From Notamacropus eugenii (taxonomy: Eukaryota; Chordata; Mammalia; Diprotodontia; Macropodidae): a stretch of DNA of 64,000 nt. The DNA is taken from assembly GCF_028372415.1 (NCBI RefSeq), contig NC_092872.1, forward strand, positions 13,482,479 through 13,546,478. Direction: 5' to 3'. The position numbers and the translations under genes were made by a program. Under the pieces are notes generated by a model that saw only the letters and a program-made list of their open reading frames with translations, had not been told where the DNA came from and made no database searches. Of the stretch, positions 1-64,000 are shown piece after piece; within the stretch, counting starts at the first letter, position 1; each line of letters opens with the position of its first letter.

Positions 1-75
1 ATTAAATCCGCCACTCATTCTTTTTGCAGATGAACAAACTGAGACTTGGAGAGGCCAAGAGACTTGCTGAAGAAT

Positions 76-494
76 TGGTTGTTGTCCTTCATCTTCAGAG
101 AGGACTAAAATGACATCAACCATTGTAAAATGAAATTTCAGTGTGTCCGACTGTGGCTGATCAGACCAATAGGAGCTCAAAATGGTCTACCATAGGTTGG
201 GCACTGATAGTCAATATGAATATTTGGGGTGGATATCTCAAATTTGTGCATCCTGCATTTACTTTGTGCTGTCTCAATTCTGCTTTGCTCAAGGAGCACA
301 GCACCCTTTCTGATGTGGGCATGCCATGCTGAGCGGTCCTGAGCCAGTGTCTCCCATGTTGCACAGTCAAATCCAAAGATCTTGAGAGAGACCTTGAGAG
401 TATCCTTATATCATTTCTTCTGGCCACCATGTGATCGCCTGCCCCATGCATGTTCTCCATAAAACAAAGCAAAACAAAAAACAACACTATTTTA
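76..494 (+). mobile_element. SINE-like retroposon with target-site duplication and a paralogous empty site
   Basis: A 419-bp insert begins with a ttggttgttgtccttc-type sequence and ends in an A-rich tail. It is flanked by the 11-bp direct repeat TGCTGAAGAAT at 65-75 and 495-505. The paralogous site near 11330-11345 reads straight through without it. The sequence resembles marsupial non-autonomous retroposons whose ends carry the ttgttgtccttcattctcaaagaggacc motif; I am not sure of the family name. Confidence 0.75.
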
Positions 495-1149
495 TGCTGA
501 AGAATACTTAGGTAGGAAATAGTAGAAACAGGTTTCAAACTCAAGTCCTTCCAGTTCAGTGCTTTTTGGTCCCACAATGCTTTTTGCTCTCATTTTCTAG
601 ACCACTGGTGTCAGAGTCAAGGAAGAAAGAGACCACTAAATCCTCCACAGTATCTATGCCTACCATATATTGAGTTAGCGAAAGATATAAAAATAATTAA
701 CTATTTTGTATTGTATTTCTATTTATTTTGTTAAATGTTTACTATTTGCAATTTAATCTGGTTTCCTCAGTAGTGATGTTGTCTGCATTGGGCCTCTTAT
801 ACATCATCAACAATCTTAAATTTAAAGGGGGAAGGGACTTTTCAGGAAGAGCCATAGATAGCAGTGACTTGCCCAAGGCTGCACAGCTACAATCAGGGGC
901 TGAGCCAGGATTTGACAAAGTTTTCCTCTACATCTCCCCGCATCAAGTGGAATGATTGGCCGGGTAGTGGAAAGAATCTCTGTACTTCAAACAGTCTCTA
1001 CTCTCAGTGACTGAAAATAGAAATATTTGCATCATAAATCTAGGGTGAAATGAATATCATATGTACAAAGTAGTTAAGTGCAACATGGTTTGTGGAGAAG
1101 GTGCATTAGTAGCCTGTGAATTGGTAAAGGCTTCATACCTTGCCAAGAC

Positions 1150-1310
1150 AGCAGGGTTTTGGAGTCATGGGTTCACATTCAGGCTCTGTAACTTAGTCAT
1201 TGTATAACCTTGGGCAAATCATTGATCCTCTCTGGACCTCTGTTTACTTCTCTAAACAGAAAAATTGTTTGAGAGTCTTCTGACTCCAAATCCAGCCTGC
1301 TTTTGTACCA
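1150..1310 (+). repeat. MIR / CORE-SINE fragment
   Basis: The CORE signature is recognisable (a ccttgggcaaatcattgatcctctctgg-type stretch, followed by a run typical of MIR 3' parts). It is duplicated at about 14220-14350 as part of block X. Confidence 0.7.
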
Positions 1311-1344
1311 GATCACACTACTTAACATATGAGACCTTTCACAA

Positions 1345-1570
1345 TGAAGTTAGTATTTATAACAGATAGCATTTTACAATGCTTTAAGATTTGCCAATCA
1401 CTTCTCAAATACTATCTCATGCGATTGTCATAATAACCCTATGCAGCAGGTGCCATTATTATCCTAATTTTATAGAGGAGGGAACTGAGGTTAAGCAACT
1501 TGCCCAGGGTCACACAACTGGGAAGTGTCTGAGATTAGATTAGAAATTAGATTTGAGTCTTACTGGCTCC
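1345..1570 (-). repeat. MIR fragment, reverse orientation
   Basis: The stretch reads as reverse-complement MIR: an attttatagaggagggaactgagg motif, then aacttgcccagggtcacacaactgg. The paralogue lies at about 14425-14655. Confidence 0.75.
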
Positions 1571-1690
1571 CAATGAGTGTGGTTTTCATTTGTGTTTTTC
1601 TAATTATTGTTCGTGATATAGAGCATTCTTTTTCATATGCCTATTGATAGCTTGGTTTTGTTCCTCTGAAAGTTCTTGTTTGCGTCCTTA

Positions 1691-1880
1691 GAGGCAGGAA
1701 GGTGGGGAAGCAGATTAAGGCCTCCGCTGGGAGCCAAGAAGACAAATTCTGCCTCACATATCTACTAGCTCTTTGATTCTGGGTAAGTGACTTCACCTCT
1801 GTTTGCCCCATTTTCCTCAAATGTGAAATGGGGATAACAATAGCACCTATCTGCCAGGATTATTGAGAGGATCACACTGC
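1691..1880 (+). mobile_element. tRNA/CORE SINE inside L1-B
   Basis: The stretch starts with a ggcaggaaggtggggaagcag tRNA-like head and continues with the CORE motif (gattctgggtaagtgacttcacc) and an aatggggataacaatagcacc stretch. It sits at the same ORF2 position as the SINE at 19619-19830 in the other L1 copy, so the two were duplicated together. Confidence 0.75.
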
Positions 1881-2587
1881 CCATTCTTATCTTCTGACTC
1901 GTTTGTCAATTGTGTAAAAGCTGTTTTTCATATAAAGTTGAATTATTTATTTATAAACAAGATCTTGATAAAAGAAACTAGATGCAAAGACTATTTTTTT
2001 CCTATTTACGTGCTTGTCACCTAATTTTAGCTGCCTTGCTTTTTTTGGTGAAAAAAGTTTAATTTTATGTGATTGGAATCAAAATTGTCCATTTTAACTT
2101 CTGTGATACTCTTCTTTGGTCATAAACTCTTCCCCTACCCATGGAACTGATGGACAATTTGTTCCTTGCACTACTAATTTGTTTATAATGTCAGTCTTTG
2201 TGACTAAATCACACAACCATTTGGAGCTTGTCTTGGTATACAGTGTTGTTCATCTACTTTGTACATAGTTTCCACCAGTCTGCTTAGGGTGTAGTTCCAA
2301 ATTTCTCTCAAGAATGATTGGATGAATTTACAACTCATAAGTCCCTCTGGTCATAGTGTATAAGCTTTGTGACTCATTCCTCAGAGTTTTGCAACAATAT
2401 TCATTAGGTATATTGTCCTCTAGGTTTCCACTCCTCTGTTTTAACTCTCTCTTGTTTAGCTATCAAGACTATATTTATATTATAGATGGAATCTCTTTTC
2501 TCAGTTTTTCAACGTGTATGTCATATTGGAACAAACTATTCTTTAAATATTTGATAGAATTCACTTATAAATGCATTTGTTTTGTTT

Positions 2588-2629
2588 TGTGTGTGTGTGT
2601 GTATGTGTGTGTGTGTGTGAGTGAGATAG

Positions 2630-2702
<73 letters not shown>
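2588..2702. repeat. Microsatellite (TG)n followed by (GA)n
   Basis: An interrupted GT run (about 2588-2622) is followed by about 70 bp of pure GA. It produces long serine/leucine-type chance frames on both strands that are not genes. A TG tract also precedes the paralogous SINE at 24943. Confidence 0.95.
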
Positions 2703-2704
<2 letters not shown>

Positions 2705-3680
2705 TTGGGCAGATATGTAGTGCAATGGAGAAAACTTGGAGTCAGATGTCCTGAGTTCATGTGTTGCCTCACATAGTTATCAGTTGAGTGACTCTGGCAA
2801 CTCTCTTAAACTCTCAGCCTCATTTTTCTCATATGAGATAGCACCTGCTGATGGGGTACTTAGGTGCATGTGCCCCAATTCTAAAATCACATTTCTTCCT
2901 AGTCTCAAAACACTATCCCAGGCAGTTTCTCCCCTGCTCAAGGACAGTCTACCCTAGCCACAATCGTTATCTCCCTTCCTGATACAGCAAACAGCTGCAC
3001 CTATAGAACTTACTAGTCTGACCCAGCTGTGTACTGGCTGAACTGGCTGTGCACTGGGTCATAACGACATTTAGTACTCACTGGCCAATTATATGTATCC
3101 TAGACTTAGACCTACATATACTCCCTCACATTTATCTTGTCTAACAAGACATTGATGAGAGCAGCCTGGTATTCCTTAGTCAACCCTGACCACTAGTTGA
3201 CTTAGTGATGTTTCAGGCCTAAAAACACACCTCCATATAGCCCCCCTTGGGCTATTTCCTCATGAACTCTGGGTAAAATAGCTGTACAGTAGCTATCAAA
3301 AGAACGTTTAAGAACTAATCACTCTTTAAGCACTCCCTAGTCCCACCCTGAATCAGCTAATTAGCATATTTGGCACCTGTTTAACTGTAGAATATCCTAT
3401 ATAAACTTTACCCACACCTCTCTAAGATTGCAGGTTTTCTAAGAATTCTGGACAGCTGAAAAGTGCAGTAAATCTTTACCTTAACCCAACAATGCTTGAG
3501 TTCATATATTATTCTCCAGATGACCCACTGAGGGAATGTCAGTCTTGGAGGTCTTGTACACCCTTCCACCCCTTCATCTGCACCTCTAGGAACTGTGGTG
3601 AGGAGAAAATAAAATAATATTTGTAAAGTGCTTTTAAAATCTTAAAATGCTGCATAAATTGGAGCTGCTCTCTAAATCGT
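2703..3680 (+). mobile_element. tRNA/CORE SINE split by an LTR insertion
   Basis: The left half (2703-2846) and right half (3580-3680) together match the uninterrupted SINE at 24943-25180. That match includes the cttgggcag head, the gagtcagatgtcctgagttc region and the gtgaggagaaaataaaa region on the right. The break coincides with the LTR at 2847-3579. Confidence 0.8.
2847..3579 (+). mobile_element. Solo LTR fossil (endogenous retrovirus type)
   Basis: A 733-bp insert interrupts a SINE and is flanked by GCACCT on both sides (2841-2846 and 3580-3585). It contains a TATA-box-like tatataaac at about 3398-3408 and a downstream region typical of an LTR R/U5. A related fragment lies at 55695-55940. 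No internal retroviral coding region is present, so it is a solo LTR and a fossil. It is older than the LTR at 12142, judging by its less clear ends. Confidence 0.65.
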
Positions 3681-5169
3681 TATTTAATTCTTTTTCTTTT
3701 TTTATTGATTTTTTAAACCAACTCCTAGTTTCATTTATTGATTCAATGATTGTTTTGCTTTCAATTTTTTGTCTTATTTAATTATCAGAATTTTTATTAT
3801 GTTCTTTAATTTAATTTTTTCCCATTTATTTGTTTTCCAGTAGTTGTTTTTTAGTTACATGTTCAATTCATTAATCTGCTTTTTTCCTTTTATTGATGAA
3901 AATGCCTAGAGACATGAAATTCCTCCTCAGCAGTGTTTTGCCTGCATCACCCAAATTTTTCTATGTTGTTGCATTATTTTTGATGAAATTATCGATTATT
4001 TCTGTGATTTGTTTTCTGACTGATCCCTATGTAGAATTGAGATATTCAGTTTCAATTTTCAATCACATTGTCAATGGTTCTTTACTGAATGCAATTTTTA
4101 TTACATTATGGGGATGTAAAACATAGATTTAACATTTCTTCTGCATTTGTTAGTGAATTTTTTATGCTTTACTCACATGGTCAATTTTTGTCAAGATGTC
4201 CTATACAGTTGAGAAATAGGTATCCTTTCTATTTCTATTCTATAACATGCAGATTTTTTTCTTATCTCACTTTTCTAAAATTATTTTCAGGTTCTTAACT
4301 TCTTTTTCAATTTTCTTTTTGGTGAGATTTTTTTAGGCCTGAGAGTGGTAGGGTCCCCCTCCATTACAGTTTTACTATTACTCTCTAGAACTCATTTTAC
4401 TTTTCCTTTAAGTATTTTGATGTTATGCCATTTGGTGGACATATATTTACTGCTGACATTAATTTGTAGGCTATTTTACCTTTCAGTAAAATGTAGTTTC
4501 TCTATGTATCTTTTAAAATTAAGTCTCTTTTGCTGCTGTTTTATTTAAGATAAAACTCCCATAGTTTTATTTTTTTTTTACTTCAGCTAAAGTGTAATAG
4601 ACTTTGCTCCAGTTCCTTATTTTAATTTTGTATGCGTCTTTGTTTCAAAGGTGCTTTCATAGACTGCACATGATTAGATTCTGCTAACCCATTCAACTAT
4701 CCTCTTCCTTTCTAAAAACAAATTTATCTCAATGAAATTCCAATTTATGATTACTTATTATATATTTCCCCCCATCCTATTTTCCTATATGTTCCTTATC
4801 TGTTTCCCACCTCTGCTTCTTTTTCTAAAACTAATCCCTTTCTTGGAATTCCCTTTTGTTGTATTCCCTTTTCCCCCTGTTCCTTTGTTGAATGAAGAGT
4901 ATTTTTATACCCAACTTTCTGTGTGTGTCTCTGTGTTTCCTTCCTTTGATCAGTTCAGAAAACAGTAACATTCAAGTGTCATCCATTCCCACTCAAACAT
5001 TCCCCTGTTTTGTACATACTTCTAACTGTTCACCACAATTACATGAGATATTTTCCCCTGTTCTTCCTCTGCCTTTTTCCATTTGGTATATTCCTCTTCC
5101 TCCACCTTGTTGCCTGCTACCCACCTCCCTTTTCCCTCTACTGTAAAAGCTCTTCCTTGCCCACTTCTT

Positions 5170-5691
5170 TTTTTTTTAAATTATTTTTTAATGTTTAACA
5201 ATCACTGCCATACAATTGAGATTTTATCCCCCCCACACTTGCCCCCCACTACCCCCCTCCCTCCCCACGACTGCATACAATTCTGTATAGGTTCTACATA
5301 GACTTTCCTATTGAGTACATTTTCACCATAGTCATGCTATGTAGTCAGACTAAAATAAATGGAAGAAATCATATAACAAATCAAAACATGATACACAAAA
5401 ACATACACATACACAAGCATGATCTGCTGCATTCTGAGAATGACTTCCATATTTCTTTCTCTAAGTGTGGAAGGCATTTTGCCTTAGAGAACCACCACTG
5501 GGATTTTATTATTATTATTTTTTAAGAAGTTCTTGCGTTATTACAAAATTCCAAGTCTACCAGAAAAAACTCTCGCACACTGTGGTCGTTGCTGTGCACA
5601 AAGTTCTCCTGGTTCTGCTCCTTTCACTCAGCATCAGGTCATATAAGTCCTTCCAGGCCTCTCTGAAGTCTTCTTGTTCATCATTTCTTAT
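5170..5691 (-). mobile_element. 5'-truncated L1 3' end inserted into L1-B
   Basis: This starts with a T-rich run (the poly(A) tail of a minus-strand insert) and carries the marsupial L1 3' UTR and the last part of ORF2. It stops abruptly, flanked by the perfect 14-bp repeat CTTGCCCACTTCTT at 5156-5169 and 5692-5705. The host L1 sequence resumes cleanly on the other side. Confidence 0.9.
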
Positions 5692-5831
5692 CTTGCCCAC
5701 TTCTTATATGTGAAATAATTTCCCCCACTCTTCCTATATCTTCCCTTTTCTCCCAGGGCCTCCCTCTTTCTCACTCTTTTTGTTGGAGATCATCCCAACA
5801 TAATTGACTCCCGCTCATATTCTCTGTCTGT

Positions 5832-6076
5832 ATTGTGGTTGTTTAGTCCTTTCAGATGTGTCTGTGTCTTTGTGACCCCATGTAGGGTTTTTGTGGGAAA
5901 GATCCTTGAATGGTTTTCCATTTCCTTCTCAAGCTCTTTTAACAGATGAAGAAATTGAGGCAAACAGTGTGAGATGACTTGCCCAAAGTAACACAGCTAG
6001 GCCAAATTTGAACTCAGAAAGATGAGTCTCCCAACTCCAGGCCAGGCACTCTAGCTACTGTACCATCTAGCTGTCT
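5832..6076 (-). mobile_element. MAR1-like CORE-SINE with BovB/RTE-type tail
   Basis: In reverse complement this ends in a tail resembling MAR1/BovB 3' ends (the plus strand reads gtcctttcagatgtgtctgtg...ttttccatttccttctcaagctc). It also contains the CORE region (gatgacttgcccaaagtaacacagctag) and the tRNA-like head near 6060 (accatctagctgtct). It is followed by a short TC/TA simple repeat (6077-6125). Confidence 0.75.
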
Positions 6077-6807
6077 CTCTCTCTCTCTCTATATATAATA
6101 TTATATTATATAATATATATAATACGAAGTCCTTAGGCATGCAATACATTATCTTCCACGTAGGAAGGTGAACAGTTTAATCTTATTGAGTCATTTATGA
6201 TTTCCTCCTTTCTATTTAACTTTTTAATGCTTCTTTTGAATCTTGTATTTGAAGGTCCGATTTTCTATTCATCTTCCCGTTTTGGGTGAATCCAAGGTGG
6301 TGTGATCTGGGGAGGGGTATGGACACAGTTCTCAAAGTCTACACTCTGGTCTTTAGCCAGGAAAAGTTCCCTGCTCCCATACAGTTGCAAATGGTGGCAC
6401 TCCTAACTGCCATGGAACCGTGACCCAGAACTGGGCATAGACCATGCAATTGCCAATCAGAACCAGTCGGACCCAGTGCCAGCATAGGGTCCCATAATCT
6501 CTTTCTGATCAGTTGTTCAATGCCTTCACCATCTCTGGGCTGAGAGCTCCTGAAGCTGCTGTTGTTGGTGTCTCAGACACTTCCAAGGCCCATAACTGTT
6601 GCTTCATGTACTCTGGACAGACCCTTACCTTAGTGTCACAGATTCTCCTACCAAACTTAAGTTGCCTTAGGCTAGAAAAATATTTTGATCTGACATTTTT
6701 GTTGACTCTGCCTCTCTAGAATTTGATTTGAAGTTGTTTGTAGGCAAATGTTGGGAGAGTTCATCTGAGTTGTTGCCTGTACTCTACCATCTGGCCACAG
6801 CCTCCAA

Positions 6808-7029
6808 CCTTCAAGTATAGTACTTATAATACTTATGTACTATATGCTACATACTGTAGCATATAGTACTATGAAAAGTCCTCATCTCCTTTGTTAAAGC
6901 AAATTACTTATGAAAAGTTCTCAAGGACTTGCCTGTTTCATCTATAAAATGGGACAATCATCCCTGCTCTGCCTACTTGCACAAGACCTCATACATAGAT
7001 TATTTAGTGTAATCCACACCCTCCCCCTT
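6808..7029. other. Short non-coding stretch
   Basis: There is an AT-rich near-palindromic run (tagtac/gcatatagtac, about 6818-6870), then a small MIR-like piece (tttcatctataaaatggga). I see no gene here. Confidence 0.5.
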
Positions 7030-7215
7030 TTACAGCATTGCTGACAAGCAGGCATCCAGCCTCCATATGAAGACTTTCCTTGATGGGGAACACCTTACCT
7101 CTAAGGCAACCAATGCTTCTTTGAGGTAGTTCTAATTTCTAGAGGGTTTTTCTTTCCATCCAGTCTAGACCTGCCCCTCCATAACTTCTCCCCATTGACA
7201 TTGGGAGTCAAGGGC
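7030..7215 (+). repeat. L3/CR1-like ancient LINE fragment
   Basis: The sequence matches the widespread CR1/L3 text from memory: gctgacaagcaggcatccagc, gatggggaacacc, then ttctccccattgacattggg. Confidence 0.6.
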
Positions 7216-7368
7216 AGGAAGACTAATCTCTCATGACAACCCTAATGGCAAGCAACAGGTAAGATTATGTGAAGTTACTTCAGAAAGGACAAAGAAAATA
7301 AGTTACTCTGTTTTCAAAGGGCAAATTAAAAGAACCAAAAAATGCAGGTTCCATTCCAAAATGAAGTC

Positions 7369-7374
7369 TTTATT
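7369..7374 (-). promoter_or_regulatory. Poly(A) signal AATAAA of the minus-strand peptide gene
   Basis: The plus strand reads TTTATT, which is AATAAA on the minus strand, about 230 nt after the predicted stop codon (7608-7610). It is the first canonical signal downstream of that stop. The 3' UTR between them is largely MIR-derived (7400-7600). Confidence 0.6.
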
Positions 7375-7399
7375 TGGATATAAAGGGAAGAAAGGCTCT

Positions 7400-7600
7400 G
7401 AGCGTTTATCCAGCACCAATGTTATCTCATTGGATGGTCACAACAGCCCTGGGATGTAGGTGCTGATATTCTCTCTTTTTGACTTTTGAGGAAAGTGAGA
7501 TAAACTGAGACTAAGTGACTCGACCGGGATTGCACAGTTAGTAAGTGTCTGAGGACATATTTGAACTTCAGGCCCAGTACTTTCTATCAGTTGTTCTCAG
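7400..7600 (-). repeat. MIR-derived sequence within the predicted 3' UTR
   Basis: On the plus strand this reads as inverted MIR (gaggaaagtgagataaactgagac, then cgaccgggattgcacagttag). It follows the stop codon of the minus-strand gene and would form most of its 3' UTR. Confidence 0.6.
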
Positions 7601-7607
7601 AGGTAGA

Positions 7608-7718
7608 TTACGGCTTGTTTTTAAGAATTGCAACAACACCTGTTTTAATTGCCTCCTTTAAAACGTTTGTGATGACTTTTTTCAGTGATTCAGGGACTCC
7701 TCTTTTGGCTCGCACAGC
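7608..7718 (-). CDS. Last exon: furin site plus 30-residue cationic amphipathic peptide
   Basis: The acceptor is preceded by a pyrimidine-rich tract (ttttctattcttcatcctgcag on the minus strand). The exon encodes 36 residues and a TAA stop. It opens AVRAKR and continues into a Lys-rich segment containing ESLKKVITNVLKEAIK, ending in ILKNKP. Hydrophobic residues V/I/L/A recur every three to four positions, as in a one-sided helix. In cathelicidins the last exon encodes the antimicrobial peptide, and this exon fits that role. There is no cysteine or tryptophan. Confidence 0.78.
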   Translation of the reverse strand, partial: AVRAKRGVPESLKKVITNVLKEAIKTGVVAILKNKP

Positions 7719-8537
7719 CTGCAGGATGAAGAATAGAAAAGTTTAGTATTTTGGGAATGGTGGTAATAATTCCCATTTCTCTAGTTTTACAAACCTAGTG
7801 AGGGAGGTGTGGAAATACTATTGTCCTTATTTCCCAGATGAGGAAACTGGCTCAGAGGAGGAAGTCACCTGTTTAGAGTCACAGAGCTAATAAGCATCTA
7901 AAGTAGGACTTGAACCCAGGTCTTTGAACTCCCAGGCCAAGGTTCTAACTCCACTACCTTGCACTGCATTCTATATGTAGCAGGTGCATAACAAATGTTT
8001 GTTGTATGGGGTTGTACTCTGTACTTCAAGACAGTTCAAATCTTCCTTCTTCCCTAAACCTTCCAGCCCACAACTCTGTTTTCCTTCTTTGGACTTCTAT
8101 GTATTTTATCATTAGTGGTCATCTAGCCCTTCCCATATCCTGGTTATTTACTACCTATGAGACTTGGTGCAAGAATTTATTTGACCCAATCCCTTCATTT
8201 GAAAGATGAGGAAAACTGAGGGCTTAGAAAAAGTTAAATGAGTTGCCAAAAGAAATCCAGACAATCAGTGACAGAGTTGGGAATCAAACCAATGTCTTTG
8301 GGCTATAAAATTTAGTGTAATTTTCCACAAACAACACTTAATTGATTAATTATATCTGGTGGTGTGAGCATTTTCCCAATTGCCCCTTCCCTCTTGGCTG
8401 CTCTGCTGGATGCTCTAGGGCAAGAAATGGCATCAAGGACCACTTGCCAGGGCCACATGTCTGACCTTCACATTAGTTTCCTCCTCATTGATGGCTGTGA
8501 TTATTCACCAAAGTATTTCTCCTTTTGGGGGGGGGGG

Positions 8538-8611
<74 letters not shown>

Positions 8612-10914
8612 GAGAGAGACAGACAGAGAGACAGAGGGTGGGAGGGAGGGAGAAAGAGAGAGAGAGGGAGAGGGAGAGAGAGAGGTGAGTTTGGAAGGAG
8701 GGGAAGGGAAGTAGACAGGGGGCTTGAAATGATGGAGGAGAAGTGTGGCTCTTACCCCATTTGTTTTGAAGGCACCTGTGCTGTTCTCTGTCTTCTGGTG
8801 GTCGGTCTCTTTCGCAGTGAAATTCAGATGGTCGGGCTCTCTGGATGTGGTAGTCTAGACACCAGGAGGAGAACAAAGTGTTTGTGGCCCGTTTTACTCT
8901 CACTACAGTACAGTGGTGTATGGAGTACTGAGTACTGAGAAGCTCACCGAAGTGTGAACTATGGGATCCAGGTTCTAATCTCTACTCTGTCACTTCATAT
9001 GTTTAGGACCTCCAGTAAGTCACAGACCCAGATTTAGGAGCGTCCTCAGAGATGATTTAAGCCAATGTGAAGAGAAATGTCTTCTGCAGCCTCCCTGAGC
9101 AGAGGTCAGTCTGCTTCTGCTTAAAGACTGCCAGTGGTGGGAAAGTTTACTACCTGGTTTTTCAGTTTCCTTGTCTATATGTGGGAGGAGGGCATAATAC
9201 ATAGAGTTCTGGCCTTCCATAAATTTGGGTCCCTGTGGCTGGGGGTAGGGGTAGGGTGGCCTCCTCTAGGGAGAGGTCCTCTGCTCCAGGCACTGAAGGT
9301 GCTCAGGCTGGGGTTGAGGGTGCAGGGGCAGGGATCACCAGGCACTGAAGACTCCCTTGCTGCCTGGCCCTAAGCCCCTCGGACTGTGGAAGTGTAGAGT
9401 CCTGGAGGGGATGGAGTCACCCCGGGGAAGATGGAAGTGAGAACACTTAGGTAGAGAATCTCTACCAGCACTTATCCTGGTGCCTGACATATAGTAGGCA
9501 CTGAATAAATGTTTCTAGATTTGACTTACCTGGGTTGTGATAGAAGGAAACGCGTTAAAAAGTATGAAGAACTTGCCCAAGAACATATCGCCAATCGGGA
9601 CTGGAATAGGGACTAGAATGTGCCATTGGGAAGTATGCTAACAGAGGCCACTGGAGTGGGGCCCATAGCCACCTTCCACTTTCTATGATTTGCTGCTTTC
9701 CCATCTTGAGAGGGACAATTATTGAATTCATCTGGATCCACTAGGCAGCTGCTATGTAGGAGAAAGATCACTATGCCCTGAGGGAAGAGTAAATCTTGGG
9801 GCTTCCCCATAGCCTCTGAATATCCACCATCTTTGCCTCAGTTTTCTCATCTGTAAAAGGAAAACCTCAGACTACAAGATCTCTGAAGTTGCTTCTAGCT
9901 CTAGCCTCTCTGAGTCATCAAATTTGTCGTCAGGACAAATGTTCAAATGTTGAATCTTTTCATTACTACCTACATGAACAACGGATACTTTAATTTTCCT
10001 CTTGCAAAATAGAGGTCCATGATCCTAGGTCATTGTCCATCTCTTAGGGGGTGGATTAGGAAGATAGGTAAATGCGAGGTGTTGTGTCAACACAGAAACA
10101 CTATAGAAAAAAGTAACAGATATTCTTCCCAGGTTAGGGATTCTAATGCCTCTTGTCATTTTCCCATTTCTTACAGTACATTGAAATTGGTCATTGACTT
10201 TGGAGTCTGAGGAACTGGGGTTCAAATCCCACTTCTGACACTTATCTGAGTGCAGGATAGAGAGAGAGAGGGAGAGAGAGAAAGAAAGACAGACAGAGAC
10301 AGAGAAAGGCAGAAGGGGGAGGTATAGGGGGCAGAAGGGAGGGTTTAATGGGGAGCGAGGGAGAGAGAGGGAGTAACCCAAGATGTCACTTGAGTTCTCT
10401 GGGCCTCAGTTTCCTTGTCTGTAAGAAAAGGGGGTTTGGGCTAGAGCAAGAGTGGTGTGTCTCAGACCCCATTGACAGCCTAGGGAAGCCTCTGGACTCC
10501 TTCTGAGAATAATATTTTTAAATGCACAAAATGAACTACATAGTATTACAAAGAAAATCAAAGGTCAGTTAACATTTTTTTCTCATTCGAATTCACAGGC
10601 TTCCCTGAATTCTATCCATAGACCACTCTCACCCACAAGAATATCTTTAAGGTCCCCTCTGCCTCTAGACCTGTGATCCCAGAACTCTCTACCACAGCCC
10701 AGTTCCCAGTTTCCAGTCCCTGTTCCCCTTCTTCTTCTTGTTCCTCCTAAGTACTCACCCAGTGAGGCTTGGGCTCAGCTGTAGTTACCCCAATGGAATT
10801 TGTCTCATTAGTTTCTTCACTGAAATAAGTGACTGCACTTGTTGGGTTGTTAGTAGCTATAATCTCAGTGAGTCCCAGAAGGAGCAGAGGAAGCATGAGC
10901 CTGAAGGCTGCCAT
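7608..10914 (-). CDS. Predicted cysteine-free cathelicidin-like host-defence peptide precursor (3 exons)
   Basis: The coding exons on the plus-strand ruler are 10759-10914, 8756-8854 and 7608-7718, all joined in phase 0 with GT/AG sites, giving 121 residues. Residues 1-20 form a signal peptide (MAAFRLMLPLLLLGLTEIIA). Residues 21-85 are Thr/Ser/Asn-rich with N-glycosylation sequons at N36, N63 and N76. Residues 88-91 are RAKR, a furin-type site. Residues 92-121 form a Lys-rich amphipathic segment (about +4). Exon 2 aligns with exon 2 of the cathelicidin at 60822-60929 (FTxKET, KTEN, FKxNG), and the intron phases and final-exon design also agree, so I infer descent from a cathelicidin. The whole product has no cysteine and no exon 3 was found. 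A TATA box and a poly(A) signal bracket the gene. The likely role is a secreted membrane-active peptide. A PP3/GlyCAM-like secreted glycoprotein is the alternative, because the layout of signal, glycosylated spacer and amphipathic helix is shared. Function is untested. Confidence 0.72.
7790..7995 (-). repeat. MIR in the last intron of the minus-strand gene
   Basis: Inverted MIR text is clear: cccagatgaggaaactggctcagagg, then agtcacagagctaataagc and gaacccaggtctttgaactccc, ending in a cataacaaatgtttgttg tail. Confidence 0.8.
8200..8520. other. Intron sequence: MIR remnant, then the place where exon 3 would be expected
   Basis: Positions 8200-8320 look like a decayed inverted MIR. Positions 8340-8520 are not repetitive. 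By distance from exon 2 in the other cathelicidin (252 bp), exon 3 should lie near 8430-8503. On the minus strand a weak VKVRHVAL-like stretch is present there, but it has no good splice sites and its frame soon closes, so I do not call an exon. Confidence 0.4.
8529..8692. repeat. Long (GA)n microsatellite in an intron
   Basis: A short G run is followed by about 160 bp of almost pure GA with CAGA and GGGA variants. It generates four overlapping chance frames of 66-137 residues, which I reject as genes. Confidence 0.97.
8756..8854 (-). CDS. Middle exon homologous to cathelicidin exon 2 but lacking cysteines
   Basis: The minus strand reads a pyrimidine-rich tctcctcctggtgtctag acceptor, 33 codons, then GGG followed by the donor GTAAGAG. 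Residues include REPDHLNFTAKET, KTENSTGAFKTNG and two sequons (NFT, NST). The true cathelicidin exon 2 in this window (36 codons) reads VTFTLRETVC, SKTEN and CDFKENG at the same places. Both cysteine positions are replaced, and the segment before FK is shorter. Confidence 0.78.
8940..9150 (+). repeat. SINE/L3-like debris in intron 1
   Basis: Positions 8945-9010 look like a short tRNA-SINE remnant (gatccaggttctaatctctactctgtcac). Positions 9040-9150 contain an L3/CR1-like stretch (cagtctgcttctgcttaaagactgcc and agtggtgggaaa). Confidence 0.45.
9455..9525 (+). repeat. L2 3' tail
   Basis: The text ggtgcctgacatatagtaggcactgaataaatg is the standard L2 terminal motif. It lies in intron 1 of the minus-strand gene. 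Confidence 0.8.
9526..10190. other. Intron 1 interior, no gene seen
   Basis: This is mixed low-copy sequence with a MIR remnant at about 9820-9915 (cctcagttttctcatctgtaaaagg, then ctctgaagttgcttctagctc). Two overlapping small frames show no splice logic or recognisable domain. Confidence 0.5.
10195..10440 (+). repeat. SINE interrupted by (GA)n microsatellite
   Basis: A tRNA/CORE SINE head (ggagtctgaggaactggggttcaaatcc) is interrupted by GA-rich sequence (10258-10330). It then continues as gagttctctgggcctcagtttccttgtctg. Confidence 0.75.
10759..10914 (-). CDS. First coding exon: signal peptide and start of the Thr-rich prosegment
   Basis: ATG is the complement of 10912-10914, and the exon has 52 codons before the donor GTGAGTAC. 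Residues 1-20 have a hydrophobic core (LMLPLLLLGL) and a small residue at the cleavage site, a textbook signal peptide. Residues 21-52 hold an NET sequon and several Thr/Ser. I chose this start because it lies about 40 nt below a TATA box and immediately opens the signal peptide, as in the cathelicidin at 59107. Confidence 0.8.
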
Positions 10915-10951
10915 TTTGCTTCTTTGGCTGATAATCCTTCTTTCATTAGGG

Positions 10952-10962
10952 CCTTATTTATA
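10952..10962 (-). promoter_or_regulatory. TATA box of the minus-strand peptide gene
   Basis: The minus strand reads TATAAATAAGG about 40 nt upstream of the ATG at 10914, implying a 5' UTR of only about 10-20 nt. The cathelicidin at 59107 has a similar arrangement. An inverted CCAAT element (plus-strand CCAAT at 11003-11007) lies about 45 bp further upstream. Confidence 0.7.
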
Positions 10963-11591
10963 TCCCTAGAAATTTTGACCTGGGGGATGGACCTGGGTTT
11001 ACCCAATGGCTTTTGAAACAATTTCAGTTGAGGAATCTCCTCTTTCTACAGATGCTGATAGGAAGGGCACCAAAGAAGATATTCGTGGATTATTCTCCAA
11101 TGTACACCACCTCTTTCCCTCCAAGCCATTTCAAGAAGGCATTCAAGATGCTTGGGGCTGTCAGCAATTCACTGAAGCAGACCCTTCCCTCCTAGAATGA
11201 GATATAATTATGGTAGAAGAGTTGGGTCATAGGATCATAGAATTAAATCTGAAATAGACCTCACAAGGTATTAAGTACACCACTCATTCTTTCTTCAGAT
11301 GAATAAACTGAGACTTGGAGAGGCCAAGAGACTTGCTCAAGAATACACAGGTAGGAAATAGTAGAAATAGGTTTAAAACCCAGGTTCTTCAAATCTAGTG
11401 ATTTTCCAATTGTACCATAATGCTTTTACCTCCCATTTTCAAGATCTTTGGGGGCAAAGTCAAGTAAGAAAAAGATCATTAAGCCTTTGTAAGGATCTCT
11501 GCCTGCCCCAAACTGACTTAGAAATACATATAATAACATTAACTATGTTGTATTGTATTTCTATTTATTTTGTTAAATATTTTCCATTTAC

Positions 11592-13060
11592 TTTTTTCTT
11601 TTTAAAATTAATTTGTTTTCAGTTTTCAACAATCACTTCCATAAATTTTCAGTTTGCTCCCCCTCCTTACCCCTCCCTCCCCAAAATGGCATGCAATCTT
11701 ATGAGTTCTACACATGCATTCTTATTAACACATTTTCACATTAGTCATGTTGCATAGAATAATTAAAACAAATGAGAGAAAGCCCGAGAAAAACCAAACC
11801 AAACCAAAACACAACAAAAGAAAAAACAGTCTGCTTCATTCTGTGTCCAATTCTGTAGTTTTTCCTCTGGATGTGGATGGCATTTTCCATCATGAGTCCT
11901 TTGGAAATGTTTTAGGTCTGCATGGCTGTGAAGGGCTAAATCTATTAGAAACAGTCCTGGAATACTGTGGTTGTTATTGTATACAGTGTTCTACTGGTTC
12001 TGTTCATTTCACTTAGCATCAGCTCGTATAAGTCTTTCCAGGTTTTTCTGAAGTCCTCCTGTTCATCATTTCTTATTAGCACAATAGTCTTCCATTACAT
12101 TCATATGTCACAACTTGTTCAGCCATTCCCCAATAGGTGGGTGTTGGGGGTGTAAGCTCAGTTTCATGTGGACAGTCTCGGGCAGGTAAAGGTGAGGACT
12201 TCTAATCTCAGAGTTCTCATGAGGCCCCCCAGGGAACAGCTGGGAATTGAGGCGTGAGACACGGGCTATATCGTGCATTTCCGCCTCTTCTCCATGGGAA
12301 ACTTGCTGGGGAAAGCATCCCACCCTTGAGATTAACCCATGGTCTGAGCACACCTGTTGTTGACTAGCTAAAGGCTGAGAGCAGGCACGGTATTCAAGTG
12401 CAATCTATGTGGTGGGAGAGCTTAAGTAGGGTCAGGAAAGCCTGAAGGCGCTCTTCATGCTGAGGGGCCCTTAGAGGGCAGAAGGTCCCTCCCCTCTCTC
12501 ACTCCCATTCTCTTGCTGTATGATCTTTGCCTCCTTGGGAGGAGGAGGATTCCTCTCTCCTGAGGAAGAATTCACCCTGCACATGTAACTAAGATTCTGA
12601 ATAAGATCCTTGTTTGACTCTGGAAAGTCTCTTCTCTCAACACGTTTATCCAGTTTGGCCACCGAAGACCTGCGACAGGTGAAAGGTAAGACTCGGGCAG
12701 TCCTTTGGCCTCAAGGCTGAACAGGTGGGCATCCCTTTGATTTCCAGTTCTTGGCCACCACACAAAGAGCTGCTATAAACAGTTTTGTACATGGGGATCA
12801 TTTTCCCATTTTTATGGCCTCTTTGGGATACAGCCCTAGAAGTGGTTATTGCTGGGTCAAAGGGTATGCACATTTTTATAGCCCATTGGGCATAGTTCCA
12901 AATCGCTCTCCAGAATGGTTGGATTAGCTCACAGCTCCGCCAACAATGAATTAGTGTTCCAACTCTCCCACATCTTCTCCAACATTTATCATGTTCCTGT
13001 TTTGTCACGTTAGCCAATCTAATAGGTGTGATGTGATACCTCAGAGTGGTTTTGCTTTGC
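11592..13060 (-). mobile_element. 5'-truncated L1, minus strand, interrupted by a solo LTR
   Basis: This begins with a T-rich run, then the L1 3' UTR and ORF2 C-terminal region, and ends in ORF2. Near-identical direct repeats flank it (attttccatttac at 11579-11591 and attttaccatttac at 13061-13074). The paralogous block X copy 1 has no insert there. The LTR at 12142-12723 sits within it. Confidence 0.85.
12142..12723 (+). mobile_element. Solo LTR with 6-bp target duplication, inside an L1
   Basis: A 582-bp insert starts TG, ends CA and is flanked by GGTGGG at 12136-12141 and 12724-12729. It splits the L1 phrase running from agccattccccaata to catccctttgatttcc. A six-base duplication is typical of class II (betaretrovirus-like, ERVK) insertions. 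An AATAAG-like poly(A) region and a U5-like end are present near 12600-12700. Internal retroviral genes are absent. It is younger than the surrounding L1 and than the block X duplication. Confidence 0.85.
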
Positions 13061-13493
13061 ATTTTACCATTTACATTTTAATCTGGTTTCCCCAGCACTG
13101 ATTTTGGCAGCATTGGACCTCGGTTACACATCATAGACAAACTTCAATTTAAATGGGAAAGGGACCTTCAAGGTCATCCAATCCAATTCCCTCTTTTTAT
13201 AAATGAAGCCTCTGAGAGTCATAGAGGGTGAGTGACTTGCCCAAGATTGCACAGCTACAACCATGGCCTGAGTCAGGATTTGACATCATTTTCCTTCCCT
13301 TCTCCTTACATTGAGTGGAAAGTTTGGCCAAAGAGTAGAAAGAATCTCTGGACCTGAAACCATCTCTACTCTCAATGACTGAATATAGAAACATTTACAT
13401 CATAAATCTAGTGAGAAATAAATAACATATGTGCAAAGCAAGGTGTACAAATACAAGTTTTGATTTGGGGAAAGGTATCAAGGAGTTGGGAAA

Positions 13494-14182
13494 GACAATG
13501 TCACACCTATCAGATTGGCTAACATGACAAAATAGGAAGATGATAAATGTTGGAGAAAATGTGGGAGAGTTGGAACACTAATTCATTGTTGGTGGAGCTG
13601 TGAACTAATCCAACCATTCTGGAGAGCAATTTGGAACTATGCCCAAAGGGCTACAAAAATGTGCATACCCTTTGACCCAGCAATAATCACTTCTAGGGCT
13701 GTATCCCAAAGAGGCCATAAAAATGGGAAAATGATCCCCATGTACAAAACTGTTTATAGCAGCTCTTTGTGTGGTGGCCAAGAACTGGAAGTCAAGGGGA
13801 CGCCCATCAATTGGGGAATGGCTAAACAGGTTGTGGTATGTGAATGTAATGGAATGCTATTGTGCTATAAGAAATGATGAAGAGAGGCCTGGAAGGACTT
13901 ATATGAACTGATGCTGAGTGAAAGGAGCAGAACCAGGAGAACTTTGTACACAGCAACAACCACAGTGTGCAAGGAATTGCACTGTGTGCAATGTAAGGAC
14001 CTAAAAAATTCCCAATGAACTCTTGAGGCTAAATGCCTTCCACATCTAGAGAAAGAGCTATGGAAGTGGATTGCAGAATGAAGCAGACCATTTTCTCTTG
14101 TATTTTGTTTTGTTTTGTTTTATGGTTCCTCCCATTCATTTTAATTCTTTTATGCAAAAATAAAAACAATTTAAAAAAGGTA
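13494..14182 (+). mobile_element. 5'-truncated L1, plus strand
   Basis: It encodes the ORF2 C-terminal end (residues such as MCIPFDPAI, SQRGHKNGKMIPMYKT and SSLCGGQEL in one frame), then the 3' UTR and an A-rich end. Short imperfect repeats flank it (gttgggaaag at 13484-13493 and tttggaaag at 14183-14191). It lies inverted relative to the L1 at 11592-13060, so about 0.5 kb of sequence is repeated in opposite orientation. Confidence 0.85.
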
Positions 14183-14689
14183 TTTGGAAAGGCTTCATAC
14201 CTTGAGAAGACAGCAGGATTGGAAGTCAGAGAGGACTTGGGTTCAAATTCAGACTTTGTTACTTAGTCGTTATATAACCTTCGGCAAATCATTGATGTTC
14301 TCTAGACTTTGATTTATTTCTTTAAACATAAAAATTGTGTGGGAGTCATCTGACTCCAAATCTAGCCTGCCTTTCTACTAGACCACACTACTCCTTAAGG
14401 TATGAGACCTTGCACAATGAAGTCAGCCTTTATAACAGATAGCATTTGACATTGCTTTAAGATTTGCCATACACTTCTTAAATATTATCTCATCTGATTG
14501 TCATAACAACCCTATGAAGTAGGTGCTATTATTATCCCAATTTTATAGATGAGGAAACTGAGGCAGGCAGAGGTTAAGCAACTTGCCCAGGGTCATACAT
14601 CTAATAAGTGTCTGAGGCTAGATTTGAACTTGAGTTTTACTGGTTCTAGGTCTACAGTGCCCTCATTCACAAACTTATATTTAAATATT

Positions 14690-14875
14690 TTGTACATATT
14701 TGTATTTTTTCCTCCTATATTTAAGTTAAATATATTAATATACTTATATGTTACTTTTCCTTTTAGAATGTAAGCTCATTTTGTTTCATTCTTTCAAGTT
14801 GCATGCACAGCGCCTCCCCAGTGCCTGACACATAGTAGATACAATAAATTATTATTGATTGATTGATTAATTTCA
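14690..14875 (+). repeat. L2 3' end
   Basis: This carries an L2-type tail: gaatgtaagctc, then ccccagtgcctgacacatagtag, then an aataaattattattgattgattg run. Confidence 0.8.
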
Positions 14876-15954
14876 GGAAACCAGACTCAGAGAGGTTTGA
14901 TCACTTGCCCAAGATCTCATACCTGTGAGAGTCTGTCTTCCTGATTCATCCTTAGAACTGAAGGCATAGGTTTGGGACTGAGACAGAAAATGGTCCATTT
15001 TGATGAAAGTTTGGCAGAGTAATAAGAGACAAAGCTGAAAGTAGAAGCAGACCTAGAGCCTAAATGACCAGGGCTTTGCTGACAGTGGGTGGTGGTGGAG
15101 GGGGTATGATGTCTAGGGACAGGGTGCTGGAAGCCAGTATCCTTCCTCTGCCAGTCAACCTCCTAGAAAAGGGAGAGGATGGAGGTTCCAGGTGTCTGAT
15201 TGGTCTCCCAGTTTTTCTCCTTTCAGTACAACTGGGAACATGTCATTTGGTACACTTATGCCTAAAGATATGTCAGTTCTGAAAGGTCCCAGCTTCCTGC
15301 TTTGTCCTGGAGGATGTGTACAGCTTTCATTAGATTCCTTTGGAAGGAGATGGAAGAAAGGCAGAAATGACAAGATTTGTCAACAGATTGGATCAGGGGG
15401 ATGAGAGAGAGTGAATGATGCCTAAATTGTAAGCCTGGGTGACTGGGAGAATGATGGTGTCCTTGACAGTAACTGAGATGTTCCGTAAGATTAGGAGGGT
15501 TTTGGGGGAAAGATAAAGAGCTCAGTTTTGTATATGTTGCATTTAAAATGTCTACCTGACATCCAGTTTGAGATGTCTAATCAGTTGGAGATGTGACATT
15601 GGAGGTAAGGGAGAGACAGAAAATTTGGACCTCAAAAATGGAAAAAAATGAATGACAAAAATTATTTTTACATGTACTTGGGAGGAAAGAAAATATTATA
15701 AAAAACTTACAAATTGTGATTACAGTGTCTCTGAGAGAGTCCCCTATGACTTTCTCTGCCATCAACACCCCAAATTGACTTCTCTCCCTCATGCGATAGG
15801 GCCTGGTTCAAAAAAATAAAACCAAAAATACAACCATTGGACAGGGATAGGAGGCTGAAGTCAGCACTGTTGCATGGGGACCCCATACATTGGGCTGGGG
15901 CCCAGAGAGAGGGGATAGCAAACATACATTATAGACTTCTAGTGCTCCATGGGC
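14876..15954. other. Low-copy sequence, no gene recognised
   Basis: A short MIR piece at 14880-14950 (gactcagagaggtttgatcacttgcccaagatc) is followed by about 1 kb without clear repeats. A pyrimidine-rich AG at about 15205-15225 looks like a splice acceptor, but no frame after it resembles a known domain. Confidence 0.5.
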
Positions 15955-17132
15955 AATATTTGCTCGTCTGCCTCCCAACCTGAGCAGACATCTGACCTCT
16001 GTTTTCCTTGCCTTTGCTTATCTGCTAATGCTTTGTTGCTTGGCTTTGATCCTAGACTCCTGGCTTTCTTTTCACTATAGCTGCCTCTGGCCCCATGACT
16101 CCCTTTGCTGGCTGTGTAAGAGATTCCCCCATAACATAACTCTGATTTTAGGATCAGAGAGGCCCCATAGACGGTGTGAGGAAGGTGACATCTTGGAGAC
16201 CTGACCTGTCCTTACTGCTAGAGCTATGGAGTGAGGGAAGGTGAGAAGTGAGAGTTGTAGTTGTTTTAAATTGCAGGTGGCAGAAGAGAGCAGTTTGGTG
16301 ACACCAATTTCCTATAGAAATACCGGACAAATTTTGCTACCAACTGAATTACCTGTGTGTGCCTCTTAGAGCTAGACAACTGCACTGAGCTACTGCAGAC
16401 CCTGGGTAGGACTACAGGGCCCCCAGAAATGCCACTGAGAACCAGAATTGTGTCCTTAATGTTCTCCATGCCCCTATTCTTACCACCTGCTCTGCCCCCC
16501 TAAGATGATCATTTCCATTATATCACCAGTCCTCAAGTATTTGTTGGAAGAAGAGAGGATGTGAGTGTGTATGTCTGTGTGTTTGTGCTACCTCAGGGAA
16601 AGTCAGCAGGCACATAGACCCCCTAAGGAAATGGAACCAATGAAATCACCATAGAGATGAAATATGTTAAGACAGTCAAAGCAGTTGTGTGTTTTTTTTT
16701 GTCCTGAACCCATGCAGGCAGGAAGGTCTTCAGAAGCCTCCCTGTGCAGCCCACACTGAGAATGAAGAAGCCTGAGGGATGCTCACATCTCCTGAGTGAT
16801 CCTATCAGAGGAAAACAAGTAGTTACAGCCTAAAGCCCCATTTTATGCCAGAGGGGAGTCGGATTATCAGCTTGCTGCTAATTTCCAACAACCTCCCTTC
16901 CTCCATGAAATCAGCAGCAGCCTTTATGACCTTTATGAGCTTCTCTCCTTCCCTTTAAGGCCTGGTCCTGCCTGACCCAGATAAGAACCTTGTAAAACCC
17001 ATCATTTGATTTGAACAGTTTTGACATTCCTCCTTCTACCAGTTCCTAGTGAAATTGACATATTTCCATCCTCCTTCACTGGATTTCCCCTCAACAGAGC
17101 TGGCTTTCTGTACTTTCTGTCTGTTGACTGCT
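15955..17132. repeat. Duplicated low-copy block Y, first copy
   Basis: The block aligns collinearly with 29290-30560, including cttgccttt near 16010, the gtgtgaggaaggtgacat stretch at about 16175, ctagacaactgc near 16370 and gacccagataagaa near 16980. Copy 1 of the large unit has lost it. No exon with good splice sites is evident. A minus-strand frame at 16266-16469 contains a Lys/Arg-rich stretch but is not preserved in the second copy. Confidence 0.7.
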
Positions 17133-17730
17133 GTTTTTTTAAAAATATAAACGTATTTATTTTTAGTTTCATCATTCAATTCCATATGTTTTCATTTTCT
17201 CCACTTCTCTCCCCTCCTGCCTTCCCAAGATGTCATGCAATCCAATATAGATAGGCTATTCATATACAGTCTTATTAAACATATTTTCACTTTAGTCATG
17301 TTGTATCTAAGAATTAGGATAATAGGACAAACCATGAGAAAGAGATAACAAAACAAAACAAAACAGAGAGCAAATAGTCTGCTTCCATCTGCAATCAGAC
17401 TCCAGATTTCTTTCTCTGGATGTGGATGAGTCTTTTGGAGTTGTTTTAGGTCTTTGCATTGCTGAGAAGAGCTAAGTCTATCAGTCAGTCATTTCATTAC
17501 GTGGCTCTTACTGTGTTCAACATTCTCCTTGTTCTTTTCACTTCACTCTGCATCAGTTCATCTAAATCTTTCCAGGTTTTTCTGAAATCATCCTGCTTGT
17601 CATTTCTTATAACACAATCATTTTCCATTACCATAGTCTAGCTAAACAAGCTGTTACCCCAGTTGATGGGTATCCCTTAGATTTATAATTCTTAGCCACC
17701 ACAAAAAGAGATGCTATAAATATTTTTGTA
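17133..17730 (-). mobile_element. 5'-truncated L1 3' end in block Y
   Basis: The T-rich start, L1 3' UTR and terminal ORF2 text match the element at 11592. Near-repeats flank it (tgactgctgtttt before and tgactcctgtttt after). The paralogous block at 30530-30560 reads through without it. Confidence 0.85.
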
Positions 17731-17734
17731 CATA

Positions 17735-18144
17735 TGACTCCTGTTTTGTTGTGCTTAATGCTTTCTATACTGTACTCTGGGATTCCAAACCTTAGTCAGC
17801 TAATATGAAGGCAATTAATGATAAAGATGGAATTCTGAGATTGGAAGGAAATCCTCTCCCTCAGATTTGGGATTTGTTTGCTGCTTTTGCTCTCTGTTAC
17901 AGATGCCTGGCTAAACTGGGATTAATTAGGCTAGCAGTCATGGTTTGAGGAAATGCTGGGCCTGGGTCCCTAAAATTAAAACAAAACTGAGCCATTTCTG
18001 TCAACGAATTAGGATGGGGATGCCCCACTAGTTTGAAGTGAATTACTTAGTGGGGAGTCTCTTCAGTGTGTCCTCTCTGCCAGGTGAAGAGAAATGGGAT
18101 ATTTTGGCAGTCCCTTTGGTGAGTCTCCCATACTTCATTTTATG
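17735..18144. other. Low-copy sequence, no gene seen
   Basis: The first about 80 bp continue the alignment with block Y (to about 30640). The rest has no repeat or exon that I recognise. Confidence 0.5.
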
Positions 18145-18675
18145 TTTTACCTCATCACCACTTTAAAAAATCTATTTGTAAATGAAATTTTATTTTGTTT
18201 TCATGAAAATTCGTTTTCTCCTCTCTTCACCTCCCCCCAATTCCCGTTGAGAATGCAAGAAAACAGAATTTCTGTTACAATCATGTATAGTTAAGTAAAA
18301 CAAATTCATACTGTTGCCATGTCCATATATATGTATATATATGTATGTAGATGAATATCTGCACTCTGAGTCTATCATCTCCCTATTAGGAGGTGGGTGC
18401 CTGTTGTATCCCTAATCCTGTAGAATCATGATTGGTCATTGTGCTGATCAGAGTTCCTCACATTTTCAAATTTTATTGCTGTTGTCTAAATTGTCCTCCT
18501 GGTTCTGCTTGATTCACCCTACCTCAGCTCATAGAAGTCTTTTCAGGTTTCTCTGAAACCACCCCCTTCTTAGAACATAATAATATTCCAACACATTTAT
18601 ATTCCAAAAGTTCTTCAAGTCGTTCAACTGATGGGCACTCCTCCGCTTTCAATTCTTTTCCAATTTAAGAAGAGC

Positions 18676-19258
18676 TTCTCTATTGCTTTTGTGGCAGCAA
18701 AAAATTGAAAATTGAGAGGATACACATCAATTGTGGAATGGTTGAATAAGTTATGGTATATGGTTGTGATGGGATACTATTGTACTATAAGAAATGATGA
18801 GCAGAATGCTCTCAGAAAAACCTGGAAAGACTTACATGAACTGATGCTTAGTGAAAGGAGCAGAACCAGAAGAACATTGTACACAGGAACAGCAATACTG
18901 TGTGATGACCAACTGTGAAAGACAGTTATTAACAGCAATATAAAAGTCCAAGACAATTCAGAAGAACTTATGATAAAAAAATGCCATCTGCTTTCAGAGC
19001 CTGCATGTTGAAGCATACTTTTTAAGCCTTTATTTTTCCTATTTTTTTCTCTGTTTTCTTTTACCACATGACTAATAGAAATATGTTTTGTATGATTGTG
19101 TATGTATCATCTATATTAAATTGCCTCCTTTCTTAAAGGGAGTGGAGAGGAGAAAGGGAGGGAGAGAGTTTAGAACTCAAAATTTTAAAAAGAAATGTTG
19201 GAAACTATTCTTACATCTAATTTGGAAAAAATAAAATATTAGTTTTTTTTTTTAAAAA
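18676..19258 (+). mobile_element. 5'-truncated L1 3' end, plus strand, nested in L1-A
   Basis: It starts in the last part of ORF2 (tgtggcagcaaaaaattg) and runs through the 3' UTR to a terminal A/T-rich end. L1-A sequence resumes at aagaggtgctgtaaat. It abuts the 3' region of L1-A head to head, making an inverted repeat. Confidence 0.8.
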
Positions 19259-19618
19259 GAGGTGCTGTAAATTTTTTTTCTTGTGTCTTTTTCCTTTTCT
19301 TTTTCCTTTGTTTTCTTTGGAGCAGTATAGATCTATTTGTGGTACCTCTGGATCAAAGGATATGCACAGTTGAATACTTTTGGCGTCTAAATCCCAGCTG
19401 CTTTCTAGAATGTCTGGACCAGTTCATAGTCCTACCAACATTGATGGATCTCATTTCCCATAACAGTTATCATTCTGCTTTTTGGCCAGCTTTGCCAGTC
19501 TAATGAGTGTGGTTTTAATTTGCATCTCTCTATTATCAATGATTTAGGGAATCTTGTTTTATATGCCGATTGATAGCTTGGATTTGTTCCTCTGAAAAGT
19601 GCTTGTTTATGTCCTTAT

Positions 19619-19830
19619 GGGCAGCTAGATGGTGAAGTGGATTAAGTTCTGGACCTGGAGTCAAGAAGACAAGTTCTGCCTTAGATATCTACTAGCTATT
19701 TGATTCTGGGCAAGTGACTTCATCTCTGTTTGCCTTATTTTCATAGGCATAATAATATCACGTGTCTCCCAGATTTGTTGAGAAGATCAAATTGCCTGTG
19801 TATATCATCTGACCCTTTATCAATTGTATG
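19619..19830 (+). mobile_element. tRNA/CORE SINE at the same ORF2 site as in L1-B
   Basis: The head is gggcagctagatggtgaagtgg and the CORE is gattctgggcaagtgacttc. The flanking L1 text (gtttatgtcctta before, ccctttatcaattg after) is the same as around 1691-1880. Confidence 0.85.
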
Positions 19831-20283
19831 AAAGCTCTTTTTCATATAAAAGTGAATCATCTACTCAAAGAAACTAGATACAAAGACTATTTTTTTTCTA
19901 TTTACCTGCTTGTCATCTAATTTTAGCTACCTTGTTTTTTGGTGAAAAAAGTTAAATTTTATGTAATTGGAATCAAAATTGTCAATTTTATCTTCTGTGA
20001 AACTCTCTCTTCTTTGGTAATGAGCTCTTCTCATAGCCATGGATTTGATGAGCAATTTATTCCATGTATCACTGATTTGTTTATGATATTAATCTTTATG
20101 ATTAATCACATACCCATTTGGATCTTGTCTTGGTATGCAGTGTAGTAGGTTCATCTATGCAATGCATAATTTCTGCCAGCCTGTTCTATGGTTTTACTTT
20201 TTTTTTCAGTTCTTGCTGAATAGTGAGTTCTTGACTCAATAACTGGGATCATTCAGTTTATCAAACACTAGATTACTATGCTC

Positions 20284-21228
20284 TCTTGCTTTTTAGGGCA
20301 TCCTTCTCCTCATTGGCTTTTTGAATCTCTTTTGCTATTTGGGTTAGTCTATTTTTTAAGGTATTCTTTTCTCTAGCATTTTTTGGGGGTTCCTTTAGCA
20401 AGCAGTTGACTCGTTTTTCATGATCTTCTTGCATCCCTCTCATTTCTCTTCCCAATTTTTGCTCTACTTCTAGTACTTGATTTTCACAATCCTTTTTCAG
20501 CTCTTCCATGGCCTGAGACCAATTCATATTTTTCTTGGAGGCTTTGGATAGAGGAGCTTTGACTTTGTTTTCTTCTGTTTCCGTACTTTGGTCTTCCTTG
20601 TCACCAAAGTAAGATTCTATGGTCTGATGCTTTTTTTGGTTTTTGCTCATTTCCCTAGCCATTTACTTGACTTTTGAGCTCTTTGTCAAGGTAGATCTCT
20701 GCTTCCAGTGGGGGTGGGAGGTGAATTGTCAGCTGCTCGATCCCCCCACAATCTCCAGGATTAGAGCCCCAGAAACAGTGACTGCAGCTGCCCCTGCTAC
20801 TGCTGTGGCTGCCCCAAGTTCCTCCATCCCCTGCCCCCTCAGCTGTCCTGGGGCTGGGGCCAGACCACTCTACTGTCCCACACTGGTCCCACAGGTTTTT
20901 TCCACTGACCTTCCAATTTATCCTCAGCATTCTGGAATCATGAAGTCTGGAAACCACCACAGGTATGAGAGATTCAGTCACCCCAAGGCCTGCTCAGGTC
21001 CCCTCTGTGCACTTGTGGCCCACACTGGACTGTGCTCTGCTCCCAGCATGGCATGATAGACACTTCCTGGCAAACTTTCAGGCTATCTTGGGCTAGAGAT
21101 TTGCTTCACTCCTTCATTCTGTGAGTTCTACAGCTCCAGAATTTGTTTAGAGCCATTTTTTACAGATATTTGGCTGGGCTTGGTGGGAGCACTCTAAAAA
21201 GTCTGTGCTGTTACTCTGCCTTTTTGGC
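20284..21228 (-). mobile_element. HAL1/L1 5' fragment lacking its 3' end, with target duplication
   Basis: On the minus strand this is a 5' UTR (from 21228) followed by the first 127 codons of ORF1 (20662 down to about 20284, MAREMSKNQKKHQT..., coiled-coil EELKK and KKANEEKD-like repeats). It stops inside ORF1. The flanks are TACTATGCTC at 20274-20283 and 21229-21238. Such an insert implies an RNA whose 3' end lay within ORF1, or a first-strand start at an internal A-rich site. Confidence 0.75.
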
Positions 21229-21785
21229 TACTATGCTCACTTGCATGTGTATATTTTGTACCCAATTTGTTCCACTGATTAGACTTTCTATGTCTTATCT
21301 AGTCCTAATTCTTTTGATGATTACTGCTTTGTGGTATAGTTTGAGATCTGGTGCTGCTAGTTCCCTTTCTTTACCTCTTTTTTTTTTTCATGAATTCCCT
21401 CACATTCTTTGTGTTTTCCTCTTCTAGATGCATTTTCTCATTATTTTTCTTTTATGTATAAAATATTCGTTTTGGAATTTAATTGGTCTGGCACTGAACA
21501 ATAAATTCATTTAGGTAGTATTTTCATTTTCATTATATTGGTTCTACCTGTCCATGGGCAACTAATACAACAAGAATAATAATAGCAATGATGATGATGA
21601 TGATAGCTAGCATTTATATGGTGCACTGCTTGTTTCCCCAATTATTTAGATATCTGTTTTTTCTTTTTTTTTTTAAGGAACATAACATAAATATTAATAA
21701 TAAATAAAAACATAAGTATAATAATAAAACTCAAGTCACTATTATGTTATCCCCAAACCATCTCTCTCTTCCAGACTTCCCCATT

Positions 21786-22975
21786 TCTTTTTTTAATTAT
21801 ACATATTTTTATTTTCCAATATTCATTTCCAGAAAATTTTGAGTTCCAAATTTTCTCCCCATCTCTCCCCTGCCCTCACCCCATAACACCTCATATTCTG
21901 ATCACCCTTTCCCTCAATATGCCCTCCCTTCTACTATACCCCTCCCTTCCCTTATCCCCTTCTCTCTTTTTTTGTAGAACAACATAGATTTCTATACCCC
22001 ATTACCTATATTTCTTATTTCCCAGTTGTATGCAAAAACAATTCTCAACATTCATTCCTAATACTTTGAATTCCAACATCTCTCCTTTCCTCCTTCCCCA
22101 CCCATCCCCACTGAGAAGGCAAGCAATTCAATATAGGTTGTATAAGTGTAGTTTTGCAAAAGACTTTCATAATAGTCATGTTGTATAAGATCTACTATAT
22201 TTCCCTCCATCCTATCCTGCCCCCCATTTATTCCATCCTCTCTTTTGACCTTGACCCTCCCCAAGAGTGTTTACTTTTGATTACTCCCTTCTCCCATTTG
22301 CCCTCCTACCATCCCCCTCATCCCACTTGTCCCCTTCTCTCCTATTCTTCTGTAGTGCAAGATGTACTTTCATACCAAACTGAGTGAGCATGTCATTTCC
22401 TCAAGTCAAATGTGAAGAGAGTAAGCTTCCCTTTTTCTGTCTCACATCCTCTCTTTGTCGAGAGGTGGATATATTCTGGGGACCTGTAAGTTCTCAGTTC
22501 CTCCAAGGTGGTACAATCAATAGAGAGGTGTTTATTCCTCTCCTGACCTGTGCACTGGTCTGAGAGCAAGCAAAAACTTTTCTGCCCAGAATGTTCAACT
22601 GAATTCCCTCTCCAGAGCCTCCACCAGCTCCAGCCCCAGGTGAAACTCAGGACTGAGAATCAGACCAGTGGCTCAATTCCCCCAGGGACTTTAGACAGAG
22701 GTCTTTCAGGGCTGCCACTCAGGGCTGAGATTAGATCAGTCCTTCAGTTTTCCTAGGGGCTCTAGATGGAGGGCTCTGAAAATGGCAGCTTCCAGAGCCC
22801 TCCCACTAACCTTTGAAGCTATCTGTAGCATTTGTGGGTTGAGGAATCTGGGAACTGCTGCCGATGGTGCCCTGAATCCTGTTCTGGGTCCTATCCCTGC
22901 TGCTGCATGGTAGTCTGCACTCTGTGCTGGTCTGCGCTCATCCACTCGTTGTGCTGATCTGGTCTGCACTCGGTG
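21786..22975 (-). mobile_element. HAL1 with ORF1 deleted (3' UTR joined to 5' UTR)
   Basis: The left part matches the HAL1 3' UTR (compare 51105-51780). At about 22455-22470 it switches directly into HAL1 5' UTR sequence (ctggggacctgtaag, compare 53246). The whole ORF1 and part of both untranslated regions are missing. The far 5' end is also missing, and L1-A ORF2 resumes near 22976. Confidence 0.75.
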
Positions 22976-23074
22976 TTTTTTTTCTTAAAAAGTATTTTGC
23001 AGGTCTACTCATGTAATTCCTATGCATTTCTTGGCAGATGGAGTGACAAGTATTTTATATTTTCTGAAGTTATT

Positions 23075-23965
23075 TTATTTTTTAACATTTCTATTTAAAC
23101 TTTTGAGGTCCAAATCCTATCCTTCCCTTCCTCCTTCCCTTCTCCCTCCTTGAGATGGTAAGCAATCAGATATAGATTATACATGCGAAATTATGTAAAA
23201 CATTTCAATATGTCACTTTTTATAAGAAGACTTGAATAAAAGAAAGAGAGAAAGTGAAAAATAGTATGCTTCAATCTATATTCAATCAATATCTGTTCTT
23301 TTTCTGGAGGCAGATAGTATGCTTTATCATTAGTCCTCTGGGATTGTCTTGGATCATTGATTGCTGAGAAGAGCTAAGTCATTCATAGTTCTTCATCATG
23401 CAGTATTGCTGTTACTGTGTTCATCATTTTCATTGTGTTCACTTCACCAGGCATCAGTTCATGTAAATTTTTCCAGGTTTTTTTCTGAAATTATCCTGTT
23501 TGTCATTTATTGTAGCACAATAATTTTCCATTACCATCATTGACCGTAGCTTGTCTAGCCATTCCCTGATTGATGGGTATCCCTGTGATTTCCACTTATT
23601 AGCCACCACAAAAAAAAGCTGCTATAAATATTTTTGTACAAATAGATCCTTTCCCTCATTTTTGTATATCTTTGGGATACAGACCTAGCCCTGGTATTGC
23701 TGGAATCAAAGGATATGCAAAGTTTTATAGCCCCTAAGGAATAGTTCCAAATTGCTCTTCAGAATGGTTGAATCAGTTTACAACTCCACCAACAGTACAT
23801 TAGTGTCCCAGTTTTCCATATTTCCCCCAACAGCTAACATTTTCCTTTTTTGTCATATTAGCCATTCTGATAGGTATCAGGTGATACCTCAGAGTTGTTT
23901 TAATTTGCATTTCTCTCATCAATAGTGATTTAGAACATTTTTTCATATGACAATAGATACTAAAG
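23075..23965 (-). mobile_element. 5'-truncated L1 nested in L1-A
   Basis: It begins with a T-rich run and the L1 3' UTR, continues into ORF2 and ends at tgacaatagata. The L1-A phrase aagttatttta occurs on both sides (about 23066 and 23963), consistent with a target duplication. Confidence 0.8.
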
Positions 23966-24942
23966 TTATTTTAAATGGAATTTTTCTTCTTTACAGCATT
24001 TTAAGATTTTGTTGGTAATACAGATGAACATAGATATGGATATTAATAGTTGGTAATACAAATGCTGAGATGTGTATAGGTTCATATATCCTGCAAACTG
24101 CTGAAGCTGTTGATTATTTCAGTTAGATGTTAGTTGACTCTCTTGGGTTCTGTGAGTAAACCATCATATCATCTGCAAAAAAGTGGCAATTTTTCCCCGC
24201 TTTGCTTATGTTTATTTCTTTAATTTCTTTTCTTGTTCTGTTGCTCTAACTAGCACTGCTACAATGTAGCAAATATTAATTGTGTTAATGGCATCTTTGT
24301 TTCAATTCTATTCTTTCTGGAAAGATCTCTGATTTAATCCTAATCACAGATTCTTGAATTTGGATAAATGCTACTTACCACAATAAGGAAAGTTCCGTTT
24401 ATGTTTTCTACTGTTTTGTAAAATTGCATTTTATTTTCAGCTCCAAATTCTCTCCTTCTTCCTTCCTTTCTTCACTTTCTAGTGTTTTTTTAACAGGAAT
24501 GAATGTTGCATCTTTGTCAAAAAGCTTTTTCTGCTCCTCTTGATATAATCATGCGATTTTTGTTCTTCCTCTTATTAATATGGTCAGTTATGTATACAGT
24601 CGTTCTAATATTGAACCAGCCTGAATTCTTGGTGTAAATCCCTCTGGGCATAGTGTACAACCTTTGTGATATGTTGCTATAGACTCCTTCCTCAGAGTTT
24701 CGAACAGTGTTTGTTAGGTATATGGGTCTCTAGATTTCCCCCCTTCTGTTTTAACTTTCTCTGACTTAGGTATCAAGACTATATTTGTATTATAGACTCT
24801 GTTAGCACCCCTTCTTTCTTAGTTTTTCAAAGTTTGTATCATATTGGAATGATATGAAATAATATTTTTTAAGTATTTGATAGAATTTACTTATCGATCC
24901 ATCTGTTTCACGTGCGTGTGTATGTGTGTGCACACGTGTGTG

Positions 24943-25180
24943 AGCTTGGGCAGCTAAGTGGTGCAATGGACTGGGTCTGGAGTCAGATGTCCTGAGTTCA
25001 TGTGTGGCCTCAGACACTTATTAGTTGTATGAGACTGGGCAGCTCTCTTAAACTCTCAGTCTCATTTTTTTTGTCATCTAAGATAGCATCTACTTCTTAG
25101 GATTGAGATGAGGAGAAAATGAGATGACGTTTCTAAAGTGCTTCAAAAATTTTAAAATGCAGTATAAATACAAACTATTA
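24943..25180 (+). mobile_element. tRNA/CORE SINE in L1-A, preceded by a TG tract
   Basis: This is an intact-looking SINE: gggcagctaagtggtgcaatgg head, gagtcagatgtcctgagttc, then a gaggagaaaatgagatgacg region and a TTA repeat tail (25178-25200). It is the paralogue of the split SINE at 2703-3680 in L1-B. Confidence 0.85.
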
Positions 25181-25414
25181 TTATTATTATTATTATTATT
25201 TGCTTATTCAATTTATTTTCCTAAAATTGAGCCAAATCCGTATTTTATATTTTCATAGTCATCTATTTCATTTAGATTTTATTATTAAATTAGATTTTAT
25301 TGACATACAGTTGAGGAAAATGTTTCCTAACAATTTATTTTATTTCTTCTTCATTGTTTGTGAATTCATCTTTTTCATTGTTAATATTGGTAATTTTGTC
25401 TTCTTTATTTTTTA

Positions 25415-25680
25415 ATCAAGTTTTACTGTTTTTCAGTTGTTTCAGTTGTGCCTGACTCTTTATGATCTCATTTGGGGTTTTCTTGGCAAAGATAATGGAG
25501 AGATTTTCTTCTCTAGCTTATTTTACAAATGAGGGAACTGAGGGAAACAGAGGTAAGTGACTTGGCCAGGATCACTTAGCCAAAAAAAGTGTGTGAGACC
25601 AGATTTTAATTCAGGAAGATGAGTCATCCTGATTCCAAGTCTGGCTCTCTATCTACTCTGCCACCTAGCTGCCCCCTAAA
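25415..25680 (-). mobile_element. MAR1-like CORE-SINE with BovB/RTE-type tail
   Basis: The plus strand starts with the inverted tail (gtttcagttgtgcctgactc, then ggggttttcttggcaaagat) and ends with the inverted tRNA head (ctgccacctagctgcccc). Confidence 0.85.
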
Positions 25681-28600
25681 TACAGTTAGTTCATAGTTTA
25701 TCTCTTTTATTGCTTTTTTTTTAACCACCTCCTAGTTTTCTTTATTGATTCAATGGTTATTTTGCTCTCAATTTTACTAATGTTTTCTTGAATTATAAGA
25801 ATTTCTATTATATTCTTTAATTTCATTTTTCTTTTATTTGTTTTCTAGTTATTTTTACATTACATGTTCAATTTATTAATCTGATTTTTCCTTTTATTGA
25901 TGAAAATGCCTAGAGATATAAATTTTTGGCTGTATCCCTCCATTTTTTATGTTGTCTCATTGTTTTAATTACCTTTGATGAAATTATTGATTATTTTTAT
26001 GATTTGTTTTTTGACTGATTCACATGTAGAATTGAGTTATTCAGTTTCCAATTAATTTTTAATTACATCATCAATGGTCCTTTATTGAATGCAATTTTTA
26101 TTGCACTGTGGTATGTTAAAGATAGGTTTAATATTTTTTTTCCTGTATATGTTTGTGAATTTTTATGCTTTAGTCACATGGTCAGTTTTTGTGAAGATGT
26201 CATATACAGTTGAGAAATAGATATCCTCCTTTCCATTTCTATTCCAGAACGTCCAGAGTTCTATCATATCTGACTTTTCTAAAATTTTATTCAAATTCTT
26301 CCTTTTTAATTTCATTTTTTTTGTGAGATTATCTAGACCAGAGAGGGGTGCAGTGCCCCTGTATTATAGTTCTACTATTTTTCCCTGCAACTCACTTAAC
26401 TTTTCTTTTAAGTATTTTGACACTATGCTATTTGGTGTCCATGTATTTACTACTGTTATTAATTTACTGGCTATGGTACCTTTCCGTAAAATGTAGTTTC
26501 TCTGTGGATTGTGAAAAATTAAGCCTCTTTTTACTTTTGTTTTATTTAAGATTATGATTACTATCGCCCCCCCCCCTTGACTTCAGCTGAAGTATAATAG
26601 ATATAAATAAATATAGACTTTGCTCCAGCCCTTTCTTTTAATTTTGGATGCATCTTTGTTGCAAAGGTGTTTCTTATAAACCGTACATGGCTAGATTCTG
26701 CTAATCCATTCTCCTGTGCTCTTCCTTTTTAAAGACAAGTTCTTCCCATGCAGATTCCAAGTTATGATGACTGATTATGCATTTTCCTCCATCCTATTTT
26801 CCTATACTTTTTCTTTTCTGTGTCCTACCTCTGCTATTTTTCCCGAAAATAATCCCTTTTTTGAAATACCCTCCTCATAATCCCCCTTTCCTTTGTTCCC
26901 TTTCCTCCTGTTTCTTTCTTGAATAAAGAGTATTTGCATACCCAACTTCGTGTGTGCGTGTTTCCTTCCTTTGATCAGTTCAGAAAAGAGTAAAGTTCAA
27001 GTGTCATGCACCCCCCTCCCCCCCAAACCTTCCACCTTGCCTGTATATACTTCTAACTGTTCACCAGAATTCCATGAGAGACTTTTCCCTGTTCTTCCTC
27101 TGCCTTCCCCCCTTGGTGTATCCTGCCTTTCCATTCTTTTTTTTTAAAACAATAACAGTAAGAAAACCCTTCCTAAGCCCTCTGTCTAATAAGAGTCTCT
27201 CAATGACCCCTGAGGGGATACGTATATCCATACATCATCTCTCCATATTAAAATGCTTATCTTTATTTTTTTTCCCCTTATTTTGACGCTTGAAGTTGCT
27301 CACTCATTTTTTCCTTTTTATAAAAGTTTCTCTTTGCTCCTATATTTATATATCAAAGCCTTTATTCAGTTCTGGCCTTTTCATCAGGAACGCTATGAAG
27401 TCCTACACTTCAGTAAAGTTCTATTTTTTTTTCCCACTGTAGGAATTCTCGGTTTTACTGGGTTATTTATTCTTAGCTATAAGCTTATATCTTTTGACTT
27501 TTGAATTGTATCATTCCAAACCCTCTGCTACTTTGTAGTAATCACTGATCCTAACCATGGCTCCATAGTACTTGAAATTTTTCTTTCTGGCCGTTTGCCA
27601 TTTTTTTTCATTGAACTGAATGAAAGCTCTGAATTTTGGCTATAAATGTTCCTGGGAATTTTCATTTTTTCAGGAGATGACCAGTAGAGTCTTCCTCTTT
27701 CTACTTTGTCTTTTGATACTAAGAAATAGGGATGGTTTTCTTTTATGATTTCTTAAAATATGACATATAAAGCTCTTTTTTTTTTTTTTGGTCATGAGTC
27801 TCAGGTAATGCAACGGTTTAAAATTATCTCTCCTTAATTTGTTTCCCAGCTCATTTTTTTTTTTTGACTGTGAGATACACCACATTTTCTAGTTTTTAAA
27901 AAAATTCTTTTGACTTTTTAAAAATATTCTTGTCTCATGGAATCATTAGCTTTCATTTGGTCCATTCTAATTTTTCAGGAGTTTGGGTTTTGAGGGTAAG
28001 GTTTTATACTTCTTGTTTCAAGCTGTTAATTCTTTCTATTTTTTTCTCCCCTAGCTCTCATTTCTTTTCTTATCTCCCTCCCCCCTTGGGAGTTTTTTTA
28101 TTTTTATGAATCTTTTTGGATTTCTAAAACCATTTAAAAAACCATTTCTAGCTCTTTTTGAAAAACAATAACTCTTACTTCGTCTCTTCCAGGAATTCTA
28201 AGCCATGTTTTTCTTTGAAAATTTGTTTGTAGATATTTTGTACTCATTCTTTTCTCCTGGGTTTGTGTCTTGAGTATCCCTGTCTCAATAATAGTTCTTT
28301 GTGATGGAATTCCTTTTTTTTCTTTGTTCATTCTCTCATCTACTTCCTGACGTAGGACTTTCTGTTATTGACATGCTCTGTGAATTTCTGTGAGGAATGT
28401 CGCTTCTACTGCTTTCTTGGGGGTAATGAATGTGCTATGCCAAGATCTCAGAGATAGCTCAGGTTGGACAGCTGCAAACTTTCAGAGCTCCCAAAGGAGT
28501 CTGATCTACTCTGGGATCTATCATTCTGATCATTCTTCTACCTTCTGATCTCTGCAAGTTCTGATACCTCTGGGCTTGTCTCTGTTTGAAAGTTCCAGTA

Positions 28601-29289
28601 GATTACACTTAGCCACTATGTGCCAGCTAAAAAGCTCTGCAGGTATAGTGACATAATTGCCTGTAAACTTTGGTTTGAAATGTCCCGATTGCTCTGCTGC
28701 AGGCTTCGTATTGACTTGGAAGATAGAAGGGAGCCCCTGGGCTCAGAGCTACACAATTACTGTTTACTTTGGAACTTACTCCTTGCTCAGTACACAGCCT
28801 AGGGACCAACCCTATGTGTAAATTCTCCTCCTCAGTCTGCCCTGGATCTGTGACCCACAATGGAGAAATGACTGACAGAGCTACCAGTTGGCAAAATTCC
28901 TCTTCCTGAATCCTGTCCTTGGGAGGGGTATTCTCGTATGTGTCTGGAACCTCTTCTTTCCCTAATGTTTATATATCTCTTTCTGCCTCCCTGTGTTGAC
29001 CTGGGCTAGCATTATCTGCTTGTGAGTTTTTCCCTTGGATTTCCCTGTCAGGATTTGGTTTGGTTCATTTTCTAGATCTTTGTGGAAGACTTGTGTTAGG
29101 GATCTCAGCTGTACTTCCTCCTGCGATTTTGCCACTTTGGCTCTCCTCTATAGGCTTTAAAATGCATCATGGTCCAGACCCTTTGATAATCTCCCCAAAT
29201 AAGATAAGATATGGCAGGGAACTTTCAGCTATAACAAACACTGTTGCAGCAATATTGGCTTTTGTTGGACCCCCCCGCCCCCCACCACA

Positions 29290-29898
29290 CTAGCCACCCC
29301 TCCTACTTTCCTTGCCCTTTCTTATCTATCATATTCTGACTTCTAGTACTGATAATAGGTCCTCCAGCTTTCTTTGGGACTACTTTTCACTGTACCTGCC
29401 TCTGAAGTTCTGTGTCTATCTTTACTGGCTTAGAGAGAGATCGTACTACAACAAAGATGATTTGGGGACCAGAGAGGTCCCTCAGATCGTGTGAGGAAGT
29501 GTGAGGAAGATGACATATTGGAGACTTGACCTGTTGTTATTGCCAGTGCTATGGGATAAAGGAAGGAGGGGGGAGGGGAGAAGTTGGATTTTTTTGGTTT
29601 TGTTTTTTTAAATGCAGGTAGATTGGGGGAGCAGTTTCTAGACACCAACATAGGCCTTATGAAACCTCTATGAGTTGTTTGAGAAGTTATACTACCATTT
29701 TAATTACTTGTCTGTGCCACTTAGAGCTAGACAACTGCTTTGACTTCCTACAATGCCTGGGTAGGACTACAGGGCCTTCAATAATGCCACGGAGAACCAT
29801 AATTGTGTCCTTCCTCTTACCACCAACTCTGTCCCACTAAGATTGTAACTGCCATTATATTGCCAACCCTCAATTTTGTATTGGAAGAAGAGGCAGGG

Positions 29899-29944
<46 letters not shown>

Positions 29945-30650
29945 ATGTGTTTGTGTCCTGGAGAACATCTCATACTACTTCTAAATCAATGTCACAGGGC
30001 AAGTCAGCAGACACATGGACTCCCTAAGGAATTGGATACAATTCATCAGTGAAATCACCCTAGAAATAAAAGATATTAAGACAGGGAAAAGAATTGTGTA
30101 TTTTTTCTCTTGGCTCCATGCAGGCATGGAAGGTCTTCAACAGCCTCCCTGTCCAGCCCCCACTGGGACTGAAGAAGCCTGAGGGATGCTCATATCTCCT
30201 GAGTGATTCTATCAGAGGAAGACAAGCAATTACTGCCTAAAATCCCATTTTGTGCCAGAGGGGAGTTGGATTATCAGCTTGCTGCCAATTCCCCAGATAT
30301 TCCCCTTTTTCTAGAAATTAGCTCTGGTCTGACTCCAAAGGTCAGTCTCCTTCCCTGCAAGGCCTGACCCTGCCTGACCCAGATAAGAATCCTGTAAAAC
30401 TCATCAGATTTTACCAGTTTTGGCATTCCTTCTTCCACCAATTCCTAGTGAAACTGATTTGTTTCCATCCTCTCTGACTGTCCTCCTTTGTTGTATTTCC
30501 CCTCAACAGAGTTGGCTTCCTTTACTTTCTCTCTGCTGACTCCTGTCTTGGGCTCAGTCCTTCTTGTCCTGGGCTTTGGAATTATAAACCTTACTCCAGC
30601 TATATGAATACATTTTCCCTTTACACTTCTCATCCAGTGTAATTACTAGT
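29290..30650. repeat. Duplicated low-copy block Y, second copy
   Basis: The block is collinear with 15955-17132 and 17735-17810. A (GT)n tract has expanded in it, and there is no L1 at the position corresponding to 17133. I find no convincing exon. One frame near 30365-30450 reads through a basic/aromatic stretch, but the first copy has a stop there. Confidence 0.7.
29899..29955. repeat. (GT)n microsatellite
   Basis: A nearly pure GT run of about 45 bp with minor interruptions at its right end. The corresponding site in the first block Y copy (about 16560-16590) has only a short imperfect TG run, so it expanded after the duplication. Confidence 0.97.
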
Positions 30651-30796
30651 TTTTAATGTATTGTGACCTGCATATGTCCACTATGTGACTCTCCCATGTC
30701 CTTTGACTGAGATTTTACCCATTATTTTCTAAATTTATTTACATGTTTTTGCTACAGATTATTTAGTTAATAAAATCTCTTTTATAAGGAATGCAC

Positions 30797-33700
30797 TTTA
30801 TTTTATTTTTTGGAAAAAAATGAATAGTGTTTTATTATTCTAATTACATGTAAAGACAATTTTAAACATTCATTTAAAAAATTTGCTTTCCAAATTTTCT
30901 TCTTCCCTCTCTCCCCTATCTCCTCCCCAAATGGTAAACAATTTGATATAGGATATATATATATATACAATCATGTAAAACATATTTCCATATTAGTCAT
31001 GTTGTGAAAGAAGAAATAGACCCTAAGGAAAAAAACCATGAAAAATATAAATAGTGAAAATAGGATGCTTCGATTGGCATTCAGACTACATAGTTCTTTA
31101 TCTGGATGTGGTTAACATTTTCCATCATGAGTCTTTTGGAATTGTCTTGGATCATTGTATTGCTGAGAAGAGCTAAATCTATCATAACTGATCATCATAC
31201 ACTGTTGCTGTTACTTTGTACAATGTCCTCCTGGTTCTGCTCACTTCACTTTGCATCAGTTCATGTAAATCTTTTGGAATTTTTCTGAAATCTACCTGCT
31301 CATCATTTCTTATATCACAATAGTATGCCATCACATTCATATACCACAGCTTGTTCAGTCATTCCCCAATTGATGGGCATTCCCTCAATTTCCAATTCTT
31401 TGCCACCACAAAAAAAGAGCTGTTATAAATATTTTTGTACATGTAGGTATTTTTACCTTTTTTATGATCTTTTTTGAATACAGACCTAGTAGTGGCATTG
31501 TTGGATCATTCACAGTTTGATTGATCTTTGGGCTTAGTTCCAAATTGCTCTCCAGAATGGTTGTATCAATTCACAACTCTACTAACAATATATTGATGTC
31601 CCAATTTTTCCACATCTTCTCCAACATTTGTCATTTCCCTTTTCTGTCACATTAGCCAATTTGATAGGTGTGAGAGGAATACCAGATAGTTTTGATGATT
31701 GACACTTTGTAATATCGTTTGAGATCAAATATAGCTAGATCACCTTCTTTTGAATTTTTCCTTTGATTTTCTTGACCTTTTGTTCTTCCAGATGAATTTT
31801 CTTCTTATTTTTTCTAGCATCTAAAACAAGGTATTTTTTTCACTTGTTTAGATATGACTTTATTTTCATGAAAAATTTTTTGTAATTGTATTACATGAAG
31901 TACATTAGTACTTCCTGGGTTTGTGTTGTCAGGTAGACTCCCAGGTATTTAATACTGTCTATAGTTATTTTAAATGGAATTTCTCTTTCTATCTCTTGCT
32001 ACTGGACTTTGTTGGTAATATATGGAAATGCTGATGATCTATGTGGTTTTATTTTGTATATTGCAACTTTGCTAAGGTTGATAATTATTTCCACTAGTTT
32101 TTTAGTTGATTTTCTAGGTCTAGGATTCTCTAAGCATACCATCGTATCATCTGCAATGAGTGATCATTTTATTTCCTCATTACTTGTTCTAAATCCTTCA
32201 ATTTATTTTTCTTCTCTTATTGCTATAGCTAACACTTCTAGTCAATATTGAATAATAGTCATGATAATGGGCATGCTTGCTTCACCCCTCATCTTTAGTC
32301 AGTTCTTTGATTTATCCCCATTACAGATAATACTGGCTGATGGTTTTAGATAGATGGAAAGCTCCATTTATTCCTATGCTTTTTATTGAGAACAGGTGCT
32401 ATGTTTTTCTCAAAAAGTTTTTCTGCATCTGTTGAGATAATCATATAATTTCTGTTGGTTTTGTTATTAATATGTTCAGTTATGCAATGTTTTCCTATTA
32501 TTGAACCAGCCCTGCATTCTTGGAATAGAAATCCCCCCTGGTCATAGTGAATGAACCTGGTGATATATTGCTGTAATCTCCTTTCTGGTATTTTATTTGA
32601 AATATTTGAATCAATATTCATTATAGAAATTGGTCAATAGTTTTCTTTCTCTGTTTTGATTCTTCTTTGTTTAGGTATCAGTACAACATTTATGTCAAAA
32701 AAGAATTAATTGTTCTTTAAATGTTTCATAAAATTCACTTGTAAATTCATCTGATCCCAGGGATTTTTTCTTAGGGAGTTCATTGAAAGCTTGTTCAATT
32801 TCTTTTTCTTAAATGGGACTATTTAAATATCCTATTTCCTCTTCTGTTATATTTGGGAGATTTATACATTTTTTAAAAAATATTCATCTGTTTCACTTAG
32901 ATTGTCAGATTCATTGGTATACAAATGGGCAAAATAACTCCTAATTATTCCTTTAATTTCCTCTTCATTGGCAGTGAATTCACCCCTTTCTTTTTTGATT
33001 CTGGTAATTTGATTTTCTTCTTTTTTTTTAAAAATCAAATTAACTAAAGGTTTATTTATTTTAACCCCCCCCCATAAAAACAGTTCTTAAGTTTAATTTA
33101 TTAATTCAATGGTTTTCTCACTTTAATAATTCTTTTTGAAAATTTTTAATTTAAAATTTTTGAGTTCTAAATTCTATTCTTCCCTCCCTCCCTCCCTTCC
33201 CCACTCCCTGAGATGGCAAACAATCAGATATAGGTTATACAAGTGCAATTATGTAAAATATTTCCATGTTGGTCATTTTGTACAAGAAGACTCAAGTAAA
33301 AGAAAAAAATGAAAGAAAGTGAAAAATAGCATGTTTCAGTCTGTATTCAAATAATATCAGTTCTTTTTCTGGAGGCAGATAGTATGCTTCATCATTCATC
33401 CTTTCGGATAGTCTTGGATCATTGTATTGCTGAGAATATGTAAGTCATTCACAGTTTTTCATCATACAATATTGCTGTTACTGTGTTCAATGTTCTCCTC
33501 ATTCTGTTCACTTCACTATGAATCTGTTCATATAAATGTTTCCAGATTTTTCTGAAATCATCCTGCTTGTTATTTCTTATAGCACAATAATATTCCATTA
33601 TCATCATGTACCGTAGCTTGTTTAGCCATTCTCCAATTGATGGACATCCCTTTGATTTCCAATTCTTAAATAGCTGCTGTAAATATTTTTGTACAAATAG

Positions 33701-36339
33701 GTCCTTTCCCCTTTTTTGGTTCTCTTTAGGATATAGGTATTGCAAGATCAAAAGGTATACACAGTTTTATAGCCTTTAGGGCATACATAGTTCCAAATTG
33801 CTCTCCAGAATAGTTGGATCAGTTCACAACTTCACCAACAATACATTAGTGTCCCAGTTTTCCCACATCTCTTCCAACATCCAACATTTCCCTTTTTGTT
33901 ATTATATTAGCCACTCTGATGGGTGTGAGGTAGTATCTCAGAGTTGCTTTAATTTGCATTTCTCTGATCAAGAGTGATTTAGATAATTTTTAATATGATT
34001 ATAAATAGCTTTGATTTCTTTGTCTGAAAACTTCCTGTTCATATCTTTTGACCATTTATCAACTTGGCAATGACTTGTATTTTTATAAATTTGACTCAGT
34101 TCTCTATATATCTGAGAAATGAGACCTTTATTGGAGATATTTCTTGCAAAAATTTCTCCCCAGTTTTTGCTTTCCTTCTGATTTTGGTTGCATTGGTTTT
34201 GCTTGTGCAAAGACTTTTTAATTTTATATAATCAAAATATTTTGTTTTACATTTTGTAATGCTCTCTATATCTTCTTTACTCCTAATTTCTTCCCTTAAC
34301 CATAAATCTGACAGATAAACTATTTCAAGCTCTCTTAATTTGCTTGTGGTATTACCCTTTATGTCTAAATCATGTACCCATCTTGACCCTGATATACAGC
34401 GTGAGACATGGGTCTACATCTAGTTTCTGCCTTACTGTTTTCCAGTTTTCCCATTGGTTTTTGTCAAAAAATGAACTTTTGTTTCAAAAGCTTGGATCTT
34501 ATCATATGCTAGATTATTATGGTCATTTACTATAATATAATGTGTGTCTATTCTATTCATCCACTACTCTATTTCTTAACTAGTATCAGATTGTTTAGAT
34601 AATCACTGCTTTATAACACAGTTTGAGATCTGGTATGGCGAGACCACTTTCTTTCACATTATTTTCAATGTTTCCCTTGATATCCTTGAGCTTTTGTCTT
34701 TCCAGATGAATTTTAAAATTAATTTTTCTAGTTCTGCAAAATATTTTTGGTAATTTGTTATGGCACTAAATAAATAGATTACTTTGGGTGGAATTGTCAT
34801 TTTTATTATATTGGCTCAACCTATCCATGAACAATTAATATTTTTCTAATTGTTTAGATATGACTTTGTTGTGTGAAAAGTGTTTTATAGTTCCTGGGTT
34901 TGTCTTGGCACATGGATTCCCAAGTACTTTATATTGTCTACAGTTATTTTAAATGGAATTTTTCTTTCTATCTCTTGCTGCTGAATTTTATTGGTAATAT
35001 TTAGTGATGTTGATGATTTATGTGTGTTTATTTTATATACTGCATCTTTGCTAAAGTTGTTAATAATTTCAAGTAGTTTTAAGTTGATTCTCAAAGTATG
35101 TTATCATATCATCTGCAAAGAGCGATAGTTTTGTTTCTTCATTGCCTATTCTAATTCCTTTAATTTCTTTTCTTCTCTTATTGCTATAATTAACATTTCT
35201 AGTACAATATTAAATAATAGAGGATAATGGTCATCCTTGCTTCACCCTTGATTGTATTGGAAAGTCTTCTAGCTTATCTCCCATTACAGATAATGTTTGT
35301 TAATGGTTTTGATAGATACTACTTGTCATTTAAAAGTAAGCTCCATTTATTCCTATGCTCTCCAGTGTTTTTAATAGGAATGGTTGCTATATTCTGTCAA
35401 AGGCTTTTTTGTGTCTATTGAAATAATCATATAATTTCTGTTGGTTTTGTTACTGATATGGTCAATTATGCTAATAGTTTTCCTGATGTTGAACCAGCTC
35501 TGCATTCCTGGTATAAATCCCATCTGGTCATAGTGTATGATCCCTGTGATGTATTGCTGTAATCACCTTCTAGCACTTTATTTAAACTTTTTGCATCAAT
35601 ATTCATTAGGGAACTTGGCCTATAATTTTCTTTCTCTGTTTTGACTCATCAGCACTATATTTGCATCATAGAAGGAATTTGGTAGGACCCTTTCCTCACC
35701 TATTTTTCCAAGTAGTTTATACAGTATTGGGATTAATTGTCTTTAAATGTTTGGTATACCTCCCTTGTGAATCCATCTGGTCTGGGGGGGGGTTTTCTTA
35801 GGAAGTTCATTGAAACCTTATTCAATTCTTTTTTCTAAGATTAGGTTATTTAAGTATTTTATTTCTTCTGTTAATCTGGGTAATTTGTACTTTTGTAGCT
35901 ATTCATCTATTTCATTTAAGTTGTCAAATTTATTGGCATATAATTGGGTAAAACAGCTCCTAATAATTGTCTTAATTTCCTCTTTATTGATAGTGAATTC
36001 ACCTCTTTCATTTTTGATACTAGTAATTTGACTCTCTTCTTTTCTTTCTTACATAAAATTAACCAATAGTTCATCATCTATTTTATTGTTTTCCCCCCAT
36101 AAAACCAGCTTCTAGTTTTATTTATTATTTCAGTGGTTTTCTTGCTTTCAATTTTATTAATTTCTCCTTTGATTTTTAGGATTTCCAATTTGGTGTTTAA
36201 TTAGGGATTTTAAATTTGTTCTTTTTCTAGCTGTTTTTAGTTGCATGCCCATTTCATTGATCTGCTCTTTCTTTATTTTATTGATGTAAAGGCTTAGAGA
36301 TATCACCTTTCCCACAGGTACTGCTTTGGCGGCAATCCA
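30797..36339 (-). mobile_element. Nested pair of minus-strand L1 copies (L1-C with L1-D)
   Basis: Two L1 3' ends occur in tandem, at about 30797 and about 33130, each followed leftward-to-rightward by 3' UTR and ORF2. The outer limits are matched by ATAAGGAAT near 30782-30790 and 36341-36349. The simplest reading is an L1 inserted into an older L1, with the older one resuming near 36130-36180 and truncated in ORF2 near 36339. Only short ORF2 fragments remain open (for example minus 33449-33751, terminal ORF2 with WLNKLRYM and GYYCAIRN-like residues, and minus 34885-35094). Confidence 0.75.
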
Positions 36340-36394
36340 TAATAAGGAATATATTTTAAAAGAAATATGTAAAACTTGTTTGTCCTAGACAAGG

Positions 36395-37235
36395 TCATAC
36401 TTCAGTCCAATTCAATTAAACAGACCTGAGTTAATCATGTACTATGTGGAAGGCACGGAGTTAAGTCCTGGGAACAGAAAAGCAAAGAGAGAAAGAAATC
36501 TTTGCCCTAATAGAGCTCAAGTTCTATTGTAGGTAGGGTGGGAAATATATACAATGTTCATTCAAATATGTACAAAGACATGAGTTCAAATAGAGCCTTA
36601 GACACTTTGTGGCTGTGTGACTTCAGACAAGTCACTTAACCTTCATTTTCCTTGTTTTTTTCATCTATAAAATGAGAATAATAATAACATCTGCCTCCCA
36701 GGATTGTTCTGACAATCAAATAAAATATTTGTAAAACACTTACTTAGCACAGTGGCTAGCTCAGAGTTTTTTACCTTTCGTTTTGAAGAGGACCAATTCA
36801 TTTGGATTATACCTTCATTCAGATAGGATCGTAATCTCTTTCCCAACTTCATGTGATCCCAGAAGGGTTACTGACACATATAACTAAAAGTACATTGACT
36901 AAGTGAAATCAGTCAATCAAAAACATTGACTAAATTCCTATAGCATGGCAGGGACTGGACTAATCACTAGGGATCCAAAAAGAGGCAAAAGACAGTTACT
37001 CTCCCTTGAGGAGTTCATAGTCTAGTGGAGGAGACAAGACGCAAACAGATATATGCAAAGTATGCTATCTACAGAAAATAAGAAGCAATTAAGAGGGATT
37101 GGAGATGGTGTGGAGCAGCCAGGAGGCCAGTGGTGCTAGAATGAAGAGTGCTGTAGGGGAATAAGGGGTAAGAAGACTGGAAAGGGAAGAGGGTGCTGGG
37201 TTAGACCAAAATAGAAGAGGTACAGGCTTAAAACA
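36395..37235. repeat. Ancient interspersed repeats and a MIR
   Basis: Two copies of an old repeat (ctatgtggaaggcacggagttaagtcctggg at about 36440, and gcagggactggactaatcactaggg at about 36950) flank a forward MIR/CORE-SINE (36575-36760, gcctgtgtgacttcagacaagtcacttaacc-like). I see no gene. Confidence 0.6.
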
Positions 37236-37369
37236 CTCTGGCTAAGTAAACCTCTAGTCTTGGGGAGAGGTTTAACTTTTCATCTCCATTCTACGTGTTT
37301 TATTGTGCTCTGTTTCTCACTATCATCACTAAGACAAGCCTCCCTCCAAAGATCGACAAAGTCATGTGA

Positions 37370-37626
37370 AGCATGGTTGGTTGTTTTTCAATCATGTCTG
37401 ACTCTTTCTGATGCCATTGGGGGTTCTCTTGGCAAAGATACTGCAGTGGTTGGCCATTTCCTTCTCTAGCTCATTTTACAGATGAGGAAAATGAGGCTAA
37501 CAAGGTTAAGTGATTTGTCCAGGGTTGCATAGCAAGTAAATGTCTGAGGCCAGATTTGACTGCAGGAAGATGGATCTTCTTGAATCCAGGTCTGGCACTC
37601 TATCCACTGTGCCACCTAGCTGCCCC
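37370..37626 (-). mobile_element. MAR1-like CORE-SINE
   Basis: The inverted BovB-type tail (gttgtttttcaatcatgtctgactc) leads through gctcattttacagatgaggaa to the inverted tRNA head (tgtgccacctagctgcccc). Confidence 0.88.
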
Positions 37627-38209
37627 AGTGCCACCTATCCTCATAGACATAGCTAGGGTTCGCCTAAATCCTATAGGCCACATGAGACACATACTAATTA
37701 GGATTGCGGGAGCCCCCAGGGCAAGAGTTCCTGAACTGAAAGAGTTAAGTCACTCCTGGGCATGGTTTAAGTGTCTGCTTTAAGTGTGAAGGCAGCTGGT
37801 TCCAAGATGACCACAGGGGTAAAGTGAGGATAAAGTTAATAGGTTTTGAGATGTAGATAAAGGGAGAAGAGAGAACTCATGCTTAGAATGTTTCTATTCT
37901 CTCAGTAAATTATGAGACAGAATTTTCTGTTGATAAGAGATGAAGGGTGATGTGGGAAGCTTGAGGAAAAAAGCAATCTAGAATAGAGATATCAAATAGG
38001 ATCCTCCCTCCATCCTCAGATTAAAAAAAATTGTAGGAGGATATGCTTAACAAAATAAATAAAAACACAACAGAACACAGAGATAATGTCACTATGTTTG
38101 TTCCTAGGTAATATACAGCCTGCAGACATCCTTATATACTGTTTAGTGGACCCATTTCTATTTGAGTTTGACAGTACTGGTTTAGAACATCAGCTATGAG
38201 GAATGTGAC

Positions 38210-38432
38210 GTAGTCAGTTGTTGTTCGCTTGTATCCAACTTTTTCCTGGCAAAGGCACTGGAGTGGTTTGCCATTTCCTTCTCCAGCTCATTTTACAGAT
38301 TAGGAATTTAAGAGAAAAGGATAAGTGACTTGTTCAGCTAGTAAGTATCTGAGACCAGATTTGAACTCATGAAGATGAGTCTTCCTGAGTCCTGGTCTAG
38401 CACTTTCTTCACTGCACCACCTAGTTTCCCCC
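38210..38432 (-). mobile_element. MAR1-like CORE-SINE
   Basis: The family is the same as at 37370: cagttgttgttcgcttgtatcc tail, tggcaaaggcactggagtggtttgcc, and the inverted head accacctagtttcccc. Confidence 0.85.
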
Positions 38433-38439
38433 TGTAGTC

Positions 38440-39220
38440 CACTAGTGAAGGGTAAAAGGATTGCTGAATAGGCATAAACCTCCTAGTACCAGACAAGCTA
38501 AAAAATCTGGAGTATTTGTTCCTTTTCTCTTTCTGGTGAGAAGCAAGATAAGAATTCAAGGAGATGGGTATCTGTTTGAAAGAGCTGCACTCTCCCTATG
38601 GTCTATAAAAGAAAACTTTGAGATCAACTCTAGTTCTCTTTTCCCAACTTCCTGCTTGCCTTTAGAGGACAGGCTGATATTTAGCAAAACAACCCTGTGT
38701 GCTCTGGGGCAAAGGGAGGGAGTAGGAAGAATCTGTGCCCATGTCTAATTTTTTCCTTCTCACACCCCCAGAAGCAATTAATGACTTTGGTAGAAGCATG
38801 TAGTGAACTTGGACATGGTCCTTGATAGGTGTTCCTGACCACCAGGGCTTTCTGTGTCTTTTTTTCTGATTACAGTTGAGATTAGGGTTCCTAGTCTCAG
38901 AATAGGGACTTTTTTCACTCCGTGAGATAGTAGCAGCCAGGGCATTGATAAAATTCCTGCAGAAACACATGGTAGACATATATGACATGGAGTCTTGAAA
39001 GTCAGCATTCTGAGAGTGGACTCTTCCCAACTTCGGGGGTTATCTTGTTGAGTAATCCATGTTCAAGAGTTCACAAGTTTGAGTTCCTAAATTTGAGAAT
39101 TCAGGAACTGGCTAGCTAGAGGGCGATTTCCTCAGCAGGGCACTTCTTGAAGAAAGACAAGGATTGCTAATATGTATCCTGTAGCTAAAGGACTAAAATT
39201 ATGTTATGGAGGCAGTATGT
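38440..39220. other. Low-copy sequence with an unassigned 122-codon minus-strand frame
   Basis: A minus-strand frame at 38662-39030 starts MGRVHSQNADFQDSM and has no domain that I recognise. A second frame overlaps it at 38778-39008. Neither has a promoter, splice context or paralogue in the window. I treat the region as non-genic but cannot rule out a processed copy of something. Confidence 0.4.
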
Positions 39221-39221
39221 G

Positions 39222-39480
39222 TGTGTGTGTTGACTTGTGTTTCATGATTTTCTTGTATTACTCTTCACTTCTTGTATCATTTCTCTTCCCAATTTTTCTT
39301 CTACCTCTCTTATTTGATTTTTAAAATCTTTTTTGAGCTTTTCCATGGCCTAAGACCATTTCATATTTTTCTTGGAGGCTTTGGATACAGGAGCTTTGAC
39401 TTTGTTGTTTTCTTCTGAGCATGTTTCGATCTTCCTTGTTGCCAAAGTAAGATTCTTTAGTCTGAGTTTTTCATACATAA
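39222..39480 (-). mobile_element. L1/HAL1 ORF1 N-terminal fragment
   Basis: The minus strand shows the ORF1 start region and coiled coil (compare 52980-53190 and 43660-43830): inverted text cttttccatggcctaagacc, gccaaagtaagattctttag. No frame is open. Confidence 0.75.
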
Positions 39481-40945
39481 ATTGAGTAGGCAGCCCCCAG
39501 GTGTGATTTCAGAGGAGAAAGGGAACTGGAAACTCTCCTCTGCCTTCTCCCTTTCCTTGCTGAGAAAAGGAGAGCTTTAGTAAGAATTCAGGTGGCCCTG
39601 GGAGAGGGAACTTAGGGACTCACATTTACAAAGAGAACCATAAATCTTATAGGAATGTAGGACTTCACACCAGAATGGACTTCAGATATCATGAGTCAAG
39701 GTTACACAGAGAATTCATGTTAAAACACAGAGGCAGAGCGAGTCATCTAGAAGAAAGGTAGTGGGTCACCTGGGACTTGGGGGATGAGTTTGAGGCCTAA
39801 CTGACTTTGCTGAGCTGGGAAAGCCCAAACACTTGACCAAGAGGAACTGATTTTCTGAATTAAGTGTGTGACTTTAGGCAAGTCACAACCTCTCTGGCTT
39901 TCTTCTCTGCTCAAGGAGAAAGTTGGATGAGATGCCTTCCGAGGACACTTCAAACCCTAGATCCTCTGACCCATTCTCTGCACTAGACTAAAATATGATG
40001 TTGAATGTTGAGTTTCAAAGAAATGCTTCACATTTTTTGCCAGTTGACATCCAGGGCAGGTCCTTTAAGTACAAGGCAGCAAAGAGTCTCTAAGAAATGT
40101 CTCGTGTCTCCCTTTCCCTTAGTATTTTCCTTTACCTAGCTATCCTAGGGCCTGAAATTCCTACTTTTTACCACACTTTGGAGTTTAGGAATTACAGGCC
40201 TCTACTAATATGTAGATTTTAGGAACAGACACAAAGCAGTTCTGAACCATTAACATCTTTAGTGAATCGATACATAAAGCAGTAGGATTTATAGTTGTAA
40301 GATTAAAATTATAGGATTTATACTTGTAAGAAAAGGCAATTAGCCCAATTTCATTTTACGGAAAAGGTAACTGAGGCCTAGAAAATGAAATGATTTGTTT
40401 CAGGTCATAGAATAAGTGAGCCTAGAGTTTGAATCTATGTATATTCTGACTCTAAATCCATTTTAGACTAAACAAATATATCAGATAATTTTCAATAATT
40501 TCATATTTAGTTTCTCCTCCCAAGGTTACTTTTAAGTAAATTATATTATATAGATGGGACAAGAGAGGCCATTTAATCCAAATCCCTCATTTTATTGAAG
40601 AAGTAACTGAGGACCAGATATGAAGTGACCGGTGTCTGGGAGGCAATGTCCAGGGAGGGGAGGCCAGAATGGAATGCCATCCCATAGAGACAGGGCAAGA
40701 TAAGTCTCCAGCCACCTGGGGTGTCAAAATCAGACTTCATAATTTTCCTTTATGTAGGTTGAGGCCTAAAGACTTATTCAGCTTGCAGGGAACAACTTTA
40801 GTTGGATTCCTTGACCTACAAGGCTGCCCAACCATTGCATGTTTATGTACAGACCACCCTCTGCTGGTCATAAAGTACAGTCACATTGACAAAGTCACCT
40901 TAAACACTCATCAGTCAAATGTATAGGAAAGTAAGCTAAATTTTT
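39481..40945. other. Low-copy sequence with MIR fragments
   Basis: A forward MIR lies at about 39855-39985 (gtgtgactttaggcaagtcacaacctctctgg) and inverted MIR pieces at about 40340-40460 and 40560-40640. The remainder has no recognisable gene. Confidence 0.5.
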
Positions 40946-40954
40946 AAAAATAAG

Positions 40955-41190
40955 AGCCATTCCCTAACTGATAAATTGTCAAAAGGATATGAACAGATAG
41001 TAATTTTTCATGCTTTTTTTGGTAACATGGCTAATATGGATATATGTTTTGAATAATTTCACATGTATGATTAATATCATATGATTGCTTGTCTTGTCAA
41101 TGAGTGGGGGAGAGGATTGAAGGAGAGAATTGAAAACTCAAAATTTTTTTCAAAAGGATGTTAAAATAAAAAAGTACAATAAAAAAAACT
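40955..41190 (+). mobile_element. L1 3' UTR fragment, plus strand
   Basis: The text aacatggctaatatggatatatg, atatgattgcttgtcttgtc, gagtgggggagaggattg and a terminal A-rich run match the ends of the plus-strand L1s at 13494 and 18676. Confidence 0.75.
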
Positions 41191-41324
41191 CAATGATTAA
41201 AGGCCTATTTGTGGAAGACACTGGATTCTCTCTTGATTAATAATATTAGCTTGTATTTTGACAGAATTTTTTTTACTGGGCTTCTGATTTAATTAGTCAG
41301 GGGAACTTCCTCTACCAGCATAGG

Positions 41325-41770
41325 TCAACTTCTTCTCTATAAACTCCAATGGCTCCCTGTTACCCCCAGAATCAGATATGAAAGGCTGTATTTGGCATTC
41401 AAAGCCTTTCATAACCCAGGCCCACTCCTACCTTTCCAGGCTTCTTAGATCTTACCCCAGGACACACACTCTTCAGTCCAGTGACAATGGCTTCCTCTTA
41501 GTCTCTGACTACTGAAATCCCTGACTCACTTTAAATCCCAGCTAAAATGTCACCTTTTAAAGGAAGTCTTCCCCAAATATTTTTAATTCTAGTGCCTTCC
41601 TTTGATATTTGCTCTGTACGTAGTTTACACTGGATATGTTTGTTTGCACGTGTGTCCTTCATTGGATTGTGAGCTTCTTGAGTCAGGGACTGTCTTTTGA
41701 CTCTTTTGGTATCCTTGTGCTTAGCACATGGCTTGGTGCATAGTAATAAACGTTGATGGATTGATCTCTA
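41325..41770 (+). mobile_element. L2 3' end, plus strand
   Basis: This has the typical L2 order: ctccaatggctccctgttacc, attcaaagcctttcataaccc, cagctaaaatgtcacctttt, tgtgagcttcttgagtcaggg, then gtgcatagtaataaacg. It ends where the HAL1 at 41783 is inserted. Confidence 0.88.
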
Positions 41771-41782
41771 TAATTTTTATTT

Positions 41783-44690
41783 ATTTTTAAATTTTCTTTT
41801 TTAAGATTGTTTTATTTTCGTCTTCAACATTCATTTCCATAAGATTTTGAGTTCTAAATTTTCTTCCCATCTCTCCCCTCCCCCCACCCCAAGATGGCAT
41901 GTATTCTGATTATCCCTTCCTCCAGTCTTCCCTCCCCTCTACTACCCCCTTTTCCCCCACCCCCTCAATTTCTTGTAGGGCAAGATAGATTTCTGTACCC
42001 CATTGCCTGTACATCTTATTTCCCAATTGCATGTAAAAACAATTTTTAGTATTTGTTTTCAAAACTTTGAGTTCCAAATTCTCTCCCTTCTTCCCTCCTC
42101 ACCAACCCTTAAGCAATTCAACATAGGTTATACATGTGTAGTTATGCAAAATATTTCCATAATAGTCATGTTGTGAAAGGCTAACTGTATTACCCTCCAG
42201 CCTATTCCTCCCACCATTTATTGTCTCCTTTGACTCTGTCCCTTTTCAAAAATGTTTTCTTCCAACTATTCCTTCTCCCACTCTGCCCTTCATTCTTTCA
42301 TCCCCCAACCATACTCTTCCCCCTACTTTCCCTTAGGGTAAGATACCCAATTTAGTGTGTATGTTAGTCCATCCTTAAACCAAATCTGATGAGAGTAAGG
42401 CTCACTCATTCCCTTTTACCTTCCCCCACTTCCCCTCCATTGTAGAAACTTTTTCTTGCCTCTTTTATATGAAATAATTTACCTCATTCTATCTCTCCCT
42501 TTCTCCTTCTCCCAATATATTCCTCTCTCACTACTTAATTTTATTTTTAAGATATCATTCCTTCATATTCAACTCGCCCTGTGCCCTCTATGTGTATGTG
42601 CACACACACACACACACACACACATATTCCCTCCAACTACCCTGCTACTGAGAAAGGTCTCAAGAGTTACAAATATCATCTTTCCATGTAGAAGTGTAAA
42701 CAATTCAGCTTTAATAAGTCCCTTATGATTTCTCTTTCTTGTTTACCTTTTCATGCTTCCCTTGATTCTTGTATTTGAAAGTCAGATTTTCTATTCAGCT
42801 CTAGTCTTTTCATCAAGAATTCTTGAAAGTCCTCTATTTGATTGAATGCCCATTTTTCTCCCTGAAGGATTATACTCAGTTTTATGGGGTAGATGATTCT
42901 TGGTTTTAATCATAGCTCCTCTGACCTCCAAAATATCATATTCCAAGCCCTTCAATCCATTAATGTAGAAGCTGCTAGATCTTGTGTTATCCTGATTGTG
43001 TTTCCACAATACTCTGATTGTTTCTTTCTGGCTGCTTGCAATATTTTCTCTTTGATCTGGGAACTCTGGAATTTGACTACAATATTGCTAGGAGTTTTCC
43101 TTTTGGGAACACTTTCAAGAGGAGATTGGTGGATTCTTTCCATTACTATTTTACCTTCTAGGTCTAGAGTATCAGGGCAGTTTTCCTTGATAATTTCTTG
43201 AAAGATGATGTCTAGGCTCCTTTTTTGATTATGGCTTTCAGGTAGTCCAATAATTTTTGAATTATCTCTCCTGGATCTATTTTATAGTTTAGTGGTTTTT
43301 CCAATGAGATATTTTACATTGTCTTCTATTTTTTCATTCTTTTGCTCCTGTTTCACAATTTCTTGATTTCTCATAAAGTCATTAGCTTCCATTTGCTCCT
43401 TTCTAATTTTTAAGGAATTATTTTCTTCAGTGAGCTTTTGGACCTTCTTTTCCACTTGGCTAATTCTGTTTTTGAAAGACATTCTTCTCCTCATTGGCTT
43501 TTTGAACCTCTTTTGCCATTTGGGTTAGTCTATTTTTAAAATTTTTATTTTCTTCAGCATTTTTTCAAGCCCCTTTAGTAAGCTGCTGACTTGTTTTTCA
43601 TGATTTTCTTGCATCATTTTCATTTATCTTCCCATTTTTTTCCTCTACCTCTTTTACTTGATTTTCAAAATCTTTTTTGAGCTCTTCAAAGACCTGAGAC
43701 CAATTGGTATTTTTCTTGGAGGCTTTTGATACAGGAGCTATGAATTTGTTGTTTTCTTTTGGTTGTGTGTTTTGATCTTCTTTGTCACCAAAGTAAGATT
43801 CTATAGTCTGAGTTTTTTTTATGCTGTTTGCTCATTCTCCCAGCCAAATACTTGACTTTCTAACTCTTCTTTAAGGTAGGACTCTGCTTCCAGTGTGTAG
43901 GATGTCCTATCCCAAACTTCAGGGGTTTTCTGCAACTGTTTTCAGAGATACTTCTAGGGCTCTATAAATTTTCAGTTCTTCCAAGATAGTATGATCAAAG
44001 GAGAGGTATTTGCTCCTCTCCTGGCCTGTGCTATGGTCTGTGAGAGATCACAAGCACTCTTTCGGTCCTGGAACTTTGAGGAAGATTCCCTCTCTATTAT
44101 AGCCAGAAGCTCTGCCATGCCAGCACTCCTCCTTACCCCAGAACTGTGAACCAGATCCAAGCATGGGCAAAGCAGGAGAATCCTGTCTCAGTGCCAGCAA
44201 AGAGATCCCTGCAATCCTCCTCTGGCTAACTGCTTGATCCCCACACTGTCCGTGAGGCTGGGAGTTCTAGAAGAAGCTGCTGCTGTTGCTACTGCTGCCA
44301 CCATCACCTCCATTGCCCTGGGGCTGGGTCTCTCACCCACATCCCATTGAGTGGTTTCCCCACTTACCTTCTTTGCTGTTTGGGGGGCAAAAAAATCTGG
44401 AAACTGCCAGAGATGCCAGTGATTCAGTCCCCTGAGGCCTGCTACATACAGCCCTGTCTATACTGGTGTGGCCCATATTGGACTACACTTTGCTCCCAGC
44501 CTCATGCAATAGATGCTTCCTTTCGACCTTCCAGGCTGTCTTGGGCTGGAGATTTGTTTCACTTCATCATTTTGTGAGTTCCACAGCTCTTGAGTTTGTT
44601 TAGAGTCATTTTTATAGGTATTTGGAGTGATTTGGGGGAGAGCTCAAGCAAGTCCTAGCTTTTACTCTGCCATCTTGGCCCTGCCCCCTG
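41783..44690 (-). mobile_element. HAL1 element, minus strand, ORF1 broken
   Basis: On the minus strand this starts at the actgccatcttggccc-type 5' end (44690), then 5' UTR (about 43850-44690), ORF1 (about 42790-43835, several broken frames), a 3' UTR of about 1 kb and an A-rich end. The 12-bp repeat TAATTTTTATTT flanks it (41771-41782 and 44691-44702). There is no ORF2 or reverse transcriptase. The short minus frames at 43282-43494 and 42952-43143 are ORF1 coiled-coil and RNA-binding pieces. Confidence 0.85.
42598..42625. repeat. (AC)n microsatellite in HAL1 3' UTR
   Basis: A short pure CA run lies at the same 3' UTR place where the intact HAL1 has a CA tract (49417-49447). Confidence 0.95.
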
Positions 44691-44702
44691 TAATTTTTAT
44701 TT

Positions 44703-45424
44703 TTAAAGAATTCCCAAGGACATTGAGTGACTTGTCCAGGGTCACAAAGCTAGTATATCACAGGCAGAATTTGAACCCAAAGCATCCTGCTTCCCAGTCC
44801 AGTTTAAAAGCACTTACTCTTTGTCTCAAAACATGTATTCTGCTGGTTTGGGTTATTTCACTCTGTATGAGTGTTGTACCAGTACTGAACCAGTGCTCCA
44901 AAGTTTCTCTGAATTTCCATATTTGTCCTTTCTAACACAACAATAATATTCCATTACAATCATATGACACCTCTGCAAAGAAGTGAGAGGGGAGAGGGGA
45001 GTAGCCTCTATAATCTTGTCAGTCTTTGTTAGGGGCATTCCTTCCCTGAGTAGAAGCCTCTTATTTCTATATTTTCAGCTGTGGTGCTGAAGTCCAGTTT
45101 CCATTCTCAAACACCATCTTCTGAATAATCTAAATTGAGTTAAATTGAATTAAACTGAGTTCTGTGAGGTAAGGCAACAAGTCCCCATTCACCTACCACA
45201 GAGTGGATTTAAATACTAAATAGTAATTGTTTCTCTTTTACCCAGGAACTCTGAGGGTCTTCTCCTTCCAGTTTGATTTTTTTTTTTTATTAAAAGGGCA
45301 CATCCCTTGAGACACTACTTAAAGAAGCCTATTCATCGAATAGGTATAGCTCACTCAAAGTGAGAATGTGATAAGACCTTAGTCTGAAAGGGACAGGGTC
45401 TCACATTACATCCTGGGCCATCTC
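44703..45424. other. MIR and L1 debris
   Basis: An inverted MIR lies at about 44705-44815 (gtgacttgtccagggtcacaaagc). A minus-strand L1 terminal ORF2 fragment lies at about 44830-44968 (caataatattccattacaatcatatgac). The rest (44970-45424) shows no gene. Confidence 0.6.
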
Positions 45425-45605
45425 CAGTCATCTTGATGAATATCAGGCCATTGGATCCAGATGGCTCAGGAGAAGAAAGTGAGTTTGGTGACCTTGAACA
45501 GCCGCTACTCACTCAAATCAAAGTCAACTGCAAGTCATGTCATTATCTTGGTATCATGGTCCTCTTTGAGAACAAAGGACAAACACAACAACAAGACAAG
45601 TGTGA
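45425..45605 (+). mobile_element. SINE with ttgagaacaaaggacaaacacaac-type tail
   Basis: This resembles the 3' part of a marsupial SINE ending in gaacaaaggacaaacacaacaac. The same motif, inverted, opens the inserts at 76 and 50553. Confidence 0.7.
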
Positions 45606-46685
45606 TTCTCCCCATTTTATGGAGGAGAAAATAGGCTGGTGAACCTTTCGTGATTTTTCCAAGTACACACATCTAGTAAGTTTGGGGAGTCAGGATGAAT
45701 GAAGGGAAGTGTGGAAGCCAAGCTGCTCTTTAGTCTAGGCAATTATGCCACAGAGCTCTGGTGGTAGAACAGGGCACTGAGCAAGGTAAAGAAAGGAACA
45801 GAGTATCAAGGATGACCTAACAATATATTGCTTTTCTGTTGCAAAATTCTATTGCGACTGAGATCAGCAACCTCTGTGAAATGCTTTAGCCACTCTCCCA
45901 AGTCCCCAAACCCCCTTGCAATTATCTCAAGCAACATGACTTTGGTCTGACCAACAGGCCACTGGTGAAATGGGCAGAGATCATGAAATGAGTTTGCACA
46001 CCTGTTCTCTTCTTTCTTTTTCCATATCCAGGGATGCAACCTGAGTTCAACCAGGCTGGAGAGCCATAGATTCAGAGTCATAGACTTGGAAAGCACCCTA
46101 GAGATAAACCCTCTAGTCCAACTCCCACATTCAAGTTATTTTGGCATGTGGGGGCAGCCAGTAGTTAATCCATACATTTCTTCCTTTAATGCAGATCTCT
46201 TCTACATTCATTCTATTAATAATCAAGAGCTGAATAATAATACTTGCTCTATCTGCCTCAGAGGGTTATTGACAGATAGCACTTAGGAAGTCTTCAAACA
46301 CTATATAAATGTTAAGTGGTGGTATTATCCTGACATTTAAAGCCTGAGTAATCTGGAAATGCTTCACCTTTCCATCCTGAATAATAATAGATCCCATTTA
46401 TGGAGTATGCTTGTGAAGTGTTTATGTATGTATATATGTATGTATATTTATATGTGTGTATGTGCATGCATGTGTGCATATACGCATACACACACTATCT
46501 TAATTAATCTCCTCAGACAGTGCCAAGACTTGACCCTAGGTCTTCTGTCTCTCTAAGCCTAAAGGTCTTGCCACAAGTCATATAGATAGCTAATTAGTAT
46601 TTATTAAATGTTTACCATGTTAGCTTTAGAAGCTTATTATTAATTAAGTTTGAATCACTAGTTGTGGGTAATTTTGCTTTAGGCC
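45606..46685. other. MIR fragments and simple repeats, no gene
   Basis: MIR-type pieces occur at about 45605-45770, 46060-46330 and 46510-46610. A TATG/TGCA-rich simple repeat lies at about 46425-46495. The 96-codon minus frame at 45806-46096 has no recognisable domain. Confidence 0.5.
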
Positions 46686-47492
46686 TCAGGTCTTCCTTAC
46701 TGATGTTTCCTGAATTCTGTCTGGGTTTAACCTATGCGACTCCACTCCTCCCTTCAACCAGAGTTATGGTCTACAGTCATATTGTCCCCCAAATGTTCTT
46801 TGTCCCTGTAGGTATCACATTCACAAAGAGTGTATAAGCTCCTCCCACCTTCCATAGGCTCAGCCCTGGATCACTCTGGTCAGCACCACCAGGCCTGGCT
46901 TCCGGAAACAACTGGAGGTGGGGCAGTCCTTTGATAATTTCCCACTCCGCTTCTGCCGTTCTTTAGATAAAAGTTTGTGAGGTCCAAGTTCCTGAGGTCA
47001 AAGCACCTGAGACTCTGAGGTGGAAGTTGAGGTGAAATTTCCTGAGACCGAGTCCCTTTCCCCACTGAACTGTTCTAGTCTGGTTTGTCCATTCAGTGAA
47101 GTTGGCCTGGAGGTGTCTATACTTCCCTCAGGACAAACCTCAGCCCCTGGAGGTCCTGTTGTTCCTCAGGCGATCTCAATTTGTCTCAGGACAAATTTCA
47201 CCCCTTTATTTTTGCTTCTCTACATCCATTTCATGGCAATTTTTTGTCTGTACATGAAATCTGGAATGCCTGGAAATTTCCTTTCTGCCCCACCATCTTC
47301 ACAGAAGGCTTTCTGGATTAGTAACAGTATTAATAATAAGCTACTAAAATAAAATACAAATGAGTAAGCAAAGGAAAAAGATCCTGACTGTATAGATAAC
47401 CACTTTGGTGTAAAAGAAGCTCTGGGTTCATATTCAGAGGCAGATAATGAGGGAAATGAAAAGCCTCTCCTACCCCCAAAGAATAATATCAA

Positions 47493-50275
47493 GGGGTGGA
47501 GCCAAGATGGCGGAGTAGAAAGACGCACATACACATAGCTCCGAACCCACAACCCATAGAACGGCTACAGGGAAGTAACTCACGGTGAATTCTGCACCCA
47601 CAGGCCACAGAACATTGGAGTGAGGGAGATTTCTGTTCCAGAAAGACCTGCAAACCTCTCGCGGGGGGTCCTTTGCGTTGCGGACTGGGCGCCGGGACTG
47701 GGAGCTGGGACTGGGAGCTGAGTGCAGCCCTGCTGCGGCCGGGGCACCGAGAGGTACAGATCTGAGCAGGCTTCAGGGACGGGATCTCCAGTGGCCACAC
47801 AAGTCCCTCAACCCGCAGGTGACGGGGGTCGGTGAGAGAGTCTCTTTGGCGGGTCAAGAGGGGAGTGGGGTGCCCCCATAACTCAGGCCCTCCCGGGAGG
47901 TAGAAGCTAAGAGGCAGCTGCAGACTGGGACTCCCCAAGGGGGCAGGAGCCTGGATCCATTGTGGAAGGTCTGTGCATAAACCCCCTGAGGGAACTGAGC
48001 CTGAGAGGCTGCCCTGCCCCGACCTCAGCACCTGAACTTAATCTCACACTGAATAGCAGCCCTGCCCCTGCCAAAAGCCCTAAGGCTGGAAGCAGCATTT
48101 GAATCTCAGACCCCAAAGGCTGGCTGGGAGGATCAGGAGGCGAGGTGGGTGTGAGGAGAATATTCAGAGGTCAAGTCACTGGCTGGGAAAATGCCCAGAA
48201 AAGGGAAAAGAAATAAGACTATAGAAGGTTACTTTCTTGGAGAACAGGCATTTCCTCCCTTCCTTTCTAATGAGGAAGAACAATGCTTACCATCAGGCAA
48301 AGACACAGAAATCAAGGCTTCTGTGTCCCAGCCCACCCAATGGGCTCAGGCCATGGAAGAGCTCAAAAAGAATTTTGAAAATCAAGTTAGAGAGGTAGAG
48401 GAAAAGCTGGGAATAGAAATGAGAAACATGAAGTCAAAGCATGAACAGCAGGTCAGCACCCTGCTAAAGGAAACCCAAAAAAATGTTGAAGAAAATAACA
48501 CCTTGAAAACTAGCCTAACTCGATTGGCAAAAGAGGTTCAAAAAGCCAATGAGGAGAAGAATGCTTTCAAAAGCAGAATTAGCCAGATGGAAAAGGAGAT
48601 TCAAAAGCTCACTGAAGAAAATAGTTCTTTCAGAATTAGAATGGAACAGATAGAGGCTAAGGACTTTATGAGAAAGCAAGAAATCACAGAACAAAGCGAG
48701 AAGAATGGAAAAATGGAAGATAACGTGAAATATCTCATTGGAAAAACAACTGACCTGGAAAATAGATCCAGGAGAGACAATTTAAAAATTATGGGACTAC
48801 CTGAAAGCCATGATCACAAGAAGAGCCTAGACATCATCTTTCATGAAATTATCAAGGAAAACTGCCTTGAGATTCTAGAACCAGAGGGCAAAATAAATAT
48901 TCAGGGAATCCACAGAACACCGCCTGAAAGAGATCCAAAAAGAGAAACTCCTAGGAACATTGTGGCCAAATTCCAGAGTTCCCAGGTCAAGGAGAAAATA
49001 TTGCAAGCAGCTAGAAAGAAACAATTCAAGTACTGTGGAAATACAATCAGGATAACACAAGATCTAGCAGCTTCTACATTAAGGGATCCAAGGGCATGGA
49101 ATGTGACATTTAATAAGTCAAAGGAACTAGGACTAAAAGCAAGAATCACCTACCCAGCAAAACTGACTATAATACTTCAGGGGAAAAATTGGTCTTTCAA
49201 TGAAATAGAGGATTTTCAAGCATTCTTGATGAAAAGACCAGAGCTGAAAAGAAAATTTGACCTTCAAACACAAGAATGAAGAGAACCATGAAAAGGTGAA
49301 CAGCAAAGAGAAGTCATAAGGGACTTACTAAAGTTGAACCGTTTACATTCCTACATGGAAAGACAATATTTCTAACTCTTGAAACATTTTGGTATCTGGG
49401 TACTGGGTGGGATTACACACACACACATGCACACATGCACACATACATAGAGACAGAGTGCACAGAGTGAATTGAAAAGGATGGGATCATATCTTAAAAA
49501 AAAATGAAATCAAGCAGTGAGAGAGAAATATATTGGGAGAAGAAAGGGAGAAATTGAATGGGGCAAATTATCTCTTATAAAAGAGGCAAGCAAAAGACTC
49601 ATTAGTGGAGGGATAAAGAGGGGAGGTGAGAGAAAAACATGAATTCTACTCTCATCACATTCCACTAAAGGAAAGAATAAAATGCACACTCATTTTGGTA
49701 GGAAAACCTATCTCACAATACAGGAAAGTGGGGGATAAGGGGACAAGCAGGGTGGGGGGGATGATAGAAGGGAGGGCATGGGGAGGAGAGTGCAATTCGA
49801 GGTCGACACTCATGGGGAGGGATAGGATCAAAAGAGAATAGAAGTAATGGGGGACAGGATGGGATGGAGGGAAATATAGTCAGTCTTATACAACACAACT
49901 ATTAGGGAAGTCATTTGCAAAACTACACAGATTTGGCCTATATTGAATTGCTTGCCTTCCAAAGGGGAGGGGTGGAGAGGGAGGGAGGTAAAGAAGTTGG
50001 AACTCAAAGTGTTAGGATCAACTGTCGAGTAATGTTCTTGCCACTAGGAAATAAGAAATACAGGTAAAGGGGTATAGAAAGCTATCTGCCCCTACAGGAC
50101 AAAAGAGAAGACAGAGACAAGGGCAGAGAGGGATGATAGAAGAGAGAGCAGATTGGTCATAGGGGCAATTAGAATGCTTGGTGTTTGGGGGGGGAGGGGA
50201 TAAAAGGGGAGAAAATTTGTAACCCAAAATTTTGTGAAAATGAATGTTAAAAGTTAAATAAATAAATTTAATTTA

Positions 50276-50308
<33 letters not shown>
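47493..50308 (+). mobile_element. Full-length HAL1 with intact ORF1 and perfect target duplication
   Basis: This 2816-bp element starts ggggtggagccaagatggcgg, the standard 5' end of marsupial L1/HAL1. It has a GC-rich 5' UTR (47493-48190), one intact ORF1 (48191-49279), a 1.0-kb 3' UTR and an AAACA-repeat tail. The perfect 14-bp repeat AAGAATAATATCAA flanks it at 47479-47492 and 50309-50322. There is no ORF2, so it must have been copied with enzymes supplied in trans, presumably by L1. It is the youngest-looking retroposon here. Confidence 0.93.
48191..49279 (+). CDS. HAL1 ORF1 protein (L1 ORF1p-like RNA-binding protein), 362 aa
   Basis: The start MPRKGKRNKTIEGYF is the conserved beginning seen in the broken copies at 53190 and 20662. 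Residues about 50-190 form a long heptad-rich coiled coil (AMEELKK, KANEEKNAFKSRISQMEKE), which in L1 ORF1p drives trimer formation. Residues about 193-285 correspond to the RRM, opening with RRDNLKIMGLPE at 194-205. Residues about 285-350 correspond to the C-terminal domain, with ARITYPAKL at 317-325. L1 ORF1p binds its RNA as a trimer and acts as a nucleic-acid chaperone. Length, domain order and motifs are complete, with no stop or frameshift. The ATG lies about 700 nt from the element's 5' end. Confidence 0.93.
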   Translation: MPRKGKRNKTIEGYFLGEQAFPPFLSNEEEQCLPSGKDTEIKASVSQPTQWAQAMEELKKNFENQVREVEEKLGIEMRNMKSKHEQQVSTLLKETQKNVEENNTLKTSLTRLAKEVQKANEEKNAFKSRISQMEKEIQKLTEENSSFRIRMEQIEAKDFMRKQEITEQSEKNGKMEDNVKYLIGKTTDLENRSRRDNLKIMGLPESHDHKKSLDIIFHEIIKENCLEILEPEGKINIQGIHRTPPERDPKRETPRNIVAKFQSSQVKEKILQAARKKQFKYCGNTIRITQDLAASTLRDPRAWNVTFNKSKELGLKARITYPAKLTIILQGKNWSFNEIEDFQAFLMKRPELKRKFDLQTQE

Positions 50309-51095
50309 AAGAATAATATCAAATCATCACAAGCCCATGAAGAGTTTATGGAGAAGCTTAAAAAGGAATTTTAAAATCAAATAAGAGAGACTAAGGAAAA
50401 ATTACTAAAAAATAAAAGTAATCCATGACAATCATGAAAAGAAAGTTAACCAATTGGAAAAAGAGGTCCAGAAGTTAAAGGAAGAAAATAACTCTTTTCA
50501 AGCTAGAATTGGGCAGGAGAAATTGAATGACATTATGAGACACTAAGAAAATAGGTTGGTTAGTTGTTGTCCTTCATTCTCAAAGAGGACCAAAATGACG
50601 AAGAGAATAACAAAACTAAAAAGAAAATATAATAGAATCTGAAGTATCTCATTAAAAAACAACTGACTAGTGAACAGAGTGAGGAGATACAATATAAGAA
50701 TTGTCAGACTACCTGGACATTATGACCAAAAAAAGAATCTGTATACAAGAAATTATTAAGGAAAATTGGGTAAAGTAGAAATAGAAAAAAACTATCATTT
50801 ACCACTTGAAAGAGAACCACAGAGGAAAACTTACAGGAATGTCTGCCAGATTTCAAAGCTCCTGGGTTAAGGAGGAAAATATCGCAAGTAACAAGAAAAA
50901 GACCATTAAAATACTGTGGAAATACAGTCAGCATTTCACAAGACTTAGCAACTTCCACTCTGAAAGACTCTCCAAGTAGGTCTTGGAACATCATATTTCA
51001 AAGAGTAAAAGAGCTGGTCCTGTATCCAAGACTAACTTATTCAGGAAAGTATAATCCTGAATAGAGAACAAGGTCATTTGATGTTATCAGTATTC

Positions 51096-53963
51096 CCTTT
51101 TTTTTAAAAAATTAATTAATTTATTTAACTTTTCAACATTCATTTCCACAAAATTTTGGGTTCCAAATTTTCTCCCCATTTCTCCCCTCCCCCCACCCCA
51201 AAACACCGAGCATTCTAATTGCCCCTATCACCAATCTGCCCTCTCTTCTAACATCCCTCCCTTCCCTTATCCCCATCTTCTCTTTTGTCCTGTAGGGCAA
51301 GATAACTTTCTATACCCCATTACCTGTATTTCTCTTTCCTAATTGCAAGAACAACACTCAACAGCTGTTCCTAAAACTTTGAGTTCCAACTTCTCCCCAT
51401 CCCTCCCTCCCCACCCATTCCCTTTGGGAAGGCAGGCAGTTCGATATAGGCCATATCTGTGTAGTTTTGCAAATGACTTCCATAATAGTCATGTTGTGTA
51501 TGACTAACTATAATTCCCTCCGTCCTATCCTGCCCCTCATTGCTTCTATTCTCTCTTTTGATCCTGTCCCTCCCCAAGAGTGTTGACTTCAAATTGCTCC
51601 CTCCTCCCACTGACCTCCCTTCCATCATCCCCTCCACCCTGCTGATCCCCTTCTCCCCCACTTTCCTGTATTGTGAGATAGGTTTTCATACCAAAATGAG
51701 TGTGCATTTTATTCCTTCCTTTAGTCGAATGCGATGAGAGTAAGCTTCATGTTTTTTCTCTCACCTCCCCTCTTTTTCCCTCCACTGAAAAGTCTTTTAT
51801 TTGTCTCTTTTATGAGAGATAACCTGTCCCATTCCATCTCTCCCTTTCTCCTCCTAATATATTTCTCTCTCACTGCTTAATTTTATTTTTTAAAGATATG
51901 ATCCCATCCTATTCAATTCTCCCTGTGCTCTCTGTCTCTCTCCATGTGTGCGTGTGTGTAATCCCACCAACTACTCAGATACAGAAAAAAGTTTCAAGAG
52001 TTACAAATATTGTCTTTCCCTGTAGGAATGTAAATGGTTCAACTTTAGTAAGTCCATTATGATTCCTCTTTGCTGTTTACCCTTTCATGCTTCTCTTGAT
52101 TCTTGTGTTTGAAGGTCAAATTTTCTTTTCAGCTCTGGTCTTTTCATCAACAATGCTTGAAAGTCCTCTATACTGATGAATGACCATGTTTTCCCCCTGA
52201 AGTATTATACTAAGTTTTGCTGGGCAGGTGATTCTTGGTTTCAGTCATAGTTCCTTTGACTTATTAAATGTCACATTCCATGCCCTTGGATCCCTTAATG
52301 TAGAAGCTGCTAGATCTTGTGTTATCCTGATTGTATTTCCACAGTACTTGAATTGTTTCTTTCTAGCTGCTTGCAATATTTTCTCCTTGACCTGGGAACT
52401 CTGGAATTTGGCCACAGTGTTCCTAGGAGTTTCTCTTTTTGGATCTCTTTCAGGTGGTGATTGGTGGACTCTTTCAATATTTACTTTTCAGTCTGGTTCT
52501 AGAATCTCAGGGCAGTTTTTCTTGATAATTTCATGAAAGATGATGTCTAGGCTCTATTTTTGATCATGGCTTTCAGGTAGTCCCATAATTTTTAAATTGT
52601 TTCTCCTGGATCTCTTTTCCAGGTCAGTTGTTTTTCCAATGAGATATTCCACATTATCTTCCATTTTTTTCATTCTTTTGGTTTTGTTTTGTGATTTCTT
52701 GGTTTCGCATAAAGTCATTAGCCTCTATCTGTTCCATTCTAATTTTGAAAGAACTATTTTCTTCAGTGAGCTTTTGAACCCCCTTTTCCATTTGGCTAAT
52801 TCTGCTTTTGAAAGCATTCTTCTCCTCATTGGCTTTTTGACCCTCTTTTGCCAATTGAGTTAGCCTATTTTTAAAGGTGTTATTTTCTTCAGCATTTTTT
52901 TGGGCCTCCTTTAGCAAGGTGTTGACACGCTTTTCTTCCATCTCTCTCATTTCTCTTCCCAGTTTTTCCTCCACCTCTCTAGTTTGATTTCCAAAATCCT
53001 TTTTGAGCTCTTCCATGGCCTGACCCCATTGAATATTTATTTTGGATGTTTGGGATGCGGAACCCTTGACTTTTATGTCTTTCCCTGATGGTAAGCATTG
53101 TTCTTCCTCATCCAAAAGGATGAGAGGAGATATCTGTTCACCAAGAAAGTAACCTTCTATAGTCTTATTTTTCCCCCCTTTTTTGGGCATTGTCCCAACT
53201 AGTTACTTGACTTTTGGGTCCTTTGTCAAAAGTAGGGTGCACTCTGGGGACCTGTAAGATATCAGTTCCTCCAAGGTGGCACAATCAAGTGTGTACTGCT
53301 CTGGGTGCAGGGAAGTATTTTTGTGCCCAGAATCTTAGCAGCCTTTCCTCTCCACAGGCACCTGACCTCCAGTTCCACCAAGCTAGCGCTGGGGAGGTGG
53401 CATTCAGTCAAGCTGTGGGGGCAGGGCCTCCATTCAGTGAAAGAGAAAGACCAGCTGCCTCAAGGCATCTACACAGGGCTAAGGTAAGACTCAACTCTTC
53501 AGTGCCCCCAGGGGTTTTTATGATCCAGCTATGGTCTCAGGCTGCTGTAGGGGTTGCCCTGAAAACTCCTGCTGCCTGCCCGATGTGAAGGCTCTTCTCC
53601 CTTGCTGGCCAGTTGAATAAACCCTGTCACTGACCCTTGGTGCCTGTGGGTTGAGGGATTTGCGGACCCTCTGCTGCTGGGACTGGGGATTCAGGGACAG
53701 GAGATTCTGCCCCAGAGGGCTGTTCAGGAGCCGTGCTCAAGTGGCCAAGGCTGGGCTGGGCTCCGAGCTCTGCTCTGCCAGTGCAACTGGTGTTTCCTGT
53801 GGGTCTTTCAGGTCACCCTGGGCTGGAAATCTCCTCCACTCTGTTGTTCTCCACTTTTGCTGCTCCAAAATTTGTTGAGAGTCCCTCTCTATAGGTGTTT
53901 TATGGGCTGTGTGGGGGCAGCCTCCGTATGTGTGTCTTTCTACTCTGCCATCTTGGCTCCGCC
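51096..53963 (-). mobile_element. HAL1 element, minus strand, ORF1 broken
   Basis: A 2868-bp element is flanked by TGTTATCAGTATTC at 51082-51095 and 53964-53977 (14/14 identical). On the minus strand it has the catcttggctccgcc-type 5' end (near 53950), a GC-rich 5' UTR, ORF1 from 53190 open for 178 codons (to 52654) and then shifted (the remainder lies at about 52130-52650), a 3' UTR and an A-rich end. The element is inserted into the older plus-strand element and lies opposite to the intact HAL1 0.8 kb away. Confidence 0.9.
52654..53190 (-). pseudogene. HAL1 ORF1, N-terminal 178 codons, frame broken downstream
   Basis: It starts MPKKGGKNKTIEGYFLGEQ and includes the coiled coil (EELKKDFGNQ, RISQMEKGVQKLTEENSSF). 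It loses frame before the RRM because of a change near 52655-52680. The sequence for the RRM and C-terminal domain continues in other frames (52130-52650). Compared with the intact copy at 48191 it has one small indel in the linker and several substitutions. Confidence 0.85.
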
Positions 53964-54794
53964 TGTTATCAGTATTCTTAAAATTGTCATCATTCCCATG
54001 TTAGTTTGATAGAAGGGTTGGAGTTGAGTTGTTTTTAATGGGGTAATCCTAAAAAAAAAAACAACAAAATTGGAATGGAAAAGATAAAAGGGAGCAATTA
54101 TATTAGACTTGATGTGTTAAAGGAAGAACTAATCAGGAAGAAGCAAGTGAGGAAAGAGGATTAGTAAAGTTGGAACCTTATTCTCATCTGGGTTGAAAAG
54201 GAAAGAACATGGACATCTGAAAGGATGTAGGGGTGTTCTGGGCACGTAGAGAGGGGAGGAAACAAGGAGAGAGGTTGGAGGATGTACTTTTAGAGGGGTG
54301 TGTGGTTTGGGATTTAGGAGGGTGGGGGGGAAGGAAATGGGGAGAAGATAGAGTAATGGAGGCAGGTAAAAAGAGAGGGTGAGAGAGAAAAGAATATATA
54401 AAAGTGAGATGGAGGGAAATTCACAAATAGTGATAAGAACTTTGAATGTGAATGGGATGTTTAGAGCAATTCTCTTTGAGGTGGCAGAGAAGTGGAAACA
54501 GCAGAGATCCCCGCCAATTGAGGAATATCAGAAATGGTTGTGATGGAACACTCCTGTGCTATAGGAAATAATGAAGTCATTGATCTTGGAAAGGCATGAA
54601 AAGTCTTGCATGAAACGATGAAGTGTGAAGAGGGTAGAACCAGGGAAACGTCGTATACAGTTGTGATAATATTTTTAAGAATGACTTTCAGGAACTAAGT
54701 AATTTTGGCTGTGATAAATGCAAAAATTAAAGATAAAGAGGGATACTATCTCTATCCAGAGAAAGAACTGATAGATGGAAGTGGGCATAGCATA

Positions 54795-54800
<6 letters not shown>

Positions 54801-54834
<34 letters not shown>
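54801..54834. repeat. (AC)n microsatellite
   Basis: A pure CA run of about 34 bp in the terminal part of the old plus-strand L1. Confidence 0.97.
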
Positions 54835-54835
<1 letters not shown>

Positions 54836-55049
54836 TTGAGTTTAATGGTTGTCCGATGTATGGTGGGGAGGGAGGAAAAAGAGGAGAAAGGAAATTTACA
54901 TGATAAACTCATTGTACATTTGGAGGGCACAGCAAGTTGTACATAATAGATTGGCACTTTCACGCACATTCATCTTTTTTATTGAACTGTGTTATGGAAA
55001 AGGTTGCTTTGTTCTTTGAATTAAAAATAAAATAACTTTTAGTAAAAAG

Positions 55050-55694
55050 TGTTTATGATGTCTCAGACATTATGATAAGCAAGACTGATACAAAGAAAAG
55101 CAAAAACAGTCCCTTTTCTCAAAAAGCTCATAGGCTAATGTGGGAGATAATGTGCAAAGAACTATGGAAATTAAGATACATGTGGGAGAAATTGAGGATA
55201 GTCTCAGAGGAAAGACTTCATGCAGAAGGTGGGGAAGGTGGGTGAGGCCTAAAGGAAGCCAAGAGGCTACTTGATCCTTCCTCTGCTCCACCCTTGCTCA
55301 TCTCTGCATTGTCCCCTGGGTGTGCCTTGTGTATTCAGACCCCTCAAACGTTTGTCTTCCTCATGAGAAGCCTTCACGAGAAGGCCTTCATCTTCCTCTG
55401 CCTTCACTGACTGCTCCAACTCCAAGTGATCTCTCCTTCTACCTGGCTTTACACAGGAATGGCAAAACAAGCCTTGGGATTCAGGCCAGAAGACCGTAGG
55501 AAAAACCCCACCTTGGTGACCTCAGGCCCCACCATCACTGCTCAGTTCTTCATGTTTCCATTCTATAAATTGGGGACTCCCTAACTAGGTTGGAGGTACT
55601 ACCTGTGATGTAGAAGGTAGAGGAATCCCAGGAAGGAGTTACGAAGCCTGGATTTCAATCCCCCTCTGACATAATGGACATACTGTTGATAAGG
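55050..55694. other. Low-copy sequence, no gene recognised
   Basis: An old repeat with an aaaagctcatagg-type phrase lies at about 55040-55230. After it there is nothing that I can assign. The minus frames at 55070-55291 and 55267-55470 have no domain or splice logic. Confidence 0.45.
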
Positions 55695-55940
55695 TGTTTG
55701 TGTGCATGTTCCTTTAAGAACTAAGCACTCCTTCACTTCTCCCTAATCCCACCCCAAAACACCTAGTTAGTATATTTGGCACATGTTTCCTATAGAATAT
55801 CCTATATAAACTTTACTTTTACCCCTCTCTGGTTGCAGGTTCTCCAAGAACTCTTGACTGCTGAAAAGTATTACCTTGACATCAATAATGCTTGAGTCCA
55901 TGAATTCCTTCCAGGCGACCTGCCCCTGGTACCTCAGTCT
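55695..55940 (+). mobile_element. LTR fragment, same family as 2847-3579
   Basis: It matches the central to 3' part of the LTR at 2847-3579, including the shared phrase agaatatcctatataaacttta (TATA region) and caataatgcttgagt downstream. It is a fossil fragment with no internal genes and looks old from its divergence. Confidence 0.7.
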
Positions 55941-57055
55941 TTGTGGGCATCTCACCTCCATTCCAGCCCTCATAACTGTGACACTGGACAAGTTACCCTA
56001 AGAAATCCTCCAAGATCATAAACTTCAGAACAGATGACAGTCTGTATGGGTACAAGGAGATTCTTCAGCAGAAACTGCCCACCTCAAGGAAATCACAGAT
56101 CTGTCCTGCCCCCCAAACCCCTCCAAAACGAAACAAAACATAAAATCACTCAAGGCTTTACCAGACTGTTGTGATAAAAGACTGTAATTTTGAAAGTGCC
56201 ATAGGAATAGGATGTGTTAGTATGTCCTATAATACCACGTGTACAATATTTTTAATTGGATGATTTTCTTTGTGTCAGCATTATCTCTCTTACTACCCAG
56301 AAGGATAAAGGTTGGGGACTGAAGACTTTACTCCAAGGGAGAGACCCCAGTAAGTAGCAAAAGCAAGAGCTACTTGGTGAGGATCTCCTGGGCATTTGGC
56401 CAACTCAGCCCTGGAGAGAGACAAGTTTGCCCATCTCCAGAGGGACAACAGAGAGGTATTGGGGAGGAGTGGAGACATCCTGGGATAGAGGAGGATGCCA
56501 GAGGTAGCTCTGCAATGAACCTCTGCAGGGGTCTTCTTCTGGCTCCCAGGATAACTACCTGTGACTATGAAAAGTCAAAACAGAGACTGTCCCTATTAGG
56601 AAAGCAGACAAAGACCCTCACAACAGAATCTTCAATTAACAGGTGACATTTTTTTTGGTATCACATTTAGGTTTATGGATCACACTTTGTTTACAACAAC
56701 CTTACTGTACAAACGGTAAATAGTGCTGTCTCCCATTTTGCAGATATGGAAACCAATGCCCAGAGAAGGAAGTCACTTGCCTCAAGTAATATTGGAGGTG
56801 TCAGAGCCAGGATTATCACTCTGGTTTTGGACTGCAAAACTGGCAATCTTTCCTAAACACCATTTTATCTCTGCGCGCTGTTCAAAAAAAATTGCCAACA
56901 ACACTTTAAAAAAAGTTCTTTTTCAGAACAAATTAAAAACAGTACTAAATATCAATACAATTGTGTAAACTTGCTTAGTAACTACTTACACTTAAATTAG
57001 TTAATTTCAACATACCAGAAATCAAAACTTTTCAGTCACTGCCCTCAGATTCCAG
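55941..57055. other. Low-copy sequence with an inverted MIR
   Basis: An inverted MIR lies at about 56650-56850 (cccattttgcagatatggaaacc, agaaggaagtcacttgcc). Other stretches show no recognisable exon. The 90-codon plus frame at 56374-56646 and its minus shadow are unassigned. Confidence 0.5.
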
Positions 57056-57531
57056 TGTTGAGGTTTGGGGTGCTGGGGATCCCAAAATACCAACACTCTG
57101 GGTCCTGCTTGAATGAATGAGACACAAACCTTCTTAAAGCCAGAGGAAAACAAAGTTTATCCAAGATTGGCCATGCTGGGTTGACTCTAAAGGAGCCTAA
57201 GCATTGTCATGCCTCTATTAACAAGCAGGCCAGATGGAATCTAGCTAGACAGAATCTGAGCTGGATTGAATCTGAGCGCCTTCATGAAAGCGAGATGGAA
57301 CTTAAATACAGAAAAAGACTGAGGGAAGAATCCAGGTGTCGCCAAGTAGTCTGGGGTCCCAGAAATGATCTTGATAGGGGAAGTCAGCCTGAAATGTAGA
57401 TCAAACCCAGGGAAGATCCTGATGGGAGCGGCCGTAGTCCAGACAATCCACAATCCTGGCTGGGTGATACAGATCTCAAGAGAATACTAAGTAATAGGAT
57501 CAGATGTAGGAATAACAAAAATGCTAAATCA
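57056..57531 (-). mobile_element. Probable old solo LTR, minus strand
   Basis: On the minus strand this reads TG...CA with a TATA-like tgtatttaagttcc in its middle and an ataaactttg poly(A)-like signal near its 3' end. That is the expected order of U3, R and U5. No clear target duplication is visible and no internal retroviral sequence adjoins it. It is an old fossil and the family is unknown. Confidence 0.45.
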
Positions 57532-57879
57532 AGTAAGGGGAATCCCTGTAGCCCTGCAAGGCGAGGCTCCCTGGGGCCCTTCAGACAAATGCTTTATTAT
57601 TACTTCCAAAGCACATGGCATACATTGTTTAGTTTGATTTTCACCACAACCCTGTGAAATAAAAGGTGTCATAGACAGTGAAGCCATCTCAACACTGCAT
57701 GTTTGTGCACCAAATACAACCTCCATTTCTGTAGATAAGCCATCTCCCATAGCTGCAGAGGAGCTGCTCCTCAGTCTCTGCCTTTGGACGTCTTTGTCTG
57801 TCTTCAACTGTATTATTAACCTCATCCTCCTCACTGGGATTCCTTTCTTCAGTGTCTCCCTTTGCAATCTGTACTCCTT

Positions 57880-58210
57880 AAAGCTGCCACATTGACATTT
57901 CTAATGCCTTAGTCTGACCACGTTACTGCCCTGCCTTCCTATTACCTTTAGGATGAAATACACGCACTTCTGTTGGACATTTAGTCTTTCATTGGCTCCC
58001 ACCTTCTTTCTGTACTGATTTCATTTCATTGTCCTTCACATAGTCTACATTTTGGCTAAAGTGGATCACATCCTATTGTCTGTATCTGAGAGATCATCCC
58101 CCACCACTGTGCTTTTGCAGATGGGGTCCACCATATGTGGAATGTTCTCTCTCCTCATATCCTCCTCTTAGAATCCCCACATTGCTCTCTGTAAGGTTCC
58201 CCCTTCTACG
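57880..58210 (+). mobile_element. L2 fragment, plus strand
   Basis: The L2-type order is clear: gccttagtctgaccacgttactgccctg, aggatgaaatacacg, ctttcattggctccc, ctgtgcttttgcag, tggaatgttc. It continues weakly to about 58440. Confidence 0.75.
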
Positions 58211-58444
58211 TCAGACCTTTGCTGATTCCTCACCTCCTGTGCCCTCCTCATGCCTTGACTTACTGACTATCTGTCTGTCCCCTGCTTGGCATGTTCTTCA
58301 GCCTGATTCCATCTTCCACCTCCCTGAATCTACACAGGGCAGGAATTCCCAGGGCACTAATGATCTTGCTCTCACTCTTCCTCTCATATTCCTTAACCTT
58401 GTTCAGGCTCTGCTTCCAGGCACCTCTTCTGGGTGAAGAAAGCC

Positions 58445-59060
58445 TATTGTCTGAGCTGTGATACTCTCTGAGATAGGTAGTCTATAGGACTGATCTGTCA
58501 GCAGGTAGATTTGTTGAGTTGAATGAGATGGAGGCAGGAGCCTAGCTGGGAAGGCTTTATTAGGGGGAATCAGGGAACCAGAAATCCCTGCTTGATCCTT
58601 GGACCCTGTGCTTTTAGAGAATTGGGGACTGAGAATTTTGGGAAGGATCAGAGGAGAATATAGAGGTCAGTTGAAGTAACCCTAAATCTACTGAAAAGTT
58701 CCTTGAGCAACTGGAAAGGCAATCCAATATGCCAGTTGACTGGATCATCTGCAAGCCTTTCAGGAAATTGTAAGACAGAGGGAGATGGTGAAAATTTTAG
58801 TTTCTTCACATCCCTCTACCTCCCTAATTTTTCTGCCTTCCTTCTCTACCTTTTCTCCATACTTCCACTCTTTACCCAACATTTCCTATTGATTAGATTC
58901 AGAGTTGCATGAGGAAATTGAAAGAGGGGACCCCCAGCCCTGGGGATAAGAAGTGACCAACGACAAAAGAATGGAGGAAACCACAGATCTGAGGGAACTG
59001 TTGTTACCCAATGGTTGGAAGTATCCTTTGTGCTTGTGTAAGGATGAGGAGGAGCCAGTG
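58445..59060. other. Upstream flank of the cathelicidin gene
   Basis: This is non-repetitive sequence upstream of the TATA-like box. I see no other gene and no clear cluster of known factor sites that I would defend. Confidence 0.45.
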
Positions 59061-59068
59061 AATAAAAG
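59061..59068 (+). promoter_or_regulatory. TATA-like box of the cathelicidin
   Basis: AATAAAAG lies 46 nt before the ATG at 59107, giving a 5' UTR of about 15-20 nt. Short 5' UTRs are usual in cathelicidin genes, and the minus-strand relative at 10914 has the same layout. Confidence 0.6.
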
Positions 59069-59106
59069 ACAGCTCCTTTCTGCCCACAGCATTGAGGACT
59101 AAGAGT

Positions 59107-59314
59107 ATGAGGGGCTCAATCATGCAGGTACCCCTATTGGTGCTGGGGCTGCTCAGCCTGATTACTCCACTTGTCCATGCCCAAGATGAGAGATATAAGG
59201 ATGTGGTGAACAGAAATTCAGAAATACAGAAATACAGAAATTCAGAAATACAACAAGAACTCAGGACCAGAAAACCTCTTTCGCCTCTCAATCCTGAATC
59301 TGCAGCCTGGGGAA
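59107..59314 (+). pseudogene. CAMP: Cathelicidin exon 1: signal peptide and N-terminal cathelin, frame disturbed
   Basis: It starts MRGSIMQVPLLVLGLLSLIT, a signal peptide, then HAQDERYKDVVN, the normal start of the mature cathelin domain. After the 8-bp repeats (59211-59250) the conserved end of the exon (ENLFRLSILNLQPGE) lies in another frame. The initial frame instead ends at a TAG at 59320-59322. I chose the ATG at 59107, which is followed directly by the signal peptide. A TTG 15 nt upstream is also in frame but not needed. Confidence 0.85.
59211..59250 (+). repeat. Five-copy 8-bp tandem repeat inside a coding exon
   Basis: The units read CAGAAATT, CAGAAATA, CAGAAATA, CAGAAATT and CAGAAATA, a 40-bp array between VVN and the QKYNKNS-like segment of the cathelin N-terminus. 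Because 8 is not a multiple of 3, each unit gained or lost shifts the frame. Confidence 0.93.
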
Positions 59315-59429
59315 ATGAGTAGCATTGGGATGATGGGGGAGGTCTGCACCTGCCAAGTTGCCCTACTATGATCCCTCCACTAAAGAAAACCTTGGTCTCC
59401 CTTTGGAAGACTTTGTGATATAATGGGAA

Positions 59430-59712
59430 AAGAGAGGCAGCTGGGTGGCAGAGTGGATAGAGCAGTGACCCCAGAAGTCAAGGAGACCTGAGATCAAGTG
59501 CTCTCTCAGACACTCAGTAACTGTGGGACTTGGCAAATCATTTTACCTCTGTTTGCCTCAGTTTGCTCAACTGTGAAGTGGAGAGAATAACAGCCCCTTC
59601 TTCCTGGAGTTTTTGTGAGGATGAAATGAGATAATCATTGCAAAGCACTTTGTACATTGCTGGCATGTCGTAGTCCTTTATAAACATTGGCTATTATTAT
59701 TATTATTATTAG
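59430..59712 (+). mobile_element. tRNA/CORE SINE in cathelicidin intron 1
   Basis: The head is ggcagctgggtggcagagtggatagagc, the CORE is tgtgggacttggcaaatcattttacc, then comes atgaaatgagataatcattgcaaagc, ending in a TTA repeat. A decayed inverted MIR follows to about 59850. Confidence 0.9.
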
Positions 59713-59989
59713 AGTCAGAACATTCGAGCTCTCATTCCAGATCTGACACATTTTTCTGATTCTGAGCAAAGTATCTTCCCTCTCTGAGTTTCAGCTTTCT
59801 CATCTGTATATTGGGGATAATATATTGGGGATAATGCCTGCCCTATCTCACTGTAGCCCCTGTGAGGACTCCCCTTCCCCTGACTTTCCAATCGTGCTCC
59901 CACCTCAGAGTAGAGCTCAAGCTCCCCCTCAGAGATGCCAGGTCAGAGGGATCCCTTTTTCTCTCTCCACATACCCTGCAGCACTGCAC

Positions 59990-60130
59990 AGGGTCATAGG
60001 CTGTCAAGTTGGAAGGGACCTTAGATGTCACTGAGTTTAACCCCCTCAAATTCCAAAGTAGGAAATGGTGGTCCAGAGAAATGAAGGGCAAACAGCAGTG
60101 AGTGACAGAAATGGACACGAGTGAATGAAC
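59990..60130 (-). repeat. Inverted MIR-like fragment and GAAT simple repeat
   Basis: The text aagttggaagggaccttagatgtcac, then gaaatggtggtccagagaaatg, is MIR-like in reverse orientation. A GAATGAAT run follows at about 60122-60153. Confidence 0.55.
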
Positions 60131-60219
60131 AAATGAATGAGTGAATGAATGAAAAGGCATTTCTGCATCCAGTGATGCCCCTCTCTTTATGATTTCCTAT
60201 TTATCCTGCACACAGCTTG

Positions 60220-60380
60220 CTTTCTATGTATTCCTTTGCATGTAATTTCCCTCTCATTAATTTGTAAGCTCCTTGAGGGCAGGGGCTTTTTTTGCCTTTT
60301 TTTGGATCTCCAGTACTAACGGAGTGCCTGGCACATAGTAGGTGCTTAATAAACGTTCACTGGTTGATTGATTGCCTGAC
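60220..60380 (+). repeat. L2 3' tail in intron 1
   Basis: The text ttaatttgtaagctccttgagggcagggg, then gtgcctggcacatagtaggtgcttaataaacg, is the standard L2 terminus. Confidence 0.9.
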
Positions 60381-60639
60381 TAAGCTCTCAGAATACAAAT
60401 ATAATCAAGGTCTTTAGACTCTGAATCCAGGATTCTTGTCAAAAGTGGAACTCTCATGTGGCTCCAAACAGATTTAAGTTTGTATTGGCTTTTTTCTTTT
60501 TTTGAGGGCATTTGTCTTCCAGCAATCCTGAGATAACCCCTTGAGGACAAGAAATGTGGAAGCTGAGCACAGGGGATGCCCCCAGGTCACTCAGTAGACT
60601 CTGCTTGGAGGAATGACTGTTCTGGATGCCCCTGTTCTG

Positions 60640-60765
60640 GCGCCAGTGTGACCTTGGGCAAGTCACCTAACTTTTCTAGTTCTTAGTTTCCTCATCTAGA
60701 CATCCATGGGGTCAGACTAGATGGTGTCTAAGGCCCTTCCAGCACTAAGCAGCTTGCTGCTGGCC
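60640..60765 (+). repeat. MIR fragment before exon 2
   Basis: The text gtgaccttgggcaagtcacc, ttagtttcctcatctagac and aaggcccttccagc, the MIR core and 3' part, ends about 55 bp before exon 2. Confidence 0.85.
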
Positions 60766-60821
60766 CCAGAGGGGCTTAGAAGGGGCCTAGCTCTAAAAGA
60801 CTGTCTTGCCTTCCTCCCCAG

Positions 60822-60929
60822 AACAAAGATCCTGCTGCTCCACAACTTGTGACCTTCACCCTCAGAGAGACTGTGTGCTCCAAAACTGAAAATCGTGATC
60901 CAGATGAATGTGACTTCAAGGAAAATGGG
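60822..60929 (+). CDS. CAMP: Cathelicidin exon 2 (first cysteine pair of the cathelin domain)
   Basis: The acceptor tract ttgccttcctccccag precedes 36 codons, with donor GTGAGT after ...AATGGG. It reads NKDPAAPQLVTFTLRETVC, then SKTEN, DPDECDF and KENG. The two cysteines form the first disulphide in family members. Both ends are phase 0. It is open and typical in length. Confidence 0.95.
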
Positions 60930-61181
60930 GTGAGTGTGTCCTGGGCTGGGGAGGGAGTCTGACTGAAGGAGTCTCTTTCTGGGGATATGCACCCCTTGGG
61001 ACAGGGAGGGTTCTGAACTCTGCTTTTCTGCTGCCCTGAGGAAAGTGATTTGTCCAAGATGAGAAGCAGAAAAACTGTCCCAGGGGGCTGGCTGGGGACA
61101 ACACTTGAGCTTGTTGTCAGACTTGGCAGGGGCAGAGGTTACAGACTGACAGTCCTGAACTCTCTCTTCCACCCTTCACAG

Positions 61182-61253
61182 CTGGTGAAAGAATGCATTG
61201 GAACCATTGATCTGAATTCTTCCAGTCCCTCTGAAAGTATATCCTGTGATGGA
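61182..61253 (+). CDS. CAMP: Cathelicidin exon 3 (second cysteine pair)
   Basis: The acceptor tctctcttccacccttcacag precedes 24 codons, with donor GTAAGT. It reads LVKECIGTIDLNSS, then SESISCDG. In human CAMP the corresponding exon has LVKRCMGTV and ISCDK. The two cysteines make the second disulphide. Length and phase are normal. Confidence 0.95.
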
Positions 61254-62370
61254 GTAAGTGATGAATCCTCCTTGGGGGCCTGGGAGAAGAGCTCAAACCT
61301 CCAGTCTGCACTGGAGGTCCATGGTGCCTTCTCTCTTGGAGGCTGCTGGGATTGATCTGTAGTGAAAGGGTCTTGGGATCAACTTTGATCATTCTGCTCT
61401 CTTGCCAACTTTAGCCTCAGATTATCCTTCCTTTTCTTCCTCCAGGTTCCAATAGGGGATATAGATACAGAAGCAGGAGTATTTCTCTTTCCCCTTCACC
61501 ATCTACCTCACCCAACACCAGTTCTGGAGCTGGAAAGGTCTCTGACTTCAGAGTCCAAGGGAAAGAGGGGGAAGTAAGGAATGTCAATGGGACACAAGGG
61601 TCTAGACGTGTTTCCAGAGAATCAATCTGAAGAATTTGATTTGGAGAAAATTTCTAGTCCAACTCTCTCTCCCTCAATTTACAGAAAAGGAAACTGAGGT
61701 TCAAAGACATGAAATAGTCCTCCCCAAAAGTCATAGAGCTAAGCAATATCTGAGGTGAAACAGATCTGACTCAGTCCAACTATCTTGGTAACCCCAGGAG
61801 GTCACTGATTAGATGAAGTAGGGGAACTAGGGAAGGGTGGGCTGGTGGTATCATCAGTGACCCTGCCAGTCACTCTGAAGTGGGGGCTGTGAGGTCAGGG
61901 GTGGTCATGTCAGGGGCAGAGTCAATGTGACCTGGTCCCAGGGTGTTCCTGGAGGGTAGAAGCTTGGAAGGGGTGGGTAAGGATTTCTTGTTCTCCTCTG
62001 CATCTGCTGGGCACAGAAAGAGGAGGAGGGTGTCCTGGGAAGACTTTTTATATTTTTTCAAAACGAACATAAAGAAGCCCTTGAGGCTTTAGCTTTTTGT
62101 GTTGGGAGGAGCACTGCAGTTAGAGTAGAAGGCTGCAGATTTGGGGTTGACTCCTGGGTCTGTTACCTGCCAGCTGTGTCATGATCTGTTTCCTGTTTCC
62201 TCCTTTCCCATGGGATGGTTGTACCAGATGACTGTGGAGGGTCCTTCAAGCTCTGAGTCTCATGAAGCTCTAAGTTACTCCATTTCCCTAGTGGGCAGGT
62301 TTTTCTTCCCTCTTCAGATCAACCCCCAGAGGCCCTGGACTAAGGAGCTCTGTTTCTCTTTTCTTTACAG
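61254..62370. other. Cathelicidin intron 3
   Basis: This is a 1117-bp intron with an inverted MIR-like stretch at about 61640-61790 (tcaatttacagaaaaggaaactgagg) and a forward MIR-like stretch at about 62100-62270. I see no additional exon. Confidence 0.6.
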
Positions 62371-62427
62371 CCTGAAAAGATCAAGAGAAGACTTTTGCCC
62401 TGGATTATAGGTATATTGATAGGATGA
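62371..62427 (+). CDS. CAMP: Cathelicidin exon 4: very short cationic/hydrophobic peptide
   Basis: After the acceptor ctcttttctttacag it encodes PEKIKRRLLPWIIGILIG and a TGA stop: 18 residues against the usual 25-45. K/R residues cluster at the start, ending in a dibasic RR. The rest is LLPWIIGILI with a final glycine. That is the shape of the frog temporins (short, hydrophobic, with a Gly serving as amide donor). That parallel is an inference from shape, not homology. The exon is open and its splice site is good. Confidence 0.88.
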   Translation, partial: PEKIKRRLLPWIIGILIG

Positions 62428-62554
62428 GGAACATCCACGAGAAAGGATTCAGGAACATTCCAATTTCTTTCTAATTGAGAGCTTAAATTCCTATGTGAGA
62501 CTGAGACTCACCTTCTGTTTAAGGCCATGTACTCTGCTTTGCTCATCTCAGATT

Positions 62555-62560
62555 AATAAA
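62555..62560 (+). promoter_or_regulatory. Poly(A) signal of the cathelicidin
   Basis: AATAAA lies 128 nt after the stop codon, followed by a T-rich stretch (tagctttattctctctgcc). The cathelicidin transcript probably ends near 62575-62590. Confidence 0.75.
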
Positions 62561-62589
62561 CTAGCTTTATTCTCTCTGCCTCCATGTTT

Positions 62590-64000
62590 TCTCATTTAAG
62601 TCCTTATCATGTACTCTTAGACTGCATATAAAAAGATGGATAAAAAAACCCCACCCACAAAGTCTCCCCTGAAAGGGCTGATAATCCAGGAGGCATGGGA
62701 GCTGGAGCAGAAACTGAAGCACTCAGTGGAACATGTGGCAGGGATTGGGACCAGGCAACACCTAGAGACTAAGTGGTCTAGACAATCTGAGAGAGATCAC
62801 TTCATGGGTAGGTCTGTGGGGAGTTGGGGGGGCAATGGACTTGGGAAGCCTTCATGGAAAAAGTGGTGTCTGAGCTGGGCTTTGAAGGAAGAGAAGGCTC
62901 TCAGTGGGCAGAGATGAGAAGGGATCTATTCCTGGCACAGGGAACTCTCTTTAGACACATCAAGATAAGACTATGGAAAATCATAAAGTCTAGTTTGGCA
63001 GTAAAATACCTAGAACTTTAAGGGGTGTAGTTTGTAAGGTGGTATAAGTAGACTGGGGTCAAGAGGGTGTTAAATATCATGTGTTCTCCAGTTATTTGTC
63101 ATTTATCCTATAGGCAATAGGGAGTCCCTGAAGGCTTTTGTTTGTTTCTTTGGCTATTTGTTTTAAGGAGGGAAGTGACAAGATCATATGTTTTCATTAG
63201 GAGGATAATTTCATTAGGAAGCTGGGTGTACAATAGAGTGGAGAAAGTTAGGATTAGGCACAGGGGGATCAGTCAGCAGGTTATTGCAGTAGGTGAAAAG
63301 TGATGAAGGTTTGCTCTGGGCTGGTGGTTATAGCAATAAAAAAGAGGATTGGTTGGGAAAGATGAAGTAGAAAGGACAGGAGGGAGAATTAATCAGATTT
63401 GGCAACTGAATGTAGAGTGAAAGTTGGCTCCATTATCTTGGGAATGAGCTGTGTACTTAGACTTAGTACACTTTATAGAACCCAATACAGTGTTTCTTGT
63501 GAGGAAGTAATCTATAGCGTATGTGGGGAGAGGGGCAAAAAAGACTTGGTCCTTTGAATAAAAAAATTTTACTAACAAGAAGTGAAATTAAGTCCAGATC
63601 TCTTATCCTTGTTCCCCATAGCAATACACCAATATCACAGTATGGTCAATGCCTCTCAGACTGTTAGGGCACAAGACACAGGCCTGGGTGGAAAACCCCT
63701 CACTTCCCCTAGTATTTACTCATCACCAATACTCTGAATTAGAGACTCCCTCTCCGTACTCCAGACTTAAAGACAGGTAAACAGTCATGAGAACTGCCAA
63801 GTTTCCCATATATTCCCTCACTCTCACCTCTACAGAGAGTCAACTCAAATGCCAGGGAGTCTCTCCAAGTACTACCTTTTCCTCAGCAGGATCAAGGGAA
63901 TGAATGCCTGTGAATGTATGACCAGTTGTAGCCTGACAGAAGAACCTAGTCAGAGCTATAGCTAGGATAGAGTGGTGGGGGTTTTGTCCAAGGACTGGAC
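62590..64000. other. Downstream flank, no gene recognised
   Basis: It holds one old repeat-like phrase at about 63100-63190 (ttatcctataggcaatagggagtccctgaagg, aagtgacaagatcatatg). Plus frames at 62636-62917 and 62824-63021 have no recognisable domain or splice context. No second cathelicidin exon is visible up to the window end. Confidence 0.5.

Follow-up and report, generated by a model that had tools for sequence, protein, structure and literature searches.

The gene analyzed here, which lies on the minus strand of a 64-kb stretch of Notamacropus eugenii DNA (the window), is a cathelicidin-derived variant. It encodes a precursor of 121 residues with zero cysteine, and we call it a derived variant because the cathelin domain of cathelicidins holds four cysteines in two disulphides and here none of them is present (0 Cys in 121 residues). 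Its cathelicidin descent is supported by profile searches, by database relatives and by a dead cathelin exon inside its second intron. The explanation that we consider the most probable, with fair confidence, is that this is a shortened member of a marsupial cathelicidin lineage, with a product that would be secreted and processed.

Gene model and predicted precursor

The three coding exons are joined in phase 0 and both introns have GT/AG borders (Table 1). The initial annotation had described such a three-exon, cysteine-free, minus-strand gene, and its description is confirmed by the coordinates, the splice sites and the translation; the TATA box and the poly(A) signal that it named were also found. 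Four coding exons, as in a classical cathelicidin, were not found, as the gene has three phase-0 coding exons and a fossil exon 3.

Table 1. Features of the window gene and of the neighbouring cathelicidin (positions in the window)
Feature	Position	Strand	Details and basis
TATA-like box TATAAATAAGG	10952..10962	minus	sequence inspection
Coding exon 1	10759..10914	minus	156 nt; coordinates, translation, alignment
Coding exon 2	8756..8854	minus	99 nt; cathelin exon 2 remnant
Dead cathelin exon 3, inside intron 2	8442..8524	minus	frames, alignment
Last coding exon	7608..7718	minus	111 nt including stop; AV, RAKR, 30-residue cationic peptide
RAKR, candidate proprotein-convertase (furin-type) site	7701..7712	minus	alignment; putative enzyme
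Predicted mature peptide GVPESLKKVITNVLKEAIKTGVVAILKNKP	7611..7700	minus	30 residues, net +4; predicted start after RAKR
Poly(A) signal AATAAA	7369..7374	minus	sequence inspection
Neighbouring cathelicidin	59107..62427	plus	48 kb from window gene
Neighbour exon 2	60822-60929	plus	
Neighbour exon 3	61182-61253	plus	
Neighbour last exon	62371-62427	plus	

Exon 1 encodes a signal peptide (about residues 1-20, judged by eye), followed by the first part of the propeptide, where eight residues with most of cathelicidin motif 1 are absent in the alignment with the Trichosurus vulpecula protein. In exon 2 the first cysteine is replaced by His and the second is gone inside a 3-residue gap of the alignment. 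The motif 1 (PS00946) and motif 2 (PS00947) patterns, taken as they are quoted in PMC12006171, are not matched by the window protein in an alignment judged by eye: the motif 1 region is short by 8 residues and motif 2 is left as a FTAKET...FKTNG remnant without Cys. Of the 103 cathelin domains in Peel et al. 2025 (PMC12006171), 98% are reported to carry the cysteine motif and all to carry motif 2.

The propeptide is mildly acidic (net -4) with three N-glycosylation sequons, and the precursor ends in a cationic C-terminal peptide behind the candidate RAKR cleavage site. The order of signal, propeptide and cationic peptide that had been proposed for this gene is supported by translation and charge, with the signal peptide judged by eye. 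The peptide has an unremarkable helical moment, which 5.6% of shuffles reached. An RxKR site occurs in five of the eight aligned relatives (P0001, P0003 and P0006-P0008) and is missing in P0002, P0004 and P0005. In the database models, the devil and koala proteins are without such a peptide and the tammar peptide has a charge of -2.

Cathelicidin descent

It was found that the window protein matches Pfam family PF00666 with 22.9 bits at a cut-off of 21 (E 1.1e-4, residues 26-92), and no other Pfam family reached its own cut-off. The match is marginal, as residues 21-85 alone give 19.6 bits, which is under the cut-off. The nearest database protein, and the only one retrieved using the window protein alone, is the Trichosurus vulpecula 'cathelicidin antimicrobial peptide-like' protein (P0001; 60% identity over 99% of the query, E 9.7e-37), which has two Cys and itself matches PF00666 with E 6.7e-16. 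A profile built from the six relatives with at least four Cys, and from no others, gives 14.0 bits for the exon-1 propeptide, 20.3 for exon 2 and 18.5 for the last exon; when the full 101-residue propeptide-plus-peptide was shuffled 2000 times, the highest score was 10.4 bits. A profile search with exon 2 had been proposed as a check; in Pfam, the exon alone matches no family. In a phmmer search of PDB sequences the window protein had no match; the Dromiciops protein P0003 and profile A2 matched the cathelin domains of protegrin-3 and of human cathelicidin.

The likeness of exon 2 to exon 2 of the neighbouring cathelicidin was claimed earlier and holds, with a global BLOSUM62 score of 40 that was reached by 0 of 20000 shuffles (best 31). 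Scores were also taken for 1306 open AG...GT pairs with a length of 27-45 codons, a total that includes overlapping pairs; four came above 40 and all of these overlap the neighbour's own exon 2. The neighbour had been described as a genuine cathelicidin 50 kb away. Its exons 2 and 3 are indeed those of a true cathelin domain. Its distance, however, is 48 kb, an 8-bp repeat array (59210-59252) divides its exon 1 between two frames, and its first donor reads AT at 59315 in place of the expected GT. Judged by its sequence it is probably a pseudogene. Classical cathelicidins are expected in a cluster beside CDC25A or KLHL18, and the window holds one other, probably broken, cathelicidin. The nearest kin of the window gene are the named marsupial cathelicidin-like proteins and not this neighbour.

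A dead cathelin exon 3 was found in intron 2, collinear with the exons of the window gene. It reads, in order, KEKY, a Phe at the Cys 3 position (the letters KEKYF come from inspection of the frames by eye), a frameshift with 5 bases against 6 expected, IITAINEEETNVKVR and a His at the Cys 4 position, and at its end the GTRAG donor is absent. Its score against the exon-3 part of Dromiciops is 48, which none of 100 shuffles reached (best 35).

Order of the losses and constraint on the gene

Nine relatives, that is, the database proteins passing the E cut-offs used, can be sorted by their cysteines. Six of the nine, from opossums, monito and devil, have at least four, and three, from possum, tammar and koala, have two, a state that was read from database gene models; none has zero, which is the count of the window gene. 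The loss of exon 3, and with it of cysteines 3 and 4, probably came first, since the possum, tammar and koala proteins also lack the exon-3 part and yet keep two Cys; read by parsimony, the exon-2 cysteines would have been lost later, on the window line. The initial annotation had inferred a rebuilding of the prodomain. This did not happen in a single step, as the relatives, the fossil exon 3 and the relative-rate tests point to a stepwise course.

In the relative-rate tests, with Dromiciops as the sole outgroup, the propeptide shows 15 window-only against 0 Trichosurus-only changes (p 6e-5), and the peptide exon shows 2 against 4 (p 0.69). In the comparison with tammar the counts are 14 against 0 (p 1e-4) for the propeptide and 1 against 10 (p 0.01) for the peptide exon. 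Signal plus propeptide differ from the peptide in Fisher tests, with p 0.004 for Trichosurus and 4e-6 for tammar. The peptide exon has 6 (Trichosurus) and 11 (tammar) informative columns, which makes the test for a speed-up there weak, and the devil and koala comparisons have only 4 and 8 comparable columns. This pattern, in which the later loss seems restricted to the prodomain, speaks against an even decay, although the peptide exon is short and offers few informative sites.

Another explanation is early decay of the gene, in which the window line was freed from constraint, the cysteines and motif 1 drifted away and the frame has not been hit yet. The end branch of the window gene in the tree is 0.5 and that of Trichosurus 0.05, about ten times shorter (the placement of the window gene, 91/88, is under the strict mark). 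Of the 30 columns that are invariant in eight relatives, the window protein also breaks 12, and 7 of these fall in two deletions; the corresponding figures for the other rows are 0 to 3 of 18-21. The fast branch and the broken columns suit a relaxed constraint, and the missing or uncharged peptides of the devil, koala and tammar models and the probably broken neighbour can be added on the same side. Against it stand the peptide exon, which shows no speed-up in its few informative columns, the retained RAKR and the two deletions relative to Trichosurus, both in frame. Start, splice sites and frame are also intact, which is rare in neutral simulation (assuming the indel rates, a 25% in-frame share and kappa 4): all were intact in 0.33% of 3000 runs at 5 indels per 100 substitutions, in 0 of 3000 at 10 or 15, and in 0.1-1.8% at a lower divergence (78% identity). 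The lack of stops alone does not reject neutrality, as 19-33% of neutral runs were stop-free. We regard early decay as unlikely, though it is the strongest competitor of the explanation favoured here.

It may also be that the true transcript has further exons, possibly cysteine-bearing, outside the three-exon model, and the relatives' database proteins may be predictions too. This is very improbable, as the search of intron 2 found no intact exon 3, and the only exon-3-like stretch there is frameshifted and lacks both the Cys codons and a GTRAG donor; three relatives also pass straight from the end of exon 2 without an exon-3 part in the alignment. The chance is negligible that this is a small secreted glycoprotein of the GLYCAM1/PP3, lacritin and dermcidin group with a fortuitous likeness to cathelicidin exon 2, which its small Thr/Asn-rich secreted precursor, sequons and cationic end could suggest, given the Pfam result, the name of the sole protein retrieved, the dead exon 3, the second cathelicidin in the window and, according to PMC5054531, the four exons of Glycam1 and VELP and the place of koala MM1 beside TESPA1. 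Up to E 10, the GLYCAM1/PP3/VELP family is absent from the Pfam matches of the window protein, and the GLYCAM1/PP3 alternative raised earlier is not supported. An identity as GLYCAM1/PP3, lacritin, dermcidin or Marsupial Milk 1 was rejected from the evidence of Pfam, the relatives and the fossil exon.

Proposed function and comparison with known systems

Read from the relatives by parsimony, the gene goes back to a cathelicidin with four exons and four cysteines. Its third exon died and is now left out of the transcript model, which leaves the frame undisturbed, as exons of this kind have phase 0 and a length divisible by three. Afterwards, on the window line only, both exon-2 cysteines and the greater part of motif 1 disappeared, with no acceleration of the peptide exon. 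The precursor would be secreted via its signal peptide, and its propeptide, probably unable to adopt the cystatin-like cathelin fold, may serve as a leader that stays unfolded and balances charge. Cleavage after RAKR by a furin-type convertase in the secretory pathway could then release the 30-residue, +4 peptide, which is probably helical and may act on microbial membranes. If cleavage by the convertase occurs this early, a folded, disulphide-bonded cathelin carrier would be dispensable. The mean pLDDT of the AlphaFold model is low for P0001 (51.8), but this is no proof of a disordered propeptide because the four-cysteine control P0003 is modelled no better (46.1). That the gene is a working cathelicidin without a cathelin domain, in which the remains form an unfolded, acidic, glycosylated leader and activation is by a convertase at RAKR, is a tentative proposal, to which we give a little less than an even chance.

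The role of the conserved cathelin domain in cathelicidins is still debated. If the proposal is true, it would show that a cathelicidin peptide can be kept latent, be sorted and be active without the cathelin fold. Should the gene prove to be expressed and its peptide to be released and active, this fold is dispensable in this lineage. The series from four to two to zero cysteines, with a dead exon that can still be read, offers a direct way to probe the role of the domain. Surveys built on the four-cysteine signature could overlook such genes. Among the papers listed from the open PMC library, no title or opening of an abstract describes a cathelicidin without the four cysteines, and the supplementary tables of PMC12006171 may hold relatives of this gene.

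The closest known proteins are Trichosurus P0001 and the Notamacropus eugenii protein of the same name (P0002), which share the signal and the exon-1/exon-2 propeptide and have no exon-3 part. Both differ from the window gene in keeping motif 1 and two exon-2 cysteines. P0001 also shares RAKR and the 30-residue cationic peptide, whereas P0002 has lost RAKR and the positive charge. The Dromiciops gliroides 'PMAP-23-like' protein (P0003) and the opossum proteins P0006-P0009 (named PMAP-36-like and CAP18-like, with P0009 named retinoic acid receptor responder protein 2) are similar in the signal peptide, the motif 1 region, exon 2 and the RxKR ahead of the last part, but they have the full cathelin domain, exon 3 and four cysteines (six in P0008). 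With the classical marsupial and eutherian cathelicidins (PF00666) the window gene has in common the remnant of the cathelin exon-2 signature, the cationic last exon and the phase-0 exons, and it differs in its zero cysteine, the missing motif 1 and the three coding exons. Antimicrobial precursors with an acidic propiece, for example those of frog skin peptides or defensins, are secreted, with cleavage at basic residues and a cationic peptide. They would work like the window precursor with no common descent, and unlike their propieces that of the window gene is a decayed cathelin domain.

Gene structure and cathelicidin descent

The cysteine-free gene on the minus strand is real and of cathelicidin descent. 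Its three exons are present as described in the initial annotation, together with the TATA-like box and the poly(A) signal, and they encode a 121-residue product which indeed contains no cysteine. The predicted layout is a signal peptide (called by eye), a 65-residue propeptide with a net charge of -4 and three sequons (36 NET, 63 NFT and 76 NST), the motif AVRAKR, and a 30-residue peptide with a net charge of +4.

Coordinates of the features in the window
Feature	Position	Strand and location	Remark
TATA-like box	10962-10952	minus, upstream flank of the cysteine-free gene	
Exon 1	10914-10759	minus	phase 0, GT/AG introns
Exon 2	8854-8756	minus	phase 0, GT/AG introns
Dead cathelin exon 3	from 8524	minus, intron 2 of the cysteine-free gene	alignment and tblastn; stretch before ATA matched by eye
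Exon 3 of model (last coding exon)	7718-7608	minus	phase 0
AATAAA	7374-7369	minus, downstream flank of the cysteine-free gene	
Neighbour cathelicidin	59107-62427	plus	true exons 2 and 3
Array, 5.4 copies of ACAGAAAT	59210-59252	plus, neighbour exon 1	8-bp repeat, frameshifting

The claimed likeness of exon 2 to exon 2 of the neighbour cathelicidin was borne out, with a score of 40 that none of 20000 shuffles equalled (maximum 31). Among the 1306 open stretches of 27-45 codons that AG and GT bound in the whole window, only 4 score higher than this exon, and all four overlap the neighbour's exon 2. Pfam PF00666 matches the whole protein with 22.9 bits (E 1.1e-4, cut-off 21), a marginal match because residues 21-85 alone reach 19.6 bits and exon 2 alone matches no Pfam family. 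A profile built only from relatives with at least four cysteines (six proteins) gives 14.0 bits for the exon-1 propeptide, 20.3 for exon 2 and 18.5 for the last exon (best of 2000 shuffles 10.4), in a test that is not fully independent because the window protein was part of the query that found these relatives. Since the four cysteines are absent, the gene is a cathelicidin-derived variant and not a classical member.

The neighbour had been taken for a genuine cathelicidin. This holds for its exons 2 and 3 (exons 2-4 score 68.0 bits against PF00666), but its exon 1 is divided between two frames by the ACAGAAAT array, which lies between the start and the piece that leads on into the cathelin domain. 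This second piece with exons 2 and 3 scores 82.4 bits against PF00666, from profile position 17 on; for the start piece by itself there was no match to a cathelicidin model. The first donor, expected after GGGGAA, reads ATGAGT, with AT instead of GT (59315; by eye). The neighbour is probably a pseudogene, or else its defects are an assembly or allele problem. Elsewhere in the window (48155-49276, plus strand) an open stretch of 374 codons contains both L1 ORF1 domains (PF02994 and PF17490), suggesting an L1 copy of fairly recent origin.

Relatives and loss of the cathelin domain

When 5.8 billion proteins were searched with the window protein as query, there was a single match up to E 10, a 'cathelicidin antimicrobial peptide-like' protein of 132 residues from Trichosurus vulpecula (60% identity, E 9.7e-37). 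Profile searches, first from the window and Trichosurus proteins and next from nine sequences, found nine relatives overall, eight each time below the E cut-offs of 0.01 and 0.001 (322 and 2122 candidates). These are known here as database proteins and not as genes, and those of Trichosurus and tammar (Notamacropus eugenii) are already named cathelicidin-like. Four cysteines each are found in the proteins of Dromiciops, Sarcophilus (devil), Gracilinanus and two from Monodelphis, six in a third Monodelphis protein, and two each in those of Trichosurus, tammar and koala. In the last three the cathelin exon-3 part is missing, and the end of exon 2 (KKNG) is joined directly to the last part. Among the sequences compared here, the cathelin domain has been lost step by step, and the cysteine-free gene has gone furthest.

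The last part of the koala and devil proteins differs from the window-type cationic peptide, and that of the tammar protein has a net charge of -2 (with the peptide start chosen by us). The cationic peptide or its charge is missing in a different manner in each (P0002, P0004 and P0005 for tammar, koala and devil), which may reflect repeated loss of function in the group, or incomplete models.

A remnant of cathelin exon 3 lies within intron 2. It aligns with the corresponding parts of the Dromiciops (score 48) and Sarcophilus (score 46) proteins, and in 100 shuffles neither score was equalled (best 35 and 41, respectively); the exon-3 parts of Gracilinanus, two Monodelphis proteins and the neighbour gave no alignment above chance in this intron. 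A tblastn search with Dromiciops as query places the dead exon between exon 2 and the last exon, behind a match to part of exon 1, all collinear on the minus strand. The remnant reads AAG GAG AAA TAC TTT and, after only five of six expected bases, ATA ATC ACA GCC ATC AAT, with Phe at the position of cysteine 3 and His at that of cysteine 4. Its frame is broken, a TAA comes shortly after, and no GTRAG donor follows it. Exon 3 has 72 nt in phase 0 in the neighbour and 72 bp in the bat cathelicidins described in PMC12483743, so its loss preserves the frame. Immediately before the remnant (8527-8690) there is a long (CT)n-rich array and then, on the minus strand, a run of 12 C; growth of this array may have disturbed the acceptor.

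Reading frame and distribution of later changes

In neutral runs to the same divergence 19-33% were stop-free, so stop codons alone are uninformative. When indels, start and splice sites were included, a rate of 5 indels per 100 substitutions left 0.33% of 3000 runs intact, and rates of 10 or 15 left none of 3000; at a lower divergence (78% identity) the three rates gave 1.8, 0.6 and 0.1%. Under these assumed rates a maintained reading frame is favoured, and a recent death of the gene may also be compatible with the results.

The ten-protein tree groups the window protein with those of Trichosurus and Notamacropus, with a support of 91/88 that is below the strict mark of the tree tool, and its end branch is 0.5 vs 0.05 and 0.16 for these two. 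With Dromiciops as outgroup, the propeptide has 15 window-private and 0 Trichosurus-private changes (p 6e-5) and the peptide exon 2 and 4; against Notamacropus the counts are 14 to 0 and 1 to 10. Fisher tests of signal plus propeptide vs peptide exon, for the Dromiciops outgroup only, gave p 0.004 (Trichosurus) and 4e-6 (Notamacropus). Devil, koala and Gracilinanus as outgroups give the same direction in the propeptide (p 3e-5 to 0.04); for the peptide exon, devil and koala leave only 4 and 8 comparable columns, and Gracilinanus shows no difference (4 to 4 and 3 to 6). Of 30 columns without variation in the other eight sequences, the window protein breaks 12, 7 of them inside two deletions; in the other rows between 0 and 3 of 18-21 such columns are broken. 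These counts indicate that the carrier came apart, with no visible speed-up of the peptide exon in its few informative columns.

Fold, processing and known cathelicidins

According to PMC12483743 the cathelin fold comprises one helix and four strands and owes its stability to the disulphides. The solved cathelin domains that match the Dromiciops protein (P0003) and the sequence profile A2 are those of protegrin-3 and human cathelicidin. As exon 3, part of the first helix and both cystines are lost, the fold should be abolished in the window protein. Low-confidence models contain the last two strands in Dromiciops and lack them in Trichosurus; they are not evidence of disorder, because the Dromiciops protein, the four-cysteine control, was also modelled poorly.

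Peel et al. 2025 (PMC12006171) report 130 marsupial cathelicidins from 14 species. Of 103 cathelin domains, 98% carry the cysteine motif and all have motif 2; many genes are partial, and in the brushtail possum this applies to 7 of 14. In the titles and abstract openings of the open-access papers listed by literature searches, and in selected passages, no cathelicidin lacking all four cysteines is described.

In the proposed processing, the signal peptide would be followed by the acidic propeptide with its sequons, and a predicted cut after RAKR would leave the 30-residue +4 peptide. Of eight aligned relatives, five (Trichosurus, Dromiciops and three opossum proteins) have RxKR ahead of the peptide and three (tammar, koala and devil) lack it; convertase cleavage may therefore be old in this group. 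For other marsupial cathelicidins, passages of PMC8046226 and PMC12006171 assume cleavage by neutrophil elastase instead.
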